From assembly GCF_017875735.1 (NCBI RefSeq), contig NZ_JAGGMZ010000001.1, positions 1,922,001 through 1,986,000 on the forward strand: 64,000 bases of DNA, in the 5' to 3' direction. The position numbers and the translations under genes were made by a program. This DNA is from Arthrobacter sp. CAN_C5. GTDB lineage: Bacteria; Actinomycetota; Actinomycetes; Actinomycetales; Micrococcaceae. Shown piece by piece: positions 1 to 64,000 of the stretch. Every line of letters begins with the position of its first letter. The first letter of the stretch is position 1. The notes under the pieces were generated by a model. The model was not told the DNA's origin. It worked only from the letters and a program-made list of their open reading frames with translations, and made no database searches.

Positions 1-103
1 ACAGGACATCGTCCCGGAGTTCCTCTGCGAGTTTCGGTGCGTCCCCCGTGCTGTTGGGGTTGAAAACAATCGTGATTAGTGCGAAACCGTGCGGTGCATC
101 CAT
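1..103 (-). CDS. Diacylglycerol kinase-family lipid kinase, N-terminal fragment (cut by window edge)
   Basis: Only the first 34 codons lie inside the window. The peptide begins MDAPHGFALITIVFNPNSTG, and the stretch IVFNPNSTGDAPKLAEEL resembles the first strand and nucleotide-binding loop (NPxSG type) that open the DAGK catalytic domain. An AAAGGG ribosome-binding sequence lies about ten bases before the ATG. Such enzymes phosphorylate diacylglycerol or related lipids at the inner membrane face. The neighbouring hydrolase gene is on the same strand just upstream, so the two may be co-transcribed. The family call rests on a short stretch only; the rest of the gene lies outside the window. Confidence 0.55.
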   Translation of the reverse strand, partial: MDAPHGFALITIVFNPNSTGDAPKLAEELRDDVL

Positions 104-170
104 GAGTGAAACCCTTTCGTAGCTGTTGGCCCTATCGCCTTGGTACTACCGCGTCCCTTCGTCCTGCTTC

Positions 171-2012
171 TTAGGGCGACCCGATGAAGCGAGGCGTATT
201 TGCAGCGTGTTCTGGTAGGCAATCGTTGCTGTGGGTAACGAACCCGATGATGTGGTGTGCGACGGTGCCCGGTGCGCTGTGATGGACTGCGTGCGGTGCC
301 CCTGCGACCACGGTCAGAGTGCTGTCGCTGGACGAGTCGGCGAGGCTGCGTGACCACGCGATGCCTGCGACCAGGTCACGGGATCCGCGCAGGATGAGGA
401 CGGGTTGGGTTGCACGGGGCAAACGTTCCTCTAAGCGGTAGGCCATGGCGATGCCTAGTTCCGCCAAGTACCATCGAGGCCCGCAGCGCAGGACATCCAG
501 GAACTGGACGGCGTTGAGTAGCGGCTCCTCGAGGAAAGAGTTCAGGCCCAGTGTGAGCGCCTGCTGGGCGATGGTGCGTCGGCGCTCATCAACGGCTGCT
601 CCGATGAGCACGAGGTGGGACACGAGGTCAGGTCGTTGGATGGCCAGTTCCGTTGCTGTTTGCACCCCCATCGAGTGCCCGACGATCGTGCAGGAGGAAA
701 CCCCTATGTCGTCCATGAGTGCTGCAACGAGCTCGGCGTTGGCGGGGTTGGTGACCTCGTCCGCTGGTCGGTGCGTCCAACCGTATCCGGGTAGATCGAT
801 CACGAGCACTCTCCCCTGCCGGGAAAGGTATCGACCCAGCCTCAGGAAGTACCGGTGGGACATGCCGATACCGTGGATGAGGACGAACACGGTACGGGCG
901 GTCGGGACTGTGCCCGCCACTTCGTGGATCACACTGTGATGTTCGAGAAGGTACGCACGGCACTGACGATCACCGACCGTGATACTGCGCCAGTCCGGCT
1001 TCGTCACCGGGTTTTTTGCCCGCGCCGGAGCTGGCAGGGCGGGCCGCAGGGAGGTCTTGGTGTCTTCAGCGCTGGAGGGGATCCAGGTCCTGTTGCTTTG
1101 GAGGTGGGCGGAGGGGATGTCTTTGACCAGGTTGAGGATGGCGTTTGCGACCAGGGGTGCGCCGGTGCGGTGTGCGGCGTGGGGTTGGCCGGGTATCTCC
1201 GTTGCGCGTCCATCGGAGGCTCGTCGGGCAAGCTTCTGACACCATGCCCGGTTTGCGATCGGATCAAGGGACCCTCGGATAATCAGCACCGGCTGAGTGA
1301 GGCTGGCCACCTTATCATCGAGGCGATAGGTCAGCATGACGGGTAGTTCCGCTAGGTACCAGCGAATTCCGCACTTCAGGTAGGCCGCAGTGACCAGGAG
1401 ATTGGTAACTGGTCGCTCGAGCAGGGTGTTGAAGGCTAGGACCAGGGAGTTCCGGGTAGCGGAAGGATGGGCAGTGTCCGTGACCGGACCGATGAGCACG
1501 ATAGCTGAGACAAGCTTAGGGTGTTGCGCTGCGAGTTCGGTGACGAACTGGGCGCCCATGGAGTGCCCGATGACGACGCATCCGGAAAGCTGAGCATTTT
1601 TCAGTGCGTCTGCGATGACGTGTGCGTAATCAGAGACGCTGAGTTGTTGGGATGGTGTCGGTGTTCCTCCGAAGCCGGGAAGGTCGAACACGACGGTGTC
1701 ACCGTAGGGGATCAGGTGTGCCTGTAACCGGGCGAAGTAGCGGTGTGACATTCCGATGCCATGCACAAACACGAAGACCGGCCGGACCCGGGAATCCGTA
1801 GATACCCTCTGTGATGTGTGCAGACGGTACGACACGTCAAGCGGTCCCCCGGCCCGCGCGGGAATGGTCGTCGCGAGGGCAGTCGTCTGCGAGGTGGTCA
1901 TACCATGCAACGCAGCCAGTGCTGGGTTACCGGCTGGCCCGTTTCCGGTCCGTAGACGCGAGGCTCCGCCCCGAATGAGCGATCGGAAGTGCCTACTGAA
2001 TCTGTTCGTCAT
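171..2012 (-). CDS. Tandem alpha/beta-hydrolase fusion protein (two hydrolase domains)
   Basis: 613 residues containing two complete alpha/beta-hydrolase folds in a row. Each half has the oxyanion-loop HGIGMSHRYF, a nucleophile elbow (GHSMGAQ in the first, GHSMGVQ in the second), a late acid (RGSLD, RGSRD) and a final histidine (GQPHAAH, GAPHAVHH), so both triads look intact. The halves are clearly similar to each other, as expected from internal duplication, and are joined by a Pro/Ser-rich linker at about residues 300-345. The N-terminus is basic with no convincing signal peptide. The start was taken as the first ATG in frame; later starts are possible. Substrate is unknown; esterase or lipase-like activity is only a family-level guess. 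Confidence 0.8.
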   Translation of the reverse strand: MTNRFSRHFRSLIRGGASRLRTGNGPAGNPALAALHGMTTSQTTALATTIPARAGGPLDVSYRLHTSQRVSTDSRVRPVFVFVHGIGMSHRYFARLQAHLIPYGDTVVFDLPGFGGTPTPSQQLSVSDYAHVIADALKNAQLSGCVVIGHSMGAQFVTELAAQHPKLVSAIVLIGPVTDTAHPSATRNSLVLAFNTLLERPVTNLLVTAAYLKCGIRWYLAELPVMLTYRLDDKVASLTQPVLIIRGSLDPIANRAWCQKLARRASDGRATEIPGQPHAAHRTGAPLVANAILNLVKDIPSAHLQSNRTWIPSSAEDTKTSLRPALPAPARAKNPVTKPDWRSITVGDRQCRAYLLEHHSVIHEVAGTVPTARTVFVLIHGIGMSHRYFLRLGRYLSRQGRVLVIDLPGYGWTHRPADEVTNPANAELVAALMDDIGVSSCTIVGHSMGVQTATELAIQRPDLVSHLVLIGAAVDERRRTIAQQALTLGLNSFLEEPLLNAVQFLDVLRCGPRWYLAELGIAMAYRLEERLPRATQPVLILRGSRDLVAGIAWSRSLADSSSDSTLTVVAGAPHAVHHSAPGTVAHHIIGFVTHSNDCLPEHAANTPRFIGSP

Positions 2013-2256
2013 AGGGTTGTCGAATCGCTTTCGAAGTATGGAAGGTGCGACGCTGCAGAAACTTCGGAGTCGCCGGTGCCGGTTGGTGCTCGAACAGCAA
2101 GTTCAATCCGGCGCCGCGTTTGCGATGTTTGGGTGTCATCCATGGGGTCCTTGGTGACTGCGAATGTGGTGAGGTGAATACTGTCCCGAATCCATGTATC
2201 CCGACCCACGTCATCGGTTGATCCCGCTGTTGTGGGAGAGGCAGTTGAAGGGCATC

Positions 2257-2296
2257 GATCCCCGCACCCGGAGTAAGTGGCCCGGGTGCGGGGATC
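2257..2296. terminator. Strong 15-bp hairpin, probable terminator
   Basis: A perfect inverted repeat of 15 bp (2257-2271 and 2282-2296) encloses a 10-base loop. It lies 11 bases past the stop of the small minus-strand reading frame at 2308-2415 and in front of the hydrolase gene, so it could end the former transcript. There is no long T-run on either side. Confidence 0.55.
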
Positions 2297-2307
2297 ATCG
2301 CGTCGTG

Positions 2308-2415
2308 CTAGGAGTTGTGGTGCTCGCGACTTCCGGACTTCGCCAGCCCGCGGGCTACCATGTAGCCGATCGTGAGGAAGGTGGTCAGCTCCATGCCCTG
2401 GTGTGCGTCGAACAT
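2308..2415 (-). CDS. Possible 35-residue small protein
   Basis: A short frame encoding 35 residues, starting MFDAHQGMELTTFLTIGYMV and ending in a charged tail. A GAGG motif sits about seven bases before the ATG, and a strong hairpin follows the stop, an arrangement that suggests a real small gene. The middle (residues 9-24) is moderately hydrophobic and could form a short amphipathic or membrane helix. I do not recognise the family. It may equally be the tail of a decayed gene. Confidence 0.4.
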   Translation of the reverse strand: MFDAHQGMELTTFLTIGYMVARGLAKSGSREHHNS

Positions 2416-3175
2416 GTCGATGCCTCATTGGTATTCGTATTGAGTATTCTCCTGAAGTGTCTTGGGGGGGGTGCCGTCATCGGCGGCGGATACCGTGCTC
2501 AGAGATGAGCCGATCCGCGGGTGAAGTGGAGTGCAAAATGGGCCGCAGTTTTCTCTACGGAATGCTCTACACCATAAAGTTAAGGCGTAGAGGCCAGGAA
2601 AGCAAGCCGACTTACTATCGACTTGCCAGAGACGGTTAGGGATCTATCTGAGCGAGCAGATGGAGCCTGCCTCACCGGGCGGGACAGGGCTGCGCAGCTA
2701 TGTCCGTCTCAGATCCCACCGGTGGAGGCAACAGCACTCTGCGGACAGTTCGGAAGGGGCGAGCCAAGATCGCGACATTGGACTACCTGGTCCGAAGCCT
2801 GAGGCCAGATGGGCCCACTTCACGGTGCAAAAAGGGTCTCCACTTCGGTTTGACATTCTGATCCGTGCGGCCCGCAGGTCCACTACAGTGCAGGGCGCAT
2901 CGAGGACGACGTCGAGTACCAGTTCAGTGGTCATTCCGCTCTCGAATCGCTGTGCCGCCCACGTCACCGTCGTCCCGTACGGCATGTCTCTCGCCGACGC
3001 GGGGCAGCGCATCGGGGACCGTCACCAGGAGGAATAGGGCGGATTTAAATTGATTGGATTCATGGGACCCCTGCACAGCATCGGGCGCTCCCATTAATCC
3101 TTTCCGCCTGCATGGTGAATCACCTAAGCGGCCCCTAGCCGTACGATCCGCCCGCCCTTGGGGTAAAGTTGTCAA
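2416..3175. other. 760-bp stretch without a convincing gene
   Basis: Several overlapping short frames exist on both strands (for example 2698-3012 minus and 2660-3037 plus), but none has a recognisable domain together with a good ribosome-binding site. I see no clear repeat. It may hold decayed coding sequence. A weak GGGGTAAAG ribosome-binding sequence for the PAP2 gene lies at its right end. Confidence 0.5.
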
Positions 3176-4231
3176 GTGAGAATTCAAGCCAAACGCGGTG
3201 GCTCCCCGTGGCGGGGTCTCTTTGGCATCCCATTAATCACTACGGCTTCTTTCATGCTGCTGATGGTGGTTACGGCCGCTATCAACGGGTTGCCAGTGCG
3301 TGACCCGGACGGATTTCTCGGTCCGAGTTACGTCCGCCTACCGTTGATCGTTGTGCTGGTGATGGTGGCCGACGTAGTGCCGCGGGTGCTTGCCGGACGG
3401 CCGGATGTACGAGACTTGCTCCGCACAACCGGCACAATACTCAAATCGCGGTGGACGATGCCGCGGCTGGCAGCCATCACCGCCGGGCTGGCGAGTTTCT
3501 ATCTCTCCTATGTGGCATACCGCAACCTGAAAAGCTTCCTACCATTTCTTCGGGATCGTCTGACGGACTCCATGCTGGTAGATACCGACAGGTGGTTCAC
3601 CGGCGGCGGCAACCCAAGCGACATCCTCCACGAATTACTGGGAACGAGCTTCACCGCAGAGTTCCTCTCTGTTGTCTACGTATCCTTCTTGATCTTCGTT
3701 CCACTCTCGCTTGCCGTGGCAATGGTGTGGTCCGATGATTTCTCCCACGGGGCGTGGTACGTGAGCGCCCTGTGTTTCAACTGGATTCTCGGCACTGCCA
3801 CGTATTATCTCCTACCGTCGTTAGGGCCGGTCTACGTCGAGGAGTCCTCGTTCGCCGATCTGCCGATCACCGCGACGTCGGAACTCCAAGATTCGCTGTA
3901 CGAAAACCGGTTGGCGGTCCTCGTCGATCCGCATGCAACACAGGCGGTACATGGGATTGCCGCGTTCGCATCCCTGCACGTCTCAATCGTTTTTACAGCT
4001 GCACTCATGGCGCAACTGGTTGGTTTGCCAAAGCCGGTCCGATGGTCGTTGTGGGCTTACGTCGTGTTTACCGCTCTGGCGACCGTCTATTTCGGGTGGC
4101 ACTACATACTCGACGTCCCGGCCGGACTTGCCATCGGCGGTTTATCCGTGTGGTTGGCCGCTCTTGCAACAGGCATCATTCGCTTCCCAAGTCGGCGCCG
4201 GAACATTCCGAAGCTTCGGCCCACGGCTTAG
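3176..4231 (+). CDS. PAP2-superfamily integral membrane phosphatase / inositol phosphotransferase-like
   Basis: 351 residues with about six membrane segments. The C-terminal half has the PAP2 signature blocks: SLHVS near residue 266 (central serine-histidine motif) and GWHYILDVPAG near residue 307 (third motif with catalytic histidine and aspartate). Proteins of this shape remove phosphate from, or transfer headgroups between, phospholipids at the outer face of the membrane; actinobacterial members also resemble AUR1/inositol-phosphoceramide synthase-like enzymes. A GTG start was chosen because it follows GGGGTAAAG and no better start precedes the first membrane segment. With the lipid kinase and hydrolase upstream this may reflect envelope-lipid turnover, but they are not one operon. 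Confidence 0.75.
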   Translation: MRIQAKRGGSPWRGLFGIPLITTASFMLLMVVTAAINGLPVRDPDGFLGPSYVRLPLIVVLVMVADVVPRVLAGRPDVRDLLRTTGTILKSRWTMPRLAAITAGLASFYLSYVAYRNLKSFLPFLRDRLTDSMLVDTDRWFTGGGNPSDILHELLGTSFTAEFLSVVYVSFLIFVPLSLAVAMVWSDDFSHGAWYVSALCFNWILGTATYYLLPSLGPVYVEESSFADLPITATSELQDSLYENRLAVLVDPHATQAVHGIAAFASLHVSIVFTAALMAQLVGLPKPVRWSLWAYVVFTALATVYFGWHYILDVPAGLAIGGLSVWLAALATGIIRFPSRRRNIPKLRPTA

Positions 4232-4339
4232 CGCAAGGTTTGAAGATGAGGTCTGAGGGGGACCAGTACGAGGTGGGAGCCGAGGCGTGGTAGTCAAATA
4301 AAACGTGCATCCAATGCATGCAGTGGAAACTGATGGTGC

Positions 4340-4564
4340 ATGTTCTCACCTGGATTACCCTCGCCCGGCGCAACGGTGGTCTTCACCTACCTTCTGCTAT
4401 GGCTTTTGAGCGCCTCCTTCAAACCCCGTTCGGACGTCTTTGGCAATAAACTGATACCGGAATCGTTCACCTTTCAGAACTATCTGACGGTCTGGCAGAA
4501 AGCCCCGCTGGCTCTGTGGATAGGGAACACCTGGTTGAAGGTCTGGAATTCTTGGTTACGTTGA
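4340..4564 (+). pseudogene. Broken carbohydrate ABC-transporter permease (MalG-type), N-terminal piece
   Basis: A frame of 74 codons whose middle reads LLLWLLSASFKP followed by LIPESFTFQNYLTVW and LALWIGNT. This is the first membrane segment and the conserved 'P..FT..NY..vw' stretch of MalG-like sugar permeases. Homology stops at about 4540, before the rest of the roughly 280-residue protein. The following 250 bp up to the IS3 element carry short stop-interrupted frames that I cannot identify. The true permease start may lie in a different frame just upstream, implying a frameshift too. No partner transporter genes are adjacent, so this is a relic. Confidence 0.65.
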
Positions 4565-4835
4565 TGCGGACCGTGTGAAGATTGGAAGAACACGGGATAG
4601 CAAACAAGATCCTCACAGACCCACCCGGGAGCATGAACCGCGTCGCAACCGAACTTTTGGAGTTACGAAACCGTCGCAGTGCGTGAATCAGGTGCTTCCC
4701 GAAATGTTGACGATATTGCTGGACATTGACAACGATGTGTCTGCACCTCGGCGCTTCGACTAACTCAAAGGAACAACGTTCCATGGCCATTTGGGCTGCT
4801 GCGTGAATTTCGGACAGCGGAGTTAGTGTTTTCTC

Positions 4836-5729
4836 TTACGCTGCCTGGTGCGGCTGCTGGTAACTGTAATGGACATCGTTGGGGTACTGGTAATCGAGGG
4901 CGGAATGCCGCCGCCGGCTGTTATAGAACCCTTCAATGTAGCGGATAACGTCCTTGCGGGCCTGCTCTTTTGTGGCGTAGACCGTGCGGTGGACTCGCTC
5001 GTTTTTCAGTGCTGAGAAAAACGATTCCGCGGCGGCATTGTCCCAGCACACCCCGGTGCGGCCCATGGAAGAACGCATGCCCAAGTCCTTGACAAGGGTT
5101 CGGAACGAGCCGGAGGTATAGACGCTGCCCCGATCTGAGTGCCAGGTAGCGCCGGGCCGGATCATGGTCGTGGCGGCGGCGTTGCGCAACGCGGTTTCGA
5201 CGAGCTCGGCACGCATGTGGTCGGCGATGGCCCACCCGACCACACGTTTGGAATAACAGTCGATCACGGTCGCCAGATAAATGAACCCCTGCCACGTGTG
5301 GATGTAGGTGATGTCCCCGACGAACTTCACCCCGGGCTCGGTGGCGGTGAAGTCTCGCTTGACCAGATCCGGGATCAACGCGGCAGCCTCGACATCGGCT
5401 TCGGTGGTGTTCCGGAACGGGCGCGGCTGGCAGGCAATAAGATTTTCATCACGCATAATTCTTCGCGCCAACTCCGGCGAACACTCAATGCCAGCGGCGG
5501 CCAGGTCGGCGTGAACACGCCGGTACCCGTACGTGCCGTCGGAATCGTCGAAGAAGCCCTTGATGAGGGCTGCAAGGACGTCCCTGCGGGCTGCTGTGGC
5601 CGATTGAGGGCGCTTGAGCCAGTTGTAGAACCCGGAGGTTGAGACGGCTAACCAAAGGCACATCTTCGTCACTGGATTGGTCTCGGCCGGGTCGTTTCGT
5701 TGGGAGTCGATGTATTCAAACTTGCTCAC
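4836..5729 (-). CDS. IS3-family transposase OrfB (DDE integrase core)
   Basis: 297 residues. An N-terminal HTH_21-like region (YGYRRVHADL) is followed by the rve catalytic core: FVGDITYIHTW gives the first aspartate, WHSDRGSVYTS the second, and GVCWDNAAAESFFSALKNE the glutamate, with the usual RRRHSALDY end. Full length for the family. The GTG start overlaps the last base of the orfA stop (TAGTG). Expression probably depends on translational coupling or frameshifting to an OrfAB fusion. Catalyses copy-and-paste transposition of its own element. Confidence 0.92.
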   Translation of the reverse strand: MSKFEYIDSQRNDPAETNPVTKMCLWLAVSTSGFYNWLKRPQSATAARRDVLAALIKGFFDDSDGTYGYRRVHADLAAAGIECSPELARRIMRDENLIACQPRPFRNTTEADVEAAALIPDLVKRDFTATEPGVKFVGDITYIHTWQGFIYLATVIDCYSKRVVGWAIADHMRAELVETALRNAAATTMIRPGATWHSDRGSVYTSGSFRTLVKDLGMRSSMGRTGVCWDNAAAESFFSALKNERVHRTVYATKEQARKDVIRYIEGFYNSRRRHSALDYQYPNDVHYSYQQPHQAA

Positions 5730-6025
5730 TACCGCTGCTCCCTCGCGAAGTAAGCGCTGGCTTTTTTCAAGAAAAGATTCTCCGCCAGCAGCTCCCGATT
5801 TTCCTTCTCAAGCACCTTCAGCCTGGCCAGCTCGGCGCCGGTCGCCGCGGCATCAGGACTGTTGTGGGTCTCCCGGTACTTGATCAACCAACGGCGCAGG
5901 GTCTCGGCGCCAATGCCATAGGACTTGGCCACATCCACCACCGGCTTGGACGTGCTGATAACTTCACGGCAGAGATCATCCTTGAAGTCCTGGGTATACG
6001 AACGGCGTGATCTTGATGCAGACAT
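5729..6025 (-). CDS. IS3-family transposase OrfA (helix-turn-helix)
   Basis: 98 residues: a transposase_8-type HTH (YTQDFKDDLCREVI, then VAKSYGIGAETLRRWL) and a leucine-zipper-like helix (LKVLEKENRELLAENLFLKK) that mediates multimerisation in this family. OrfB lies in the -1 frame. A run of six A bases sits near the end, but it reads TTG AAA AAA GCC in the orfA frame, which is not the canonical A-AAA-AAG register, so efficient slippage there is uncertain. DNA-binding subunit for terminal repeats. Confidence 0.9.
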   Translation of the reverse strand: MSASRSRRSYTQDFKDDLCREVISTSKPVVDVAKSYGIGAETLRRWLIKYRETHNSPDAAATGAELARLKVLEKENRELLAENLFLKKASAYFAREQR

Positions 6026-6181
6026 GCTGCTGGTCTCACTTTCAGTAGAACCCCCATTTTAAGAGGGCTCACTGTCCTAAATCTCCACAGCAGTCCAATT
6101 CTTACGATCAATACTTGGGTTGAACACTTCGTAGAGCGCCTGGACGGAATCTGTCAAGGCGTTTGAGACACAGCTAAGTGG

Positions 6182-6754
6182 TTAGGCGTGTGCGGGGACC
6201 TCGCTTTGCTGGGGCTGGTTGATCCACGCCGCCGTGGGGCCCACCGGCGGCGCCGGCGGTTGACCGAACCGGTGCGGGGTCGCCGCGTAGGCGTCCTGGA
6301 GCACCGCGGCCCGGCGGCCCTGGATGGCCGCGTAGGTGCCGTCGAAGACCGTCGCGGGGGTATGCAGCCCGATCCCGGAATGGCGGTGTTCGAAATTATA
6401 GTAAAGGAAGAATTCGTTGGCCCAGGCGACCGCGTCTTGGCGGGAGCCAAACCGCCCCGGGTAGGAGTGGTGATACTTCGTGGTCTTGAACGCCGCCTCG
6501 GAATACGGGTTGTCGTTGGAAACGCGGGGCCGTGAATGGCTGCGGTCGATGCCCAGATCGATCATCAGCTCGGCGACCGGTTTGGACGTCCCCCGGTCGG
6601 CGTGGATCACGCCCGGGGTGCCGTGGATCATGACCGCGTCGGCGATGAAGTCCTTGGAGCCCAGCCCGGACTCGCGGGTGGTGATGTGCCAGTGCACGAC
6701 GTAGCGGGAGAACAGGTCAATGATGACCATCAGGTCGTAGTAGACGCCCCGGAT
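6182..6754 (-). pseudogene. C-terminal half of an IS3-family transposase OrfB (element X)
   Basis: The sequence begins abruptly at the junction (6754/6755) and runs through YYDLMVIIDLFSRYVV, the second catalytic aspartate in GVIHADRGTSK, RVSNDNPYSEAAFKTTKYH with the glutamate, and FEHRHSGIGLHTPATV. The N-terminal HTH and first part of the catalytic core are missing. It is similar but not identical to the intact transposases at 15.7 and 60.1 kb, so it stems from a third, diverged member of the same family. A methionine at 6730 allows a 182-residue frame, but the product would lack the first catalytic residue region and DNA-binding part. Confidence 0.8.
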
Positions 6755-7695
6755 GGGTGCGGTCGGCGACCGAACCGTTCGGGGTGGGCGTGGTAGGCGG
6801 CGGTGAGGGTGTTCTGCCGGTCCTGGTCGATGGCGTCGGCGGTGCCGAAGTGGACCGAGGCCGGGGTGTGCCAGGCAATGCCGGAATGACGGTGGATGTA
6901 GTTGTACTCGTAGAAGAAGCCGGCGCAGAACTCGCGGGCGTGTGCCAGCGACGCGAAGGACGCCAGGAACTCGGGCAGGTATTTCAGCGTCTTGAACTGG
7001 GCCTCACTGAACGGGTTGTCGTTGCTCACCCGGGGCCGTGAGTGCGACCGGGCCACTCCCAGATCGGTCAGCAGCGCCGAGACGGGTTTGGAGGTCATCG
7101 AGGTGCCGCGGTCGGCGTGCACGGTGTGTGGGATAGCGCCGTTACGTTCGATGGCCTCCGCGAGGAAGTCGGCTGCCAGCAGGGAGTCCTCGACCGGGGA
7201 GATGATCCAGGATGGGTTGAACCGCGAGTAGATGTCGATCAGCACGTAGAGCTGGTAGAAGACCCCCTTGTCCGGGCCGCGCAGTTTGGTGATGTCCCAG
7301 GTCCATACCTGCGACGGCCCGTCGGCGAGCAGCTCGGGTTTGATCTTTGCCGGATGGGTCGCGAGCCGCCGGCGTTCGCGGCTTTGGCCGGCCGCCCGGG
7401 CGATCCGATACATCGAGGACACTGAGCACCAGTAGCGAGCCTCATCGAGCTCGCGGGCCCAGATCTGGCCGATCGCCAGATCCGCGTACGCCGGAATGTT
7501 GATCAGCGCGAGCACCGCCGCCCGCTCGGCGCCCGAGAGCGCCTGGCCGTTTTCAGGCACGGCCCGGGCCGGTCGCGGACCCTGCACCGGACCGCGGGCG
7601 TGGCGGTAGTGGGTGGCCCGTGGGCGACCCAGCAGGGCGCAGGACCTGGTGATTGGTATCCCCGCCGCACGTAGCTCGGTGAATGTCGCGCTCAT
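6730..7695 (-). pseudogene. IS3-family transposase OrfB, copy 1, with altered C-terminus
   Basis: 321 residues, identical to the 333-residue copy at 15698-16699 up to FGRRPHP. After that the frame runs across the junction into element X and ends SGASTTT, losing the normal last residues (related to WINQPEN). The catalytic residues (first Asp in WTWDITKL, second in HADRGTSMTSK, Glu in SNDNPFSEAQF) are all present, so it might still work, but its own left terminal repeat is gone. The start overlaps the orfA stop by four bases. Confidence 0.8.
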
Positions 7696-8135
7696 CGCTT
7701 CGTCGACGACGTCGGCGCGTCCGTGCTCTCGGAGATGTGCTCCAAGAGCCCTTGTAGTTTTCCCATGATCTCCACCACCGCCGCCGACTCCGCCAGCTCG
7801 CGGGTCAGCCGCTGGTTCTCAGCCCGCAACCGGCCCGGATCGTCCTTGCCACCGGTAGCTGCGCGATGCGGACGTCGTGGGGCCAAGGCGCCACGGGTCA
7901 CCGCATCCCGCGCGGTCGTCCACTTCCGGATCTGGGACCGGTAGAGGCCCTCGCGGCGCAACACCGCAGCCTTGCTGCCGTGCGGGGCAGCCTCGTACTC
8001 CGCGACCACCCTGGCCCGGTACGCCGCGGTAAACGAACGCCGGAACGGACGAGGCTCCGGATCCACTACTGCCTCTCCTGCGCCGACCACCGGCTGATTA
8101 TTCGGGCCGGGAAGAACTGGACTGTTATCGCTCAT
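7692..8135 (-). CDS. IS3-family transposase OrfA, copy 1
   Basis: 147 residues with a transposase HTH (AYRARVVAEYEAAPHGSKAA, then GLYRSQIRKW) and a C-terminal coiled coil (RLRAENQRLTRELAESAAVV). It differs from copy 2 by one residue that I can see (PEPRPF here, PAPRPF there). The ATGA overlap with OrfB suggests coupled translation. Longer than OrfA of the IS at 4.8 kb, with an extended N-terminal tail typical of this subgroup. Confidence 0.88.
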   Translation of the reverse strand: MSDNSPVLPGPNNQPVVGAGEAVVDPEPRPFRRSFTAAYRARVVAEYEAAPHGSKAAVLRREGLYRSQIRKWTTARDAVTRGALAPRRPHRAATGGKDDPGRLRAENQRLTRELAESAAVVEIMGKLQGLLEHISESTDAPTSSTKR

Positions 8136-8294
8136 GAAACCTGTCTCCTGTCACCACCCTCCACGATGGACCCGGGGGCTCCGGGGTGTCTCACAACAGC
8201 CTGACAGGGAGGGGACAGATCCATCGTTATCGGGCGAGGCCTAAGCGCGCCGTACAACGTTAAAGCCGTATAAGACCGGGGAAGACACTCTCCC

Positions 8295-8339
8295 AGCAGA
8301 GGAGGGCCAAGGCCAGGGGGGCCTTGCCCCTCCTCTGCT
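8295..8339. repeat. Long inverted repeat, 20-bp arms
   Basis: Arms 8295-8314 and 8320-8339 pair at 19 of 20 positions around a five-base loop. No T-run follows on either side, so a classic intrinsic terminator is doubtful. It lies between the IS right end and the stress cluster and may insulate the cluster from IS transcription or be a remnant of another element. The rest of 8215-8668 has no gene. Confidence 0.7.
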
Positions 8340-8466
8340 TAGCGCCCACTGTGAGCGAATCTGAATGAACAGATGCCGTCGACTTAGTCTTACGCGCGCT
8401 GGGCGGCTCACTAAGAAGCTTTTACCAGCGGAAACTTTGTTTCCATGCACCCTTGCGAATAAACGC

Positions 8467-8505
8467 TAAGCATGCTTAGGTTTTACGGTAACAACTAAGC
8501 ATGCT
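8467..8505. promoter_or_regulatory. Duplicated palindrome, candidate operator for the stress cluster
   Basis: TAAGCATGCTTA (8467-8478) is a perfect 12-bp palindrome, and its first ten bases recur at 8496-8505, one site starting 29 bp after the other (just under three helical turns). The pair lies about 165 bp ahead of the first gene of the cluster. Spaced palindromes like this are typical binding sites for dimeric HTH regulators such as MarR proteins, one of which is encoded at the end of the cluster. The link to that protein is inference. Confidence 0.45.
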
Positions 8506-8668
8506 GTCTTTGTGGCGTTGATGGATTGAGCGGTCACCGTCAGGGATGTTGTCAAGCTTTTCTGCACTATGTGAAGCAGCGGTTCTCTAGTTTGAGGCGC
8601 GCGCCACATCCGATGCCAGATCAAGGGCCGAGGGTTTATCTCCCGGTCCGTTTACCGAAGGAGAAACC

Positions 8669-9463
8669 ATGAGTACCCAAAATTGGTCGGAAGACCCGAT
8701 AGTCCCAGTGTCACCTACGCACGGATCTGGTAACCCGGATGGTGGGCAGTCATCGTCGGGCCATGCGAAGGACGAAGCGAAGAATCTTGGTCATGAAGGA
8801 GCGGACGCGGCTAAGGGAGTTGCCCAGACCGCTGGGGCGGAGGCGAAGAATGTTGTAGGAGAAGCAAGCGCCCAGGCGAAGAACTTGCTCGGCGAGTTGG
8901 GATCCGATCTGAAGGATCAGGCTGGTGCCAGCCAGCAGAAAGCTGCCGAGGGCCTGCGTTCTATCAGTGATGAGCTGTCCTCGATGGCAGATAACGGGGA
9001 CCAGAATGGTCCCGCAAATGACCTGGTCCGCCAAGCCGCCCAACGCTCGGGCGACGTCGCAGGCTGGCTGGAAGGCCGCGATCCAGGATCACTACTTGAA
9101 GAAGTCAAGGGTTTCGCCCGCCGGCGCCCGGGAACGTTCCTGATGGTGGCAGCGGGTGCCGGTCTGCTCGCCGGACGACTGACTCGTGGGCTGGCCGGAG
9201 CAGGATCTGATGATCAGGATGCTACCCCAGCTAATCCCGCACCCGAGTACCCGCCGACAGTGCCCACGCAGCCGACTACGGGGAGCGGATTCGGCGCGCC
9301 TACTACCGCGACACCGGTCACCACCTCCACAGGAGTCCTTGATACCGAAACAGGTGTCACGGGGCGAGAGCAGACTTCGTTGAGTGATCCTCTAGCCGAT
9401 CCTCTGGCCACCGAACCAGGCCGGCAGACCCAGGGCGGACCACTGGACAGGGATCTGCGCTGA
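8669..9463 (+). CDS. LEA-like / apolipoprotein-like stress protein with one membrane segment
   Basis: 264 residues in three parts: a Ser/Gly-rich N-terminus; an alanine- and charge-rich helical stretch with repeated 'AK..' and 'EA.A' patterns at about residues 30-100 (AKDEAKNLGHEGADAAKGVA), like LEA or apolipoprotein repeats; and a hydrophobic helix near residue 160 (FLMVAAGAGLLAGRL) followed by a disordered Pro/Thr-rich tail. GAAGGAG lies six bases before the ATG. It is the first gene of a run with a holin-family protein and a DUF3618 protein; this trio recurs in soil Actinobacteria and is thought to act at the membrane under desiccation or osmotic stress. Molecular role unknown. Confidence 0.7.
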   Translation: MSTQNWSEDPIVPVSPTHGSGNPDGGQSSSGHAKDEAKNLGHEGADAAKGVAQTAGAEAKNVVGEASAQAKNLLGELGSDLKDQAGASQQKAAEGLRSISDELSSMADNGDQNGPANDLVRQAAQRSGDVAGWLEGRDPGSLLEEVKGFARRRPGTFLMVAAGAGLLAGRLTRGLAGAGSDDQDATPANPAPEYPPTVPTQPTTGSGFGAPTTATPVTTSTGVLDTETGVTGREQTSLSDPLADPLATEPGRQTQGGPLDRDLR

Positions 9464-9912
9464 TGAGTGGAACACACACCGGAGGTTCCCCAGCGTATGA
9501 GCCGCCGAGGAGCGAGGCCGAGGGCCGGGCAGCCAATGAATCGCTGGGTTCACTCCTGAGCGATGTCAGCCGCGACCTTTCGACCTTGATGCGTCAGGAA
9601 TTGGAACTGGCTAAAGCCGAGTTACGTGAAACCGGAACCCAGGTGGGTAAAGGCGCAGGAATGCTCGGCGGAGCCGGCGTAGCGGGGCACTTCGTTTTGC
9701 TGTTCCTGTCCCTGGCCCTGATGTGGGGTTTGGGTGAGCTGGTCGGTCTCGGCTGGTCCTCAGTGATCGTCGCAGTGCTCTGGGGAATTGTCGCAGCCGT
9801 CCTCGCGATGAAAGGCAAGAAGGAACTCAAAGCCGTCCGCGGCATGCCTGACACCGCTGAAACCCTCAAAGAAGTCCCTTCCACTCTGAAGCCAGGTGAG
9901 CACACCCCATGA
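9463..9912 (+). CDS. Actinobacterial phage-holin-superfamily (DUF1469-like) membrane protein
   Basis: 149 residues. An N-terminal amphipathic part contains the family pattern SLGSLLSDVSRDLSTLMRQE followed by LELAKAELRETG. Two membrane helices follow, at about residues 68-90 and 96-117. Despite the family name, nothing suggests phage lysis; chromosomal members are membrane-associated proteins of unknown function. TGATG overlap with the upstream gene and ATGA overlap with the DUF3618 gene show translational coupling in one operon. Confidence 0.8.
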   Translation: MSGTHTGGSPAYEPPRSEAEGRAANESLGSLLSDVSRDLSTLMRQELELAKAELRETGTQVGKGAGMLGGAGVAGHFVLLFLSLALMWGLGELVGLGWSSVIVAVLWGIVAAVLAMKGKKELKAVRGMPDTAETLKEVPSTLKPGEHTP

Positions 9913-10502
9913 GCCAGACACCAGAACAAATCCGCGCCGACATCGAACGGACACGAGCCGAACTCGGAACCGACGTCGATGCCGTAGCCGACAAGGTGAA
10001 CCCCTCAAACATTGCCCACCGTCAAACGGACAAAGTGAAGCACGCCGCAGGAAACGTAAAGGACAAAATCATGGGCTCTGCCGACAACGTCAAAACCAAT
10101 GTCATAGGTTCCGCCGAAAATGCCGGCGGTGCGGTGCACGACGCCCCGCACCAGCTCACCGACAAAGCCAAGGGCAACCCCCTCGCCGCGGGGCTCATCG
10201 CCTTCGGCGCCGGCATGCTCGTCGCTTCGCTAATTCCCGCAAGCGAAAAAGAGAAGGACGCCGCGTCAGCCCTGAAAGACAAAGCCCAACCACTGACAAC
10301 CGAAATCGCTGACTCCGCCAAACAGGTCATGGAAGACCTGAAGGAACCCGCCCAGGACGCAGTGAACTCGGTCAAGGAAACAGGGGCTGACTCAGCTCAA
10401 ACCGTGAAGGACGAAGGAACCGGCGCCGCTTCGGACCTCAAAGACAAGTCCCAGGACGCCAAAGACAACGTCCAATCCAGTCACAACAGCGGCACCGTCT
10501 AA
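9909..10502 (+). CDS. DUF3618-domain membrane-anchored protein
   Basis: 197 residues. The N-terminal 50 residues carry the DUF3618 pattern (QIRADIERTRAELGTDVDAV, then ADKVNPSNIA). A long helical region with Lys/Asp/Ala repeats follows, then a single glycine-rich membrane segment (LAAGLIAFGAGMLVASLI, near residue 100) and a second LEA-like helical tail full of Ala, Lys, Asp and Ser. The same 'VKDK...' pattern as in the first gene of the operon suggests the proteins interact or share a coiled-coil mode. Overlaps the holin-family gene by four bases. Confidence 0.8.
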   Translation: MSQTPEQIRADIERTRAELGTDVDAVADKVNPSNIAHRQTDKVKHAAGNVKDKIMGSADNVKTNVIGSAENAGGAVHDAPHQLTDKAKGNPLAAGLIAFGAGMLVASLIPASEKEKDAASALKDKAQPLTTEIADSAKQVMEDLKEPAQDAVNSVKETGADSAQTVKDEGTGAASDLKDKSQDAKDNVQSSHNSGTV

Positions 10503-10551
10503 CACTCGCCGGGATCTAAGGAATCCCCACACACACCTCTAGGAGGGAACA

Positions 10552-11019
10552 ATGACCGCATCACATCAACCGGTTCGTCAGGACCGGGAAAAAACCACCA
10601 TGCAAAAGGCCGCCATGGCCGTAGGCATCGTGTTCGTGCTCTTCGGTGTCCTGGGATTCGTTCCCGGGGTCACCACCGAGTTCGACCAGATGGACATGGC
10701 AGGGCATGAATCTGAAGCCCTCCTGCTGGGCCTGTTCCAGGTCTCGATCCTTCACAACATCGTCCACCTGCTCTACGGCGTCGCTGGCCTGGTGCTGGCA
10801 CGGACGTACGCCAATGCAAAAAACTATCTCCTGATCGGAGGTGTCCTCTACCTGGTGCTGTGGATCTACGGACTGGTGATAGACCTCAACTCAGACGCCA
10901 ACTTCGTGCCCTTCAACGACGCGGATAACTGGTTGCACCTATTCCTGGGCGTCGGAATGATCGCGCTGGCACTGATCCTGAGCCGCAAACGGGACCACGC
11001 CACCACAAACCGGGTCTAA
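10552..11019 (+). CDS. DUF4383-domain four-helix membrane protein
   Basis: 155 residues with four predicted membrane helices (residues about 20-40, 63-85, 92-115 and 130-148). The pattern FQVSILHNIVHLLYGVAGLV and then NWLHLFLGVGMIAL, with histidines in the second and fourth helices, is typical of DUF4383. AGGAGG lies about six bases before the ATG. It follows the DUF3618 gene by 49 bp and is probably in the same transcript, ended by the hairpin at 11031. Function unknown. Confidence 0.8.
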   Translation: MTASHQPVRQDREKTTMQKAAMAVGIVFVLFGVLGFVPGVTTEFDQMDMAGHESEALLLGLFQVSILHNIVHLLYGVAGLVLARTYANAKNYLLIGGVLYLVLWIYGLVIDLNSDANFVPFNDADNWLHLFLGVGMIALALILSRKRDHATTNRV

Positions 11020-11030
11020 AACACCACACC

Positions 11031-11056
11031 GCCGGGGCCTCTCATGAGGTCCCGGC
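11031..11056. terminator. Hairpin after the DUF4383 gene
   Basis: Eleven-bp stem (11031-11041 with 11046-11056, one G-T pair) and loop TCAT, 11 bases after the stop codon. No T-run follows; C-rich downstream sequence is common for actinobacterial terminators. Confidence 0.65.
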
Positions 11057-11105
11057 GGCTCCCCCTCCCCCACCCCCGTAAATTCGTTCCCTCAAGGAAA
11101 TTTAG

Positions 11106-12188
11106 ATGAGTACAACCACCCCGGTCCGAGCAGTGCGTGTGGCCAAGCCCAACGACGTCGTCGCGTCGTACTCGATCCTGCTCAAGCAGGTGCGCAAGGA
11201 AGGATTATTGAACCGTCGACGACGCTTCTATGTGGCCGTCTTCGCTGCACTTACGCTGGCGATGGGTGCGGCCTGGACGGGGTTCGCCCTGCTGGGTGAC
11301 ACCTGGTTCCAGTTGCTGATCGCCGCGGTGCTCGGCATCGTCTTCACGCAGATTGCGTTCCTGGCCCACGAGGCGTCCCACCGGCAGATCTTCAAGACCC
11401 GTAGCGCCAATGACTGGTCAGGGCGGATCTTGGCGGCCGGCGTCGTCGGCATCAGTTACCAGTGGTGGATGAATAAACACACCCGCCACCACAACGATCC
11501 CAATGTGGTGGGCAAGGACCCCGACATCGAGATCGACACTATTTCCTTCATCGAGGAAGACGCAGCAAAGGCCAAAGGGTTCCACGCGTGGATCACCCGC
11601 CGCCAGGGCTACCTGTTCTTTCCCCTCCTCACCTTCGAGGGACTAAACCTGCACGCCAAATCGATCAGCACCCTCTTCCGCCCGGGAGCCGTCCAGGGTC
11701 GCTGGGTCGAGCTCGCGCTCCTGGCCGTGAGATTCGGCGCCTACCTGGGTGTCCTGTTCTGGTTCCTGCCCGTCGGTATGGCCTTCGCCTTCATCGGCGT
11801 GCAGATGGCGGTATTCGGCATCTACATGGGTGCGTCCTTCGCCCCCAACCACAAGGGCATGCCGACCATCCCGAAGAACAGCAAGCTCGACTTCTTCCAG
11901 AAGCAAGTGCTGACCTCACGGAACATCAAGGGCGGGTCCTTCGTCAACAACGCGTTCGGCGGCCTGAACTTCCAGATCGAACACCACCTGTTCCCGGACA
12001 TGCCCCGCCCGCACCTCCGTCAGGCTGCGCTGATCGTCCGTGACCACTGCGAACGTCTCAAGGTTCCCTACACCGAGGTCGGGGTCGCCGCGTCCTACGG
12101 CGCCGTAGTCTCATACCTCAACCGCGTGGGACTAGCAGCCCGCGACCCCTTCGACTGCCCCATGGTGAATAAGTACCGGCGTTCATAG
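11106..12188 (+). CDS. Membrane fatty-acid desaturase (acyl-CoA/acyl-lipid, DesA-type)
   Basis: 360 residues with the three histidine boxes that bind the di-iron centre: HEASHRQ near residue 88, HTRHHNDPN near 125, and QIEHHLFP near 291-293. Four membrane spans surround them (two before box 1, two between boxes 2 and 3). It introduces a double bond into membrane acyl chains using O2 and an electron donor, raising membrane fluidity. AAGGAAA precedes the ATG. It has its own upstream region after a terminator, and a MarR gene follows by 53 bp. Placement behind the envelope-stress genes suggests a cold or membrane-stress role. The electron-donor partner is not encoded here. Confidence 0.92.
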   Translation: MSTTTPVRAVRVAKPNDVVASYSILLKQVRKEGLLNRRRRFYVAVFAALTLAMGAAWTGFALLGDTWFQLLIAAVLGIVFTQIAFLAHEASHRQIFKTRSANDWSGRILAAGVVGISYQWWMNKHTRHHNDPNVVGKDPDIEIDTISFIEEDAAKAKGFHAWITRRQGYLFFPLLTFEGLNLHAKSISTLFRPGAVQGRWVELALLAVRFGAYLGVLFWFLPVGMAFAFIGVQMAVFGIYMGASFAPNHKGMPTIPKNSKLDFFQKQVLTSRNIKGGSFVNNAFGGLNFQIEHHLFPDMPRPHLRQAALIVRDHCERLKVPYTEVGVAASYGAVVSYLNRVGLAARDPFDCPMVNKYRRS

Positions 12189-12241
12189 ATGAACCGTCTT
12201 GACGTCAAACGTGGCATCGAACGAAAAAGGGGGTCCACGTA

Positions 12242-12679
12242 ATGTTGGATCTGGACTTGGACCAATGGTCAACGAGCCGTCTGCTGCTGACAGCCACCCG
12301 TTTAGTGGAAAACGCGTGGAGCAAGGAACTCGCTGATTTCGGAATCACCCACGCCGGGCTGACAGTCCTGGTTGTGATCACCCTGCAGGGCGCGGGAACC
12401 CAAAGTGAAATTGCCCGGAGCGTGCGGGTCCAGCCACAAACCATGATCAGGATCCTGGATAACCTCGAATACAAAGGTTTCGTTGCCCGCGTACAAACCA
12501 GCGTCAACCAAAAAAAACAGCTATTCGCCATCACTCCCGCGGGCAGTAAAGTTCTTGATTCAACCGCTGAAATGGAACAGAACATTTTACCGCGAGACCA
12601 GCTCCCGGACGGGAGCGTACGTCGCTATCTGCAGCAAGCAATCGCTGAACTCACCCGCCCTCGCACCCGTGGCATGTGA
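12242..12679 (+). CDS. MarR-family transcriptional regulator
   Basis: 145 residues with the MarR winged helix: GITHAGLTVLVVITLQGAGT (helices 1-2), SEIARSVRVQPQTMIRILDN (recognition helix) and a wing around KGFVARVQTSVNQKKQLFAI. GGGGG lies about eight bases before the ATG. It probably controls the desaturase and perhaps the envelope cluster upstream, whose leader holds a duplicated palindrome at 8467-8505. MarR proteins usually repress and are released by small ligands. The regulated genes are inferred from position only. Confidence 0.85.
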   Translation: MLDLDLDQWSTSRLLLTATRLVENAWSKELADFGITHAGLTVLVVITLQGAGTQSEIARSVRVQPQTMIRILDNLEYKGFVARVQTSVNQKKQLFAITPAGSKVLDSTAEMEQNILPRDQLPDGSVRRYLQQAIAELTRPRTRGM

Positions 12680-12755
12680 CCTATTTCGTGGTTGCACTGT
12701 GTTCGACTGCTTCGGAGCTGGCCAGAACGTATCGCACCAGTTCTTTGCCGGAAAG

Positions 12756-12776
12756 AGCTGGCTCAAAGAGCCAGCT
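12756..12776. terminator. Hairpin(s) after the MarR gene
   Basis: A perfect 9-bp stem (12756-12764 with 12768-12776) around AAA lies 77 bases past the marR stop. A second, shorter hairpin (TGGGCC 12797-12802 with GGCCCA 12809-12814) follows. Together they probably end the marR transcript. Confidence 0.55.
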
Positions 12777-12845
12777 ACCAAAATCCAGGTCGCTGTATGG
12801 GCCTAGGAAGGCCCAGTGATTGGGCCCCCGTTAGCAGTCCAGCGT

Positions 12846-13595
12846 CTATGCGATAGCTGATTTGTTCTCTTGCGTCCAGGTTTCCCAGTAGAGCTTCGGC
12901 GTCATGCCGTTCAGGGATCCGTGGGGCCGTTCATGATTGTAGATCTCTTTCCATTCCTCGGCCAAATACTTCGCCTCGGCCATCGTGTCCATGATTTCTC
13001 CGGAGAGCTGTTCCCTTCTGAACTGGGCGTTGAAAGATTCGATGAAGCCGTTCTGCCACGGTGAACCCGGATCGATAAACGCGGTCTCCACCCCGGCAGT
13101 GGCGCACCAATCGACCAGCGCGGCCGCGGTGAACTCCGGCCCGTTATCCGAGCGCACATAGGTCGGGACGATGCCGGTTTCGGCGATGATGTCCTCCAGT
13201 GCCGCGACCACATCGGTCGCAGTGAAGGACCGTCTCGGGATGACAGCCAGGGCGGTGCGGGTGTATTCATCGATCACGTTGAAGAACCGGATATGCCGCC
13301 CGCACGAAGTCACATCGGATTGGAAATCGAAGCTCACCACATGCATCGGGTACTCAGCCCTGAGACGCTTCCGCACCTTGGGCTTGCAGGTGAGCCCCTC
13401 GAGGCGCCAGAGCCGGCGCACCCGCTTCTTATTCAGTGCCATGCCGTCCCAGCCTGGCTGGCCAAGTAGGTGCCAGCAGGCCTTGCGTTGTTCTTCGAAC
13501 CTGATCTCCGGTCGGCCTTTGCGCAGCACGGACCGGTTCTGCCCCAACACCTTGCAGGCGAACCTTTCGGACGCCCCGAACCGCTCCTGCGCCAT
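12846..13595 (-). pseudogene. IS3-family transposase OrfB with internal deletions
   Basis: The 249-residue frame has the C-terminal catalytic core (SFDFQSD, YVRSDNGPEFTAAALVDW and SPWQNGFIESFNAQFRRE), so all three acidic residues are present. The N-terminal half is about 50 residues short of the family: sequence jumps at RFEEQRKACWHLLGQPGW and again at PKVRKRLRAEYPMHV, where segments normally linking the HTH and core are absent. The real start would lie further upstream, overlapping orfA. With a frameshifted orfA the element is almost certainly inactive. Confidence 0.75.
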
Positions 13596-13624
13596 ACGGA
13601 CCGCACGGCGGCGAGGTTCGGGCC

Positions 13625-13901
13625 TCAGAATTTTCCCCGCGCCACCTCATTCAAAATATCGATGGCCAGGACCTGATCGGCTAACAGCTTCTTCAGCCGG
13701 GCGTTCTCCTTCTCGAGCTCCTTGGTCCGTTTCGTCGACTCGGCCTTCTCGCCGCCGTACTGGTTCAGCCACCGGTACCACGTCGCCTCGGTCACCCTGC
13801 AATTCCTTCACGATCTCAATCATCGGCCGACCGTCGTTGAGCATCTTCTGGCCCTGACGGACCTTCGCGATGACCTGATCCGGGGTATGTCTACGTGCCA
13901 T
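13625..13901 (-). pseudogene. IS3-family transposase OrfA with frameshift
   Basis: Begins MARRHTPDQVIAKVRQGQKM and continues to EIVKELQ. The expected continuation (VTEATWYRWLNQYGGEKAES, then KELEKENARLKKLLADQVLA and ILNEVARGKF) is found in another frame from about 13800 down to the stop at 13625. One inserted or deleted base near 13800 separates the two parts. Confidence 0.8.
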
Positions 13902-13962
13902 AATCTGTGAATTTCCTCCTGCATCCATTATCGGATGCGAAACTCACACAGTCACCGGACTC

Positions 13963-14097
13963 CTACCCGGGGACCCAACCAGCCGGACTGTACCCTCCCG
14001 CAACTGCAGACACGAGCACAACTGCGGCGCCCAAGATTCCACCGGCGAACACCATCTTGAAGAATACACCGGCCAGCGGTGTCGTGTTTTCCCTCAT
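13963..14097 (-). pseudogene. Truncated paralogue of the membrane protein at 26680-27240
   Basis: The first 44 codons (MRENTTPLAGVFFKMVFAGG and onward through one membrane helix) match the start of the 186-residue membrane protein at 26.7 kb, and the upstream DNA is similar as well (GTCGTGTTTTCCCTCAT followed by CCTACGTGCC in both, plus strand). After SPAGWVPG a stop follows, and beyond lies the decayed IS3 element, which probably removed the rest. Recent local duplication or import of a second allele would explain it. Confidence 0.75.
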
Positions 14098-14198
14098 CAT
14101 AAGAACCCTACGTGCCTAACCTCTGAGGCGATAGGCCACGAGACTGTGACCTGCCCTGGACTGATCGCCAAGTCTGCTCGCTGGGCAGCCTGGCGTGG

Positions 14199-14633
14199 CT
14201 AAGAGCGGATGGCGCCAATGCCTTCTTGATGCTCATCGTACCGACGACCTTCCGCGTTCGGGCCGAGGAGCATCAAGAAGAGAAGCACTAGCTGACCAAC
14301 AACTGGTATCGCGATCACCAAAAGTAACCACCCACTTTCGTTGGCGTCGTGGAGTCGGCGTATGCCAAGTGCGATGCTGGGGACAATGGTGGCAGCTATC
14401 CAAAGCGCGAAGAGCGCATATCCGATGGCTACAACCGGTTCGGCGGTGAGATGCCCGATCGATGGATAAACACGACCACTGGAAGTCATCAGTATGTTCA
14501 ACAAACTGCACACAACTCCCGAGATAAGAACCCACCACCAGAACTCGCTCCGGCTGGCACGCCCTGATGTTGTGGCGTACTTTTTGAAGAAGCGTTGCGC
14601 TGAAGCCTTTGGCGATGCGCCGTAGTGCGGCAA
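14199..14633 (-). CDS. DUF805-family membrane protein (possible N-terminal nonsense codon)
   Basis: 144 residues with four membrane helices and the DUF805 pattern FFKKYATTSGRASRSEFWWW near the start and IRRLHDANESGWLLL later. It is a paralogue of the protein at 28638-29138, including the linker before YGASPK. The usable start here is TTG. A better start (ATG at 14684, eight bases behind CCTGGGGAA, the same context as the paralogue) is in frame but blocked by TGA at 14673-14675 three codons later. A likely TATAAT promoter box lies at 14719-14724. It is either a slightly shortened gene or a young pseudogene. DUF805 function is unknown. Confidence 0.7.
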   Translation of the reverse strand: MPHYGASPKASAQRFFKKYATTSGRASRSEFWWWVLISGVVCSLLNILMTSSGRVYPSIGHLTAEPVVAIGYALFALWIAATIVPSIALGIRRLHDANESGWLLLVIAIPVVGQLVLLFLMLLGPNAEGRRYDEHQEGIGAIRS

Positions 14634-14718
14634 CCAAACCGGCGGGCCGGGTGCGGCTTGTGCCGGAGTGTTTCATGCAGCCATCTGTTCCCCAGGAAGT
14701 GATGCAATTGGTGGGTCC

Positions 14719-14724
14719 ATTATA
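14719..14724 (-). promoter_or_regulatory. TATAAT -10 box upstream of the DUF805 gene
   Basis: A perfect -10 hexamer on the minus strand 35 bp before the ATG at 14684. No good -35 hexamer is visible 17 bp further upstream, so strength is uncertain. Confidence 0.45.
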
Positions 14725-14841
14725 CGGGCATATACACCTCAGAAGCCGCTACCGGGCCCAGCCCCCGGCGAGGTGACCGAGGGCTAAGCAGGCCAGTTGA
14801 GGTTGCTGATCGCCAGACCCAATTGCCGCACACCAGAGGGT

Positions 14842-15281
14842 ATGACCGAGAACCCAGCACGCCAGCCCCGAGGCATCCCTGTCGGTGGACTGTTCGCCGC
14901 CACCTCCCACAGTGAGTCCGACCTCCAGCTCACACCAACGATCGATTACTCACCGCTCGAGCCTGCCGCCGACGCCCCTCTCCCCCGCCCTGTTGAGACC
15001 CAGCGGCGCATGCGTGGCAACAAATTCTACCCAGGCGTCCGGGAGATGGACAAGTGGCCTGCCATCGGCACCAACCAGGAGACTCAGCTGGCGGAGATCA
15101 AGATGCAGGCCCATTACTTCCAGGGCAACATGGACTGGTACGTGGCCGAGTACGACCCCAAGACGCAAAACGCCTGGGGGTACGCCGACCTGGGGTTCGG
15201 GATGGGCAAAGGGGAGACTTCCACCTGCCGAAGACTTCTGCCAGGGGATATTCTCGTATTGAGTTGGGTGGCGATAGCTAG
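14842..15281 (+). pseudogene. DUF2958-like mobile-element protein, frameshifted
   Basis: Starts MTENPARQPRGIPVGGLFAA and contains the recognisable core MQAHYFQGNMDWYVAEYDPK followed by NAWGYADLGFGMG. This resembles DUF2958 proteins, small proteins of conjugative and integrative elements. After GKG the homology appears to switch frame (GDFHLPKTSARGYSRIELGG) and ends at the TAG at 15281. The unshifted frame runs on to 15384 with an unrelated tail. Probably one missing or extra base near 15212. Lies next to an excisionase-like gene and an integrase remnant, supporting origin from an integrated element. Confidence 0.5.
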
Positions 15282-15550
15282 CCGGTTTTGCGTCCCTGAA
15301 GGAGCATCGCTAGCGCGGCCCCTTCGTCCATTTCGACCACGGGTTGCGGCGTCAAAGATCCTGAGCGATAGGCCATGGAGATAATCTCATCGAGGTTCTC
15401 TTCGGAGAAGCGCACCGTCCGCTTATCGAAGCGCAGGTGTAACCAGACACCCTGGTAGACCTTTTCCCGGACTGAACGTTCGGAAATACCAAGTCGCACA
15501 GCGACCTCTTTGGGGCTCATAAATTCGGTTTGTAGCTGCGACTCTGCCAT
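15278..15550 (-). CDS. Excisionase-like helix-turn-helix protein
   Basis: 90 residues with a MerR-like HTH_17 motif: MSPKEVAVRLGISERSVREK then YQGVWLHLRFDKRTVRFSEE, the pattern of small DNA-binding proteins (AlpA/Xis type) that direct excision or regulate integrative elements. The C-terminal 30 residues are acidic and of unknown role. Its stop overlaps the end of the DUF2958-like pseudogene by four bases, convergently. Together with the attachment site at 17318 and the integrase remnant it marks a decayed integrative element. A purely regulatory role is equally possible. Confidence 0.65.
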   Translation of the reverse strand: MAESQLQTEFMSPKEVAVRLGISERSVREKVYQGVWLHLRFDKRTVRFSEENLDEIISMAYRSGSLTPQPVVEMDEGAALAMLLQGRKTG

Positions 15551-15697
15551 CGCGTCATCCTTCTGTCACCGCGGACACTTAGTTATCCGTCAGGTACTTC
15601 TATGCACGTAATCTCACCACGGCTGTACGACATTCCTTTTCGGCCCGTTTTCGCGTGGTCGGCGCGGAATCTGTCAAGTCAAATGAGACAGTTTGGG

Positions 15698-16699
15698 TTA
15701 GTTCATGTGGGGTTCGTTTTCGGGCTGGTTGATCCAGAATTGGGTTGGCATGGTTGGCGGGTGCGGTCGGCGACCGAACCGTTCGGGGTGGGCGTGGTAG
15801 GCGGCGGTGAGGGTGTTCTGCCGGTCCTGGTCGATGGCGTCGGCGGTGCCGAAGTGGACCGAGGCCGGGGTGTGCCAGGCAATGCCGGAATGACGGTGGA
15901 TGTAGTTGTACTCGTAGAAGAAGCCGGCGCAGAACTCGCGGGCGTGTGCCAGCGACGCGAAGGACGCCAGGAACTCGGGCAGGTATTTCAGCGTCTTGAA
16001 CTGGGCCTCACTGAACGGGTTGTCGTTGCTCACCCGGGGCCGTGAGTGCGACCGGGCCACTCCCAGATCGGTCAGCAGCGCCGAGACGGGTTTGGAGGTC
16101 ATCGAGGTGCCGCGGTCGGCGTGCACGGTGTGTGGGATAGCGCCGTTACGTTCGATGGCCTCCGCGAGGAAGTCGGCTGCCAGCAGGGAGTCCTCGACCG
16201 GGGAGATGATCCAGGATGGGTTGAACCGCGAGTAGATGTCGATCAGCACGTAGAGCTGGTAGAAGACCCCCTTGTCCGGGCCGCGCAGTTTGGTGATGTC
16301 CCAGGTCCATACCTGCGACGGCCCGTCGGCGAGCAGCTCGGGTTTGATCTTTGCCGGATGGGTCGCGAGCCGCCGGCGTTCGCGGCTTTGGCCGGCCGCC
16401 CGGGCGATCCGATACATCGAGGACACTGAGCACCAGTAGCGAGCCTCATCGAGCTCGCGGGCCCAGATCTGGCCGATCGCCAGATCCGCGTACGCCGGAA
16501 TGTTGATCAGCGCGAGCACCGCCGCCCGCTCGGCGCCCGAGAGCGCCTGGCCGTTTTCAGGCACGGCCCGGGCCGGTCGCGGACCCTGCACCGGACCGCG
16601 GGCGTGGCGGTAGTGGGTGGCCCGTGGGCGACCCAGCAGGGCGCAGGACCTGGTGATTGGTATCCCCGCCGCACGTAGCTCGGTGAATGTCGCGCTCAT
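15698..16699 (-). CDS. IS3-family transposase OrfB, copy 2
   Basis: 333 residues. Helical N-terminal region, then the DDE core: WTWDITKLRGPDKG with the first Asp, HTVHADRGTSMTSK with the second, RVSNDNPFSEAQFKTLKYLP with the Glu. The end carries IHRHSGIAWHTPASVHFG and WINQPEN. It is intact, whereas copy 1 has lost this tail. About as similar to the OrfB at 60.1 kb as subgroup members usually are. Overlaps OrfA by four bases. Confidence 0.92.
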   Translation of the reverse strand: MSATFTELRAAGIPITRSCALLGRPRATHYRHARGPVQGPRPARAVPENGQALSGAERAAVLALINIPAYADLAIGQIWARELDEARYWCSVSSMYRIARAAGQSRERRRLATHPAKIKPELLADGPSQVWTWDITKLRGPDKGVFYQLYVLIDIYSRFNPSWIISPVEDSLLAADFLAEAIERNGAIPHTVHADRGTSMTSKPVSALLTDLGVARSHSRPRVSNDNPFSEAQFKTLKYLPEFLASFASLAHAREFCAGFFYEYNYIHRHSGIAWHTPASVHFGTADAIDQDRQNTLTAAYHAHPERFGRRPHPPTMPTQFWINQPENEPHMN

Positions 16700-17139
16700 C
16701 GCTTCGTCGACGACGTCGGCGCGTCCGTGCTCTCGGAGATGTGCTCCAAGAGCCCTTGTAGTTTTCCCATGATCTCCACCACCGCCGCCGACTCCGCCAG
16801 CTCGCGGGTCAGCCGCTGGTTCTCAGCCCGCAACCGGCCCGGATCGTCCTTGCCACCGGTAGCTGCGCGATGCGGACGTCGTGGGGCCAAGGCGCCACGG
16901 GTCACCGCATCCCGCGCGGTCGTCCACTTCCGGATCTGGGACCGGTAGAGGCCCTCGCGGCGCAACACCGCAGCCTTGCTGCCGTGCGGGGCAGCCTCGT
17001 ACTCCGCGACCACCCTGGCCCGGTACGCCGCGGTAAACGAACGCCGGAACGGACGAGGCGCCGGATCCACTACTGCCTCTCCTGCGCCGACCACCGGCTG
17101 ATTATTCGGGCCGGGAAGAACTGGACTGTTATCGCTCAT
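16696..17139 (-). CDS. IS3-family transposase OrfA, copy 2
   Basis: 147 residues, same HTH and coiled coil as copy 1, with PAPRPF where copy 1 has PEPRPF. Begins MSDNSPVLPGPNNQPVVGAG; this glycine/proline-rich leader of about 30 residues precedes the HTH. ATG chosen because the leader is shared by both copies and GGAGACAGG-type sequence precedes it. Provides specific DNA binding for transposition. Confidence 0.88.
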   Translation of the reverse strand: MSDNSPVLPGPNNQPVVGAGEAVVDPAPRPFRRSFTAAYRARVVAEYEAAPHGSKAAVLRREGLYRSQIRKWTTARDAVTRGALAPRRPHRAATGGKDDPGRLRAENQRLTRELAESAAVVEIMGKLQGLLEHISESTDAPTSSTKR

Positions 17140-17317
17140 GAAACCTGTCTCCTGTCACCACCCTCCACGATGGACCCGGGGGCTCCGGGGTGTCTCACAA
17201 CAGCCTGACAGGGAGGGGCGTGGTCGAACGACGTGGTTTTAGACGTAATAAGGGGGTCCTATGGGTAGTAAATTCCGCGTGTTTCCGGGGTTTTTGTTTA
17301 GAACGACACGCCGCGAA

Positions 17318-17342
17318 GGGGGTTCAAGTCCCCCTCCGGGCA
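17318..17342 (+). other. 3' end of a tRNA gene: attachment-site remnant of an integrative element
   Basis: GGGGG-TTCAAGT-CCCCC (17318-17334) is a perfect T-arm and is followed by TCCGGGC-A, the 3' acceptor strand. Upstream sequence cannot form the rest of a tRNA, so only the 3' part is present, as at the distal att site of an element integrated into a tRNA gene. The long-T-stem sequence suggests tRNA-Leu. An intrinsic terminator follows at once, as behind a genuine tRNA gene, and an integrase remnant starts 119 bp downstream. Confidence 0.7.
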
Positions 17343-17347
17343 CAATG

Positions 17348-17375
17348 AAAAAACCCCGGTTCGCCGGGGTTTTTT
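17348..17375. terminator. Intrinsic terminator behind the tRNA remnant
   Basis: AAAAAACCCCGG-TTCG-CCGGGGTTTTTT: a perfect 12-bp stem with a stable TTCG tetraloop and T-runs usable in both directions. Confidence 0.9.
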
Positions 17376-17618
17376 ATGCCCTCCTATGCGAACGCTGTGT
17401 CCAACCACGCGACCTGTTTATCTCGGACGACCGTCAGCAACGTCGACGCATATCCAAACCATGTTCAACATCGAAAAACGGCCACGCAAGGAGGGCTCCA
17501 CTGCCTATCTCCTTCGTTGGGTCGACGAAAAAACCGGTAAGCGAAAGACCCAGCGTTTTGTCGAGGTCAAGGACGCCGAGTTCATTATGACTGTCCTGGA
17601 GGCTCACGACCTCGACAC

Positions 17619-18701
17619 CTAGTGCTCCGTGTTAATGGTTTCTTTGCGTTTCATCTTGCCTAGGAGGTACTCCGCTGATTTGGTCCAGGTGAATGGTTTG
17701 GCGTCCTGGTTGTAGTTCTCGATGTAGCGTTGCATGGTTTGTTCCAGGTCTTTGACGGAGCTGAATGTGCCACGTTCGAGGCATTGGCGGGTGATGATCC
17801 CGAAGAAGATCTCCACCATGTTCAGCCAGGAACAGCTGGTCGGGGTGAAGTGGAGGGTGACCCGCGGATTGGCGTCCAGCCAGTCCAAGACGTTCTGGTG
17901 TTTATGGGTCGCGTAGTTGTCGCAGATGACATGCAGCTCGATCCCGGGGTGGGCGTCCGCTACGCGGCCCAGGAAATCGACGAACTCGATGTTGGTGTGC
18001 TTTGGGTAGAAGGCGTTCGCGCTGAGTTTGCCCGTGAGGACCTCCAGAGCGGCGAATAGGGTCGTGGTGCCGTTGCGCTTGTAGTCATGGGTCTGCTGCA
18101 GCGGGTGCGTCGGAGACAACGGCTGATCCGGGCCGGTACGGGACAATGCCTGGATTTGGGTCTTCTCATCGACACTGACCACCACCGCGTTTTCCGGCGG
18201 AGACATATACAGGCCCACCACGTCCCGGAGCTTGAACTCCAAGGCGGGATCGGTGGAGAACTTGAAGGTCTCGATCCGGTGCGGCTGGATTTTCCAACGA
18301 CGCCAAATCCGGGCCACAGAGGAAAAGGAGACTCCGTGGCGTTCGGCCATGATGCGGGCGGACCAGTGCGAGATCCCCAATTCGGCCGGCGGGTTCCCGT
18401 CATTGGCCAGGGTGTCCGCGATCAAGGCAAGTTCATCGATTTCTCGCTCCCGGCCCGGACGCTGGACATCGGACAGGGCCTCGATCCCGCCCTCGGCATA
18501 GCGGTTGCGCCACTTCAAAACCGTGGGCGCTGAAAACCCCGTGATCTGCTCGATCTGGATATTCGGCATCCCGGCGGAAGCCAACAAAACTGTGCGTGCC
18601 CGCAACGCTAACGTCGCCGAGGAAGAATTCCCACGCGTCAGCACTTCCAAGGCGCCCCGGTCCCCGTCACGCAATTCCAAAGCCCTCGCCAGATAAACCA
18701 T
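17619..18701 (-). CDS. IS630-family transposase (DDE)
   Basis: 360 residues. An N-terminal homeodomain-like HTH (ARTVLLASAGMPNIQIEQIT, then APTVLKWRNRYAEGGIEAL) is followed by the DDE_3 catalytic domain: VVVSVDEKTQIQAL with the first Asp, LHVICDNYATHKHQNVLDW with the second, and SCSWLNMVEIFFGIITRQCL with the Glu. Full length for the single-frame form of this family. The stop lies at the very end of the element. Probably functional. Confidence 0.92.
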   Translation of the reverse strand: MVYLARALELRDGDRGALEVLTRGNSSSATLALRARTVLLASAGMPNIQIEQITGFSAPTVLKWRNRYAEGGIEALSDVQRPGREREIDELALIADTLANDGNPPAELGISHWSARIMAERHGVSFSSVARIWRRWKIQPHRIETFKFSTDPALEFKLRDVVGLYMSPPENAVVVSVDEKTQIQALSRTGPDQPLSPTHPLQQTHDYKRNGTTTLFAALEVLTGKLSANAFYPKHTNIEFVDFLGRVADAHPGIELHVICDNYATHKHQNVLDWLDANPRVTLHFTPTSCSWLNMVEIFFGIITRQCLERGTFSSVKDLEQTMQRYIENYNQDAKPFTWTKSAEYLLGKMKRKETINTEH

Positions 18702-18752
18702 GGATCAAGTCTGACAAAGATCAGACACAAAGGAACCAACGACACGCTACAC
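17622..18752. mobile_element. IS630-family insertion sequence with TA target duplication
   Basis: 1131 bp flanked by TA at 17620-17621 and 18753-18754. Ends: left TAGTGCTCCGTGTTAATGG and right (minus strand) TAGTGTAGCGTGTCGTTGG, an imperfect inverted repeat including the TA. TA duplication is the hallmark of IS630/Tc1-mariner elements. It sits inside the integrase remnant. Confidence 0.85.
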
Positions 18753-18889
18753 TAGTTAGCCCTATCCAGCGCTCAGAAGCACTTCATGGGTGTGTATACG
18801 GTCACCAGGATGGTCGAGGACCACATTGACCTGCTGACGAATGCGAATGGTTACACGATCAGGCGCTACAAAGGGCAGCTTGCCAAGCA

Positions 18890-19082
18890 CATCTCGACCC
18901 AGCCGTTCTTCGGACGCACCATAGCTGCGGGCGGTATCAAAGAAAGTGACGCCCAAATCAAGGGCGGTATCAAGCAGGTCCTGCGCGTCCCTCTCATCCA
19001 GGCCCGTTGTGTCGATATGGCCGGCACCGAAACCGAGAGCAGAAACGCTCAGGGGCGAGTTACCGAGCTGTCGCAGAATCAT
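18890..19082 (-). pseudogene. Aldo/keto reductase, N-terminal fragment
   Basis: MILRQLGNSPLSVSALGFGA, then LLDTALDLGVTFFDTARSYG and ASEERLG: the first beta-alpha units of an NADPH-dependent aldo/keto reductase with the catalytic Asp (FDTA) and Tyr (SYG). After this the frame runs into antisense of the integrase remnant, so about three quarters of the protein are missing. The junction near 18890 joins two unrelated genes and is a rearrangement end point. An open frame extends to 18762 but is chimeric. Confidence 0.7.
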
Positions 19083-19212
19083 CCAAGGAGCATACAACGG
19101 GCACCTTGGGGGTCGGAGCTGGCCCGTCAGCCTATTGATGCTGTCGTTGGCCACTTACATGCCGACGGTCGGAACCCAAGGGTCCCGGCCGCGGTCATTC
19201 CAGATGGATTGG

Positions 19213-21927
19213 TTACTGAGTGGTGATGATGTGCGTCCGGTGGTCGTAGATGAAGGTTACCGGACCGCCAGCGTGATTGAGCACGACGTTGCTGCCGTCA
19301 CGGCCGCCGCCGGCGCCGTAATTCTCAGCCCAGCTGCGGTTGAGGGCCGCCTTGTATTCGTAGGTACCGGCGGGTAGGTCGGCGACCTCAAGGAGCCAGG
19401 TCTGCGAGGCGTCGTCGAATGTCATCTGCGCCTGATCGCACGCCGGGTCCCAGTCCCCGCCGCAGCCCAGCTCGGAGTCGAGGCTGCCGGCGACGGCCAC
19501 CGTGCCGGGCTGATCAATAACCGAGCCGACCGTCACGGTCCTTATGTCACTCACCGATGTCCCGAGCACGGCGCGGTACCGCACCTGGGTGCCTTCGGCG
19601 AGGTCGAGCGCCGCGAGATCGTCGACGGCGGTGTAGGTCGGCGACGAGTCATCCGTGCCGATCGCCGTCCATGCTCCTCCGGCGATGCTCCGCTCGAGGG
19701 TTACGGCGTATTCGGAGTTCTCCGGGCTCGCAGAGGCGGTCACCTCGACGTCGCCCGAGACCTGCGTACCCTCGGCCGGAAGGCCCATCGTCAGGCGCGG
19801 CTGCGGCACGGTGGCCGACGCCGCCGCCGAGGTCCGCGTGTGGCGGTTGTTGTCGAGGACCACGGCGCGGTACTCGACGGCTGATCCGGCCGGCAGGGCG
19901 CTGGTGTCGTGGTAGACGCTGTACGGCGCGTTGTCGTCCGTGCCGATGCTCGTCCACCCGGAGCCCGGGGTGCGGGCCTCAAACGTGACCTCATAAAACG
20001 AGGACCCGGCGACGTCGGCGGCCACGCGCATGCGTCCGTTGTCCTCGGCGGTGGGTGCCGGCTGCTGCAGGCTGATCGCCGGCGCAGCCTTGGAGTGCGG
20101 GACCTTTCCTGCCAGCTTGTAGACCACCGTCGACAGGGCGGGGACAGTAACAGTGAGGGTGCCGTCGGCCGCGGACTTCGTGTGCTTCGGGGCGTCACCG
20201 TAGACGAGACCGAAGTTGCGCTTGCCGGCGTAGGTGGGGATCGATGCGGTCTTCGGCTCGGTGCTATTGTTCAGCGCCACCACGTACTCGCGCTGGTCCT
20301 TGGCATCGATCCGGGAGAACGCGTAGATCCCTGGTCCTTCCGAGGCCGACCGGTGCTGGTGGGCACCGTTGCGCAGGGCGGGGTTCTTCGCGGTGACGTC
20401 GGCAAGCGTGCTGATGCTTTGGTACAGGGGGTGGGTCACGTCGAAGTTGTCCGTGGCGTGCGTTGCGTCGGTACCCAGCAGGTCGTCGTCGAGATACTCG
20501 GGGACCTGGCTGGCGAACAGCGTCTGCCGCGAATCCTGATCGCCACCGGGGCCCGTGAACCCCTGCTCGTCACCGTAGTAGATCACCGGGTTGCCGCGGG
20601 AGAAGTACATCAGTTCGTGTGCGAGGGTGTCGCGTGACACCAGCTCTCCGTCGGCCGCGCCGGGGTTGTCGCTTGCGATGAAGCTCCCGATCCGGCCCAT
20701 GTCGTGGTTCCCTAGGAACGTCGGGAGGTTGTAGGCGTTGGAGTCGGCGTCGGTGTACCAGTCGTCACCGGCGAAGAAGCGTTCGAGGTCGGTCGCCGGT
20801 GCACCCTGCGAGGCATAGCCGCGGGCGGCTGCCTGGAAGGGGAAGTCGAGGACCGACTGCATGCGGTTGCGCGTGGTGAACTGCGAAGTAAAGGACTTCG
20901 TGGTGTCGAAGACCTCGCCGAACATGAAGAACTCGTCTTTGCCCTGCTCCTGCGCGAAGGAAAGCACCTCGGGGCCGAACTTTTGCCAGAACTCATCGTT
21001 GACGTGCTTCATCGTGTCGATCCGGAAGCCGTCCACGCCGAAGTCGGCGACCCACGTCTTGTAGATGTCGATCATGCCATCCACCACCACAGGGTGCTCG
21101 GTGGACAAGTCATCGAGGCCGAAGAAGTCGCCGTAGAAGGAGTCCTCGCCGGCGAAGGTCGTGTCGCCCCGATTGTGGTAGAGCGTGGGATCGTTCAGCC
21201 ACTCGGGGACCTTGAGGTCTTTGTCAGCCTCCGGGACCACCGGGATGTACGGGAAAGAGGTCTCGGCGTCGAGCTCGGGGAAGGTGTCCGTGCCCGCGTA
21301 GTCGCGATCGTCGAACGCAGTGCCGTCGGCGTCGCGGTACGGCTCCTCGTCCTTGGAGATATAGGGGGCTCGCTCGCCGGCGTCGTAGCCGATGACGTCT
21401 GCGGTGTGGTTCGTGATGATGTCGAAGTAGACCTTCATCCCGCGCGCATGCGCGGCGTCGATGAGCGTCTTGAGGTCCTCGTTGGTGCCGAGGTGCGGGT
21501 CGATCTGCGTGAAGTCGGTGATCCAGTATCCGTGGTAGCCGGCCGAGTTGTCCTCGGGCTGCACGGCGCGGTTCTTGAAGCTGGGCGTGAGCCAGATGGA
21601 GGTGGTACCCATGCCCTGGATGTAGTCGAGCTCCTGGAGCAGGCCCTTGAGGTCCCCGCCGTTGTAGTAGCCCTTCCGGGTGGGGTCGAAACCGGATACC
21701 GACGGGTCGGATCCGAGCCCGCCGTCGTCGTTGGCGGTACTGCCGTTCTGGAAGCGGTCGGCCATGACGAAATAGAAGTTCTCGTCCGTGACCGCGGAGC
21801 GCAGTGAATGCTGAGCTCCGGTGGAGGAAGCGCCGGGATTCTTGGGGGCGGCGGTGGCGGGCAGGGACGTGACGGAACCGGCAACAAGGGCGGTCAGCAC
21901 GACTAAGGTGGCGTAGCGGGGTTTCAC
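19213..21927 (-). CDS. Secreted GH13 alpha-amylase-family enzyme with C-terminal X25 starch-associated domain
   Basis: 904 residues from a GTG start preceded by GAAGGAG; upstream in-frame starts would spoil the signal peptide (KPRYATLVVLTALVAGSV, cleavage near ATAAP). The GH13 barrel has the four family regions: DIITNHT, GFRIDTMKH (nucleophile Asp near 303), MFGEVFD (acid Glu near 338) and FLGNHDMGR (Asp near 408). Two Ig/FN3-like repeats follow (both with SIGTDDNAPY or AIGTDDSSPT), then an X25-type domain with GSLDSELGCGGDWDP, AGTYEYKAALN and WAENYGAGG. It cuts alpha-1,4 bonds of starch or dextrins outside the cell. It lies 129 bp downstream of the pullulanase, same strand. Confidence 0.88.
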   Translation of the reverse strand: MKPRYATLVVLTALVAGSVTSLPATAAPKNPGASSTGAQHSLRSAVTDENFYFVMADRFQNGSTANDDGGLGSDPSVSGFDPTRKGYYNGGDLKGLLQELDYIQGMGTTSIWLTPSFKNRAVQPEDNSAGYHGYWITDFTQIDPHLGTNEDLKTLIDAAHARGMKVYFDIITNHTADVIGYDAGERAPYISKDEEPYRDADGTAFDDRDYAGTDTFPELDAETSFPYIPVVPEADKDLKVPEWLNDPTLYHNRGDTTFAGEDSFYGDFFGLDDLSTEHPVVVDGMIDIYKTWVADFGVDGFRIDTMKHVNDEFWQKFGPEVLSFAQEQGKDEFFMFGEVFDTTKSFTSQFTTRNRMQSVLDFPFQAAARGYASQGAPATDLERFFAGDDWYTDADSNAYNLPTFLGNHDMGRIGSFIASDNPGAADGELVSRDTLAHELMYFSRGNPVIYYGDEQGFTGPGGDQDSRQTLFASQVPEYLDDDLLGTDATHATDNFDVTHPLYQSISTLADVTAKNPALRNGAHQHRSASEGPGIYAFSRIDAKDQREYVVALNNSTEPKTASIPTYAGKRNFGLVYGDAPKHTKSAADGTLTVTVPALSTVVYKLAGKVPHSKAAPAISLQQPAPTAEDNGRMRVAADVAGSSFYEVTFEARTPGSGWTSIGTDDNAPYSVYHDTSALPAGSAVEYRAVVLDNNRHTRTSAAASATVPQPRLTMGLPAEGTQVSGDVEVTASASPENSEYAVTLERSIAGGAWTAIGTDDSSPTYTAVDDLAALDLAEGTQVRYRAVLGTSVSDIRTVTVGSVIDQPGTVAVAGSLDSELGCGGDWDPACDQAQMTFDDASQTWLLEVADLPAGTYEYKAALNRSWAENYGAGGGRDGSNVVLNHAGGPVTFIYDHRTHIITTQ

Positions 21928-22056
21928 AGGGTCTCCTTCGAGAGGGCGAGTTATGGCGAATGCTGCGTCGATATGCAATAGATGATCAGGTGATGATGGT
22001 CGGGCCCTCGATCCAGTCGCGGGCCCGACCATCACGTTCAGCAACTCGAGGTTGAG

Positions 22057-25000
22057 TTATTTCGCCTCGAAGACGGCCACCGTCCGCGCGGGGACTGTAA
22101 AGACACCGTTCGCATCAGCTGTTGCATGTCGAACCAATTTGTCGCCCCCCTCGGCTTGTACGGTGTGCAGCGCGAAACCCTTGCCTATCGCGGCAGGTAC
22201 TTGCTGCGCGGTGGTTTCGTCGGAGGCGTTGAATACGACGACGATGCCCTTGCGCTCGGGATCGAAGTCCGGACCGGTGGTGTCGTCGAGGTGCATCACG
22301 ATCACGCCGGGTGCCTGATCCAGGCCCGCTCCGGGGAAGGAGAGCTTCTGCTGCACAAGGTCCGCCGTGCCGAGGCTGAAGAGCGGGCTGCTCTCGCGGA
22401 TGCGCAGTAGTTCCTCTGCCTGTGTGCGGGCCGCTTCGATGTCGGTGGGTGAGGGCTTGAGGGTCGGATCGGCGAGCAGTGCCTTCATGAAGCCGTACTT
22501 GTCTTCGTTGTCGGCGCGTGGAGGCAGTCCGCGTCCGAACCCGTTGTCCGCTCCCGTGTGATCCAGGAAGTTGAACCAGTCGCCGGAGTCGTAGCTGTTG
22601 CGGTCCAGTGACTTGCTTCTCAGCACCTCTCCACCTGCGTGCCAGAAGGACACACCTTGCCCCAGCGCCGTTGTCGAAAGAGCCAGCGTTTGCATACGGA
22701 CCCGATCAGCCATGGGTGTGTCGATCGGCAACTTGAAGGCGAGGGCATCGAAGAGGGTCTCGTTGTCGTGTGCCTCCACGTAGGTGATCGATTCCTGTGG
22801 ATCGGCGGTGTACCCCGTGGGAGAGCCGTTGTAGTCGACGTCGGCCCCGGTGACCTCATTGCCGAACCGGTCGGTAAAGGCATAGTCCTTCAGGTTGCCT
22901 GTCAGCCCAACGCGGATCTGGTCCTGTGATTGGAGCAGTCGTGCACGCTGTTCGTCCTCGGTCCCGTTTATCTCGAGGCCATTGGGGTCGGTCAGCAGCC
23001 CCGACGCAAAGCCTTGAACCCGCGGATCCTCGTCGAACGGACCTCCGCCGCGTACTGCGTCACGGAGACGGTCGTTGAAGGTTCCAATGCCGGTGCCGGC
23101 CATGTTGGCTTGCGTGGCCTGCTCGAAGCGGGCGTTGTCCGCTACCTCCCCGAAGTTCCAGCCCTCCCCGTAGAGGTAAATGGACTTGCCGTCGATCCCG
23201 TCGTGTTTGAGCGTCAGCTTGTCCAGCGCTCCGCGGACATCGAGGATGTTCTGCTTTGAGTGGTGCCCCATGAGGTCGAATCGGAATCCGTCCAGCTTGT
23301 AGGTGCGGGCGAGGGTCACGATCGAGTCGATCATTAGCTTGCCCATCATGGTGTGTTCGGTTGCCGTGTTGGGGCAGCAGGTCGAGGTTTCTACGGAGCC
23401 CGACTCAGGGTTGAGTCGGTGGTAGTAGCCCGGCACGATGCGATCGAGGTTGTTCGATGACGCTTGGCCCGCGCCTGCTGTGTGGTTGTAGACGATGTCC
23501 TGGACGACACTCAAACCGGATTCGTTGAGTGAGGCGACCATTCCGCGGAACTCTCGGATGCGGGTAGCATCCTCGGGATTCGTCGAGTAGGAGCCCTCCG
23601 GCGTCGTGTAGTGCAGCGGGTCGTAGCCCCAGTTGAAGCCGTCCTGTCCGGCGACGGCCGCAACGCACTCCTGCTGCTCTGTGCTGTCCGGGGCGTAGGA
23701 CGCGAGGTCGCACGCGGGTTCGGCCTGTTGGGACCTGTCCTCTTCGACGGTGCCAATGTCATTGACGGGTAGGAGGTGAACAGCTTTCAGTCCGCTGTCG
23801 GCGAGCTCGGAGAGTCGCTTCATGCCGTCGCTGTCCTGCCGTGAGAAAGCAGCGTAGGTTCCACGTTCGGCTTCGGGCACGGTGGTGTCACTGATTGAGA
23901 AATCCCGCACGTGGAGTTCGTAAACGCTCAATTGCTCGGGGCGATCGAGGACGGGCTTCGAAACCCGGTTCCAGTCAACTGGTGCGAGGGCCGGATCGGT
24001 GAGGTCGGCGAAGAGGGACCGCTCCGAGTTTGTGGACAGGCCCACACTGTAGGGGTCGGTCACCAGGTTGTGTTCCACGGCGCCGGTTTCAGGCACGAAG
24101 ACCTCGACGTCGTACAGGTAGTACGCGTTCTTCCAGCCTTTCTCGCCCTTCACGCTCCAGATGCCGTCTTTGTCCTGCCGGAGCGCACGTGTGGTGATGG
24201 GTTTGCCTCCGGAGCCCTCCCGGAAGACCTGCACGGAGACGCTGCGCGCTGTCGGCGCCCAAAGATCGAGCTGCGGCTTCGCGCCTTTCCAGGTCAGTCC
24301 GAGCTCCTTACGAGCAGCGCCCGAATAGAGATCATCGAGCACACCGGGTACCTGGACACCGGTGGCGGCCAGCACGGTGCCGTCCGGCGACACTGCCGCC
24401 AGGAGCAACTGCCCCTTCAACAAGCTGCCCGCGTTCCGGGCGTCCTTCCGGCCGAGCTGAAGGGTATCGAGCGCGGCGAGGTGCGGGTACCGGGCCGCAA
24501 GACCGGCAGGCAGCGCGTCGCCGCTGCGCTCGAGTCCGAGGTAGGTTCCGCCAGTGACGACGTCGTCCTCGATGGTGAGGCCGCCGTCGGGCGCCGTGTA
24601 CAGCCTGTACTGCGTGTCGGCGGGCAGATCGACGTCCCAGGCGAGGGTCTCAGCGGCGAGCCAATGGCCCGCCATCGCGGCCGTGGCCGCCTGCGGCGCG
24701 TCACTGGAGATGACGTGCGTCCGATGGTTGTAGGTGAACGTCACGGGACCTCCAGCTGTCTGCAGTGCCAAGTTGGCACCGCCCGCTGCGCCGCCGGCAC
24801 CGTAATTCTCCCCCCAGGAGTCATCCAACGCCACCTTGTACTCATAGGATCCGGCGGGAACATCAAAGGTTCCCCCCCATGTATCGGGCGATCCCTCCAC
24901 GGGGACAAGTCGGGTTGCTGCGCATTCGGGCTGCCAGTCTCCAGGGCAACCAAGCTCAGATTGCAGGGAACCGACGACCGCGACGGTGTTGGGAACCTCT

Positions 25001-25140
25001 GTGTGGTCGGCCAGTGCGGAAACCGGCATGAGGGTGGCGAGAAGCGGTGCGACCAGGATGGCGGCGGCTAGTCGAGTATGGCGCTTCAGGGAGGGCCTGC
25101 TGCCCGCCCGGGGCACGCTCGTGATGTCTTCGGGGATCAT
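22057..25140 (-). CDS. pulA: Secreted type I pullulanase (alpha-1,6 debranching enzyme)
   Basis: 1027 residues. Signal peptide ([20 protein letters not shown]) with cleavage near ALADH, then an X25 domain almost the twin of that ending the neighbouring amylase ([23 protein letters not shown]). CBM48-like and GH13_14 catalytic parts follow. FNWGYDP near residue 503 is the type I pullulanase signature. Catalytic residues sit in [11 protein letters not shown] (Asp near 622), YGEGWNFGE (Glu near 658) and [11 protein letters not shown] (Asp near 790). It hydrolyses alpha-1,6 branch points of pullulan and amylopectin; with the amylase it turns starch into maltodextrins. Divergent from a LacI regulator, 152 bp apart. 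Confidence 0.93.
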
Positions 25141-25208
25141 GGTAGTCCTTCCCGACCGAGCGTCTCTGCTGGATCGGACTGACGAGGAGTGGATACCCCG
25201 ATCCTAAA

Positions 25209-25255
25209 GACGGCCACCGCTGGCCGTCAACGAAAAAACGTAATTTTCACGAAAA
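25209..25255. promoter_or_regulatory. Palindromes in the pulA-lacI intergenic region (candidate operators)
   Basis: Two symmetrical sites: GACGGCCA-CCGC-TGGCCGTC (25209-25228, perfect 8-bp arms) and TTTTC-AC-GAAAA (25244-25255), with GAAAACTTTC overlapping its right half. The second has the size and symmetry of LacI/MalR-family operators and sits between the divergent starts, where one protein could regulate both genes. Assignment is by position and symmetry only. Confidence 0.5.
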
Positions 25256-25292
25256 CTTTCTGTCGGGATTTCTGGTGCACTACATTAAAGCC

Positions 25293-26333
25293 ATGACTCC
25301 TGAGACGCATAACGTTCGGCCGCGCCTGGATGACGTCGCACGTACCGCGGGCGTCAGCGTCCCCACCGTCTCACGCGTTCTCAATGGGAAGAGCGGCGCC
25401 TCCCCGGAAACCCGGCAGGCTGTCCTCACCGCGATGGACAGCCTCGGGTACGAACGCCCCGCTCGGACGGCCGGACGCTCGAAAGGGCAGATCGGCGTCG
25501 TCGTACCAGACCTTGTGAACCCCATCTTCCCCGCCTTCGCCGGTGCCATCGCGGCACTACTGGCGCCCAATGACTACATTCCGGCCCTGTGCACCCTGCC
25601 GGGCGGCGGCATCACTGAGGATGAGTACGTTGCACTAATGCTCGACCAGGGCATTAGCGGCATCATCTTCGTGTGTGCGGCGCACTCTGACGGCCGAGCG
25701 GGAGTGGATCGCTACCGGCGGTTGCGGGGCCGTGTTCCTTTCGTGCTCGTGAACGGGGCCAGAGCGGAGATCGACGCACCGTCTATCTCGAACGACGACG
25801 CTACGGCGATCCGAACCGCCGTCCGGCACCTCGCGACGCAAGGGCACCAACGCGTCGGTTTCGCCACCGGGTCCGACCGTTTCATCCCGAGTCGCCGCAA
25901 GATGGAGGGGTTTCGCTCCGGGCTCGCCGATTTCCTCGGCGAGAACGCGGATTTACACGTCGCGACCAGCATGTTCACCATCGAGGGCGGACAAAGCGCG
26001 GCGAACGAACTCATCGACAGCGGCCATACGGGCATCGTGTGCGCCTCGGACATCATGGCCCTCGGCGCTATGCGTGCGGCGCAGACGCGCGGGCTTCGCG
26101 TACCCGAGGACATCTCGGTGGTCGGATTCGACGACTCCCCGCTCATGGCCTTCACCAACCCACCACTGACCACTCTGCGGCAGAATATCGCCGCGATGGC
26201 GGAGGCCGCCGTCCATGCGCTGGTTACGGAACTGGCCGGTGACCGGGTCACACGCACAGACATCCTGTTCCAGGCTGATCTCGTAGTGCGCGGCTCCACA
26301 GGCGCAGGGCCGGCCGTCCGGGGGAGCTCCTAG
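25293..26333 (+). CDS. LacI-family regulator, probably of starch/pullulan utilisation
   Basis: 346 residues from the ATG at 25293 (a GTG six codons earlier is possible). The LacI HTH is intact: RLDDVARTAGVSVPTVSRVL followed by the hinge-helix region. The ligand-binding core has IGVVVPDLVNPIFPAFAGAI, FVLVNGARAEIDAPSISNDD, the effector-domain SDIMALGAMRAAQTRGLRVP and DISVVGFDDSPL. Divergence from the pullulanase and a palindrome in between suggest it represses pulA and the amylase until a maltodextrin binds. The ligand is not identifiable from the sequence. Confidence 0.85.
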   Translation: MTPETHNVRPRLDDVARTAGVSVPTVSRVLNGKSGASPETRQAVLTAMDSLGYERPARTAGRSKGQIGVVVPDLVNPIFPAFAGAIAALLAPNDYIPALCTLPGGGITEDEYVALMLDQGISGIIFVCAAHSDGRAGVDRYRRLRGRVPFVLVNGARAEIDAPSISNDDATAIRTAVRHLATQGHQRVGFATGSDRFIPSRRKMEGFRSGLADFLGENADLHVATSMFTIEGGQSAANELIDSGHTGIVCASDIMALGAMRAAQTRGLRVPEDISVVGFDDSPLMAFTNPPLTTLRQNIAAMAEAAVHALVTELAGDRVTRTDILFQADLVVRGSTGAGPAVRGSS

Positions 26334-26363
26334 ACCCAGCCGGCGCCCCGGTCGAACCGGACG

Positions 26364-26609
26364 CTACTGCTTCGCAGCGGTGAGCTTCGTTGCCGCAGCG
26401 ATTTCGGCGATCTCCGGCACCCGGTCCAGGGTTCGTCCCAGTTGGGCACTGATGCTCATGACCTTGGTGATCTGGTCCACGAAATAGACCGGAATCCGGA
26501 TGGTGCGGGTCTTATCGGCCCGCCACAACCCGGTGTTCCCTTCCTGAATGTGGTTCAGGACATCGATGCCCCGCTTGCGGTCCCTCCGGGCGATCGATTC
26601 GAGCTCCAT
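26364..26609 (-). pseudogene. Remnant of a sigma-70-family sigma factor with internal deletion
   Basis: 81 codons: RRDRKRGIDVLNHIQEGNTG followed by LWRA corresponds to sigma region 2.1-2.2 ('..DLIQEGN.GL.RAV'), then the frame jumps directly to KTRTIRIPVYFVDQITKVMS, the start of region 3. The -10-recognition part (regions 2.3-2.4, roughly 30 residues) is missing, and after EIAEIAAATKLTAAK it stops, lacking region 4. It cannot direct promoter recognition. Confidence 0.7.
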
Positions 26610-26679
26610 GATGGTCCTGTGGCTGCGCTCAGCCCCGCCGCTGAGGAGGTGCTAGCGGGCCTCGCTCCCTGGTTCATCC

Positions 26680-27240
26680 TCAACGGTAGAGGGGGCCGTC
26701 ACGGGCTCTACGGCCTGGACCAGATCGAAGAGAAAGGCATCGGCGGGCTCGTCCTGAAAAGCACCCGGGATTAGCGCGGTGGCTGCCTAAACCCGAGTGC
26801 CCGCTGAGGGCTGCTTCGCGAGATGCTGGCGCTCTGAGGGGCTTTGTGAAGAAGACGGCAGCAAGGGATGCGGTGGGTAGCAACAGAGCCCAGTGAATTC
26901 CTGCCACGGGGGCCTCCGCTGGGGACACCCACAGGAGGATGCTGACCGCGGCCACGGGGCCAACGGCACTACCGCAGGCTGCTGCCAAAATGCGAAGCCT
27001 CGGGGCTTTGGCAGCTGCCAAAGCATGCAATCCGACGGCAGGACCTGCCGCTGAAGCTGCCACGACCAATCCCATGAAAAAGCCGAACACTGGTGCCCAG
27101 CTAAGGATCGCGGCCCACCACGGAGTCGGACTGAACCCTCCCGCTACGGAAGACACGAACACAATCGCAGCGCCCAAGATTCCACCTGCGAAGACCATCC
27201 TAAAAAATGCTCCGGCCAGGGGTGTCGTGTTTTCCCTCAT
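26680..27240 (-). CDS. Four-helix membrane protein of unknown function
   Basis: 186 residues. Four membrane helices lie within about residues 8-140, rich in Ala, Gly and Val (MVFAGGILGAAIVFVSSVAG, VFGFFMGLVVAASAAGPAVG, then two more). The last 45 residues are Arg/Ser/Gly-rich and of a different character, opposite a plus-strand frame; they may be read-through after loss of the original end. A truncated paralogue lies at 13963-14097. I do not recognise a named family. No neighbour obviously shares its transcript. Confidence 0.55.
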   Translation of the reverse strand: MRENTTPLAGAFFRMVFAGGILGAAIVFVSSVAGGFSPTPWWAAILSWAPVFGFFMGLVVAASAAGPAVGLHALAAAKAPRLRILAAACGSAVGPVAAVSILLWVSPAEAPVAGIHWALLLPTASLAAVFFTKPLRAPASREAALSGHSGLGSHRANPGCFSGRARRCLSLRSGPGRRARDGPLYR

Positions 27241-27658
27241 CCTCTGACCCTACGTGCCCGACCGCTACGGTGATAGGCCCTGATGAGACTCCTCGCAAAA
27301 CGAGCCGGCTACTCGCCTGCCCCGACCGCCGCACACCAGCAATCGATTATTGACCGCTCGAGCCGGCCGGAGATCGAGGCTGTCCGCGGCAACTACGACA
27401 TGCCGATCGAACGCGAGCTGTACTTCAAACGCGGTACCCGGGCGCTGATGCTCGCGCGAACGGGCCGTTGGACCCTGTCGAGCACAACCTGCCGGCAGCA
27501 CAATGAGCCGGTGACCTCTGGCGATGGCACCGACCGGGCCCTCCACCGCAGATACCAACCGGTGCCGTCGTCGCGGGGCATATAGCCGCTGGCAGAGTCG
27601 GTTCACTCACGTACCCGGGAGTGTTCATCCAGCACCCTCCTGCGTTGGAAAGGGCACC
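27241..27658. other. 418-bp stretch without a supported gene
   Basis: A plus-strand frame at 27283-27585 has no recognisable domain and no clear ribosome-binding site; antisense frames are equally open. I see no strong hairpin. Probably intergenic or decayed sequence. Confidence 0.5.
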
Positions 27659-28504
27659 ATGCTCACTCATCTCCCCCTTCACCGGTCTCTCTGGGCGATC
27701 ATCAGCGTTCTGACGCTGATAGCCGCGATGGCCGGGCTGTGGCGCCCCACCATCTATGCCGGAATCGTCAGCGAAGAACTTATCCCCGGGGCCTTCTCCC
27801 AGGACCTACTCTCCGTGGCCGCAGCACTTGGCCTCCTGTATTTGGCAGTCACAGCCCAGGGCGACCGGGTGAAACACCAGATCCTGGCTCTGGGGCTGCT
27901 GGGGTACCTGTTCTATGCGTACGGCATCTACGTCATCGAGCGTTCCTACAACGGCCTGTACCTCGTGTACATGGCAATTTTCACCCTGGCCCTGTGGTCG
28001 CTGGTATGCGCCGGAGCTCACCTTCGCCGCGGCCTTCCCCAGTTTGCCCTACCGGGACCGGTTCGGCTCCTCTCGGCCTCGGGCGCCATCCTGCAACCTC
28101 TCCTTTTCTATCCGCTCTGGATAGCGATGCTTTTGCCCCTGATGCGCTCCGGAGAACAGATCGACTCCCTCTACTCGATCTTCATCCTGGATCTGTGCTT
28201 CATCATGCCCGCCTTTCTGATCCTCGCCGTCCTGACCTACCGGTCGCATCAAAACGGGTTGCTGCTGTTGCCGGCTATCCACGTCTTGGGCTTCACCCTG
28301 ATCTTCTCCCTGGCCGTGGGCGAGCTCGTCAAGCCACTGTTCAATGCCACCCCGAACCCGGCCGCATTCTGGCCAGCCCTCGGGCTTTCACTGCTTTTCC
28401 TGATCCTGGGCACGCTGCACCTCACCACCATGCGCATCAGCGAGGTGGGAGCGATGCCCGTGAACGACGGCAGTGGCACGGCCAAAACGCAAACAGTTGC
28501 CTGA
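27659..28504 (+). CDS. Polytopic membrane protein, about eight helices, unknown family
   Basis: 281 residues starting MLTHLPLHRSLWAIISVLTL. The ATG at 27659 was chosen because it directly precedes the first hydrophobic helix and follows GGAAAGGG. About eight membrane segments alternate with short loops; notable are YAYGIYVIERSYNGLYLVYM and FYPLWIAMLLPLMRSGEQID. The C-terminal 30 residues are polar. I do not recognise conserved catalytic residues or a transporter signature. Stands alone on the plus strand between unrelated genes. Confidence 0.7.
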   Translation: MLTHLPLHRSLWAIISVLTLIAAMAGLWRPTIYAGIVSEELIPGAFSQDLLSVAAALGLLYLAVTAQGDRVKHQILALGLLGYLFYAYGIYVIERSYNGLYLVYMAIFTLALWSLVCAGAHLRRGLPQFALPGPVRLLSASGAILQPLLFYPLWIAMLLPLMRSGEQIDSLYSIFILDLCFIMPAFLILAVLTYRSHQNGLLLLPAIHVLGFTLIFSLAVGELVKPLFNATPNPAAFWPALGLSLLFLILGTLHLTTMRISEVGAMPVNDGSGTAKTQTVA

Positions 28505-28637
28505 AATGCACGCACCGCGCACTGGTTCCACCGCCCTCACGGGTTGTCCTGCCGCCGACCCTCGAATCGAGCAACCTTCCTGGTCAAAGGTCCCGTACGG
28601 TGGATTAACCAAACGTCACAGCACTCCTGGGGGAACA

Positions 28638-29138
28638 ATGAGCTATTCGCCGTATCCGACAGCCGGCTTGCAGTCCGATCACACTGAACCACCCCTCTGG
28701 GCACCCTACTATGGGGCGTCTTTCAAGGTCGCAGTGCAGCGGTTCTTCAAGAAATACGCGATGTTCTCCGGCCGCGCGAGCCGCAGCGAATACTGGTGGT
28801 GGACCCTGGTTGCAACCCTGGTCGGAAGCCTTCTGAACACGCTGACGAACGCGGGCGGCGGAATTTCCCCATCCAACGGTGAAATGACGGCCGCGCCTGC
28901 GGTCATCACCGGCTACCTCCTGATCGCTAGCTGGGGCCTGGCCACCATCATCCCGTCCATCGCGCTGACCATTCGCCGGTTACACGACGTGAACCTCAGT
29001 GGCTGGTTCCTGCTTCTGGGTCTCATCCCTGCCCTGGGCGCCTTGGCACTGTTTGTCATGATGCTCCTGCCGCCCAATCCGGCTGGCCAGCGTTTCGACC
29101 GTCCCGAGGACGACGTGGATCGGCCCACCGGCAACTGA
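28638..29138 (+). CDS. DUF805-family membrane protein
   Basis: 166 residues. The ATG at 28638 has CTGGGGGAAC directly before it, so I prefer it to upstream starts. Short Pro/Tyr-rich N-terminus (YSPYPTAGLQ), then the DUF805 domain: FFKKYAMFSGRASRSEYWWW, IPSIALTIRRLHDVNLSGWF, four membrane helices, and a charged tail. Paralogue of the protein at 14199-14633. Function of DUF805 is not established; it is widespread as a small inner-membrane protein. Confidence 0.88.
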   Translation: MSYSPYPTAGLQSDHTEPPLWAPYYGASFKVAVQRFFKKYAMFSGRASRSEYWWWTLVATLVGSLLNTLTNAGGGISPSNGEMTAAPAVITGYLLIASWGLATIIPSIALTIRRLHDVNLSGWFLLLGLIPALGALALFVMMLLPPNPAGQRFDRPEDDVDRPTGN

Positions 29139-29206
29139 GCGCTACCCGTCACTCCCTGGATACCGAAGGCGACTGATCACGCTGGCCCAGGGGTTCACGG
29201 GTGAAG

Positions 29207-29569
29207 CTAGCGCAGCTGCAGGTCGGCAGGCTGCGACACGGATGCGGTCACTCCCCCGTCGATAATGCTCAGCGTGTCTGCCTCGGTCGGTGCAGTGTTC
29301 AGGGCTTCTTCTGCATGAACGGACAGCAGGGCGACCGACGCAGCCGCCAGGGACCAGTCCGGCCACATCGCTGAACGGCTCTCCTCGTCAATGGCTATTC
29401 GCTCGTGGATCGCTGCGATGCCCTGCTCGAAGACCAGAGTGCGACCGGTGGGTTGGGTCAGTCTTACCAGTGCGTCCGGGCCGTGACCGTCGAAGCTGAC
29501 TGTCCCTAAATGGCTCAGGCCGGTCTTGAGCATTGCCCGGAACCAGCCGTCCTCGTATTCAGCTGCCAT
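29207..29569 (-). CDS. Hypothetical protein, 120 residues
   Basis: Starts MAAEYEDGWFRAMLKTGLSH with AGGAGG close upstream of the ATG (AAGGAGGACCTC). Acidic, soluble, no membrane segment or signal peptide. Predicted as alternating strand and helix; no motif that I recognise. Codon use and the strong ribosome-binding site argue that it is a real gene. Confidence 0.65.
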   Translation of the reverse strand: MAAEYEDGWFRAMLKTGLSHLGTVSFDGHGPDALVRLTQPTGRTLVFEQGIAAIHERIAIDEESRSAMWPDWSLAAASVALLSVHAEEALNTAPTEADTLSIIDGGVTASVSQPADLQLR

Positions 29570-29688
29570 GAGGTCCTCCTTGCCGAAGATGGGTAGTCAA
29601 TTCTAGGGCGACAGAGCCGTTGGCAGTCTGGGAAACTGATCAACATTTGGTGACGATCCCCAGCGCAGCTCCCCTTTGACCGCACGGG

Positions 29689-30111
29689 CTACTCGGCTGA
29701 GGGTCGCTGCCGGTTCCGTTTCGTCGTCGAACGCTGCTGCTTGGCGGCGAGGTGCCGCCGGACGGAGCCTCGAGTGGGTTTGGTGGCGCGACGCCGGCGC
29801 GGACCGGCAGACAATCCCCTGCTCACCAGGCCGGCAAGCTTGCGCAGAGCTGTTTCACGGTTCCGGAGCTGGGAACGGTGTTCGGAGGCCGCAATGGTGA
29901 CCGATCCGGCGACGATCCGATCACCGAGTCGGGTCAGCAGCAACTCCCGTTGCTCGTCCGAAATCGCGGTCGATCCGGCGACGTTCCAGGACAGTTCCAC
30001 GCGGGTGTCCGACGTGTTGACGTGTTGCCCGCCAGGTCCGGACGACCTGGAGAAACGCCAGTTCAGCTCACGCTCAGGAATGGTGAGCCCGGGCGAGACT
30101 TCTAGATCCAT
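29689..30111 (-). CDS. arfB: Peptidyl-tRNA hydrolase ArfB (ribosome rescue)
   Basis: 140 residues, the usual length. The GGQ loop (RSSGPGGQHVNTSDTRVEL, GGQ at residues 27-29) is the release-factor catalytic motif. The C-terminal tail is strongly basic (GPRRRRATKPTRGSVRRHLA), as in ArfB/YaeJ, where it enters the empty mRNA channel of stalled ribosomes. Hydrolyses peptidyl-tRNA on non-stop complexes. Lies 57 bp behind the SCO1664-type gene, same strand. Confidence 0.92.
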   Translation of the reverse strand: MDLEVSPGLTIPERELNWRFSRSSGPGGQHVNTSDTRVELSWNVAGSTAISDEQRELLLTRLGDRIVAGSVTIAASEHRSQLRNRETALRKLAGLVSRGLSAGPRRRRATKPTRGSVRRHLAAKQQRSTTKRNRQRPSAE

Positions 30112-30167
30112 TCCATCAGCGTGACACAGGGTGCAAAGCCCCGGAAAACCGATCCGGGATCACCCCG

Positions 30168-30935
30168 CTAGAACAGTGGCCAGGGCACCGCCGACATTTC
30201 CCCGCCCGGTGCAGGGAATCGCCCATTGTTGCGCAACCGGCTGCAGCGCGCGATCAGAGCCTCGATCTCTTCGTCGGTGAGCAGGACCGAAAGCTCAGTC
30301 CCCAGCTCACCGCCGAGGCCTGCGCTGACCCGGTCAATGCCGTCGAGTTCGTCGTCGGTCAGCTCAGCTCCCAGCCATCCCCACAGCACCGTACGGAGCT
30401 TGTTGTCGCTATGGAAGGTGAGCCCGTGATCCACACCGTGGCGGCGTCCATCGGGCATCGCGAGAATATGGTCGCCCTTGCGGTCCGCGTTATTGACGAC
30501 GACGTCGAACACCCCCATCCGCCGCAGAGCTGGCGAGTCTTCATGGATGAGGCTGACGATCCGATCGTTCTCGTCCCGTCCGCTCAGGACACTTTTCCAG
30601 CCGATCTCGGGCACCTCGTCGGCGGACACCAGATCCACGGCGGCCTGGGCTGGGTCCTGTTCCTGCCACAGCTGCACCATCCCCTCACCCATCGGACCGT
30701 CACGCAGCCACGTGTGGGGCACCACGTCCCATCCCATGACCTGCGATACCAGATAGGCGGCGACCTCCCGGTGGGCGAGTGTCCCGCTGGGAAAATCCCA
30801 CAGCGGATGCTCCCCCGCGATGGGCTTGTAGACCACTGCGGCCTCGCCGATACTGCCGAGGAAGGTGGCGTTTGACGCCGTCGTGATGCGACCGGTGAGT
30901 GTCAGCTCGGCGGTCGCGAGGTCGGGTGCCCGCAT
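30168..30935 (-). CDS. SCO1664-family protein (PI3/4-kinase-like fold)
   Basis: 255 residues from the ATG at 30935, which overlaps the upstream stop as TGATG; the longer frame is less likely. Family hallmarks: LGSIGEAAVVYKPIAGEHPL with a lysine in a nucleotide-binding position, SQVMGWDVVPHTWLRDGP, FDVVVNNADRKGDHILAMPD and HGVDHGLTFH, equivalent to catalytic and metal-binding loops of PI3/4-kinase-like proteins. The family is actinobacterial and always found in this neighbourhood; its substrate is unknown. Confidence 0.88.
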   Translation of the reverse strand: MRAPDLATAELTLTGRITTASNATFLGSIGEAAVVYKPIAGEHPLWDFPSGTLAHREVAAYLVSQVMGWDVVPHTWLRDGPMGEGMVQLWQEQDPAQAAVDLVSADEVPEIGWKSVLSGRDENDRIVSLIHEDSPALRRMGVFDVVVNNADRKGDHILAMPDGRRHGVDHGLTFHSDNKLRTVLWGWLGAELTDDELDGIDRVSAGLGGELGTELSVLLTDEEIEALIARCSRLRNNGRFPAPGGEMSAVPWPLF

Positions 30936-31492
30936 CAGCCCTCGGGAGTAGCGCAGGTATGTCCGCCGGGGTCGATCGGGTAACCGCACAGCGGACAGGT
31001 CGGCCGCCCGGCACCCACCACTTCACGCGTGCGCTTGGCGAAAGCGCGGGCTGTCCCTACCGGCATTCGCACGAGGAGCATCTCGGCTACTTCGACCTCG
31101 GCCTCAGCGTCGGCGAGCGATTCGTCGTCGTCAGCGTCGAGTTCCGTGATCGGGTACGCCTCAATGACCACCTGCACCGTCGAGGGGTCCCACCCCAGGC
31201 TCATGGCGCCAGTGCGGAACTGTTCCTCGACCGGCTCCAACTGGTCATTGTCGACCAATTCGATGGGGGTGCTCGCGGGAATGCTGAAGGGATTCCCCTC
31301 GAGCGTACCGAGCTGGTCCAGGATCTCGTCGATCTTCTCCGCCAGCTGGGCCGACTGCTGTTTCTCCAGCGCAATACTCACGATCTGTGACCCCGCGCGT
31401 ACCTGTAGATAGAAGGTTCGCTCCCCCGGAAGGCCAATGGTGCCAACGACGACGCGATCGGGCCAAGTAAACTCGTGAACTTTTGTGGGCAT
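30935..31492 (-). CDS. DUF3090-family protein
   Basis: 185 residues from the ATG at 31492 (MPTKVHEFTWPDRVVVGTIG); the further upstream start has no ribosome-binding site. Characteristic GERTFYLQVRAGSQIVSIAL, acidic middle (DADDDESLADAEAEVEVAEM) and C-terminal zinc-ribbon-like CPLCGYPIDPGGHTC. Conserved in Actinobacteria between the phosphatase and the SCO1664-type gene. Function unknown; one CxxC plus a later Cys and His suggest metal binding. Confidence 0.9.
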   Translation of the reverse strand: MPTKVHEFTWPDRVVVGTIGLPGERTFYLQVRAGSQIVSIALEKQQSAQLAEKIDEILDQLGTLEGNPFSIPASTPIELVDNDQLEPVEEQFRTGAMSLGWDPSTVQVVIEAYPITELDADDDESLADAEAEVEVAEMLLVRMPVGTARAFAKRTREVVGAGRPTCPLCGYPIDPGGHTCATPEG

Positions 31493-31502
31493 GGTAGTTA
31501 TT

Positions 31503-32210
31503 TTATGCGATGGGGGCCGTTGGTGCCTGATGTCCCGCTCCGCCGCCCAACGGCGCATCGACCGCAGGTGGGCTGCTCGACAACCACGACAGGTCCCCTC
31601 CGTCAGTATTGGTGGCGATGACGCTCGGTCGGCTCTCGCCGTACCTAACGATCGACACGGAAGCGGGGTTCACATTGATGCGCTGAAACAGGTCCAGATG
31701 GACGCCGAGCGCGTCGGCGAGGATCGATTTGATGATGTCACCGTGACTCACCGCCACCCAGATGGCGTTGGGCCCATGCTCGGCTTCGAAGGCTGCGTCG
31801 AGGCGACGAATTGCGGCCACCGCCCGGGCCTGCATCGCTGCCATGGATTCGCCCCCGGGAAAGGTGGCTGCTGACGGTTGGGACTGCACCACCGACCACA
31901 GCTGCTCGGCCGCGAGCTCGCTGAGGGTGCGGCCCTGCCACTGCCCGTAGTCGCACTCGGTGAGGTCGACGGCGGTTGGCGTCGCCGGAGAGCCGCTCTG
32001 ACGGGCCAGGATGAACTCCGCGGTCTGCTGGCAGCGTTCCAGGGGGCTGGACACCACCGCAACCACCGGTACCACCGCGAGCCGTTCGCCGGTGAGCGCC
32101 GCCTGGTCGCGTCCCACCTGGTCGAGGCTGACGCCTGCCGTCCGTCCGGCCAGTAGTCCGGACGCATTCGCTGTCGTGCGGCCGTGTCGCACGAGAATCA
32201 CTGTTGCCAT
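31503..32210 (-). CDS. Histidine phosphatase (MSMEG_4193-type phosphoglycerate-mutase-like)
   Basis: 235 residues. Catalytic RHG motif in VILVRHGRTTANASG (phospho-accepting His at residue 8), SSPLERCQQTAEFI, the acid region LTECDYGQWQGRTLSELAAE and the second His in WVAVSHGDIIKSILADALG. The AGRTAGVSL insert after the first motif is typical of this actinobacterial subgroup. First gene of the conserved trio. In several relatives the cysteine ligase gene mshC of mycothiol synthesis follows the trio; here arfB does. Substrate unknown. Confidence 0.9.
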   Translation of the reverse strand: MATVILVRHGRTTANASGLLAGRTAGVSLDQVGRDQAALTGERLAVVPVVAVVSSPLERCQQTAEFILARQSGSPATPTAVDLTECDYGQWQGRTLSELAAEQLWSVVQSQPSAATFPGGESMAAMQARAVAAIRRLDAAFEAEHGPNAIWVAVSHGDIIKSILADALGVHLDLFQRINVNPASVSIVRYGESRPSVIATNTDGGDLSWLSSSPPAVDAPLGGGAGHQAPTAPIA

Positions 32211-32588
32211 CCACCCAGCCTAGCCATCCGCACTCAGTCAGGTGAACAAGTAACCGCAGGGACAGGACCCGAGGCATGGGCGGCCGTCAACATCGCGGCT
32301 GTCCTCAGCCTCAGAGCTTGATGTCTGAGCCTCAGAGCTCGAGGTGTGGCAAAACTCACGGGCTGGCCCTTAAGCCACGTCCGAAGAAGGACACTGCAGC
32401 CGTTGGGTAGCCCCGATACACTCACCATCGGCGGTCTCCGAAGGAGTTTCGTCGACGCTGAGGGAATCTCGTCGACGTTGAAGGAACTTAAAGGCCCCTC
32501 CAGACGCTTATAGCGTAAGCCGGCCAATCACGGCCGGTGATCCCTGTACTCTGGTTGATCACACAACTGAAGGAGAAGCAACGCCCGC
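32211..32588. other. 378-bp intergenic region
   Basis: Between divergent genes. A minus-strand frame (32234-32527) has no recognisable domain or ribosome-binding site and I do not accept it. Contains direct repeats GAAGGAGTTTCGTCGACGCTGA and a variant about 26 bp later (near 32440-32490), a possible regulatory duplication. AAGGAGAAG at about 32570 serves the DUF4193 gene. Confidence 0.4.
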
Positions 32589-32891
32589 ATGGCAACAGAC
32601 TACGACGAACCACGCGTCAGGCCCGAAGACCAGCCTGTCAACGAATCGCTCGAAGCGATTCAGGCTCAACGCAGCGCCACCACCCAGTCTTCAACAATTG
32701 ACACCGATGAGAGCGACACTGCTGAAGGGTTCGATCTTCCCGGCGCCGTCCTGGAGGAAGAACTCCTCATCTCCGTCATTCCCGAGCGTGAAGACGAGTT
32801 CACCTGCATGTCCTGCTTCCTGGTGAAGCACCGCACCCAGCTCGCACGCGAGAAGAACGGCGATAAGTACTGCGCCGAATGCGAAGGATAG
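32589..32891 (+). CDS. DUF4193-family zinc-ribbon protein
   Basis: 100 residues, starting MATDYDEPRVRPEDQPVNES. Acidic first two thirds, then EEELLISVIPEREDEFTCMS and a zinc knuckle: CMSC and CAEC 26 residues apart. Very conserved in Actinobacteria, often beside sigma-factor or dUTPase genes. AAGGAGAAG lies upstream of the ATG. Role unknown; possibly a nucleic-acid or RNA-polymerase-associated protein. Confidence 0.88.
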   Translation: MATDYDEPRVRPEDQPVNESLEAIQAQRSATTQSSTIDTDESDTAEGFDLPGAVLEEELLISVIPEREDEFTCMSCFLVKHRTQLAREKNGDKYCAECEG

Positions 32892-33072
32892 TCTCAGCTC
32901 CTGGCGAAGGCGATCGATCCGGATAAGCTACTGCTGGCCATCCAGTAGAGCGCCCAGATCCTTCGATTCTCGCGTGACCTGGCTGGAACTCCCTCACTCT
33001 GGGGTGGACAATCATGATCTATCTTGATGTCTCTACGATTATTGTTGACCAGCAGGGCTGACCGGGCTGCCG

Positions 33073-33432
33073 CTAGCCGTGGATGGGTTCCCCGCTCACG
33101 CGATGATCTGCAAGATTCATGCCCTCACGTACCAGCCGGGCCAGATGGCCGTCGGCGATGCTATACACAACGCGCTGGCCTTCTTTTCTTGTGGTCACCA
33201 GACCCGAGAACCGAAGTTTTGCAAGATGCTGGCTCACAGACGTCCGCGAGGCAGCGGTGTGATCTACCAGGGCGGTCACATCGGCCGGTGACTGGGTGAG
33301 GAGCCATAACAGGTGGAGCCGGGTAGGGTCTGCGAGCATTTTGAACACGGCTGCTCCCGCCTCCAGCCGCAGGTCATCCGGGGATCCAGAATGGTGCAGG
33401 CTCGGCTCCGGCTGTAACTGGCGGTCAGTCAT
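33073..33432 (-). CDS. ArsR/SmtB-family transcriptional regulator
   Basis: 119 residues from the ATG at 33432, which overlaps the stop of the transporter gene (ATGA). The winged helix is clear: VFKMLADPTRLHLLWLLTQS, then SRTSVSQHLAKLRFSGLVTT and a wing GQRVVYSIADGHLARLV. No ELCVCDL-type cysteine metal site is present and no cysteine occurs near the recognition helix; a few His (LADHRVSGEPIHG) lie at the end, so sensing of zinc or a non-metal ligand is possible. Co-transcribed with the MFS gene and likely controls it. Confidence 0.88.
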   Translation of the reverse strand: MTDRQLQPEPSLHHSGSPDDLRLEAGAAVFKMLADPTRLHLLWLLTQSPADVTALVDHTAASRTSVSQHLAKLRFSGLVTTRKEGQRVVYSIADGHLARLVREGMNLADHRVSGEPIHG

Positions 33433-34670
33433 TGATGTGCCTCCTGGACAGTCGCTGTTTCCCCGGAAACCGGGCTCCAACCTCGAGGCCACAGCTTCAG
33501 TGCCGCCAATACCCCCAGTGTAGCCAGGCCCGCAAGAATCCCTGCCGTTGCCTCTTGCCCCAGGGTCGCCCCCAACCACCCCGCGATCGGGTAGGTCAGG
33601 ATGAAACAGGCGTGCGACAGCGAGAACTGGGCGGTGAAAAGGGGGGCCCGCGACGCGCTGGTGGCAGCTCTCCTGAGTAGCCGTGCAGATGGGGTGTTGA
33701 TCATAGAGGTCCCAGCACCCAGCACAGTCCACACCGCGAGCAGAAGAACCCAGGACTGCCCAGCAGCGGCAAGCACCCCGGCCAATCCCAGGCCTAGTGA
33801 GATCACACCGCCTCCCGCAATCATCAGGGTTCGATCCGTCACGCGGTCAAGAAGAGGTGGAACCGTGAGGGCGACAGCCATGGAACCTGCGCCGTAGCAG
33901 GCCAGAGCAATGGCAAGGTCGGTATTTGTTCCTTCGAACAGCTCCAATGCGTAGACAACGGTGTTCACCAGCACAAGGGCAGTCCCGCAGGCCACGACAA
34001 AATTCAGCGCCATGAGTCCACGGAGGGTCGGCTCACCAAGAAAAATTCGCGTACCGAGGGTGGTCCGGTGAAGAACCGAGGCGCGTTGTACGGTGATCTG
34101 CTGAGGGGGTAGTGGGGTGGCGACGACCATCGCGGCCGACAGGAGGAAACCCACAGCGGTGCCGACGAAAAGGAGGTGAAAGCTCATGAAAGTCAGGAGC
34201 GCCGCCGCCAGGATCGGGCTGAGTACTGACTCCAGATCATAGGCGAGGCGGGAAAGGGACAGCGCCCGGGTATAGTCGCGCTCCCGCGGTAGAAGCGTTG
34301 GAATCAACGCCTGGAACGCGGGTGTGAACGTTGCCGATGCGGACTGCAAAATGAACACCAATAGGTAGATCTGCCAGACCTGATCGACCAACGGCAACGT
34401 GAGTGCTATACCAGTGCGCATCAGATCCGCGCCGATCAGGACGGCCTTCCGGGGTACCCGTTCCACCAGTACCGCCATGACGGGTGCAACGAAAACGTAG
34501 GCCAGCATCTTAATCGTCAGAGCCGTTCCGAGCACCGTCCCGGCCCGCGCGCCCGCCAGATCATAGGCGAGTAGACCCAGGGCAACGGTGAGGAGACCCG
34601 TTCCCGCCAAGGCCACCACCTGGGCCGTGAAGAGTCGTCTGTAGGCGGTCACCCTGAGTACTTCAAGCAC
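33429..34670 (-). CDS. Major-facilitator-superfamily exporter
   Basis: 413 residues, 12 predicted helices. MFS features: LLAYDLAGARAGTVLGTALT, VFVAPVMAVLVERVPRKAVL (loop 2-3 motif), ASATFTPAFQALIPTLLPRE and the helix 5 region. Resembles NreB/EntS-type and 'ArsR-associated' MFS exporters. First gene of a two-gene unit with the ArsR regulator; the promoter and a palindrome lie upstream at 34730-34758. Substrate (metal, antibiotic or siderophore) unknown. Confidence 0.88.
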   Translation of the reverse strand: MLEVLRVTAYRRLFTAQVVALAGTGLLTVALGLLAYDLAGARAGTVLGTALTIKMLAYVFVAPVMAVLVERVPRKAVLIGADLMRTGIALTLPLVDQVWQIYLLVFILQSASATFTPAFQALIPTLLPRERDYTRALSLSRLAYDLESVLSPILAAALLTFMSFHLLFVGTAVGFLLSAAMVVATPLPPQQITVQRASVLHRTTLGTRIFLGEPTLRGLMALNFVVACGTALVLVNTVVYALELFEGTNTDLAIALACYGAGSMAVALTVPPLLDRVTDRTLMIAGGGVISLGLGLAGVLAAAGQSWVLLLAVWTVLGAGTSMINTPSARLLRRAATSASRAPLFTAQFSLSHACFILTYPIAGWLGATLGQEATAGILAGLATLGVLAALKLWPRGWSPVSGETATVQEAHQ

Positions 34671-34734
34671 GAAGTGTCCTCTCGGTCAAAGGGGCGAGCC
34701 GTCCGGAACGAAACAGCTTGCATCCCCTTCAGTA

Positions 34735-34758
34735 TATGTGCACACGTTCGCACACATA
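34735..34758. promoter_or_regulatory. Palindromic operator/promoter of the MFS-arsR unit
   Basis: TATGTG-N12-CACATA is symmetrical and lies 65 bp before the MFS start. On the minus strand it overlaps a TATACT -10 box at 34730-34735. Size and position suit an ArsR-family dimer that blocks its own promoter. Low GC compared with the surroundings. Confidence 0.55.
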
Positions 34759-34853
34759 AGCACAGCGTGATCAGCGCATAAACAAATACCCGAATTATGA
34801 CCCGCAATTGATGGAAGTTACTTCCTATTAATTGCTGGTCTGCGCATTGTGCA

Positions 34854-34859
34854 TATACT
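34854..34859 (+). promoter_or_regulatory. -10 box (TATACT) of the organosulfur operon
   Basis: TATACT with TTGCTG 16 bp upstream (34832-34837) as -35 box. Transcription would begin at about 34866, right where the predicted riboswitch aptamer starts. The nearest plus-strand gene follows 277 bp later. Confidence 0.6.
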
Positions 34860-34866
34860 GGGGACA

Positions 34867-34945
34867 GCTTCAAGAGACGCGGTCGTAAAGCTCCGACTGG
34901 ACCGCGCACCAACCCCATGTTCGTGGGTGGTTCGGATGACGAAGC
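34867..34945 (+). promoter_or_regulatory. Probable SAM riboswitch aptamer (SAM-IV / SAM-I-IV-like)
   Basis: P1 GCTTC (34867-34871) pairs with GAAGC (34941-34945). Inside: AAGAGAC, a P2 hairpin CGGTC...GACCG with internal GTAAAGCTCCGACT, the CCAACCCC...TGGGTGG hairpin, and GTTCGGATGAC closing the core. From memory this follows the actinobacterial SAM-IV pattern (ATGAG, the AAGCCCCGGCTT-like internal stretch, CAACCC...GGGTG, CCGGRTGAYGACC) in order and spacing. Downstream, CTCGGT/ACCGAG (near 34956-34977) and TCCGGG/CCCGGA (35094-35099 with 35118-35123, eight bases before the GAGGAA ribosome-binding site) could form the expression platform. It precedes an operon of sulfur-scavenging type, as expected for SAM repression. 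Confidence 0.65.
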
Positions 34946-35142
34946 GGCCTTCGCCTCGGTAATTACCAGACCGAGCCGGCGCAGGCAAGAGCACTTCGAA
35001 AGGCGTACCTCGTGAGTTGTCCGGCTAGCCGTTCCATTTCCTGATAATTATGCGCTAACAATTCAGCGCTGATTCGACCCCCTTTATTCTTTCTCCGGGT
35101 AGTGCCTTTAGTGTGCCCCCGGACCGCACCGAGGAATAGCAC

Positions 35143-36819
35143 ATGAACAATAAAGCGCTCCATCCTGCCCACAATTCCCAGCGACCGCAGGGCAGAATAG
35201 CCATTCTCGCGTCGCTCCTCGTAGCCTCCCTGGTGAGCGGTTGCGCTGCGTCCGCCAACCCGGCTGCGAACCCGGCTGTTGACCCGGCCTCGGATCCCGT
35301 GTCTGGTGGCATCCTCGACGTGTCGATCTCGGCCGAGCCGGGTTGCCTCGACGGACACGGCATCTCAGCGACCCAGCAACAGTTCCTGGGGAGGCTGATC
35401 TACGACAATGTGGTCACCCTTGACGACGACGGCGAGATAGCTCCCTATCTCGCGGAGTCGTGGGAAATTTCCGACGACGGCAAGACGTACACCTTCCACC
35501 TCAAGGAGGGAGTCACCTTCAGCGACGGCTCCCCCTGGAACGCCGAGGTGTTTGGGCTCAATCTGGAGCACATGAGGGATCCAGCGACCAAGTCCCCCCT
35601 TGCCGCCGCCTACATAGCGCCCTACGTCGACGGCACGGTGATTGATGAGTACACGTTCGAGGCACACCTGGAGTACGCCTACACACCCTTCCTCTACACG
35701 CTGGCCCAGTCGTGGCTTGGTATGAACTCCGGCAAGGCCATCCTCGAATCCCCTGACACTCTCTGCCAAGAGCCGATCGGAACGGGCCCGTTTACCGTTG
35801 CCGACTACCGCCCTGGCCAGGGCATCAGCTATACCAAACGGGAGGGGTACGACTGGGCACCGGAGTGGCTTGAGGGTGACGGCGAGGCCTACCTTGATGG
35901 GGTGGAGGTCACCCTGGTGGGTGAGCCGGTCATCCGCCACCAGTCCCTCGTGTCCGGGCAGTATGACCTGACGGAGAACCTGGCCCCGCAGAACGCTGCC
36001 GCGGTCGACGCAAACCCGGACTTCACCTACGAGAATTTGGTGCGCACCGGCAGCCCCAACGTGCTCAGCTTCAACCTGAGCCGTGCACCCTTCAGCGACC
36101 AGGCCGTCCGCGAGGCGTTCGTGGCTGCCATCGACACGCAGGCGGTCACCCAAAGTCTCGGCTTCGGCACGTTCACACCGACCGACAGTTTCCTGTCGAC
36201 GGCAAGCAAATACTACGATCCGGCGGTTGAGGGGACCCTGCACCACGACCTGGAGAAAGCGAATCAGCTCCTGGACGACGCTGGCTGGACCGGCCGCGAC
36301 GACGAGGGGTTCCGGACCAGGGACGGCGAGCGCCTCGTCATCGACGTGCCCACTGTCGAGAGCACCACGCCTAACCCCCTGCTCGTCCAGCTGCAGGGTG
36401 AAGCACGGAAGGCCGGCTTCGACCTCCAGATCATCCAGTTGCCGCAAGCACAGCTGAGCGAACTGCGGTACGCCGGTGACTATGACGCGCTGGCCGGCGT
36501 GTGGCACACCAACACCACCGACGTGCTGTTCATCAGGTATCACTCCTCGGAGATCACGGGAGAGCGAATCGGTCAGAACTCCTCCTATGTGGATGACCCC
36601 ACTCTCGATGACCTTCTCCTGGCGGCCCGGGCGGCCGATGACGGGCAGATCGCCGACGAAGCCTACTCGGAGGTCCAGCACCGGTTGCTGGACATTGTGC
36701 CTGGCCTGCCGCTGCACGAAAACCCCAGCCAGTTCGCCTACTCCAATGCGGTGCGGGACGTTGCCGTGGACACCTCTCACCCCGTCCCCGTCCTGACCTA
36801 CGCCTGGAAGGCGGAGTAG
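35143..36819 (+). CDS. ABC-transporter substrate-binding lipoprotein (SBP_bac_5, dipeptide/nickel/organosulfur type)
   Basis: 558 residues. Lipoprotein signal with lipobox LVSGC (Cys34). The SBP family 5 core follows: GGILDVSISAEPGCLDGHGI, IYDNVVTLDDDGEIAPYLAE, SWEISDDGKTYTFHLKEGVT, FSDGSPWNAEVFGLNLEHMR and later GTGPFTVADYRPGQG. Captures an oligomeric or organic solute outside the cell for the permeases that follow. GAGGAA precedes the ATG. First gene after the SAM-type leader; 0-bp gap to the permease. The sulfur-related substrate is inferred from the leader and from the two flavin enzymes at the operon end. Confidence 0.9.
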   Translation: MNNKALHPAHNSQRPQGRIAILASLLVASLVSGCAASANPAANPAVDPASDPVSGGILDVSISAEPGCLDGHGISATQQQFLGRLIYDNVVTLDDDGEIAPYLAESWEISDDGKTYTFHLKEGVTFSDGSPWNAEVFGLNLEHMRDPATKSPLAAAYIAPYVDGTVIDEYTFEAHLEYAYTPFLYTLAQSWLGMNSGKAILESPDTLCQEPIGTGPFTVADYRPGQGISYTKREGYDWAPEWLEGDGEAYLDGVEVTLVGEPVIRHQSLVSGQYDLTENLAPQNAAAVDANPDFTYENLVRTGSPNVLSFNLSRAPFSDQAVREAFVAAIDTQAVTQSLGFGTFTPTDSFLSTASKYYDPAVEGTLHHDLEKANQLLDDAGWTGRDDEGFRTRDGERLVIDVPTVESTTPNPLLVQLQGEARKAGFDLQIIQLPQAQLSELRYAGDYDALAGVWHTNTTDVLFIRYHSSEITGERIGQNSSYVDDPTLDDLLLAARAADDGQIADEAYSEVQHRLLDIVPGLPLHENPSQFAYSNAVRDVAVDTSHPVPVLTYAWKAE

Positions 36820-37752
36820 GTGGGCATGGCACGGCGGATCCTGTTCCGGCTGGTAATCGGGCTCGGAGTCCTGTGGGGGGCGGCCACCATGACTTTCCTT
36901 GCCGTCTACCTCATCCCCGGCGACACCGCCCTCCTGATTCTTGGCGGACCCGATGCCCGCCCCACCGCAGAAACCCTCGCCCAGGTGCGCAGCGACTACC
37001 TGCTCAACGAACCCCTGATCGTGCAGTACGCCAGTTACCTGGGCAACCTGCTGCAGGGAGACCTGGGGCAGTCCTACCGCCTCCGGATCCCCGTCACCGT
37101 TGCGATCGGGCAGCAGATCGGTGCGACGGCGATGCTCGCCGCCGCGGCTGCGTTCGTCGCCCTGCCACTGACGGTGCTCGTTGCCGTGCTTTCCGCCCAG
37201 CGGTCCCCCTGGGTTCGATCAATCGTGTCCGGGATCGAGGTGGTGCTCGCCGCAACACCCACCTTCATCATCGGTTTCGTCCTGCTGATCGTCTTCTCCT
37301 TCACCCTGCGCTGGTTTCCCATCGGAGGGGATCAGGGTGTCATCGCCCTGATCCTTCCGGCGCTGACCCTGGCGTTGGCGGTGTTCGGAACGCTCTCACA
37401 GGTGCTGCGCAACGAGCTGGAAGATGTTTTGGAGCAGCCGTTCATTCTGACGGCCCGCGCACGCGGCATGCGGGACCTCCCGGTTCGTATGCTGCACGCG
37501 CTCCGGCACGCCGCCATCCCTGTGATGACCCTGTCGGGGTTCGTTGTTGCCTCCCTCTTCGGCGGGTCGGTGATTGTCGAGACCCTGTTCAGCCGGCAGG
37601 GAATCGGCGCCCTGACCCTCGCCTCTGTCTACAACAAGGACCTGCCGGTGATCATCGGCATCGTTCTCCTGTCGGCAGCCGTCTACGTGGTGGTCAACCT
37701 GGCGGTCGACCTCCTTTACACGCTCATCGACCCGAAAGTGGTGACCTCTTGA
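36820..37752 (+). CDS. ABC-transporter permease (DppB/OppB type)
   Basis: 310 residues with six membrane helices. It opens MGMARRILFRLVIGLGVLWG and has the family VYLIPGDTALLILGG (here '..PGD' loop), VLRNELEDVLEQPFILTARA and the EAA loop ARGMRDLPVRMLHALRHAAI that docks to the ATPase, then GGSVIVETLFSRQGIGAL. GTG start directly after the stop of the binding-protein gene; the ATG two codons later is an alternative. First of two permeases forming the channel. Confidence 0.92.
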   Translation: MGMARRILFRLVIGLGVLWGAATMTFLAVYLIPGDTALLILGGPDARPTAETLAQVRSDYLLNEPLIVQYASYLGNLLQGDLGQSYRLRIPVTVAIGQQIGATAMLAAAAAFVALPLTVLVAVLSAQRSPWVRSIVSGIEVVLAATPTFIIGFVLLIVFSFTLRWFPIGGDQGVIALILPALTLALAVFGTLSQVLRNELEDVLEQPFILTARARGMRDLPVRMLHALRHAAIPVMTLSGFVVASLFGGSVIVETLFSRQGIGALTLASVYNKDLPVIIGIVLLSAAVYVVVNLAVDLLYTLIDPKVVTS

Positions 37753-38573
37753 GCATCCTCTCCCAGACAGCGCGACGCCCCGGGCTGCTCCTTGCCACCG
37801 GCTTCCTCCTCTGGCTCACCGCAGCAGTCCTGGTGCCGGGCGTGCTCGCCAGCGCCGACCCCTATACCGTCAATCCGGCGCGCAGCTTCGAGGCGCCCAA
37901 CCCCACGGCCCTCTTTGGGACCGATGACTCAGGGGCGGACATCTACTCCCGGATCGTGCACGGTGCTGCGACGTCCCTCTACATCGGGCTGGGTGCGACC
38001 GCCATCGGGCTGGTCGGCGGGACGGCCATCGGTTTGCTTGCCGGATTGAACGGCCGGCTCGTCGAAGCCTCGGTTATGCGGGTCCTGGACGTGACCCTTG
38101 CCATCCCCGAGATCCTCCTTGCCCTGGTGGTCATCGGCATCATCGGCGGAGGCACCGAGAACGCGATCCTGGCCATCGGGGCGGGCAGCGTCGCCTACTA
38201 CGCCCGCATCACCCGGGCCCAGACCCATCTGGTCCGCCGCTCCGGCTACGTCGAAGCGGCCGGCACACTCGGGCTGCGCCGCGGCCAGGTTCTGCTCACG
38301 CATGTCATTCCCAATGTCATGAAGCCGGTGCTCGTCCTGGCAACCATCGGCGTCGGCTCCGCCATTGGCGCGGGGGCGTCCCTGAGCTTCCTGGGTCTGG
38401 GCACTCCACCCCCGGCGCCGGAGTGGGGCGCGATGCTGTCCGTTGGCCGCAATTTCATCACCAACGCGCCGTGGATGATCACCCTCCCCGCCGCATTCCT
38501 TGTCGCCACCGTACTATCCATCACCGTGATCGGGCGCGAGCTCCGACGCCGAGCAGAAGGAAGAGTCCAATGA
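37749..38573 (+). CDS. ABC-transporter permease (DppC/OppC type)
   Basis: 274 residues from a TTG start overlapping the previous stop (TTGA). Characteristic FGTDDSGADIYSRIVHGAAT, SLYIGLGATAIGLVGGTAIG, DVTLAIPEILLALVVIGIIG, EAA loop AAGTLGLRRGQVLLTHVIPN, and GAGASLSFLGLGTPPPAPEW near the end. Six membrane helices. A longer open frame reaching back to 36873 is antisense-like and unlikely. Forms a heterodimeric channel with the preceding permease. ATGA overlap with the ATPase gene. Confidence 0.9.
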   Translation: MSILSQTARRPGLLLATGFLLWLTAAVLVPGVLASADPYTVNPARSFEAPNPTALFGTDDSGADIYSRIVHGAATSLYIGLGATAIGLVGGTAIGLLAGLNGRLVEASVMRVLDVTLAIPEILLALVVIGIIGGGTENAILAIGAGSVAYYARITRAQTHLVRRSGYVEAAGTLGLRRGQVLLTHVIPNVMKPVLVLATIGVGSAIGAGASLSFLGLGTPPPAPEWGAMLSVGRNFITNAPWMITLPAAFLVATVLSITVIGRELRRRAEGRVQ

Positions 38574-40369
38574 CCGCCACAGCCGCCACAGCACTCGCCA
38601 CCCGGGAGCCCACCCCGTCCGCCATCCCTCTTCCCTCCCCCCTGGTCGAGCTCGCGAACCTCACGGTCGACTTCGGTAGGGGTACCCGCCGACACCGTGC
38701 CGTGAACGACGTCAGCCTGTCGGTCCTGCCGGGCGAGTGCCTCGCCCTGGTGGGTGAGTCCGGCTCCGGCAAGTCCGTCACCGCGCGGACCCTGGTCGGG
38801 TTGACCGGTCACGGCTCCCAGGTGAGCACCCGCTTCCAGAGGTTCAACGGGCAGAACGTAACCGGCTGGGGCGAACGGCAGTGGAGCCGGGTACGGGGCA
38901 AGGACGCCGGCTTCATCCTGCAAGACGCCCTTTCGTCCCTTGATTCCCTGCGGACAGTGGGAAAGGAGGTGGGTGAGGTACTGCGACTCCACTCGCTGTT
39001 CTCCCGCGTCGAACGCGACCGCCGCATCATCGAACTCCTTCGGTCGGTAGGGATCCCGGACCCGGAGGTCCGCGCTTCCCAGTACCCGCATCAGCTTTCG
39101 GGCGGGCTCCGGCAACGGGCGCTCATTGCGTCGGCCATCGCCGCTGAGCCGGGCCTCCTGATCGCCGACGAGCCGACGACGGCGCTCGACGCGACCATCG
39201 CGGCCCAGGTCCTGCGCTTGCTGGGCGACCTGAAGGGCGGCAGTACCGGCATGCTTGTCGTCAGCCATGACCTGGCCGTCGTTGCCAACCTGGCGGATCG
39301 GGTGGCAGTCATGCGCCAGGGCGAAATTGTCGAGGAAGGAACCATGGAGGCGGTCCTCCTGGACCCGCAGCATCCTTACACCAAGGGCCTCCTGGCCGCC
39401 ATTCCCTCGGCGGCCTCCCGGGGGTCCCGGCTGACGGGCCCACTCACACGTGTCGACTCACCCACGCCAACCAGAACGCCAGCACGAGTCAGGACACCGC
39501 AACCAGCCAAAACATCGGTACCAGGCAGTACACCGGAACGAGGCAGTACGGCGCTCCTCACGGCCGACCGCATCCACAAGAGCTACCCGGACTCGGGTGG
39601 GACCTCGCGCACTGCAGTGGCCGGGGTGTCCTTCCAGCTGCGGAAAGGATCCACCCTGGGCATCGTCGGTGAGTCAGGCTCGGGCAAGAGCACTGTGGCA
39701 CGGATGGTGCTGGGCGTCGAGGCTCCCGACGCCGGCAGCGTCCGGTTCCGTGGGCGCACCTGGCGGGAGCACCACGAGCAGAAGAACCGTCGCGCACGCC
39801 GCGCCGTCCAGATGATCTACCAGGATCCGCTGCACTCCTTCGACCCCCGGAAGACCGTCCGACAGGTCATCGGCCAGGCCGTCGCCGCGGCCGGGGTCCC
39901 ACGAACCGCGCGGGACCACCGTATCCGCGAGCTGCTGGCCCTCGTGGGACTGGGCGAGGACAAACTCCGTAGCCGTCCCCTTGACCTCTCGGGCGGACAA
40001 CGGCAACGGGTAGCGATTGCGCGGGCGCTGGCCGCCGAACCGGAGATCATTATCTGTGACGAGCCTGTCTCGGCCCTCGATGTGTCGGTGCAGGCCACCA
40101 TCCTGGACCTGTTCTCCGAACTCCAGGAGCGTCTGGGCCTCGGTTACCTCTTCATCTCCCATGACTTGGGGGTGATCCAGCACCTCAGCCAGGACGTCCT
40201 GGTGATGAAGGACGGGGAGGTTCTCGAACGGGGCACGGTCACGGCCGTCTTCGATACGCCGCAACACCAGTACACCCGTGACCTGATCAACGCCATCCCC
40301 CAACTTCCCATCACCCCACTTTCTACCACCCCACTCCCCGCCACCGGACAGGACGGAACCCGCTCATGA
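38570..40369 (+). CDS. Fused double ABC ATPase (DppD-DppF in one chain)
   Basis: 599 residues from the ATG at 38570 overlapping the permease stop. Two full nucleotide-binding domains. First: Walker A GESGSGKSVT, signature LSGGLRQRALIA, Walker B LLIADEPTTALD, H-loop SHDLAV. Second: Walker A GESGSGKSTVA, signature LSGGQRQRVAIA, Walker B IIICDEPVSALD, H-loop SHDLGV. They are joined by a 70-residue Pro/Thr/Arg-rich linker around residues 280-330. Most relatives use two genes; the fusion enforces a heterodimer. Powers import through the preceding permeases. ATGA overlap with the monooxygenase. Confidence 0.93.
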   Translation: MTATAATALATREPTPSAIPLPSPLVELANLTVDFGRGTRRHRAVNDVSLSVLPGECLALVGESGSGKSVTARTLVGLTGHGSQVSTRFQRFNGQNVTGWGERQWSRVRGKDAGFILQDALSSLDSLRTVGKEVGEVLRLHSLFSRVERDRRIIELLRSVGIPDPEVRASQYPHQLSGGLRQRALIASAIAAEPGLLIADEPTTALDATIAAQVLRLLGDLKGGSTGMLVVSHDLAVVANLADRVAVMRQGEIVEEGTMEAVLLDPQHPYTKGLLAAIPSAASRGSRLTGPLTRVDSPTPTRTPARVRTPQPAKTSVPGSTPERGSTALLTADRIHKSYPDSGGTSRTAVAGVSFQLRKGSTLGIVGESGSGKSTVARMVLGVEAPDAGSVRFRGRTWREHHEQKNRRARRAVQMIYQDPLHSFDPRKTVRQVIGQAVAAAGVPRTARDHRIRELLALVGLGEDKLRSRPLDLSGGQRQRVAIARALAAEPEIIICDEPVSALDVSVQATILDLFSELQERLGLGYLFISHDLGVIQHLSQDVLVMKDGEVLERGTVTAVFDTPQHQYTRDLINAIPQLPITPLSTTPLPATGQDGTRS

Positions 40370-41802
40370 CCCGCCAGATCTCCTTCAACCTCTTCGAAAT
40401 GAACTGCGTCGGCCACATTTCCCACGGACTATGGGTACATCCGGAAAACAACCGGCACCGGTTCAATGACCTCGACTTCTGGGTGGAGACCGCCCAGATC
40501 CTGGAAGCCGGACTGTTCGACAGCGTGTTCCTCGCCGATGTGATCGGGACCTACGACGGCTACCGCAACGGTCCCGACACGGCGCTGCGGGAAGCGGTGC
40601 AGATCCCCAGCAACGACCCGCTGCTGATCATCCCGGCAATGGCGGCCGTCACTAAACACCTTGGCTTCGCGGCAACCTTCTCCACGACCTACGAACCCCC
40701 GTTCGCTTTCGCCCGGCGCGCCTCGACGCTGGATCACCTGACGAAGGGGAGGTTCGGCTGGAACATCGTCACCTCCTACCTGCCGAACGCGGCACGCAAT
40801 TTCGGGTTGGCCGACGAAGTGGAACATGACCAGCGCTACGCGATCGCCGACGAATACCTCGATGTGCTGTACAAACTGTGGGAAGGGTCGTGGGACGACG
40901 ACGCCGTGATCGAGGACCGCGCCCGGCGGGTCTACACGGACCCCGCCAAGGTGAGATACATCAACCATCGGGGGCCCAACTATTCGGTGGCAGGTCCCCA
41001 CCTCAGCTCGCCATCGGTCCAGCGCACCCCCGTGTTGTTCCAGGCCGGCAGTTCGACGGCGGGCAAGGAGTTCGCCGCGAAACACGCCGAGGGCGTCTTC
41101 GTGGGCGGTCGTGACGCCGCCGCCTACCGGGAGAATGTCCAGGACCTCCGCCGCCTCGCCGTTGCGAAGGGGAGGCAGGCTGACCATATCAAGGCTTTCG
41201 CCAGCGCCGTCGTCATCGTCGGGCGCACCCACAAGGAGGCCCAGCGCAAGGCTGAGGAGTACCGCAGGCTGTCGAGCGCCGAGGGGTACCTGGCCCACGC
41301 CGGCGGCGGTGGGATCGATCTGGCCGCCTACCGCAGCGACGAGGTGATCGACGATATCCTCGCCCGGGAGAACCGCCCGGGAAGGGACAGCCAGCCCAGC
41401 AGCCGGCGGCACCCGCCCGGTACAACCGTTGGTGAGGCGCTGGAGCGGATCACCCGGTTTGATCGGGGTCCCTTCGTCGCCATCGGCACCGCGGTGGAGG
41501 TCGCAGACGAAATCGAACGGTGGATCGACGCCACCGACCTGGACGGTTTCAACCTGCGGCAGTTCCTTACCCCCGGCACCGCAGAGGACTTCATTACCCA
41601 GGTAATCCCGGAACTCCAGCGGCGCGGCCGGTACCGGACCTCCTACGAGGAGTCCACCCTCCGGGAGCGGCTGTTTGGCAGCGGAAACACCCGCCTGTTC
41701 GACGAGCATCCCGGCGCCCGGTACCGCGGTGGGGCGAATCTGGATCATGGAGCGGCCCTTGATCTGGCCGATTCCCCCGCCTACGCCGGGAGCCGGTCAT
41801 GA
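40366..41802 (+). CDS. FMN-dependent LLM-class monooxygenase (NtaA/SnaA/SoxA/DszA type)
   Basis: 478 residues. Luciferase-like fold with ISFNLFEMNCVGHISHGLWV, WVETAQILEAGLFDSVFLAD, family-specific LDHLTKGRFGWNIVTSYLPN (riboflavin-phosphate-binding turn), NYSVAGPHLSSPSVQRTPVL and FQAGSSTAGKEFAAKHAEGV. This subfamily (nitrilotriacetate, pristinamycin, dibenzothiophene-sulfone and other organosulfur monooxygenases) needs FMNH2 from a separate flavin reductase, which is not encoded here. In this operon it probably opens a C-S bond of an imported compound. Start and stop overlap both neighbours by four bases. Confidence 0.88.
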   Translation: MTRQISFNLFEMNCVGHISHGLWVHPENNRHRFNDLDFWVETAQILEAGLFDSVFLADVIGTYDGYRNGPDTALREAVQIPSNDPLLIIPAMAAVTKHLGFAATFSTTYEPPFAFARRASTLDHLTKGRFGWNIVTSYLPNAARNFGLADEVEHDQRYAIADEYLDVLYKLWEGSWDDDAVIEDRARRVYTDPAKVRYINHRGPNYSVAGPHLSSPSVQRTPVLFQAGSSTAGKEFAAKHAEGVFVGGRDAAAYRENVQDLRRLAVAKGRQADHIKAFASAVVIVGRTHKEAQRKAEEYRRLSSAEGYLAHAGGGGIDLAAYRSDEVIDDILARENRPGRDSQPSSRRHPPGTTVGEALERITRFDRGPFVAIGTAVEVADEIERWIDATDLDGFNLRQFLTPGTAEDFITQVIPELQRRGRYRTSYEESTLRERLFGSGNTRLFDEHPGARYRGGANLDHGAALDLADSPAYAGSRS

Positions 41803-42962
41803 CCGATCTGCTGCAGCACTTCCGCCCGATCTTCGCCGAGATCGCCGCCGGCGCGGTGGACCGGGAACTACGTCGCGAGCTTCCCTTCGCGGAGGTAGAG
41901 CTTCTCAAGAACGCGGGGTTCGGAGCGCTAAGGATCCCGTCGACCCATGGCGGCCTGGGAGCCACTCTGCCGCAGCTGTTTGAGCTCCTCACGGAACTGG
42001 CCGCCGCTGACTCCAACCTCACCCAGCTGTGGCGTGGGCACTTCGCCTACGTCGAGGGTGTGCTCCTCCGTGACGCCTCGACATCACGGGATGCCTGGCT
42101 CCGGGACATTGCGGGCGGAGCCATGGTGGGCAACGCCTCCAGCGAGTTGACCGGCACATCCCTGCGCGACATCAGCACCACTCTCACATCCACCGAGGCC
42201 GGGCTCACGCTCAACGGCTCAAAGTACTACAGCACCGGTGCGCTGTTCGCCGACTGGATCGCGGGCAGCGCGGTCCACGACGGGCAGCGCGTGGGCTACG
42301 CGGTGTCGGCCACCGCGCCGGGAGTGGATCGTATCGACGATTGGGATGGGATCGGTCAGCGGCTCACAGGCAGCGGCACCACCCACTTTTCGGAGGTGGC
42401 GGTGGCGTCGGAGAACGTCCGTCCTTACACCCCCGGGGAACCGAACCATGTGCCTGCGTTCTTCCAACTGGTGCTCGTGGCGGCCCTCGCGGGGATTGCC
42501 CGGGCCGCGGCCGACGACGCCGCCTCCTTCGTGAGGCCACGCACCCGCTCGTACGTGAACGCTACGGCGGCCCTACCGCGTGAGGACCCGCAGGTGTTGG
42601 CGGTACTCGGCGAGCTCTCGAGTACCTCGTTCGCCGCGGCGGCCACGGTTGCGGCGGCGGCGCGGAAGCTGGAGGCCGCCCGCTGGTCACTCGCCTCCGG
42701 GCATCCTGACGACGCGAGGGCCGCGGTGGATGCCGCGGAGATCGCCGTAAGCCAGGCGCAGATTGTCTCGGTCAGTCAGGTGCTCAACGCCACCAGTCAC
42801 CTGTTCGAGGTGGGCGGCGCGTCGGCCACTGCTGCCGGGCGCTCCCTGGACCGGCACTGGCGGAACGCCAGAACCGTCTCCTCCCACAACCCGGCCATCT
42901 ACAAGGCTAGGGCAGTCGGATACTGGGCCGTGACGGGAACCCGGGAGCCGCTCCCTGACTAA
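41799..42962 (+). CDS. Acyl-CoA-dehydrogenase-fold flavin oxidoreductase (SfnB/DszC-like)
   Basis: 387 residues. Acyl-CoA dehydrogenase N-terminal helical part (FAEVELLKNAGFGALRIPST), middle domain with IAGGAMVGNASSELTGTSLR and GLTLNGSKYYSTGALFADWI, and a C-terminal four-helix domain with AARKLEAARWSLASGHPDDA and the end ARTVSSHNPAIYKARAVGYW. The missing catalytic Glu of true acyl-CoA dehydrogenases and the C-terminal HNP signature match SfnB/DszC-type enzymes, which use reduced flavin and O2 on sulfur or nitrogen compounds. Last gene of the SAM-controlled operon, followed by a terminator. Confidence 0.85.
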   Translation: MTDLLQHFRPIFAEIAAGAVDRELRRELPFAEVELLKNAGFGALRIPSTHGGLGATLPQLFELLTELAAADSNLTQLWRGHFAYVEGVLLRDASTSRDAWLRDIAGGAMVGNASSELTGTSLRDISTTLTSTEAGLTLNGSKYYSTGALFADWIAGSAVHDGQRVGYAVSATAPGVDRIDDWDGIGQRLTGSGTTHFSEVAVASENVRPYTPGEPNHVPAFFQLVLVAALAGIARAAADDAASFVRPRTRSYVNATAALPREDPQVLAVLGELSSTSFAAAATVAAAARKLEAARWSLASGHPDDARAAVDAAEIAVSQAQIVSVSQVLNATSHLFEVGGASATAAGRSLDRHWRNARTVSSHNPAIYKARAVGYWAVTGTREPLPD

Positions 42963-42976
42963 GTAGCTGGCGGAAC

Positions 42977-43001
42977 GTCGGCTGGTGACCTCTCAGCCGA
43001 C
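42977..43001. terminator. Bidirectional hairpin terminator
   Basis: GTCGGCTG (42977-42984) pairs with CAGCCGAC (42994-43001), loop of nine bases, between convergent genes: 14 bases behind the oxidoreductase stop and five bases before the kynureninase stop. Confidence 0.6.
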
Positions 43002-43005
43002 CTAG

Positions 43006-44244
43006 CTAGTTCAGCGCCCGGGGCAGACTCTCGGCGATCCGCTGGATACCGAGATAGGTTTCCTCAAACGACGTTGACAGTGGCGAGAGACCCAGCCGGA
43101 TGCCCGCCGGGTTGCGGTAGTCCGGGATGACGCCCTTCGCCCACAGCTCCGGCACCAGATCCCGGAACGCCGGGTGGTCGATCGTGATGTGGCTGCCGCG
43201 CTTCCGCGGATCCCGGGGTGAGGAGATGACGACGCCGGCTCCCTCCATCAGCTCCTCGACAGCCTCGATGGCGAACGAGGTCAGGGCGATCGACTTCGCC
43301 CTGACGGCAGGCATCCCCACCTCGCCGATCAGCCCGAGCATGTCCTGCATCGCCAGCATGCCGATAATCGGTGGGGTACCAGAGACCAGCCGGCGGATGC
43401 CCGGGGCCGGTTCGTAATCGGATCCCATCCCGAACGGGTCGGCGCTGCCGAGCCAGCCCTGAATGGGTTGCTGGAAATCCGCGAGGTGCCGTTGCGCCAC
43501 GTACGCCCAGGCGGGCGCTCCCGGTCCGCCGTTGAGGTATTTGTAGCTGCACCCCGTGGCGTAGTCGACGTCCCACTGGTCGAGCTCGGCGGGGACCGAG
43601 CCCACCGAATGGCTCAGATCCCACAGCACCAGCGCGCCGGCGTCGTGCACCACCCGGGTGATGGCCGGGACGTCCGCCAGGTGGCCCGACCGGTAGGCCA
43701 CATGGCTGAGAACCACGAGCGCACTCTGGGGGCCGACGGCGGCGGCGACCTCCGCTGCGGTGGCACCGCCGTCGTACTGCAGATCGACCCAACGCAGTTG
43801 CAGGCCCCGCTCTGCGGCGATGCCCTCCATGATGAACCGGTCGGTGGGGAAATTGTCCCGGTCAATGACGATCTCGGTGCGGTCCGGGCGGGCGGCCACC
43901 GCCGCACGGGCCAGCTTGTAGAGCAGCACGCTCGTCGAATCGGCTACCGTGCACTGTCCAGCCGCGGCGCCGATCGCTACCCGCCCGATCAGGTCTCCCA
44001 CCTGCTCCGGCAGCCCCAGCCAGCCCTCGTCCCAGCCGCGGATGAGCCTGCCAGCCCACTGCTCCCGCACGAACGATTCGAGCCGCTGCAGGGTGTCGGT
44101 GAGGGGCCGCCCGAGCGAGTTGCCGTCCAGGTAGGCAACAATGTCCGGATCGTCGTGCCCCTCGAACCGCGCCCGGTACCCGGCGAGGGGATCCTCGGCG
44201 TCGAGGGTGCGGGCGCGGCTCAGCAGGGATGTGTTCTCACTCAT
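43006..44244 (-). CDS. kynU: Kynureninase
   Basis: 412 residues. PLP-dependent fold type I. VAYLDGNSLGRPL near the start, DRDNFPTDRFIMEGIAAERG, LVVLSHVAYRSGHLADVPAI, LVLWDLSHSVGSVPAELDQW, and GCSYKYLNGGPGAPAWAYV with the PLP lysine near residue 233. Cleaves kynurenine to anthranilate and alanine (or the 3-hydroxy form). Full length. No other tryptophan-degradation gene is nearby, so it probably works with enzymes encoded elsewhere. Starts nine bases before the stop of the MaoC gene region, same strand as the fatty-acid cluster. Confidence 0.93.
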   Translation of the reverse strand: MSENTSLLSRARTLDAEDPLAGYRARFEGHDDPDIVAYLDGNSLGRPLTDTLQRLESFVREQWAGRLIRGWDEGWLGLPEQVGDLIGRVAIGAAAGQCTVADSTSVLLYKLARAAVAARPDRTEIVIDRDNFPTDRFIMEGIAAERGLQLRWVDLQYDGGATAAEVAAAVGPQSALVVLSHVAYRSGHLADVPAITRVVHDAGALVLWDLSHSVGSVPAELDQWDVDYATGCSYKYLNGGPGAPAWAYVAQRHLADFQQPIQGWLGSADPFGMGSDYEPAPGIRRLVSGTPPIIGMLAMQDMLGLIGEVGMPAVRAKSIALTSFAIEAVEELMEGAGVVISSPRDPRKRGSHITIDHPAFRDLVPELWAKGVIPDYRNPAGIRLGLSPLSTSFEETYLGIQRIAESLPRALN

Positions 44245-44253
44245 GGACCCAGT

Positions 44254-45180
44254 TTAGGGGTGAACCCCGGCCAGCCTTGCGAGGCTGCCAACAAAGTGCT
44301 CCCGCCCCCGCCGGTGGTTCCAGCCAGTGATGCCAGCACCCTGCCACACCCCCGCCTCACTCTGCGGTGTGACAGCGATTGCCACCCGGGCGGGTAGCAG
44401 GACTGGTGAGCGGAAGTCGATGCTCCAGGAGAACGATTCGACCCCTGCAGGCTTGGTTTCCTGCACCATCCGCGAGGCAAGATACATGCCGTGCGCAATG
44501 GCCCGCTGCATTCCGAGTGCCTTCGCGGTCAGCGCGGTGAGGTGAATTGGGTTGTAGTCCCCCGACACAGCCGCATAGCTGCGGCCGATGCTGCCCGGGA
44601 GGTTCCAGACGGCCGTGAGTGGGGGCGGCACAAACGGCGTGCGCTCCTCTTTCGTCCCGCGAGCCGGCCCGGCGAGCCGGGCACCCTTCGCAAGATAGGT
44701 CGAGCGTCCCGTCCACACCACTGCACCGGAGCTGCTGACCTCGGTGACCAGGTCCACCTGCGTACCGGCATGATGCGGTCTCAGGTCCTCGGCCCAGGCA
44801 GCGATGTCAAGCTGTTCGCCGAATCCGATGGCACGCCGGTGTTCCACTGCGTTCCGCAGATGGATCATGCCGAGTAGCGGCAACGGGAAATCCTTGCGGG
44901 CCATCACGCTCATGGCCACGGGGAAGGCAATGGTGTGGACGAAGCCCGACGGCAACGCATCCTGCGCGGGGGCACCGATCAACTGCTGGAACCGGGTCAG
45001 GTCCCCGACCGTGGCCTGGACACCGGACGCGCGGTGGCGAACCTCCGGCAGGGTCACCGCTGCCGCGTCGGAAGTGCGTTGCACCGCACCGTCCGCCCAC
45101 GGCAACGGGATGCTGCTTAGGAGGGCGCTACGGTACAGCGCCGGCAACCCCGGAACCGAGTCCAGGGCGACGTCCCTCAC
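44254..45180 (-). CDS. MaoC-like (R)-specific enoyl hydratase, HtdX-type
   Basis: 308 residues, two hot-dog folds. The C-terminal half has the active-site pattern RSYAAVSGDYNPIHLTALTA with Asp-x4-His, then MQRAIAHGMYLASRM. The N-terminal half is a degenerate hot-dog with RKDFPLPLLGMIHLRNAVEH. Size and gene order match mycobacterial HtdX. Hydrates a trans-2-enoyl-thioester or dehydrates the (R)-3-hydroxy form. ATGA-type overlap (four bases) with the fabG4-like gene. Confidence 0.85.
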   Translation of the reverse strand: MRDVALDSVPGLPALYRSALLSSIPLPWADGAVQRTSDAAAVTLPEVRHRASGVQATVGDLTRFQQLIGAPAQDALPSGFVHTIAFPVAMSVMARKDFPLPLLGMIHLRNAVEHRRAIGFGEQLDIAAWAEDLRPHHAGTQVDLVTEVSSSGAVVWTGRSTYLAKGARLAGPARGTKEERTPFVPPPLTAVWNLPGSIGRSYAAVSGDYNPIHLTALTAKALGMQRAIAHGMYLASRMVQETKPAGVESFSWSIDFRSPVLLPARVAIAVTPQSEAGVWQGAGITGWNHRRGREHFVGSLARLAGVHP

Positions 45181-46511
45181 GCGCCCACCAGCGACTGCCC
45201 GCAGACGCGGACCACTTCGCCGTTAACCCCGGCGGCTACCGGTGAGGCGAGGAACGCGATCGTCTCGGCAACGTCGATCGGCTGGCCACCCTGCTGCAGG
45301 CTGCTCAGGCGCCGCGCCACCTCTCGGGTAGCGAACGGCATCCGCGCGGTCATCTCGGTTTCGATGAAGCCTGGTGCGACAGCGTTGATGGTGCGTCCGG
45401 TGCCCTCGAGCGTGCTCCCGGTGCTCCGGACCATGCCGATCACGCCCGCCTTCGAAGCTGCGTAATTGGACTGCCCCCGGTTACCGGCGATGCCACTGGT
45501 GGAGGCGAGGCAGACGATGCGGCCCGACGCCGCGAACACGTCGGACGCGAGCAGTGCCTCATTGACCCGCAGCTGCGAGGCAAGATTCACCGCCAGCACC
45601 GAGTCCCACCGGGCCGAGTCCATGTTGGCCAGCAGCTTGTCCCGGGTGATCCCTGCGTTGTGCACCAGCAGGTCCAGCGAACCGGACCGCTGCTGCACCT
45701 GGTCGAGGATCCTGGCGGCGGCGTCGTCAGCGGTGATGTCCAGCTGTAGGGCGGTGCCTCCGATCCGGTTGGCGACGGCGGCGAGTTGCTCACCGGCCGC
45801 GGGAACGTCAACCACCACCACGGATGCACCGTCGCGGCTCAGCACCGCTGCGATCTCCGCACCAATGCCGCGGGCCGCGCCGGTGACGACGGCGGTCTGG
45901 CCGTGCAGGGGCCGGTCCTCGTCCTGGGTGGCATCCTGACCGGTACCTCCAACCGTGATGAACTGACCGTTCACGAAGGCGCTCTTGCCCGAGAGCAGGA
46001 AGCGGAGCGTTCCGGCGGCAGCCGAAATGGGTGCACCGTCGCGCAGCACGATCCCGTTGGCGGTAGCACCGGCGCGCAGCTCACGTCCTATCGACCGGAC
46101 GATGCCATCAACGCCCTGGCGGGCAGCCGCCTCCGCGGGGTTGGCTGTCTCACGGGCGGGGCGGGACACGGCGACAATCCGGCCGCCGCGTTCCAGCTGG
46201 CGCAGCGCCTGACCAAGCTCCAGGATGGGAGCGGCAAGCTCGCCGGGCTCGGTGAGGTTCTCCAGCACGACGACGATCGCACCGAGCTTCTCCCCCGGCC
46301 GGGCGTGACGGCGGACATCCTGGTCCCAGCCGAGCAACTCCGTGGCGAGGCTGTCCGCTGCCGGTGACGAGCCGAGCACGAGGAGTGGACCGGGAACCAG
46401 CGGCGCGCCGCGACGGTACCGGCGCAGCACTGCAGGCTTGGGGAGGCCAAGCTTTCGGGCGATCTTTCCGGCAGGGCCGGAGTTGACGAGGTTGAGGTAC
46501 TTGTCGGTCAC
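45177..46511 (-). CDS. 3-oxoacyl-thioester reductase, long FabG4-type SDR
   Basis: 444 residues. A catalytically idle Rossmann-like N-terminal domain of about 200 residues (GPLLVLGSSPAADSLATELL) precedes an active SDR domain: TAVVTGAARGIGAEIAAVLS (NAD(P)-binding), VHNAGITRDKL, catalytic Ser in IVCLASTSGIAGNRGQSNYA with Tyr-x3-Lys (NYAASK). This double-domain form is known as FabG4/HMwFabG in mycobacteria and prefers NADH. Reduces 3-oxoacyl-CoA or the reverse. Overlaps both neighbours by four bases. Confidence 0.88.
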   Translation of the reverse strand: MTDKYLNLVNSGPAGKIARKLGLPKPAVLRRYRRGAPLVPGPLLVLGSSPAADSLATELLGWDQDVRRHARPGEKLGAIVVVLENLTEPGELAAPILELGQALRQLERGGRIVAVSRPARETANPAEAAARQGVDGIVRSIGRELRAGATANGIVLRDGAPISAAAGTLRFLLSGKSAFVNGQFITVGGTGQDATQDEDRPLHGQTAVVTGAARGIGAEIAAVLSRDGASVVVVDVPAAGEQLAAVANRIGGTALQLDITADDAAARILDQVQQRSGSLDLLVHNAGITRDKLLANMDSARWDSVLAVNLASQLRVNEALLASDVFAASGRIVCLASTSGIAGNRGQSNYAASKAGVIGMVRSTGSTLEGTGRTINAVAPGFIETEMTARMPFATREVARRLSSLQQGGQPIDVAETIAFLASPVAAGVNGEVVRVCGQSLVGA

Positions 46512-47839
46512 TTTTCGCGTGCCTCCAGGATAGCGACGACACCCATGCCGCCGGCGGCGCAGACGGAGATCAGCCCGCGGCCGGAGCCCTTGTCGGCAAG
46601 GGCCTTGGCCAACGTGGCCACAATCCGACCGCCGGTGGCGGCGAACGGGTGGCCGGCTGCCAGAGAGCTGCCGTTGACGTTGAGCTTGCTCCGATCGACC
46701 TTGCCGAGGGCCCCGTCCAGACCGAGGGAGTTGCGGCAGAAGTCCTCGTTCTCCCAGGCGGCGAGCGAGCTGAGGACGGTGCCGGCGAAAGCCTCGTGGA
46801 TTTCGAAGAAGTCGAAGTCGTCGAAGGTGAGTCCGTTGCGCTGCAGCATGCGCGGCATCGCGTAGACCGGGGCCATCAGCAGGCCTTCGGCGCCATGGAC
46901 GAAGTCCACCGCGGCCGCCTCGGCGTCAACCACGTTCGCGAGCATGGGCAGGTTGTTCCTGCGGGCGTAGTCCTCCGAGCCGAGGAGCACGGTGGCGGCG
47001 CCATCCGTGAGTGGGGTCGAGTTGCCAGCGGTCATCGTGGCTGTGGCGGCCAGGCTCTTGCCGAAGACGGGCTTGAGCCGACCCAGCTTTTCCAGTGACG
47101 TGTCAGCCCGGACGTTGGCGTCACGGGTGACACCGCGGTAGGGGGTGACCAGGTCGCTGAAGAAGCCCCGTTCATACGCGGCGGCCAGGTTGTGGTGGCT
47201 ATTCAGGGCCAGCTCATCCTGCGCTTCGCGGGAGATCTCCCAGCGGGCAGTGGTGATGGCCTGGTGTTCGCCCATCGACAGGCCCGTGCGTGGTTCCCCG
47301 GTGGTTGGAGCGTTGGGGGCGAGGTCCCGGGGCCGGAGCCGGCTCAGGATGGAAAGCTTCTGGGGCGTGGTCTTGGCCCGTGACAGGTCCAGGAGGACGC
47401 GACGCAGACCTTCGCTGACGGCGATGGGTGCATCGGACGCCGAGTCGACACCACCGGCGATGCCCGACTCGATCTGGCCGAGCTTGATCTTGTTGGCCAC
47501 ACCGATCACGGTTTCCAGTCCGGTCGCGCAGGCCTGCTGTACGTCATAGGCGGGTGTGTCTGCGGCGAGGGCTGATCCCAGTACCGCCTCGCGGGTCAGG
47601 TTGAAGTCACGTGAGTGCTTCAGCACAGCCCCGGCAGCGACCTCGCCGATCCGCTCACCCTGCAGTCCGAACCGGGCCACGAGACCGTCCAGAGCCGCCG
47701 TCAGCATGTCCTTGTTGGACGAGTAGGCGTAGGCGCCACCGGAGCGGGCGAACGGAATCCGGTTACCGCCGATGACGACCGCGTTGCGGACGGATGGGGA
47801 GGATTGCGCGCTGCGCTGTCCTGCTGCCTGGTCGACCAT
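46508..47839 (-). CDS. Acetyl-CoA C-acyltransferase (FadA2/FadI-like thiolase)
   Basis: 443 residues. Thiolase fold with active-site Cys in YDVQQACATGLETVIG, His in FDFFEIHEAFAGTVLS, and the final pair in GRGLISVCAAGGMGVVAILE; TMTAGNSTPLTDGAATVLLG lies between. Begins with a polar leader of about 20 residues. Condenses or cleaves 3-ketoacyl-CoA. First gene of the leftward unit and divergent from the TetR regulator with 65 bp between starts, which contain the palindromic operator. Confidence 0.92.
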   Translation of the reverse strand: MVDQAAGQRSAQSSPSVRNAVVIGGNRIPFARSGGAYAYSSNKDMLTAALDGLVARFGLQGERIGEVAAGAVLKHSRDFNLTREAVLGSALAADTPAYDVQQACATGLETVIGVANKIKLGQIESGIAGGVDSASDAPIAVSEGLRRVLLDLSRAKTTPQKLSILSRLRPRDLAPNAPTTGEPRTGLSMGEHQAITTARWEISREAQDELALNSHHNLAAAYERGFFSDLVTPYRGVTRDANVRADTSLEKLGRLKPVFGKSLAATATMTAGNSTPLTDGAATVLLGSEDYARRNNLPMLANVVDAEAAAVDFVHGAEGLLMAPVYAMPRMLQRNGLTFDDFDFFEIHEAFAGTVLSSLAAWENEDFCRNSLGLDGALGKVDRSKLNVNGSSLAAGHPFAATGGRIVATLAKALADKGSGRGLISVCAAGGMGVVAILEAREK

Positions 47840-47872
47840 GCTGTGCTTCTCCTTCTGGTTCCAATCAGTTAC

Positions 47873-47905
47873 CGATACCCAGCGTACCTGATACGCTGAG
47901 TATCG
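47873..47905. promoter_or_regulatory. 33-bp palindromic TetR operator
   Basis: CGATACCCAGCGTA (47873-47886) and TACGCTGAGTATCG (47892-47905) pair at 13 of 14 positions around five bases. It lies between the divergent thiolase and TetR genes, so one regulator could control both sides. Its last base is the first base of the proposed GTG start of tetR. Confidence 0.8.
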
Positions 47906-48645
47906 TGAACAAGCAGGCGCTCAAGTCAAGACCTCCCGCCCAGCAAGGTGCTGCGGCCGGCGATGGTCGATCCAGTCGTTGGCAGGCCCACCGGGACAAA
48001 CGACGTCGCGCCCTGGTCAAAACGGCGCGCGGTGCCGTGCACTCGCTGGGGTATGCGGCGTCAATGGAGGATATTGCCGCCGCCGCCGGCACTTCGAAGT
48101 CCGTGTACTACCGGTATTTTGGCGACAAGGCCGGATTGCAGCAGGCCATGGGCGAAGTGGTGATCGCGCAGATGCAGGACAAGGTGCTCGCTGCGGCCCG
48201 GCAGGCTGCGTCGCCGCGCGAAGGCCTGCACGCAATGGTCTCCGCCTACCTGCAAATGGCCCAGACCTCGCCGAATGTCTACGCCTTCGTCACCCGGCTG
48301 GGCGCCCCCGATGCGCTCACCAACCCGGCGGATCCCCACAGCTCCGAACTGCTAAGCCACTTCTTCGAAGCGGTCACCGACATGCTGGCCAGTCCGATGC
48401 AGTCTTTCCTGGCATCCGACCCGCGGGCGAGGCAGCTCGGCGGTCCCGCGCTCACCCTCTGGCCGCAGGCGGCCATCGGCATGGTCCGGGCTGCCGGAGA
48501 GCTCTGGCTTGCCACCCCCGAAAGCCCCACCAAACCCACTGAAGCCCAACTCAGCGAACAGCTCACCACGTGGCTCTTCGAGGGCATCGCCAACCACGTT
48601 CCATCACCTGACACGATCACATCCGTTCTGGAGGACACCCCATGA
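47905..48645 (+). CDS. TetR-family regulator of the fatty-acid cluster
   Basis: 246 residues from GTG at 47905; an upstream extension would read through the operator, so it is rejected. TetR HTH: LVKTARGAVHSLGYAASMED, IAAAAGTSKSVYYRYFGDKA. The C-terminal ligand domain has TSPNVYAFVTRLGAPDAL and a helix LTLWPQAAIGMVRAAGELWL. Unusually long basic N-terminal tail (40 residues) before the HTH. Probably released by an acyl-CoA. With the start at the operator edge, the mRNA would be leaderless or nearly so; alternatively a later start is used. ATGA overlap with the acyl-CoA dehydrogenase. Confidence 0.85.
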   Translation: MNKQALKSRPPAQQGAAAGDGRSSRWQAHRDKRRRALVKTARGAVHSLGYAASMEDIAAAAGTSKSVYYRYFGDKAGLQQAMGEVVIAQMQDKVLAAARQAASPREGLHAMVSAYLQMAQTSPNVYAFVTRLGAPDALTNPADPHSSELLSHFFEAVTDMLASPMQSFLASDPRARQLGGPALTLWPQAAIGMVRAAGELWLATPESPTKPTEAQLSEQLTTWLFEGIANHVPSPDTITSVLEDTP

Positions 48646-50738
48646 CACAGACAGCCACGCGGCCCGAGCTCAAGGTTCCGGCCACCGCCACCATCGCTGA
48701 CGACGACCGCGCCGTCGTCGACGTCGCTGCCCTCGGCGAGCTCCTGCTGGGTCGGTGGGCAGCGACCCGCAGGGTCGCCCGTGAGCTCGCCGGCCGGCCG
48801 GAAGTCCACCGGGTCGAAGGCGAGTCCCACGCCGAGCAGCGGAGCCGCTGCTTCGACCAGCTGCACTACCTGGTGCAGAACAAGGCGGTCCACCGCGCCT
48901 TCCCGGCAAGCCTCGGCGGGGAGGACGATCACGGCGCCAACATTGCCGGCTTCGAGGAGCTGGTGGTTGCCGACCCGTCGCTGCAGATCAAGGCGGGAGT
49001 GCAGTGGGGCCTCTTCGGCAGCGCGGTGCTCCACCTGGGCACCGAAGAACATCACCGTGCCTGGATCCCTGGCATCATGAACATGGACATTCCCGGCTGC
49101 TTCGCCATGACCGAAACGGGTCACGGGTCCGACGTCGCGAGCATTGCCACCACCGCCGTCTATCAGCCGGACTCCGACGAGTTCGAGATCCACACGCCGT
49201 TCCGGGCCGCGTGGAAGGACTACATCGGCAATGCCGCAATCGACGGCCGCGCAGCGGTGCTCTTTGCCCAGCTCATTACGAACGGCGTCAACCACGGAGT
49301 CCACGCGTTCTATGTCCAGCTCAGGGATGCCAACGGCAACTTCATGCCGGGCGTCGGCGGCGAGGACGATGGACTCAAGGGCGGCCTGAACGGGATTGAC
49401 AACGGCCGCCTTCACTTCACCCGGGTGCGGATTCCCCGCACCAGCCTGCTGAACCGGTACGGCAACGTGGACAGCGACGGCGTATACACCTCGCCCATCG
49501 CCTCCCCCGGCCGGCGGTTCTTCACGATGCTCGGCACCCTGGTGCAGGGCAGGGTGTCCCTCGACGGGGCAGCCGTGGCCGTCACCAAGCTGGCACTGAA
49601 GACCGCCGTCCAGTATTCGGTGGAGCGCCGTCAGTTCAACGCCGGTTCCGACCTCACCGAAGAGGTCCTCATGGACTACCAGCAGCACCAGCGCCGGCTG
49701 CTCCCCCGCATTGCGGCGACCTACGCAGCGTCGTTTGCCCATGAGGAGTTGCTGGCCAAGTTCGACGACGTCTTCTCAGGCGCGCACGACACCGACGAGG
49801 ACCGCCAGGACCTTGAGACGCTGGCAGCTGCGCTGAAGCCGTTGTCGACCTGGCATGCTCTCGACACCCTGCAGGAGTGCCGCGAGGCGTGCGGCGGAGC
49901 TGGCTTCCTCACCGAGAACCGGTTCACCTCGCTGCGTGCCGACATGGACGTCTACGCAACCTTCGAGGGCGACAACAATGTGCTGCTGCAGCTCGTCGCG
50001 AAACGCCTGCTGGCTGACTATGCCAAGGAATTCAGCGGCGTCGACTTCGGCGTGCTGGCGCGCTACGTGGTCACTCAGCAAGCGGAGAAGACTCTGCACC
50101 GGTCAGGGTTGCGCCGGGTAGTGCAGACAGTTGTCGACGGCGGCTCGGAGCGGAAGTCAGCTATCGCCCTGCGGGACGAGCACACCCAGCACGAACTGCT
50201 GTCGGACCGGGTGGAGGCGATGGTTGCTGACCTGGCCGGGGAACTCCGTGGCGTCCGGAAGCTGTCCCAGGAGGCGGCAGCGAAGAAGTTCAACGAGCAC
50301 CAGAACGAGCTCATCGAGACCGCCAAGGCCCACGCCGAACTGTTGCAGTGGGAGGCGTTCACCGCTGCCGTCCACCAGGCGGAGGACGCGGGTACCAAGC
50401 AGGTGCTGACCTGGCTGCGTGACCTCTTCGGTCTGTGCCTGATCGAGCGCAACCTGGCCTGGTACCTCATGCACGGCAGGCTCTCCACCCAGCGTGCCCG
50501 GACACTGTCCCCCTACATCAACCGTCTGCTGGTGAAGATCCGGCCGCACGCCGTCGACCTGGTTGATGCGTTCGGCTACGGTCCGGAGCACCTTCGCGCA
50601 GCGATCGCTACCGGTGCGGAGAAAGAACGCCAGGACGAGGCGAGGGCCTACGCACGGCAGCAGCGGGCCAGCGGAAGCTTCCCGATCGATGAGAAGACGG
50701 TCCTGGCACGCGAGAAGAAGGCCAAAGCCAAGCGCTAA
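48642..50738 (+). CDS. Acyl-CoA dehydrogenase/oxidase-family enzyme (FadE5-like position, ACOX-like length)
   Basis: 698 residues, longer than bacterial acyl-CoA dehydrogenases (about 380) and close to acyl-CoA oxidases. Middle domain IPGCFAMTETGHGSDVASIA and RAAWKDYIGNAAIDGRAAVL. C-terminal flavin domain with VEGRVSL-type LVQGRVSLDGAAVAVTKLAL, SVERRQFNAG and ECREACGGAGFLTENRFTSL with the catalytic Glu region. The last 200 residues are helical (ACOX-like). Introduces the trans-2 double bond into acyl-CoA with FAD. It completes the set for one beta-oxidation turn with the thiolase, FabG4-like reductase and hydratase across the operator. Confidence 0.88.
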   Translation: MTQTATRPELKVPATATIADDDRAVVDVAALGELLLGRWAATRRVARELAGRPEVHRVEGESHAEQRSRCFDQLHYLVQNKAVHRAFPASLGGEDDHGANIAGFEELVVADPSLQIKAGVQWGLFGSAVLHLGTEEHHRAWIPGIMNMDIPGCFAMTETGHGSDVASIATTAVYQPDSDEFEIHTPFRAAWKDYIGNAAIDGRAAVLFAQLITNGVNHGVHAFYVQLRDANGNFMPGVGGEDDGLKGGLNGIDNGRLHFTRVRIPRTSLLNRYGNVDSDGVYTSPIASPGRRFFTMLGTLVQGRVSLDGAAVAVTKLALKTAVQYSVERRQFNAGSDLTEEVLMDYQQHQRRLLPRIAATYAASFAHEELLAKFDDVFSGAHDTDEDRQDLETLAAALKPLSTWHALDTLQECREACGGAGFLTENRFTSLRADMDVYATFEGDNNVLLQLVAKRLLADYAKEFSGVDFGVLARYVVTQQAEKTLHRSGLRRVVQTVVDGGSERKSAIALRDEHTQHELLSDRVEAMVADLAGELRGVRKLSQEAAAKKFNEHQNELIETAKAHAELLQWEAFTAAVHQAEDAGTKQVLTWLRDLFGLCLIERNLAWYLMHGRLSTQRARTLSPYINRLLVKIRPHAVDLVDAFGYGPEHLRAAIATGAEKERQDEARAYARQQRASGSFPIDEKTVLAREKKAKAKR

Positions 50739-50904
50739 GCCGGTTGGCGTTGCGCCGCGCTCTGGGAAATGTGCCCCCGGGCGCTGCGATCTGGGAGGTG
50801 CGCTCCAGACCGAATCCCGGTGCAGGCCGGAGCGTCAGTCCAGACCGGAGCGTCCGTCAGACCCGAGCCTCGGTTCAGGCCTCGCTACCCGTCTCGCTTC
50901 AGTT

Positions 50905-51126
50905 CTACACCTGGCGCGGGTCGCTATCCTCGTTTTCTTCATCCACGGAGGTAGTGACCTGCCCGACATCCAGCGCGGGATTATCAGCCGACTCGTCCAT
51001 CACGGCTTCATCGACTTCGGTCTCCTTGGGGTCGGGGAGCTGCACCTCATCCGGCGAGTCCGCCGAGTCAGGTGAATCGGGTGAGTCCGGTGAACCGGAA
51101 CTGATGGGGCTAGGGGTGTCGGTCAC
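50905..51126 (-). CDS. Small acidic Ser/Pro/Asp-repeat protein
   Basis: 73 residues, GTG start preceded by GGGAGGAC. Low-complexity N-terminus with SPDSPDSPDSADSPD (9-bp repeats in DNA) and an acidic rest (KETEVDEAVMDESADNPA); no membrane segment. I do not recognise a family. The ribosome-binding site favours a real gene; low complexity tempers that. Confidence 0.45.
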   Translation of the reverse strand: MTDTPSPISSGSPDSPDSPDSADSPDEVQLPDPKETEVDEAVMDESADNPALDVGQVTTSVDEENEDSDPRQV

Positions 51127-51246
51127 TGCTGGGTCCTCCCGGGTGGATAGTGGTACGAAACCTTACGCTGGCAGCTGGCGGGCTGTCGACCGCCGCCGGG
51201 TCCCTGATGCCCTGGGGATCCCGATCGACGGTCATGGAATCCAGGG

Positions 51247-52443
51247 TCAACCGATTGCCGCGCGGTAGACCTCCAGGGTCGACTCAGCGATCGAGTCCCA
51301 GGAGAAATGTTCCTCAGCACGCCGGCGACCTGCCTCGCCCATCTGGCGGGCCCGTGCCGGGTCGGCCACGAGGGCGTTGACGGCGGCAGCGAAGTCCTTG
51401 ACGAACCGTTCGGGGTCCAGCGGGATTCCGGTCCCGTCTGTCACCTGCTCCAGCGGCACCAGGGTGCCGGTCACGCCGTCGTCGACCACCTCGGGGATGC
51501 CGCCCGTGGCGCTGGCGACTACCGCTGCACCACAGGCCATCGCCTCCAGGTTGACGATGCCCAGCGGTTCATAGATCGACGGGCACGCGAACACCGTGGC
51601 GGTGCTGAGCACGCGGATGAGTTCCTGCCGGGGCAACATCCGTTCGATCAGGATCACCGAGCCCCGTCTGGCTTCAAGTTCGGCAATGAGTTCGGCTGTT
51701 TCGGCTGCCAGTTCTGGGGTGTCGGCGGCGCCCAGGCAGAGCACCAGTTGCACCCCCGGTTCCAGCAGTGCCGCGGCCCGGAGCAGATACGGGACACCCT
51801 TTTGCCGGGTATTTCGTCCCACGAACACCACGCTGGGCCGGTCAGGATCGATGCCGAGTTTCCGGACGGCGTCGTCGTCGGCGTCGCGTTCCCACATGCT
51901 CACGTCGATGCCGTTGTGGACGACCTTGACCTTGGCCGGGTCCACCTCGGGGTAGCTGCGCAGAATGTCCGCCCGCATCCCGTGGGAGACGGCGATGACG
52001 GCGGCGGCGGCCTCGTAGGAGGTCCGTTCGGCCCACGAGGACAGCGCGTAGCCCCCACCGAGCTGCTCGGCCTTCCACGGGCGTAACGGTTCGAGGCTGT
52101 GCGCGCTCAGCACGTGCGGGACGCCGTGCAGCAGGGACGCGAGGTGTCCGGCCATGTTGGCGTACCAGGTGTGCGAGTGCACCAGGTCGGTGCCAGCCAG
52201 CCCATCCAGCATCGCCAGATCGGTGCCGAAGGTCTGCACAGCGGCGTTTGAGGACGCCAGTTCTGCGGGCGCCCGGTAGGTGCTCACGGTGGCGCCGTGA
52301 TAGTTGGGGTCACGCTCCGCTCCGAAGCAGTGGACCCGCAAATCCACTTGGCTGGCCAGCACCCGGCTCAGCTCGGCGACGTGCACTCCGGCGCCGCCGT
52401 AGATCTCGGGTGGGAATTCTTTTGTCACAATATCTATACGCAC
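51247..52443 (-). CDS. glgA: Actinobacterial glycogen synthase-type glycosyltransferase (GlgA/GlgM)
   Basis: 398 residues from the GTG at 52443 (VRIDIVTKEFPPEIYGGAGV); upstream start rejected because the conserved N-terminus begins here. GT4 fold with YGGAGVHVAEL (donor-phosphate loop), DLVHSHTWYANMAGHLASLL, VVFVGRNTRQKGVPYLLRAA and the E-x7-E motif YEPLGIVNLEAMACGAAVV. Actinobacterial relatives use ADP-glucose to make glycogen or, as GlgM, maltose-1-phosphate; which one cannot be told by eye. Divergent from glgC with 96 bp between starts. Confidence 0.88.
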   Translation of the reverse strand: MRIDIVTKEFPPEIYGGAGVHVAELSRVLASQVDLRVHCFGAERDPNYHGATVSTYRAPAELASSNAAVQTFGTDLAMLDGLAGTDLVHSHTWYANMAGHLASLLHGVPHVLSAHSLEPLRPWKAEQLGGGYALSSWAERTSYEAAAAVIAVSHGMRADILRSYPEVDPAKVKVVHNGIDVSMWERDADDDAVRKLGIDPDRPSVVFVGRNTRQKGVPYLLRAAALLEPGVQLVLCLGAADTPELAAETAELIAELEARRGSVILIERMLPRQELIRVLSTATVFACPSIYEPLGIVNLEAMACGAAVVASATGGIPEVVDDGVTGTLVPLEQVTDGTGIPLDPERFVKDFAAAVNALVADPARARQMGEAGRRRAEEHFSWDSIAESTLEVYRAAIG

Positions 52444-52539
52444 GTTTCCAAACGTAGTGCAGCGCGGCCATCTCATCTAGTGTGAGTCAGTCAGGGGTAC
52501 CAACTCAATGAAGAGCTATAGCAGTACAGGGGGCCATAG

Positions 52540-53778
52540 GTGGCAATGAAAAAGGTTTTGGCGATTGTCCTCGCCGGCGGCGAAGGGAAGCGGCTGATGC
52601 CGTTGACGGCCGACCGTGCTAAGCCGGCGGTACCCTTTGGCGGGATCTACCGGTTGATCGACTTCGCGTTGTCGAACCTGGTGAACTCGGGGTACCTGGA
52701 GATCGTGGTGCTCACGCAGTACAAATCCCACAGCCTTGACCGCCACATCTCCGAGACGTGGCGCATGTCCACCCAGCTTCAGCAGTACGTGGCGTCGGTC
52801 CCCGCCCAGCAGCGCCGAGGCAAAAGCTGGTTCCTGGGCAGCGCGAATGCGATTTACCAGTCTCTGAACCTGATCCATGACGCGAACCCGGACATCGTCG
52901 TCGTCATCGGTGCCGACCACGTCTACCGGATGGACTTTGAGCAGATGGTCGCGGCTCACATTGCCAGTGGCGCGTCGGCCAGTGTCGCCGCGGTGCGTCA
53001 GCCGATGAACCTCGTCGACCAGTTCGGCGTGATCCAGACCGACGGGTCCGGCCGGATCTCGGGCTTCGTGGAGAAGCCAAAGACCACTCCCGGGCTGCCG
53101 GACGATCCCAACAGTTTCCTTGCCTCAATGGGCAATTACGTCTTTACCGCGGATGCGCTGGTCAAGGCTCTTGAAGAGGACGCGGCTCGCCTGAACACCA
53201 AGCACGACATGGGCGGGGACATCATCCCGTACTTCGTCGAGCGTGGGGACGCAGCCGTCTACGACTTCACCTCCAATGACATTCCCGGTTCCACCGACCG
53301 GGACCGGCAGTACTGGCGCGACGTCGGAACGCTCGACTCGTACTACGACGCCAACATGGACCTGATCTCGCCGCTGCCCCTGTTCAATCTGTACAACCTG
53401 CAGTGGCCGATCTACACCCGGCAAAGTGTCTCTCCCCCGGCGAAGTTTGTGCGGAGCGCGTCAGGGGGCTCAGGTTTTGCCCACGACTCGATTGTTTCCA
53501 ACGGTGCCGTGGTCTCCGGTGGCGAGGTCCTGGGCTCAATTCTGGCGACGGACGTGTTTGTCGATGAGGGCGCGTCGGTATCCGGTTCGGTACTGATGGA
53601 CAAAGTGACTGTGGGTCCGGGTGCGGTGATCCGACGGGCGATTATCGACAAGAACGTCAGGGTGCCGGCCGGAGCCTCGATTGGCGTGGACAAGGCCAAG
53701 GACATCAGCCGCGGCTACACGGTGACCGATTCTGGACTTACCATCCTCAGTAAGGGTCAGATAGTCCAGCCTGGCTGA
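52540..53778 (+). CDS. glgC: Glucose-1-phosphate adenylyltransferase
   Basis: 412 residues from GTG at 52540 (MAMKKVL); ATG at 52546 with AGGTGG just before is an equally good start. Nucleotidyltransferase motif [20 protein letters not shown], substrate loops [42 protein letters not shown] and [19 protein letters not shown]; the C-terminal left-handed beta-helix has [18 protein letters not shown] and [20 protein letters not shown]. Makes ADP-glucose from ATP and glucose-1-phosphate for the GlgA encoded opposite. Confidence 0.95.
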
Positions 53779-53852
53779 GAACCGCCGGGCCCGGAACGGA
53801 TCGCCTGCAACGTGAAGGAGTTTACGGCCTGACCCGGCCTGCGCTGGCCGGT

Positions 53853-54060
53853 CGGTGACGTGTCCTGCACCGGTCTACGGGTGGCTGGCCTGCTCTTGTC
53901 TACTGGTGACATGGCCTTGGCTGGCCTGCGGGTGACGTTGCCTGCACTGGCCTGCCGGTAACGTGTCCTACACCGGTCTGCGGGTGGCTGTGCCTGCTCC
54001 TGTCTACTGGTGACATGGCCTCGGCTGGCCTGAGCATGACGTTGCCTGCACTAGCCTGCC
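53853..54060. repeat. Two 103-bp direct repeats in an intergenic region
   Basis: Copies start at 53853 and 53956 and share phrases such as ACGTGTCCT.CACCGGTCT and CTACTGGTGACATGGCCT. Internal sub-repeats (GGTGAC, GGCTGGCCTG) suggest earlier expansion. The rest of the gap 53779-54199 has no gene. Confidence 0.75.
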
Positions 54061-54199
54061 GTTGGCGCTTACTTTGACGAACCCCGGGTATCGCCTCATC
54101 AGCTCGCTATCCCCCTAGCCCGCTTCATCACGATGTCCCCGGCGCGGCTTGCCCCGTGACGCCGCCCCTCCTCCGCATCTCAAGGAACCGATTTACCCG

Positions 54200-55849
54200 C
54201 TAGAACGGGTGTGGTTGGGGCAGTGTGGTGTAGGTTTTGCCGGTGAGTGAGGTGGCGGTGAGGGTGCCGGGTTCGGGTTGCTCGTAGTGCCAGTAGCCAG
54301 CGGATTTGAGCATGTGGTGTTTCCGGCAGAGTGCGGCGAGGTTGTCGTAGCTGGTGTTTCCGCCCTGGTGCCAGGGGATGGTGTGGTCAAGGTCGCAGGC
54401 AGGGCCGGGCCGGTTACACCCCGGGTGGCGGCAGGTTTTGTCCCTGACCAGGACGGTCCTGCGAAGGTCTTTGGGGACCTTGTAGCGGTCACGGCCGACG
54501 CTGAGTACCGTCCCGGTTTCCGGGTGGGTGAGGATCCGGGTGAACCCTTTTGCGTGGGCGGCGAGCTTCCTGACGGTGTCCGCGTCGATCGGCCCGAACC
54601 CCTCGAGCTCGGCTGGTTCGTTGCCGCCGAGCAGGGTCATCACGGGAACAGTCACGAACACCACAGGCTGCACGCCCAGCACTGACGCCAAATCGACCAG
54701 GCCCGCACCCTCAGCACCGGTACCGCTGGCGTGAGCGTCGCCGGGGCCCGGGTCGCAGCGGTGGGTGAGGAGGTCTCCGAAGACGTCGGCTTTGAGTTGG
54801 GTGAGGGTCCGGGTTTCCTGGGGGTTCTGCAGTGCCCGGGCCATGAAGGTGAGCCGGTTCTCGATGCCACAGGCCCGCTCTGCGGGCAGATACGCCGAAA
54901 GCCAGGCCATGCCGTCCTGATCGGGGGTTACCTCGATATGCCGGTCCGCCGCTGCAGCACCCCTTCGGGCGATCGCAGATTCGGGGTGGAGCTTCTCCCT
55001 GACTCGCTTGCACTTGGCTTTCAGGCGCGGCGCCATCAGGTGTGCCCCCGAGGCGAGGACTTCATCTTCGAAGCCCGCCAACGCCTGCGCCGGGATGGTG
55101 GATGCCTCATCGAGGATGATCTGGGTTTGCCGGGCCGTGAGCATCCCCGCTCCCAGCGACTGCAGGGTCTTGGGAAGATCCTCGACCAGCCTCAAGCTCT
55201 GGTCCAGCAGCCGGTGCGCGGCACGGGTGGAAAGGTTCAGCAACGGCACCAGCTCCTCAGCCGTCAAAGTAAACCCCAGACCCGCCCCCACCCTCCCACC
55301 AGGGCGGGACCCGGCCTGAGCGGCTGTTTGGTCCTGGACCTCGGTGTGCAACGCGGCGACCAGTTCCGCCTGCCGGGCAACAACCCACGACATCAACCGA
55401 TCAGCCGCCACCAACAAATCAGCCGTATCAGGCTCGGCGGTGTCAGGCTCGGCGGTGTCAGACTCGGCAGTATCAGGTTCGGCAGTGTCAGGCGGTGGCT
55501 CAAGCGCACCAGTCCCCGCCGCCTGCCTCGTGTCCCCCTGCAGCATGGCCACCAGCGTTTCCGGGCTGGCTACCTCCACCACGGTGGGTGGAGTGTCACC
55601 TGCGACCGGGCGGCGGCGGACCCTAGCGGCGACGGGCTCCATCCAGATCCTCCCCCCAAGACTGAACGACTCCGGGTTACTTGACGAACTCCGCTCTGCC
55701 GACGAATCCGGGACCGCCGCCGAATCCGGCACCGACCCACCTTCCCGTGGCCTCTCGCTCGGATGAAACCTGCCGGGAAGCTGGCTAGGGACACCAGGAT
55801 CAGACACCGGAAAACCTGTGATCTGCTCTGCGTTCTCCTGCCGCTTCAT
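54200..55849 (-). CDS. DUF222-HNH ('13E12') protein
   Basis: 549 residues. DUF222 region (VAARQAELVAALHTEVQDQT, then FTLTAEELVPLLNLSTRAAH, RLLDQSLRLVEDLPKTLQSL) and a C-terminal HNH endonuclease domain CRHPGCNRPGPACDLDHTIP followed by HQGGNTSYDNLAALCRKHHM. The histidine, asparagine and cysteine pairs of an HNH fold are present. An insertion of PDTAE repeats lies at about residues 120-142. Family members occur in many copies in actinobacterial genomes and may be domesticated homing-type nucleases; target unknown. Not part of an operon. Confidence 0.9.
   Translation of the reverse strand: MKRQENAEQITGFPVSDPGVPSQLPGRFHPSERPREGGSVPDSAAVPDSSAERSSSSNPESFSLGGRIWMEPVAARVRRRPVAGDTPPTVVEVASPETLVAMLQGDTRQAAGTGALEPPPDTAEPDTAESDTAEPDTAEPDTADLLVAADRLMSWVVARQAELVAALHTEVQDQTAAQAGSRPGGRVGAGLGFTLTAEELVPLLNLSTRAAHRLLDQSLRLVEDLPKTLQSLGAGMLTARQTQIILDEASTIPAQALAGFEDEVLASGAHLMAPRLKAKCKRVREKLHPESAIARRGAAAADRHIEVTPDQDGMAWLSAYLPAERACGIENRLTFMARALQNPQETRTLTQLKADVFGDLLTHRCDPGPGDAHASGTGAEGAGLVDLASVLGVQPVVFVTVPVMTLLGGNEPAELEGFGPIDADTVRKLAAHAKGFTRILTHPETGTVLSVGRDRYKVPKDLRRTVLVRDKTCRHPGCNRPGPACDLDHTIPWHQGGNTSYDNLAALCRKHHMLKSAGYWHYEQPEPGTLTATSLTGKTYTTLPQPHPF
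55425..55493. repeat. 15-bp coding minisatellite in the DUF222-HNH gene
   Basis: Four full units of 15 bp (5425x: 55425, 55440, 55455, 55470) plus a partial one, consensus GTRTCAGGCTCGGCG on the plus strand, encoding PDTAE/PDTAD units. The length is a multiple of three, so the frame stays open as copies change. Confidence 0.85.
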
Positions 55850-56139
55850 ACCCCTATCACATCACCCGCCACTGACATTTTTGGGCGCCGGTGAGACCGA
55901 TAAACGCTATAAGAAATTAAGCCCACAGCGAACATTTGGTGGGGCTCAGTGGAGGATGGCGGGTCTCTTTCTCACCGGTGTTTTCACGGCGGGGCACCAG
56001 CTGAGCCGCTTGAGCCGAACACCTCGACCGAACCGGACCGGAACCCCACAAACCGAACCGCACCCGAGAATCGGGCTGGAACCTCACGGGCATGCCCACG
56101 GAGCCGGGAGTCCAGCGAAGCTCAGGTAACCAGCTTCAG

Positions 56140-56254
56140 GGCCAAGCCAGACGCAGCACCAAAAAAACCTTGGGGCATACCCCAAGGAGCCGGTAATCAA
56201 GCCAGCCGCAGCACTAAACCAACCTCACGGCCAAGCCAGACGCAGCACTAAACC
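56140..56254. repeat. Three copies of a 23-bp repeat
   Basis: GGCCAAGCCAGACGCAGCAC at 56140-56159 and 56229-56248 (identical) and CAAGCCAGCCGCAGCAC at 56198. The last two are followed by TAAACCAA. The gap 55850-56264 otherwise shows only the terminator below. Confidence 0.7.
56168..56187 (-). terminator. Intrinsic terminator of the ATP-grasp/alpha-E/transglutaminase operon
   Basis: CCTTGGGG-CATA-CCCCAAGG, perfect 8-bp stem, followed on the minus strand by seven T. It lies 77 bases behind the transglutaminase stop. Confidence 0.9.
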
Positions 56255-56264
56255 AAACTCAGGG

Positions 56265-57116
56265 CTAGGCGACGCGCGTGATCTCCACGGTCACATTCAG
56301 GGTCGACCCACCGCCACCAGAGAGGATGCCCTTCAATGGGGACACGTCCTTATAGTCGCGTCCGCGGGCCACCGAGACATGGAAGTCGCTGACCGGGCCC
56401 TTATTCGTCGGATCCCAGCCGCGCCACTCACCGTCCCACCATTCAACCCAGGCGTGGGACTGACCGGCGACCTTCTCGCCAACGCCCGCACCGCTGCGCG
56501 GATGCAGATACCCGGAAATGTAGCGTGCAGGAATGCCGACGCTCCGGAACGCACCAATCGCAAGGTGTGCCAGGTCCTGGCAGACACCCTTCCGCGACCC
56601 CCAGGCGTCCTTGGCGTTGGTTTGCACCCCGGTCACGCCCTGTACGTAGGACATTTCCTCCTTGATCCACGCGAAGATCGCATGAGCCGCCTGATGCGGG
56701 TTGCGGCCGTCAACGAGTTCCAGCGCCTTCGCGCTCACCTCGGGGTCGGGTTCGGTCAGTGCGGTCTGCGGGAGCCAGTCACCGTACTCGTTCGCGACGT
56801 CGTCGGACCTGAGCTGTTCCCAGGTGGCAACCTCGTCGTCGGCCGGGATACGTTCCATCCGGCTCACCTCGACGGTGGTCACCGCTGTTACCTCGAGGAA
56901 TTCGTGGGCGCTCTGCATGTCGAAGGCAGTTACCCGGGTGCCCCAGTAGTCCTTGTAGGTCGACACGGCAGCGCTCGACGGCGACACCTTCAGCGTGGAC
57001 TCCAGAACCACCTGCTGGGGGTCGGTAAGCGGAGTCATCCGGGCCTCGTTGTAGGACAGGGTCACCTTCCGCACGTAGTTGTAACCGGTGCGGTGGGTGA
57101 TGAGCAAGCGGGTCAT
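56265..57116 (-). CDS. Transglutaminase-like cysteine protein (operon gene 3)
   Basis: 283 residues. Begins with a beta-sandwich (Bact_transglu_N: LLITHRTGYNYVRKVTLSYN) and has the papain-like core: AKDAWGSRKGVCQDLAHLAI with catalytic Cys, IPARYISGYLHPRSGAGVGE, and SHAWVEWWDGEWRGWDPTNK with His and Asp. Acts on amide bonds, as protease or transglutaminase. Overlaps the alpha-E gene by four bases. The gene set recurs widely and has been linked to a peptide-modification or capsule-like process, but substrate is unknown. Confidence 0.9.
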   Translation of the reverse strand: MTRLLITHRTGYNYVRKVTLSYNEARMTPLTDPQQVVLESTLKVSPSSAAVSTYKDYWGTRVTAFDMQSAHEFLEVTAVTTVEVSRMERIPADDEVATWEQLRSDDVANEYGDWLPQTALTEPDPEVSAKALELVDGRNPHQAAHAIFAWIKEEMSYVQGVTGVQTNAKDAWGSRKGVCQDLAHLAIGAFRSVGIPARYISGYLHPRSGAGVGEKVAGQSHAWVEWWDGEWRGWDPTNKGPVSDFHVSVARGRDYKDVSPLKGILSGGGGSTLNVTVEITRVA

Positions 57117-58039
57117 GAGAGTTCTCCCACCCAGGACAGTTCGTCTGCCTGGGAAAAGTAGGTGCGTGAAATCGCGTCCGAGGCCTTCGCACAGGCCTTC
57201 TGAACGCGTTCCATATGTTCCGGCAGTTCTGACATCAGGTCATCGGTCTGGTGGAACTCAAGGAACGTGCGGGCCTGCCCCACGATGCGGCTCGCGTCGT
57301 TGATGAATCCCACCCGGCGATAGGCGGGGTTGAGATTTGTCAGGCACTTCTCGGCGTCGCTGAGCGCGTAGACGATCGACCGGGGGAACAACCGGTCAAG
57401 CAGGAGGAACTCGGCGGCCTGCTGGTCACCGAACGATGCCCGACGGGTGCGCAGGAACGACTCGTACGCTCCGGCGCACCGCAGCATGTTCACCCAGGAC
57501 AACCCCGCGGCGTGGACGTCGTGGGTGGACAACATCCGTGCCGTCATGTCGGCGCGCTCAAGGCTGCGGCCCAGCACGAGGAACTGCCAACTCTCGTCAT
57601 GGCTCATGGTGGTATCCGAGAGCCCCCGAATCATCGCGGTGCGTTCCACCACCCAGTGGCAGAACCGGTAGGTGCCCACCACGTCCTTCCGGTGCTGGGT
57701 CAGCCCGTACCAGGTGGTGTTGAGGCTCTCCCACACACTGCCGGACACGGTTTCGCGGGCCCGGCGGGCGTTTTCCCTGGCAGCGCCGAGCGCCCCCGCA
57801 ATCGAGGTGGTGCTCGTGCGGTCGTAGGCCAGCGCCTGCAGGAGGTCAGAGAGCTCGAGCTCGTCACCGTCCACCCGGCTGCCCATCACACCCAGCAGCT
57901 GGCGGGACACATCGCGCTGCTCAGCGCGGGGCATCTGGTTCAGTCGCTCCAGGTGGACATCGAGGATACGGGCTGTTCCGTCGGCACGCTCGACATAGCG
58001 GCCGATCCAGAACAGTGCTTCGGCGATCCGGCTAAGCAT
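57113..58039 (-). CDS. Alpha-E domain protein (DUF403; operon gene 2)
   Basis: 308 residues from the ATG at 58039 (MLSRIAEALFWIGRYVERAD, the conserved start); a longer frame further upstream overlaps the ATP-grasp gene and is rejected. All-helical family pattern: REGRARETVS-like ARENARRARETVSGSVWESL, FCHWVVERTAMIRGLSDTTM, WQFLVLGRSLERADMTARML. No known catalytic residues; it accompanies the ATP-grasp protein in nearly all genomes and probably binds it. Four- and eight-base overlaps with its neighbours. Confidence 0.9.
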   Translation of the reverse strand: MLSRIAEALFWIGRYVERADGTARILDVHLERLNQMPRAEQRDVSRQLLGVMGSRVDGDELELSDLLQALAYDRTSTTSIAGALGAARENARRARETVSGSVWESLNTTWYGLTQHRKDVVGTYRFCHWVVERTAMIRGLSDTTMSHDESWQFLVLGRSLERADMTARMLSTHDVHAAGLSWVNMLRCAGAYESFLRTRRASFGDQQAAEFLLLDRLFPRSIVYALSDAEKCLTNLNPAYRRVGFINDASRIVGQARTFLEFHQTDDLMSELPEHMERVQKACAKASDAISRTYFSQADELSWVGELS

Positions 58040-59657
58040 TGACGGTGTCCTCTCCATGGTTCCCGCGGTTGTCCCCGGCCGGGGCTTCGGTACACCCCAG
58101 CTGTTGCTGTTGCTGCTCCGGCTGGCGATCCTGCCATCCCGATTCGATCGGCCAGACCCTCTCCTGCACCGGGCGCCGCACCGTCTCAACGATCGGGCGC
58201 ACCGGGGTCTGGTTCTGCTCGTCAACCACCCAGGTGTCCTTCGAACCGCCGCCCTGGCTGGAGTTCACAATCAGCGAGCCTTCCTTCATGGCCACCCGGG
58301 TGAGGCCACCGGGCAGCACCCAGACGTCGTCGCCGTCGTTCACTGCGAACGGGCGCAGGTCCACGTGTCGGGGGCTGAACTGGCCACCGGACATCGTCGG
58401 CACCGTAGACAGCTGCAGCACCGGCTGCGCGATCCAGCCGCGGGGATCAGCGGTCACTCGTTCCCGCAGGGCATCAAGTTCTTCCTTCGACGCGTCGGGG
58501 CCGATGACCAGACCCTTGCCTCCGGAACCGTCCACCGGCTTGACCACCAGTTCATCCAGCCGGTCAAGCACTTCCTCACGAGCCTCGGGATCCTCCAGCC
58601 GATAGGTGTCGACATTCGCGATGATCGGCTCCTCGCTGAGGTAGTAGCGGATCAGGTCGGGGACATAGGTGTACACCAGCTTGTCGTCGGCCACCCCGTT
58701 GCCCACCGCATTGGCAATGGTGACGGTGCCGGCGCGGGCTGCGTTGACCAGCCCCGGGCAGCCGAGCATGGAGTCGGAACGGAACTGCAGTGGGTCGAGG
58801 AACTCGTCGTCGATCCGCTTGTAGATGACGTCCACGCGCTGTTCGCCGGCGGTGGTGCGCATGTACACGCGGTTTCCGCGTGCGATCAGGTCGCGGCCCT
58901 CCACCAGTTCGACGCCCATCAGGCCAGCGAGCAGGGTGTGCTCGAAGTAGGCGGAATTGAACACACCTGGGGTGAGGACGACGACGGTGGGGTCTTCCGC
59001 CGACGACGGAGCCGTCTTGCGGAGCGCAGCGAGAAGTCGCCGCGGGTACTCCTCGACTGGGCGAATGTGCTGCTGCCCGAAGGCCTCCGGCAGGCCCTTG
59101 GCCATCGCGCGCCGGTTCTCCAGCACGTAGCTCACCCCGCTGGGGACCCGGACGTTGTCCTCGAGGACCCGGAAAGTGCCCTCCTGGTCCCGGACGACGT
59201 CGATCCCGGAAATATGCACCCGGACGCCACCGGCCGGGTCGAAACCGGACACCTGGCGGTGGAAGTGGGCGCTGGAGGTGATCAGCCGGCGGGGAATCAC
59301 GCCGTCGGCTACGACAGCCATCTTGTCGTAGACGTCGTTCAGGAACGCTTCCAGAGCCCGCACCCGCTGGGTGACGCCCTGCTCCAGTACCTGCCAGTCG
59401 GTGCCGGAGATGACCCGCGGAACAATGTCCAGGGGGAAGGGCCTCTCTTCCCCCGCGTAGTCGAAGGTGACTCCACGATCCAGGAAAGTCCTGGCCATGG
59501 AATCGGCACGCGCGGTGACATCGGCGAGGTTCAGTTCGCTGAGGGCGGCGGCTACCTGGCTGTATTCACCACGGGCCTGCTGGCCGGACGCGAACATTTC
59601 GTCGAAGGCGGGCGTGCGGCTGGCGGCAGCGGCATAATCTTGGAAGAGATCGGACAT
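58032..59657 (-). CDS. Circularly permuted type 2 ATP-grasp protein (DUF404/DUF407; operon gene 1)
   Basis: 541 residues. Start MSDLFQDYAAAASRTPAFDE and the family blocks: RERPFPLDIVPRVIS-like EERPFPLDIVPRVISGTDWQ, DVYDKMAVVADGVIP, FRVLEDNVRVPSGVSYVLEN, DVIYKRIDDEFLDPLQFRSD, LVYTYVPDLIRYYLSEEPII and VVKPVDGSGGKGLVIGPDAS, the ATP-binding loops. Should catalyse ATP-dependent ligation of an amine to a carboxylate, perhaps peptide synthesis. The Gln-rich end (QPEQQQQQLG) is unusual. First gene of the operon. Confidence 0.92.
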   Translation of the reverse strand: MSDLFQDYAAAASRTPAFDEMFASGQQARGEYSQVAAALSELNLADVTARADSMARTFLDRGVTFDYAGEERPFPLDIVPRVISGTDWQVLEQGVTQRVRALEAFLNDVYDKMAVVADGVIPRRLITSSAHFHRQVSGFDPAGGVRVHISGIDVVRDQEGTFRVLEDNVRVPSGVSYVLENRRAMAKGLPEAFGQQHIRPVEEYPRRLLAALRKTAPSSAEDPTVVVLTPGVFNSAYFEHTLLAGLMGVELVEGRDLIARGNRVYMRTTAGEQRVDVIYKRIDDEFLDPLQFRSDSMLGCPGLVNAARAGTVTIANAVGNGVADDKLVYTYVPDLIRYYLSEEPIIANVDTYRLEDPEAREEVLDRLDELVVKPVDGSGGKGLVIGPDASKEELDALRERVTADPRGWIAQPVLQLSTVPTMSGGQFSPRHVDLRPFAVNDGDDVWVLPGGLTRVAMKEGSLIVNSSQGGGSKDTWVVDEQNQTPVRPIVETVRRPVQERVWPIESGWQDRQPEQQQQQLGCTEAPAGDNRGNHGEDTVNA

Positions 59658-60075
59658 GGGTTCAACATTGCCACGGATTTCTTGGAATACATATTGTGCA
59701 GTAGGTCACTCGTGTGGCGTTTTGAAGCGGCCTCAAGGGCGTCGAGCCTGGGAGAGCGTAGAGTGCCGCCATGACCCGCTATGTGATCGATCCGCCGACG
59801 CTCGTGCACCTCGTCAACCAGGACCGGCGCCCCAGTGCGGAGCATCAGCTGGTGGCACCGAATACCATCCGTTCGCAGGCCCTCGCCATCCTGTTTGCCG
59901 CCGTCCGCTGCGGGGAGCTCACCGAAGCGGAGGCCCTCAAACAGCACGACCGGATGACCGAGCTGAAGCTGCGGCTCCTGGGAGACCGGGTGTCTCGCCG
60001 GACCGCCTGGATGATCGCGCGGGATCAAGGCTGGGCCGCTACGGAATTTGTCAAGGTGAATGAGGCCAGTGGGAA

Positions 60076-61077
60076 TTAGGCTGCTGCTTTTGTGTCGTTT
60101 TTCTCGGTTGGTTTGTTGATCCAGGCGGTGTTGGGGATGGCGAGGATTTTGGGGTCGTTGTTGGTGGTGAATCGTTCGGGTGTTTTTGCCCGTGCGGCGG
60201 CCAAGATTTTGGCTCGTTCGAGGGCTTTGCTGGCGGCCAGTCCGTAGTGGACATCCGCCGGTGTGTTGAGGCCGATTCCGGTGTGGCAATGGGTGTGGTT
60301 GTACCCGTCGACAAAGAAGTCCATGAACGCTCTCGCGTCGGGTAGGGAACTGAAGCGTTCGGGGAACGTGGGAGCGAACTTCAGCGACTTGAACCAGGCC
60401 TCACTGTACGGATTATCATTGCTGACCCGGGGACGGGAATGGGACCGGGTGACCTCCAGGTCCGAGAGCAGCGCCGCGACTGTTTTGGAGGTCATCGAGG
60501 TGCCACGGTCGGCGTGGACGATCTGCGGGATGCCGTGGATGCCGAAGATTTCCTTCATCATTTCCACGGCCAGTTCCCCGGACTCGTGGGCATGGACGTA
60601 GGCGCCGACGATGTAGCGGGAATAGATGTCGATCATGACGTAGCAGTCGTAGTATTTTCCCTTGATCGGGCCAGCGAGTTTGGTGATGTCCCAGGTGTAA
60701 ACCTGTCCGGGTCCGGTCGCGACCAGCTCCGGCACGGCCCGCGCCGGGTGGCGTGCGATCCGGCGGCGTTCCTTGACCTGGCAGTTCTCCTCCAGGACGC
60801 GATAGAACGTGGAGATTGAGCACAAATAGACGCCTTCGTCCAGGAGCCGGGCATAGATCTGCACCGGCGGCAGGTCCACGAAATCCTTCGAATTCACGGT
60901 CGCCAGGATGTGGGCGCGCTCGGCCACTGAGAGCTTGTTTGCCGGCGCCGGGACCGGCGGAGGGTCTTCCACCGCGATGCGGGGTTTGCGGGTCGCTGTG
61001 GCCCTGGATACCCCTGCAATCACGGCCGCTTCCCGGGTAGAGATATCCGCCAGGGTGAGGGCGGTGTAGGCGCTCAT
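60076..61077 (-). CDS. IS3-family transposase OrfB
   Basis: 333 residues. N-terminal HTH-like part (LADISTREAAVIAGVSRATA) and DDE core: YTWDITKLAGPIKGKYYDCY, IVHADRGTSMTSKTVAALLS, RVSNDNPYSEAWFKSLKFAP. Ends DPKILAIPNTAWINKPTEKN. Catalytic residues intact. Directly follows OrfA with one shared base (start at the last base of the orfA stop). Confidence 0.92.
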   Translation of the reverse strand: MSAYTALTLADISTREAAVIAGVSRATATRKPRIAVEDPPPVPAPANKLSVAERAHILATVNSKDFVDLPPVQIYARLLDEGVYLCSISTFYRVLEENCQVKERRRIARHPARAVPELVATGPGQVYTWDITKLAGPIKGKYYDCYVMIDIYSRYIVGAYVHAHESGELAVEMMKEIFGIHGIPQIVHADRGTSMTSKTVAALLSDLEVTRSHSRPRVSNDNPYSEAWFKSLKFAPTFPERFSSLPDARAFMDFFVDGYNHTHCHTGIGLNTPADVHYGLAASKALERAKILAAARAKTPERFTTNNDPKILAIPNTAWINKPTEKNDTKAAA

Positions 61078-61514
61078 CAGGGTTTCTTGTACCAGGGCTG
61101 CTGCTCCGCGCTTTCGGAGATATCCTCCAAAAGCAGCCGTGCTTTTTCCATTATCGACAACGCAGCTGCAGTCCGTGCCAGCTTGCGTTCACTCACCTCC
61201 AGCTGCCGACGTAGACGCCCGATTTCTGCCTGTTCAGCAGTGGGCTTGCCGATCTTTTCCCCGGGCTTTTTGCCCTCGAGGACACCGGCGTCGCGGAGCT
61301 TACGCCACTCGGTGATCTGGGAAGAATACAGGCCCTCGCGGCGCAGGTAAGCCCCGCCGCCGGTGCCATCGTCACAGGCCTGCTGGTACGCATCCAAGTA
61401 CGCCAATTTTTGTGCCGGAGTGAACGACCTACGAGGGGTCGGGCCTCCGGACCTGGGGCCAGGATTACTCATCGACCCATTCTCCCGCGGCGGGGAAATT
61501 GTGGAGATAGACAT
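61077..61514 (-). CDS. IS3-family transposase OrfA
   Basis: 145 residues. HTH RSFTPAQKLAYLDAYQQACD with GLYSSQITEWRKLRDAGVLE, then a coiled coil EIGRLRRQLEVSERKLARTA. Polar N-terminal leader of about 30 residues (start could be a few codons later, at MSNPG). Same organisation as the OrfA proteins at 7.7 and 16.7 kb. Confidence 0.88.
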   Translation of the reverse strand: MSISTISPPRENGSMSNPGPRSGGPTPRRSFTPAQKLAYLDAYQQACDDGTGGGAYLRREGLYSSQITEWRKLRDAGVLEGKKPGEKIGKPTAEQAEIGRLRRQLEVSERKLARTAAALSIMEKARLLLEDISESAEQQPWYKKP

Positions 61515-61766
61515 TAGTGGTGATCCTGGTTCTCGCCCTACGAACTAGACGAAGTTGCTACGAAGTACTGGCCTCACCCAACCCTGACACGTAGGGCTAT
61601 CGACGACGCCGAGTACCTCGCCGTCACCCGGCTCCAGGCCGATGCGCTCGTCACGGTGAATGAGGATTTCGCGGTGAAGGCCGATGGCGTGGTCCCGGTC
61701 GCTCCCCTGGGGTCCCTGTTCGCTGACTGATATTCCGGCTGCCACCCGTGATTGAATGACCGGGTG

Positions 61767-64000
61767 ATGAACGAGAATCTCCGCCGCGATGAAGCGGCCC
61801 ACCGGTCCAGTCTCCTGAGCGTCGACAGCTACGAGGTCCACCTTGACCTCACTGCGGCTGCCGACCCCGATGTCGCCGGCTTCCTGTCCCGGTCGACCGT
61901 CAGGTTCACCTGCGCCGAACCGGGCAGCGATACCTTCATGGACTTCATCAGCGGTGAGGTCCACTCGATCACCCTGAACGGCAGCGAGCTGGACCCCGCA
62001 GTCGTCGTCGACGGCGCCCGGATCAACCTGCCCGGACTGGCGGCAGAGAACACCGTCACGGTGACGGGAACAGCTCTCTACAGCCGGAGCGGCGAAGGAA
62101 TGCACCGCTTCACCGACCCGGCCGACGGCGAGACCTACCTCTACACGCAGTACGAGCCAGCCGACGCCCGCCGTGTTTTCGCAAACTTTGAGCAGCCGGA
62201 TCTGAAAGCCTCCTTCACCTTCTCGGTGACCGCGCCGAACGGGTGGATCGTGGCTTCCAACGGCGCGGAGGTCTCCCGGACAGAAGAGGAGCCACCCGCC
62301 GCGGCTGGGGACCGCGTGGCGGTGTGGAGGTTCGCTCCGACCGAACGGATCTCCACGTACATCACCACGGTCCTCGCCGGACCCTACTTCGCAGCCACCG
62401 ACCATTGGTCCGGCACCCTGTCCGACGGCGGCACCCTGGAGATCCCGCTGGGTCTCTACTGCAGGGCGTCCCTGGCCAGTGCGTTCGACACCGATACCAT
62501 TTTCGACGTCACCAAGCGCGGGCTTGAGTACTTCCACGAGCGGTTCGAATATCCCTACCCGTTCGGCAAATACGACCAGGCGTTCGTTCCGGAGTACAAC
62601 CTCGGAGCCATGGAGAACCCGGGCCTGGTCACGTTCACCGAGAGCTACATCTTCCGGTCCAAGGCAACCCACGACGAGTACGAAGCCCGCGCCAACACCA
62701 TCCTGCACGAGATGGCCCACATGTGGTTCGGCGACCTGGTGACCATGTTCTGGTGGGACGACCTCTGGCTGAAGGAGTCCTTCGCCGACTACATGGGCGC
62801 CCTCGCGGTGGCCGAGGCAACCGGCTCCGCCACCTCGTGGGTGAGTTTCGCGAACCGCCGCAAGGCGTGGGCCTACCTCCAGGACCAACTGCCCTCCACC
62901 CACCCGATCACCGCTGACATTGTTGATCTGGAAGCAGCCAAGCAGAACTTCGACGGCATTACCTACGCCAAGGGTGCCTCGGTGCTGAAGCAGTTGGTGG
63001 CCTACGCCGGCAGCGACGCGTTCTTCGAAGCGGCCCGCGCCTACTTCAGGAACCATGCCTTCGGGAACACCCGACTGGCCGACCTGCTCTCAGCCCTGAC
63101 CGACGCCACCGGCCAGGACATGACCGGGTGGGCCCAACAGTGGCTCCAGACCTCCGGTGTGCCTTCGCTGGGTGCCGAGGTGACGGTCGACGACGACGGC
63201 GCCTACCGCTCCGTAGTGATCCATCAGGAGGCCGTAGACCCGGTCACCGGTGAATCAGCGTTGCGGCCGCACCAGATCCGGCTGGGACTCTACAGTCGGG
63301 TCGCCGGGGCCCTCATCCGCACCGGCACCGTCGATGTGCGCATCAACGGTGCTCTCACAGAGGTTCCGGAACTGCGCGGTACGCTCCAACCGGATCTGCT
63401 CCTGATCAACGACGACGACCTGACCTACGCGAAGATCCGCTTCGACGACCGCTCCCTGGCGACCCTGCTGAAGAGTGTGGGGCAGCTGGACGAGCCGTTG
63501 GCACGCGCGGTGTGCCAGGCCGCACTGTGGTCGAACACCCGTGACGCCGCGCTCTCCGCGGCCGACTATGTCGGCGCTGTCCAGCTGGCTGCGCCCGGCG
63601 AGACGGGCGTCGGTGCGTTGCAGGTCATGCTGCGCAACGCGCACTACGCCGTCGAACACTATGCGTCGGCGGAGGGACGCGGGCAGCTCCGGGAGCGGTT
63701 GTTCGGCTTTGTGGTGGACGGCCTTCGCGCCGCGCGGCCCGAATCGGACCAGCAGCTGGTCTGGGCACGCGCTGCCGCCGCGCTGGGTCGTCACAGCGAC
63801 ACCCATTCGGACCTCTTCAGAGCGCTGCTGGAAGGACAGGACCGCGTGCCCGGACTCGCCGTCGACGCCGAACTGCGCTGGCTCCTCTGGCAGGCCCTCG
63901 CTGCCCAGGCACGTGCGTCCGCAGTGGACCTGGAGGCTGAGCTGGAACGCGACCGCACTGCGGCTGGCAAGGCCGGGTTCACCCGGGCATCCACCTCGGT
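61767..64000 (+). CDS. pepN: Aminopeptidase N (M1 family), 3' end outside the window
   Basis: At least 744 residues of an expected 840-860. ATG at 61767, with GTG directly before it as alternative; MNENLRRDEAAHRSSLLSVD starts the family's beta-sandwich domain. Substrate-binding GAMEN near residue 281 and the zinc site HEMAHMWFGDLVTMFWWDD (HExxH at residues 314-318) with the second Glu in WLKESFADYMG; KNFDGITYAKGASVLKQLV carries the transition-state Tyr. Removes N-terminal residues from peptides in the cytosol. Long antisense frames here are shadows of its codons. Confidence 0.95.
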   Translation, partial: MNENLRRDEAAHRSSLLSVDSYEVHLDLTAAADPDVAGFLSRSTVRFTCAEPGSDTFMDFISGEVHSITLNGSELDPAVVVDGARINLPGLAAENTVTVTGTALYSRSGEGMHRFTDPADGETYLYTQYEPADARRVFANFEQPDLKASFTFSVTAPNGWIVASNGAEVSRTEEEPPAAAGDRVAVWRFAPTERISTYITTVLAGPYFAATDHWSGTLSDGGTLEIPLGLYCRASLASAFDTDTIFDVTKRGLEYFHERFEYPYPFGKYDQAFVPEYNLGAMENPGLVTFTESYIFRSKATHDEYEARANTILHEMAHMWFGDLVTMFWWDDLWLKESFADYMGALAVAEATGSATSWVSFANRRKAWAYLQDQLPSTHPITADIVDLEAAKQNFDGITYAKGASVLKQLVAYAGSDAFFEAARAYFRNHAFGNTRLADLLSALTDATGQDMTGWAQQWLQTSGVPSLGAEVTVDDDGAYRSVVIHQEAVDPVTGESALRPHQIRLGLYSRVAGALIRTGTVDVRINGALTEVPELRGTLQPDLLLINDDDLTYAKIRFDDRSLATLLKSVGQLDEPLARAVCQAALWSNTRDAALSAADYVGAVQLAAPGETGVGALQVMLRNAHYAVEHYASAEGRGQLRERLFGFVVDGLRAARPESDQQLVWARAAAALGRHSDTHSDLFRALLEGQDRVPGLAVDAELRWLLWQALAAQARASAVDLEAELERDRTAAGKAGFTRASTS

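Follow-up and report, generated by a model that had tools for sequence, protein, structure and literature searches.

The window analysed here, a stretch of 64 kb from the soil bacterium Arthrobacter sp. CAN_C5, carries a riboswitch, a leader with a tiny upstream open reading frame (uORF) and a six-gene operon:

34854..34859, + strand: -10-like hexamer TATACT (TATA[CGT]T in 12 of 15 aligned leaders)
34868..34997, + strand: SAM-IV riboswitch aptamer (RF00634), by covariance-model score and pairs with two-sided changes
34998..35003, + strand: Shine-Dalgarno-like GAAAGG of the uORF, directly 3' of the aptamer
35012..35044, + strand: tiny uORF, GTG...TGA, MSCPASRSIS*, with counterparts in 15/15 leaders and L126
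35046..35074, + strand: predicted hairpin H1 (core GCGCU/AGCGC), just 3' of the uORF stop (z = -3.5)
35131..35136, + strand: Shine-Dalgarno GAGGAA of the substrate-binding protein (SBP) gene, predicted to pair with an upstream pyrimidine tract
35143..36819, + strand: SBP, SBP_bac_5 by family match
36820..37752, + strand: permease 1 (Opp/Nik B type), BPD_transp_1 by family match
37749..38573, + strand: permease 2 (Opp/Nik C type), BPD_transp_1, whose TTG start overlaps the preceding stop
38570..40369, + strand: double ABC ATPase (Opp/Dpp type) by family match
40366..41802, + strand: FMN-dependent monooxygenase (LLM), NtaA/DmoA family TIGR03860, grouping with LadA
41799..42962, + strand: SfnB/DszC/MsuC-like flavoprotein of the acyl-CoA dehydrogenase family

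The gene coordinates confirm the full coupling described in an earlier note on this DNA (the first two genes abut without a gap, and each of the four later junctions is a 4-nt start/stop overlap), and profile matches support the gene families proposed there (an ABC importer, an LLM monooxygenase and an SfnB/DszC-like protein). The LLM protein belongs to Bac_luciferase and scores 521.1 bits with TIGR03860, above the curated cut-off of 279.7. The acyl-CoA-dehydrogenase-like protein is nearest to SfnB and DszC; as its scores with TIGR04022 (289.5 bits) and NF043015 (145.1 bits) stay below the respective curated equivalog cut-offs of 430.9 and 850, it is SfnB-like only. Similarly, the SBP resembles NikA and peptide binders, at 189.5 bits with TIGR02294 (NikA; cut-off 393) and 198.5 bits with TIGR04028 (cut-off 468.5), and the importer family is broad.

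The SAM-IV pattern recognized in the earlier note was borne out by an Rfam covariance-model search, in which RF00634 matched 34868-34997 (+) over its full length (model 1-116/116) with 63.5 bits (E 6.8e-09; gathering cut-off 38 bits). This is the sole gathering-level Rfam match in the 64 kb. The leader bounds given before, 34867-34945, had the right class, but the 3' bound was set too early and missed P4 and the 3' tail. Fourteen orthologous leaders score 56.3-61.1 bits. Compensatory changes in homologous leaders, whose absence the earlier note would have held against its reading, were found: in the RNAalifold consensus of 17 leaders, two-sided base changes affect 8/35 pairs, in the P2 and P4 regions, a count that stands without a slid or shuffled control. 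This consensus omits the Rfam P1, the bases of which are invariant. The aptamer at the operon head probably senses SAM, a methionine derivative. The host genome holds three SAM-IV riboswitches, one each upstream of a metX-like gene, of a MetQ-like gene (both assigned by reading translations) and of the candidate organosulfur operon. Elsewhere in the family, the same aptamer type also heads PIN-domain two-gene modules.

Regarding transcription signals, the TATACT that was taken for a promoter is present at 34854, but a sigma-70 scan of 34700-35200 found no full promoter match, and hence the transcription start site is only putative. At the place of the hexamer, three leaders depart from TATA[CGT]T, with TACAGT (G015, G030) or TAGAGT (G027). 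A scan of the same interval for intrinsic terminators returned a single terminator-like match, at 34813-34825, upstream of the aptamer. A Rho site judged by the C/G ratio was discarded, the ratio of this leader (1.5) not being extreme.

A SAM-IV aptamer stands at the operon head in 15/15 close LLM orthologues (at least 83% identity, drawn from 38 genomes of the genus), all from Arthrobacter of the A. agilis group; in one of them (G020) it was counted across a contig break. In two of these 15 genomes, G015 and G030, a flavin reductase gene adjoins the operon and is headed by its own divergent SAM-IV (PF01613, 108.8 bits in G015; the G030 counterpart is 91% identical). SAM-IV aptamers were also found upstream of a DmoA-side LLM paralogue and upstream of an AmiS/UreI gene that has an SfnB paralogue behind it.

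Beyond the features of the earlier note, we found a new one: a conserved ORF of 7-12 codons behind the aptamer, preceded by G[AG]AAGG 7-10 nt ahead of its start codon in 15/15 leaders. What is expected of a riboswitch-gated uORF, namely a conserved uORF with a ribosome site directly behind the aptamer, is therefore seen in all 15 leaders and in L126; L174 has a tandem version. Since this conserved ORF begins right behind the aptamer, the SAM-IV switch probably gates a leader peptide. The polycysteine uORF attenuators of mycobacteria are of another kind, with a run of Cys codons and a leaderless start. The uORF described here has at most one Cys, possesses a ribosome site and lies behind an aptamer.

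It could be argued that control by the SAM-IV aptamer is of the ordinary translational or transcriptional type, and that the tiny ORF is an incidental remnant of a ribosome site with no regulatory role. In other genera, a larger gene indeed begins at about the uORF place behind the same aptamer type, which controls its start codon directly. Moreover, the downstream elements vary across leaders. H1 reaches z <= -1.4 in 12/15 leaders, whereas G031, G019 and G006 have a weak one or none. The SBP Shine-Dalgarno is paired to 0.95 in this leader versus 0.70 in shuffles, 7% of which equal it, and averages 0.79 over the leaders against 0.69 in shuffles, a gain so small that we rejected occlusion of the SBP ribosome site as the switching mechanism. 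However, the uORF block is better conserved than the leader 3' of it (mean pairwise identity 0.63 versus 0.32 after the stop, with gaps as mismatches), and both the start codon and the Cys codon are kept through exchanges, GTG to ATG in L126, G015 and G030, and TGT to TGC in G020. A competing structure that joins the uORF start to the 5' end of the transcript, which we also tried and rejected, is strong in G000 only (0.86), reaching 0.51 in G027, 0.38 in G008, 0.13 in G009 and <=0.05 in the remaining 13/17 leaders; because single-structure folds seldom form the Rfam P1 (<=0.02 in 15/17 leaders), such folds are weak evidence either way. On balance, an incidental ORF seems rather unlikely.

A different proposal is that the leader is a two-input device, in which the Cys codon of the uORF, together with the Pro that many species have ahead of the stop, would report the cysteine supply or pause the ribosome at the stop, besides SAM sensing. 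Cys is retained in 15/16 single-uORF leaders (at codon 3 in 13/16) and Pro precedes the stop in 12/16. In addition, two genomes of another family carry short ORFs, MTCRMPF and MTCRMRR, behind a SAM-IV ahead of a MetY-like gene, and for Mycobacterium the accessible part of an earlier study (PMC1262725) predicts leader peptides containing Cys-codon runs ahead of cys operons. Against this, the Cys is a lone one near the start, with no run near the stop, it is replaced by Phe in G011, and the peptide of the window ends in Ser. Mutually exclusive hairpins were not found either, though without a systematic search. We consider a second input improbable.

Outside the genus, the gene combination is less special than the earlier note had suggested, as the operon gene set, partly rearranged, is present in Cellulomonas, Catellatospora, Pseudomonas, Acinetobacter and others. 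No gathering-level Rfam riboswitch was detected in 7/8 loci with the same kind of operon, in 11/11 Microbacteriaceae-type LLM loci or in four Paenibacillus loci (L172, L176, L177, L180), and a search of 34 loci of other phyla with model R1 found none. R1 gave one further match, in L132 (23 bits, E 0.036); its start coincides with that of the LLM match in this locus, and it is probably due to chance. Altogether, the loci examined outside Arthrobacter gave no clear SAM-IV ahead of the same operon, and SAM control of such operons is lineage-specific. In Bacillota, a SAM-I riboswitch lies upstream on the same strand at 26/30 LLM homologue loci (22/25 on the LadA side and 4/5 on the DmoA side; lacking in L289, L292, L293 and L298), a non-random sample because these loci are the nearest to L197, which itself has a SAM-I. 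In L197, the homologous LLM gene is followed by MetN-, MetI- and MetQ-like genes, and SsuE-like, acyl-CoA-dehydrogenase-like or MetN-like genes adjoin many of the Bacillota loci. Given the L197 neighbourhood and the breadth of the importer family, the large or peptide-like substrate suggested in the earlier note is conjectural.

These SAM riboswitches and sulfur-type neighbours of homologues uphold the organosulfur scavenging proposed in the earlier note as the best reading. Together with the divergent flavin reductase under its own SAM-IV in two genomes, the Bacillota SAM-I riboswitches (26/30) make organosulfur scavenging by the importer and the two flavin enzymes a well-supported prediction. 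Other roles have to be weighed against the kinship of the LLM protein, which the earlier note did not describe. Its closest solved structure is LadA (3b9n; 557 bits, 59% identity), with which it forms one group in two trees (support 98/97 and 93/92); DmoA reaches 437 bits, NtaA 197 and EmoA 160. Since NtaA and EmoA belong to the same family, and the SBP has NikA and peptide binders as its likeness, the operon might serve the catabolism of a chelator or another non-sulfur compound with a peptide/nickel-type importer; peptide-type importers occur in EDTA-degradation operons. Yet both enzymes are far more distant than LadA and DmoA, and SAM control would hardly be sensible there, which makes such a role very unlikely. 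Oxidation of alkanes or other hydrocarbons by a LadA-type long-chain monooxygenase would suit the nearest structure, and the accessible text of a 2025 paper retains a possible part for LadA in long-chain alkane metabolism (PMC12449030). The same text states that alkane hydroxylation by LadA was not reproducible, and the SAM riboswitches, the SfnB-like partner and the flavin reductases near relatives fit sulfur, so that we give an alkane operon hardly any credence.

SAM riboswitches control relatives of LadA, and this control points to a role of these enzymes in sulfur supply. LadA's own nearest row, L172, is a locus where a riboswitch is absent. A bolder, quite tentative proposal is that the LadA group constitutes a family that cleaves organosulfur C-S bonds instead of oxidizing alkanes, with SAM-IV in Arthrobacter, SAM-I in Bacillota and interchangeable importers, and that the Arthrobacter switch acts through a riboswitch-gated, Cys-containing leader peptide.

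We consider it likely that the locus is a SAM-repressed organosulfur scavenging operon with a uORF-gated leader. According to this model, the aptamer would bind SAM and close when SAM is ample. A pseudoknot with the P3 loop is known in SAM-IV, and the 3' tail of the aptamer (GAGCA), which adjoins the uORF Shine-Dalgarno, can pair with this loop, as read by eye. With the aptamer closed, the uORF would stay untranslated, and the untranslated leader would undergo premature termination (by Rho or H1), or the ribosome site of the first gene would be shut, turning the operon off. When SAM (methionine) is scarce, the uORF would be translated to its stop, a few nucleotides 5' of H1, and its translation would keep the leader open, allowing production of the importer and of both flavin enzymes, the LadA-group monooxygenase and the SfnB-like flavoprotein. 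With reduced flavin supplied by a reductase presumably encoded elsewhere in the genome, the two flavin enzymes would oxidize an imported organosulfur compound, freeing sulfur for cysteine and methionine. The substrate of this putative uptake-and-oxidation operon might be identified with a simple sulfur-source screen. Furthermore, for the enzymes around LadA, the reported alkane activity of which was not reproducible, sulfur supply is a physiological function that can be tested. In literature searches on SAM-IV, riboswitch uORFs and leader peptides, SfnB systems and LadA, the operon, the uORF and SAM control of LadA relatives were not found among the matches listed, which leaves their absence in print unproven.

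The operon aptamers share their core bases with other SAM-IV riboswitches of the genus and order, but score 56-64 bits where others of the genus reach up to 117.8 bits, and are followed by a conserved uORF. Compared with LadA (3b9n), whose own alkane role is disputed in the accessible text (PMC12449030), the operon LLM differs in gene context and in its SAM-riboswitch control. As in the SfnB/SfnG, DszABC and Ssu/Msu systems, an LLM enzyme is combined with an acyl-CoA-dehydrogenase-like flavoprotein, with a reductase nearby in some relatives; in contrast to them, the LLM groups with LadA, the partner falls short of the SfnB cut-off, the importer is of the Opp/Nik type and a riboswitch is in control. 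The leader itself is reminiscent of the M. tuberculosis B12/ppe2 (PMC11260477) and Mbox/pe20 (PMC12810186) leaders, where an actinobacterial aptamer and then a short ORF also precede an operon, and where the accessible portions of both reports implicate Rho. It departs from them in its SAM-IV aptamer, its very short peptide and its organosulfur operon, and in being known from sequence alone. SAM-IV joins the riboswitches that seemingly work via a conserved uORF in Actinobacteria.

The earlier note had placed a SAM-type riboswitch in front of the operon. The covariance-model check bears this out, the sole gathering-level Rfam match in the window being a SAM-IV aptamer:

34868-34997, + strand: SAM-IV aptamer (Rfam, 63.5 bits against a gathering score of 38)

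The six genes behind it are coupled as described: one junction has no gap, and the other four overlap by 4 nt. They encode, in order, an SBP_bac_5 protein, two permeases, a double ABC ATPase, an LLM monooxygenase and an SfnB/DszC-like flavoprotein. The LLM enzyme belongs to the NtaA/DmoA family (TIGR03860, 521.1 bits against a cut-off of 279.7), and the flavoprotein falls below both the SfnB and the DszC cut-offs. The genome itself (3.86 Mb, one contig) carries three SAM-IV aptamers, which precede a metX-like gene, a MetQ-like gene (both named from reading translations) and the operon. It contains a single TIGR03860 match over the cut-off and eight TIGR04022 matches, none of the eight over the cut-off, the operon's SfnB-like protein being by far the best. 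On the opposite strand upstream of the operon (33073-34670) are genes for an MFS transporter and an ArsR-type regulator, with no apparent link to it.

Among 38 genus genomes, including the window's own, 15 contain an LLM orthologue with at least 83% identity, and in all 15 a SAM-IV aptamer stands at the operon head (56.3-63.5 bits). The gene order is kept in 12 of the 15, including G020, whose operon spans two contigs. Genome G009 lacks an SfnB gene behind the LLM gene, and in G006 and G027 the LLM gene directly follows the riboswitch. In an RNAalifold consensus of 17 leaders, 8 of the 35 pairs show changes on both sides, all within the regions of P2 and P4, by a raw count without shuffled or slid controls. 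Mean pairwise identity falls from 0.86 in the aptamer to 0.63 from the ribosome site to the stop of a tiny upstream ORF (uORF) and 0.32 after the stop, counting gaps as mismatches and including the two LLM-led leaders. A T-rich element (TCATATTTCTT or similar) lies upstream of the -10 hexamer in 10 of 13 leaders inspected, is less clear in G008 and the window, and is absent in G015 and G030; it is a possible regulator site.

Directly behind the aptamer, all 15 leaders carry G[AG]AAGG, followed 7-10 nt on by the GTG or ATG of a 7-12-codon ORF. The window's uORF encodes MSCPASRSIS, and peptides in other leaders include MSCTALP, MSCTTHRTIP, MSCNALPLP and MHRSCPLFPA. Read by eye, the Arthrobacter locus L126 encodes MSCTAFP, with ATG in place of GTG, and in L174 an ATGA joins two tiny ORFs, of which the second encodes MNSCPS. 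Across 16 leaders (the 15 plus L126), a Cys codon is present in 15, at codon 3 in 13, with Phe in G011; Pro directly precedes the stop in 12, the window's uORF not among them. A search model spanning the aptamer and the uORF start (R2) matched, at E up to 1e-8, genomes from 18 of the family's 32 genera, 219 out of 345 in all. Only for a small part of these matches were the downstream genes read, which covers a minor share of what this aptamer type may regulate. A MetE-like gene, so named from reading its translation, has its start codon shortly behind the aptamer tail in 11 of 16 hits listed for the same type. The conservation of the uORF and these start codons at such a place make it most likely that the riboswitch controls initiation on the uORF. 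In two genomes of one genus from another family (L009, L015), short ORFs encoding MTCRMPF and MTCRMRR stand just behind SAM-IV and ahead of a MetY-like gene (named by reading), possibly a second case of a Cys-containing uORF behind this aptamer.

As to function, the main line of the earlier note, an organosulfur uptake-and-oxidation operon under a SAM riboswitch, is upheld, whereas its peptide-like substrate and its claim of uniqueness were too strong. The combination is not special to the window: among the 80 top-ranking of at least 580 related loci in a collection scan, those from Cellulomonas, Catellatospora, Pseudomonas, Acinetobacter, Nonomuraea and others also have the importer-LLM-SfnB set, partly in a different arrangement. 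With the RNA model R1, clear SAM-IV matches were confined, in 46 loci, to Arthrobacter records (L122, L123, L124, L126, L174), and none was found in a further 34. At gathering level, Rfam riboswitches were found in one of eight loci with a related operon (L174) and in none of 11 loci of another LLM set.

LLM- and SfnB-type enzymes depend on a partner for their reduced flavin. An organosulfur role is favoured because, in G015 and G030, a flavin reductase gene stands divergent from the operon behind a SAM-IV of its own (Pfam on the G015 protein). It is also favoured by other SAM-IV aptamers of the genus: L109 and L110 have one immediately before a DmoA-side LLM paralogue, and L112 and L113 have one before an AmiS/UreI-type gene that an SfnB paralogue follows (assigned by Pfam in L112 and by reading in L113). 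SAM-I riboswitches before LLM homologues in Bacillota favour it as well.

Of eight Bacillota loci from the LLM scan, four have SAM-I (L190, L196, L197, L199), directly before an LLM gene in L197 and L199; the four Paenibacillus loci have no SAM-I. The L197 LLM protein, searched against the order of Fredinandcohnia, gave 58 matches in 47 of 299 genomes (E up to 1e-130). A same-strand SAM-I lies upstream in 26 of the 30 best-scoring loci, a non-random sample since the query itself has SAM-I; none was found upstream in L289, L292, L293 and L298. The gap is 79-277 nt in 22 of the 26 and about 1 kb in L296, L297, L299 and L300, with an SsuE-like gene in between; the L297 locus begins at the end of a contig. 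Rfam places SAM-I and SAM-IV as separate classes in a single clan (CL00012), and we therefore do not regard the two as unrelated. In L197, one SAM-I leads into genes for an SsuE-type reductase (198.9 bits, cut-off 164.05) and an acyl-CoA-dehydrogenase-like protein, divergent from a second leading into the LLM and MetN-, MetI- and MetQ-like genes (MetI-like just over its cut-off, the other two below). The acyl-CoA-dehydrogenase-like protein shares 26% identity with the window's SfnB-like protein, and its best NCBIfam match is other than SfnB. Of the 30 loci, 18 have an acyl-CoA-dehydrogenase-like match in their flanks, 9 a MetN-like one and 4 an SsuE-like one.

The nearest solved structure to the window's LLM enzyme is LadA (3b9n, 59% identity). 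A tree of 32 proteins places both in one group with Bacillota rows such as L190, L196, L197 and L200 (98/97), and a tree of 48 rows groups them with L271-L295 (93/92), with L296-L300 on the DmoA side. SAM-I precedes 22 of the 25 LadA-side loci and four of the five DmoA-side ones. In the 48-row tree the row closest to LadA is L172 from Paenibacillus; its locus has no Rfam riboswitch. SAM riboswitches precede LadA relatives in two phyla, which suggests that sulfur supply may be the role of much of this group. The authors of a 2025 paper were unable to reproduce the alkane hydroxylation by LadA and recorded no activity on ketones or dibenzothiophene sulfone, with a role in alkane metabolism still considered possible (PMC12449030).

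The same aptamer type also precedes other genes. In L114 (4183-4993), L115, L116, L118, L232 and L235, it is followed by a small ORF (56-75 aa where translated, with a DYE...FVDFLL-like motif) and a PIN-domain protein. Pfam identified the PIN domain in all four proteins tested (L114, L115, L118, L232) and gave no match for any of the four small partners tested; L116 and L235 were assigned by translation, and L238, L240 and L251 from partial translations. The arrangement resembles a VapC-type toxin-antitoxin system preceded by a riboswitch. None of the three SAM-IV aptamers of the window's genome precedes such a module. The aptamer further precedes an uncharacterised protein with a VLPxxDxxxG-like motif, both in G021 of the window's genus and in several other genera (100-112 aa in L241, L242 and L248; also L243 and L244, judged from first codons).

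Our analysis makes two testable additions to a known kind of system, a probably gated uORF and a possible sulfur role for enzymes around LadA. A hairpin behind the uORF stop (z of -1.4 or lower) is present in 12 of 15 leaders, and C exceeds G in all 14 leaders measured, the window's not being extreme. From these features and from M. tuberculosis, we infer a route by which control of the uORF would be passed on to the operon. According to two reports, M. tuberculosis riboswitches act through uORFs that, as in the window's leader, lie behind the riboswitch, and Rho is implicated there (PMC11260477, PMC12810186).
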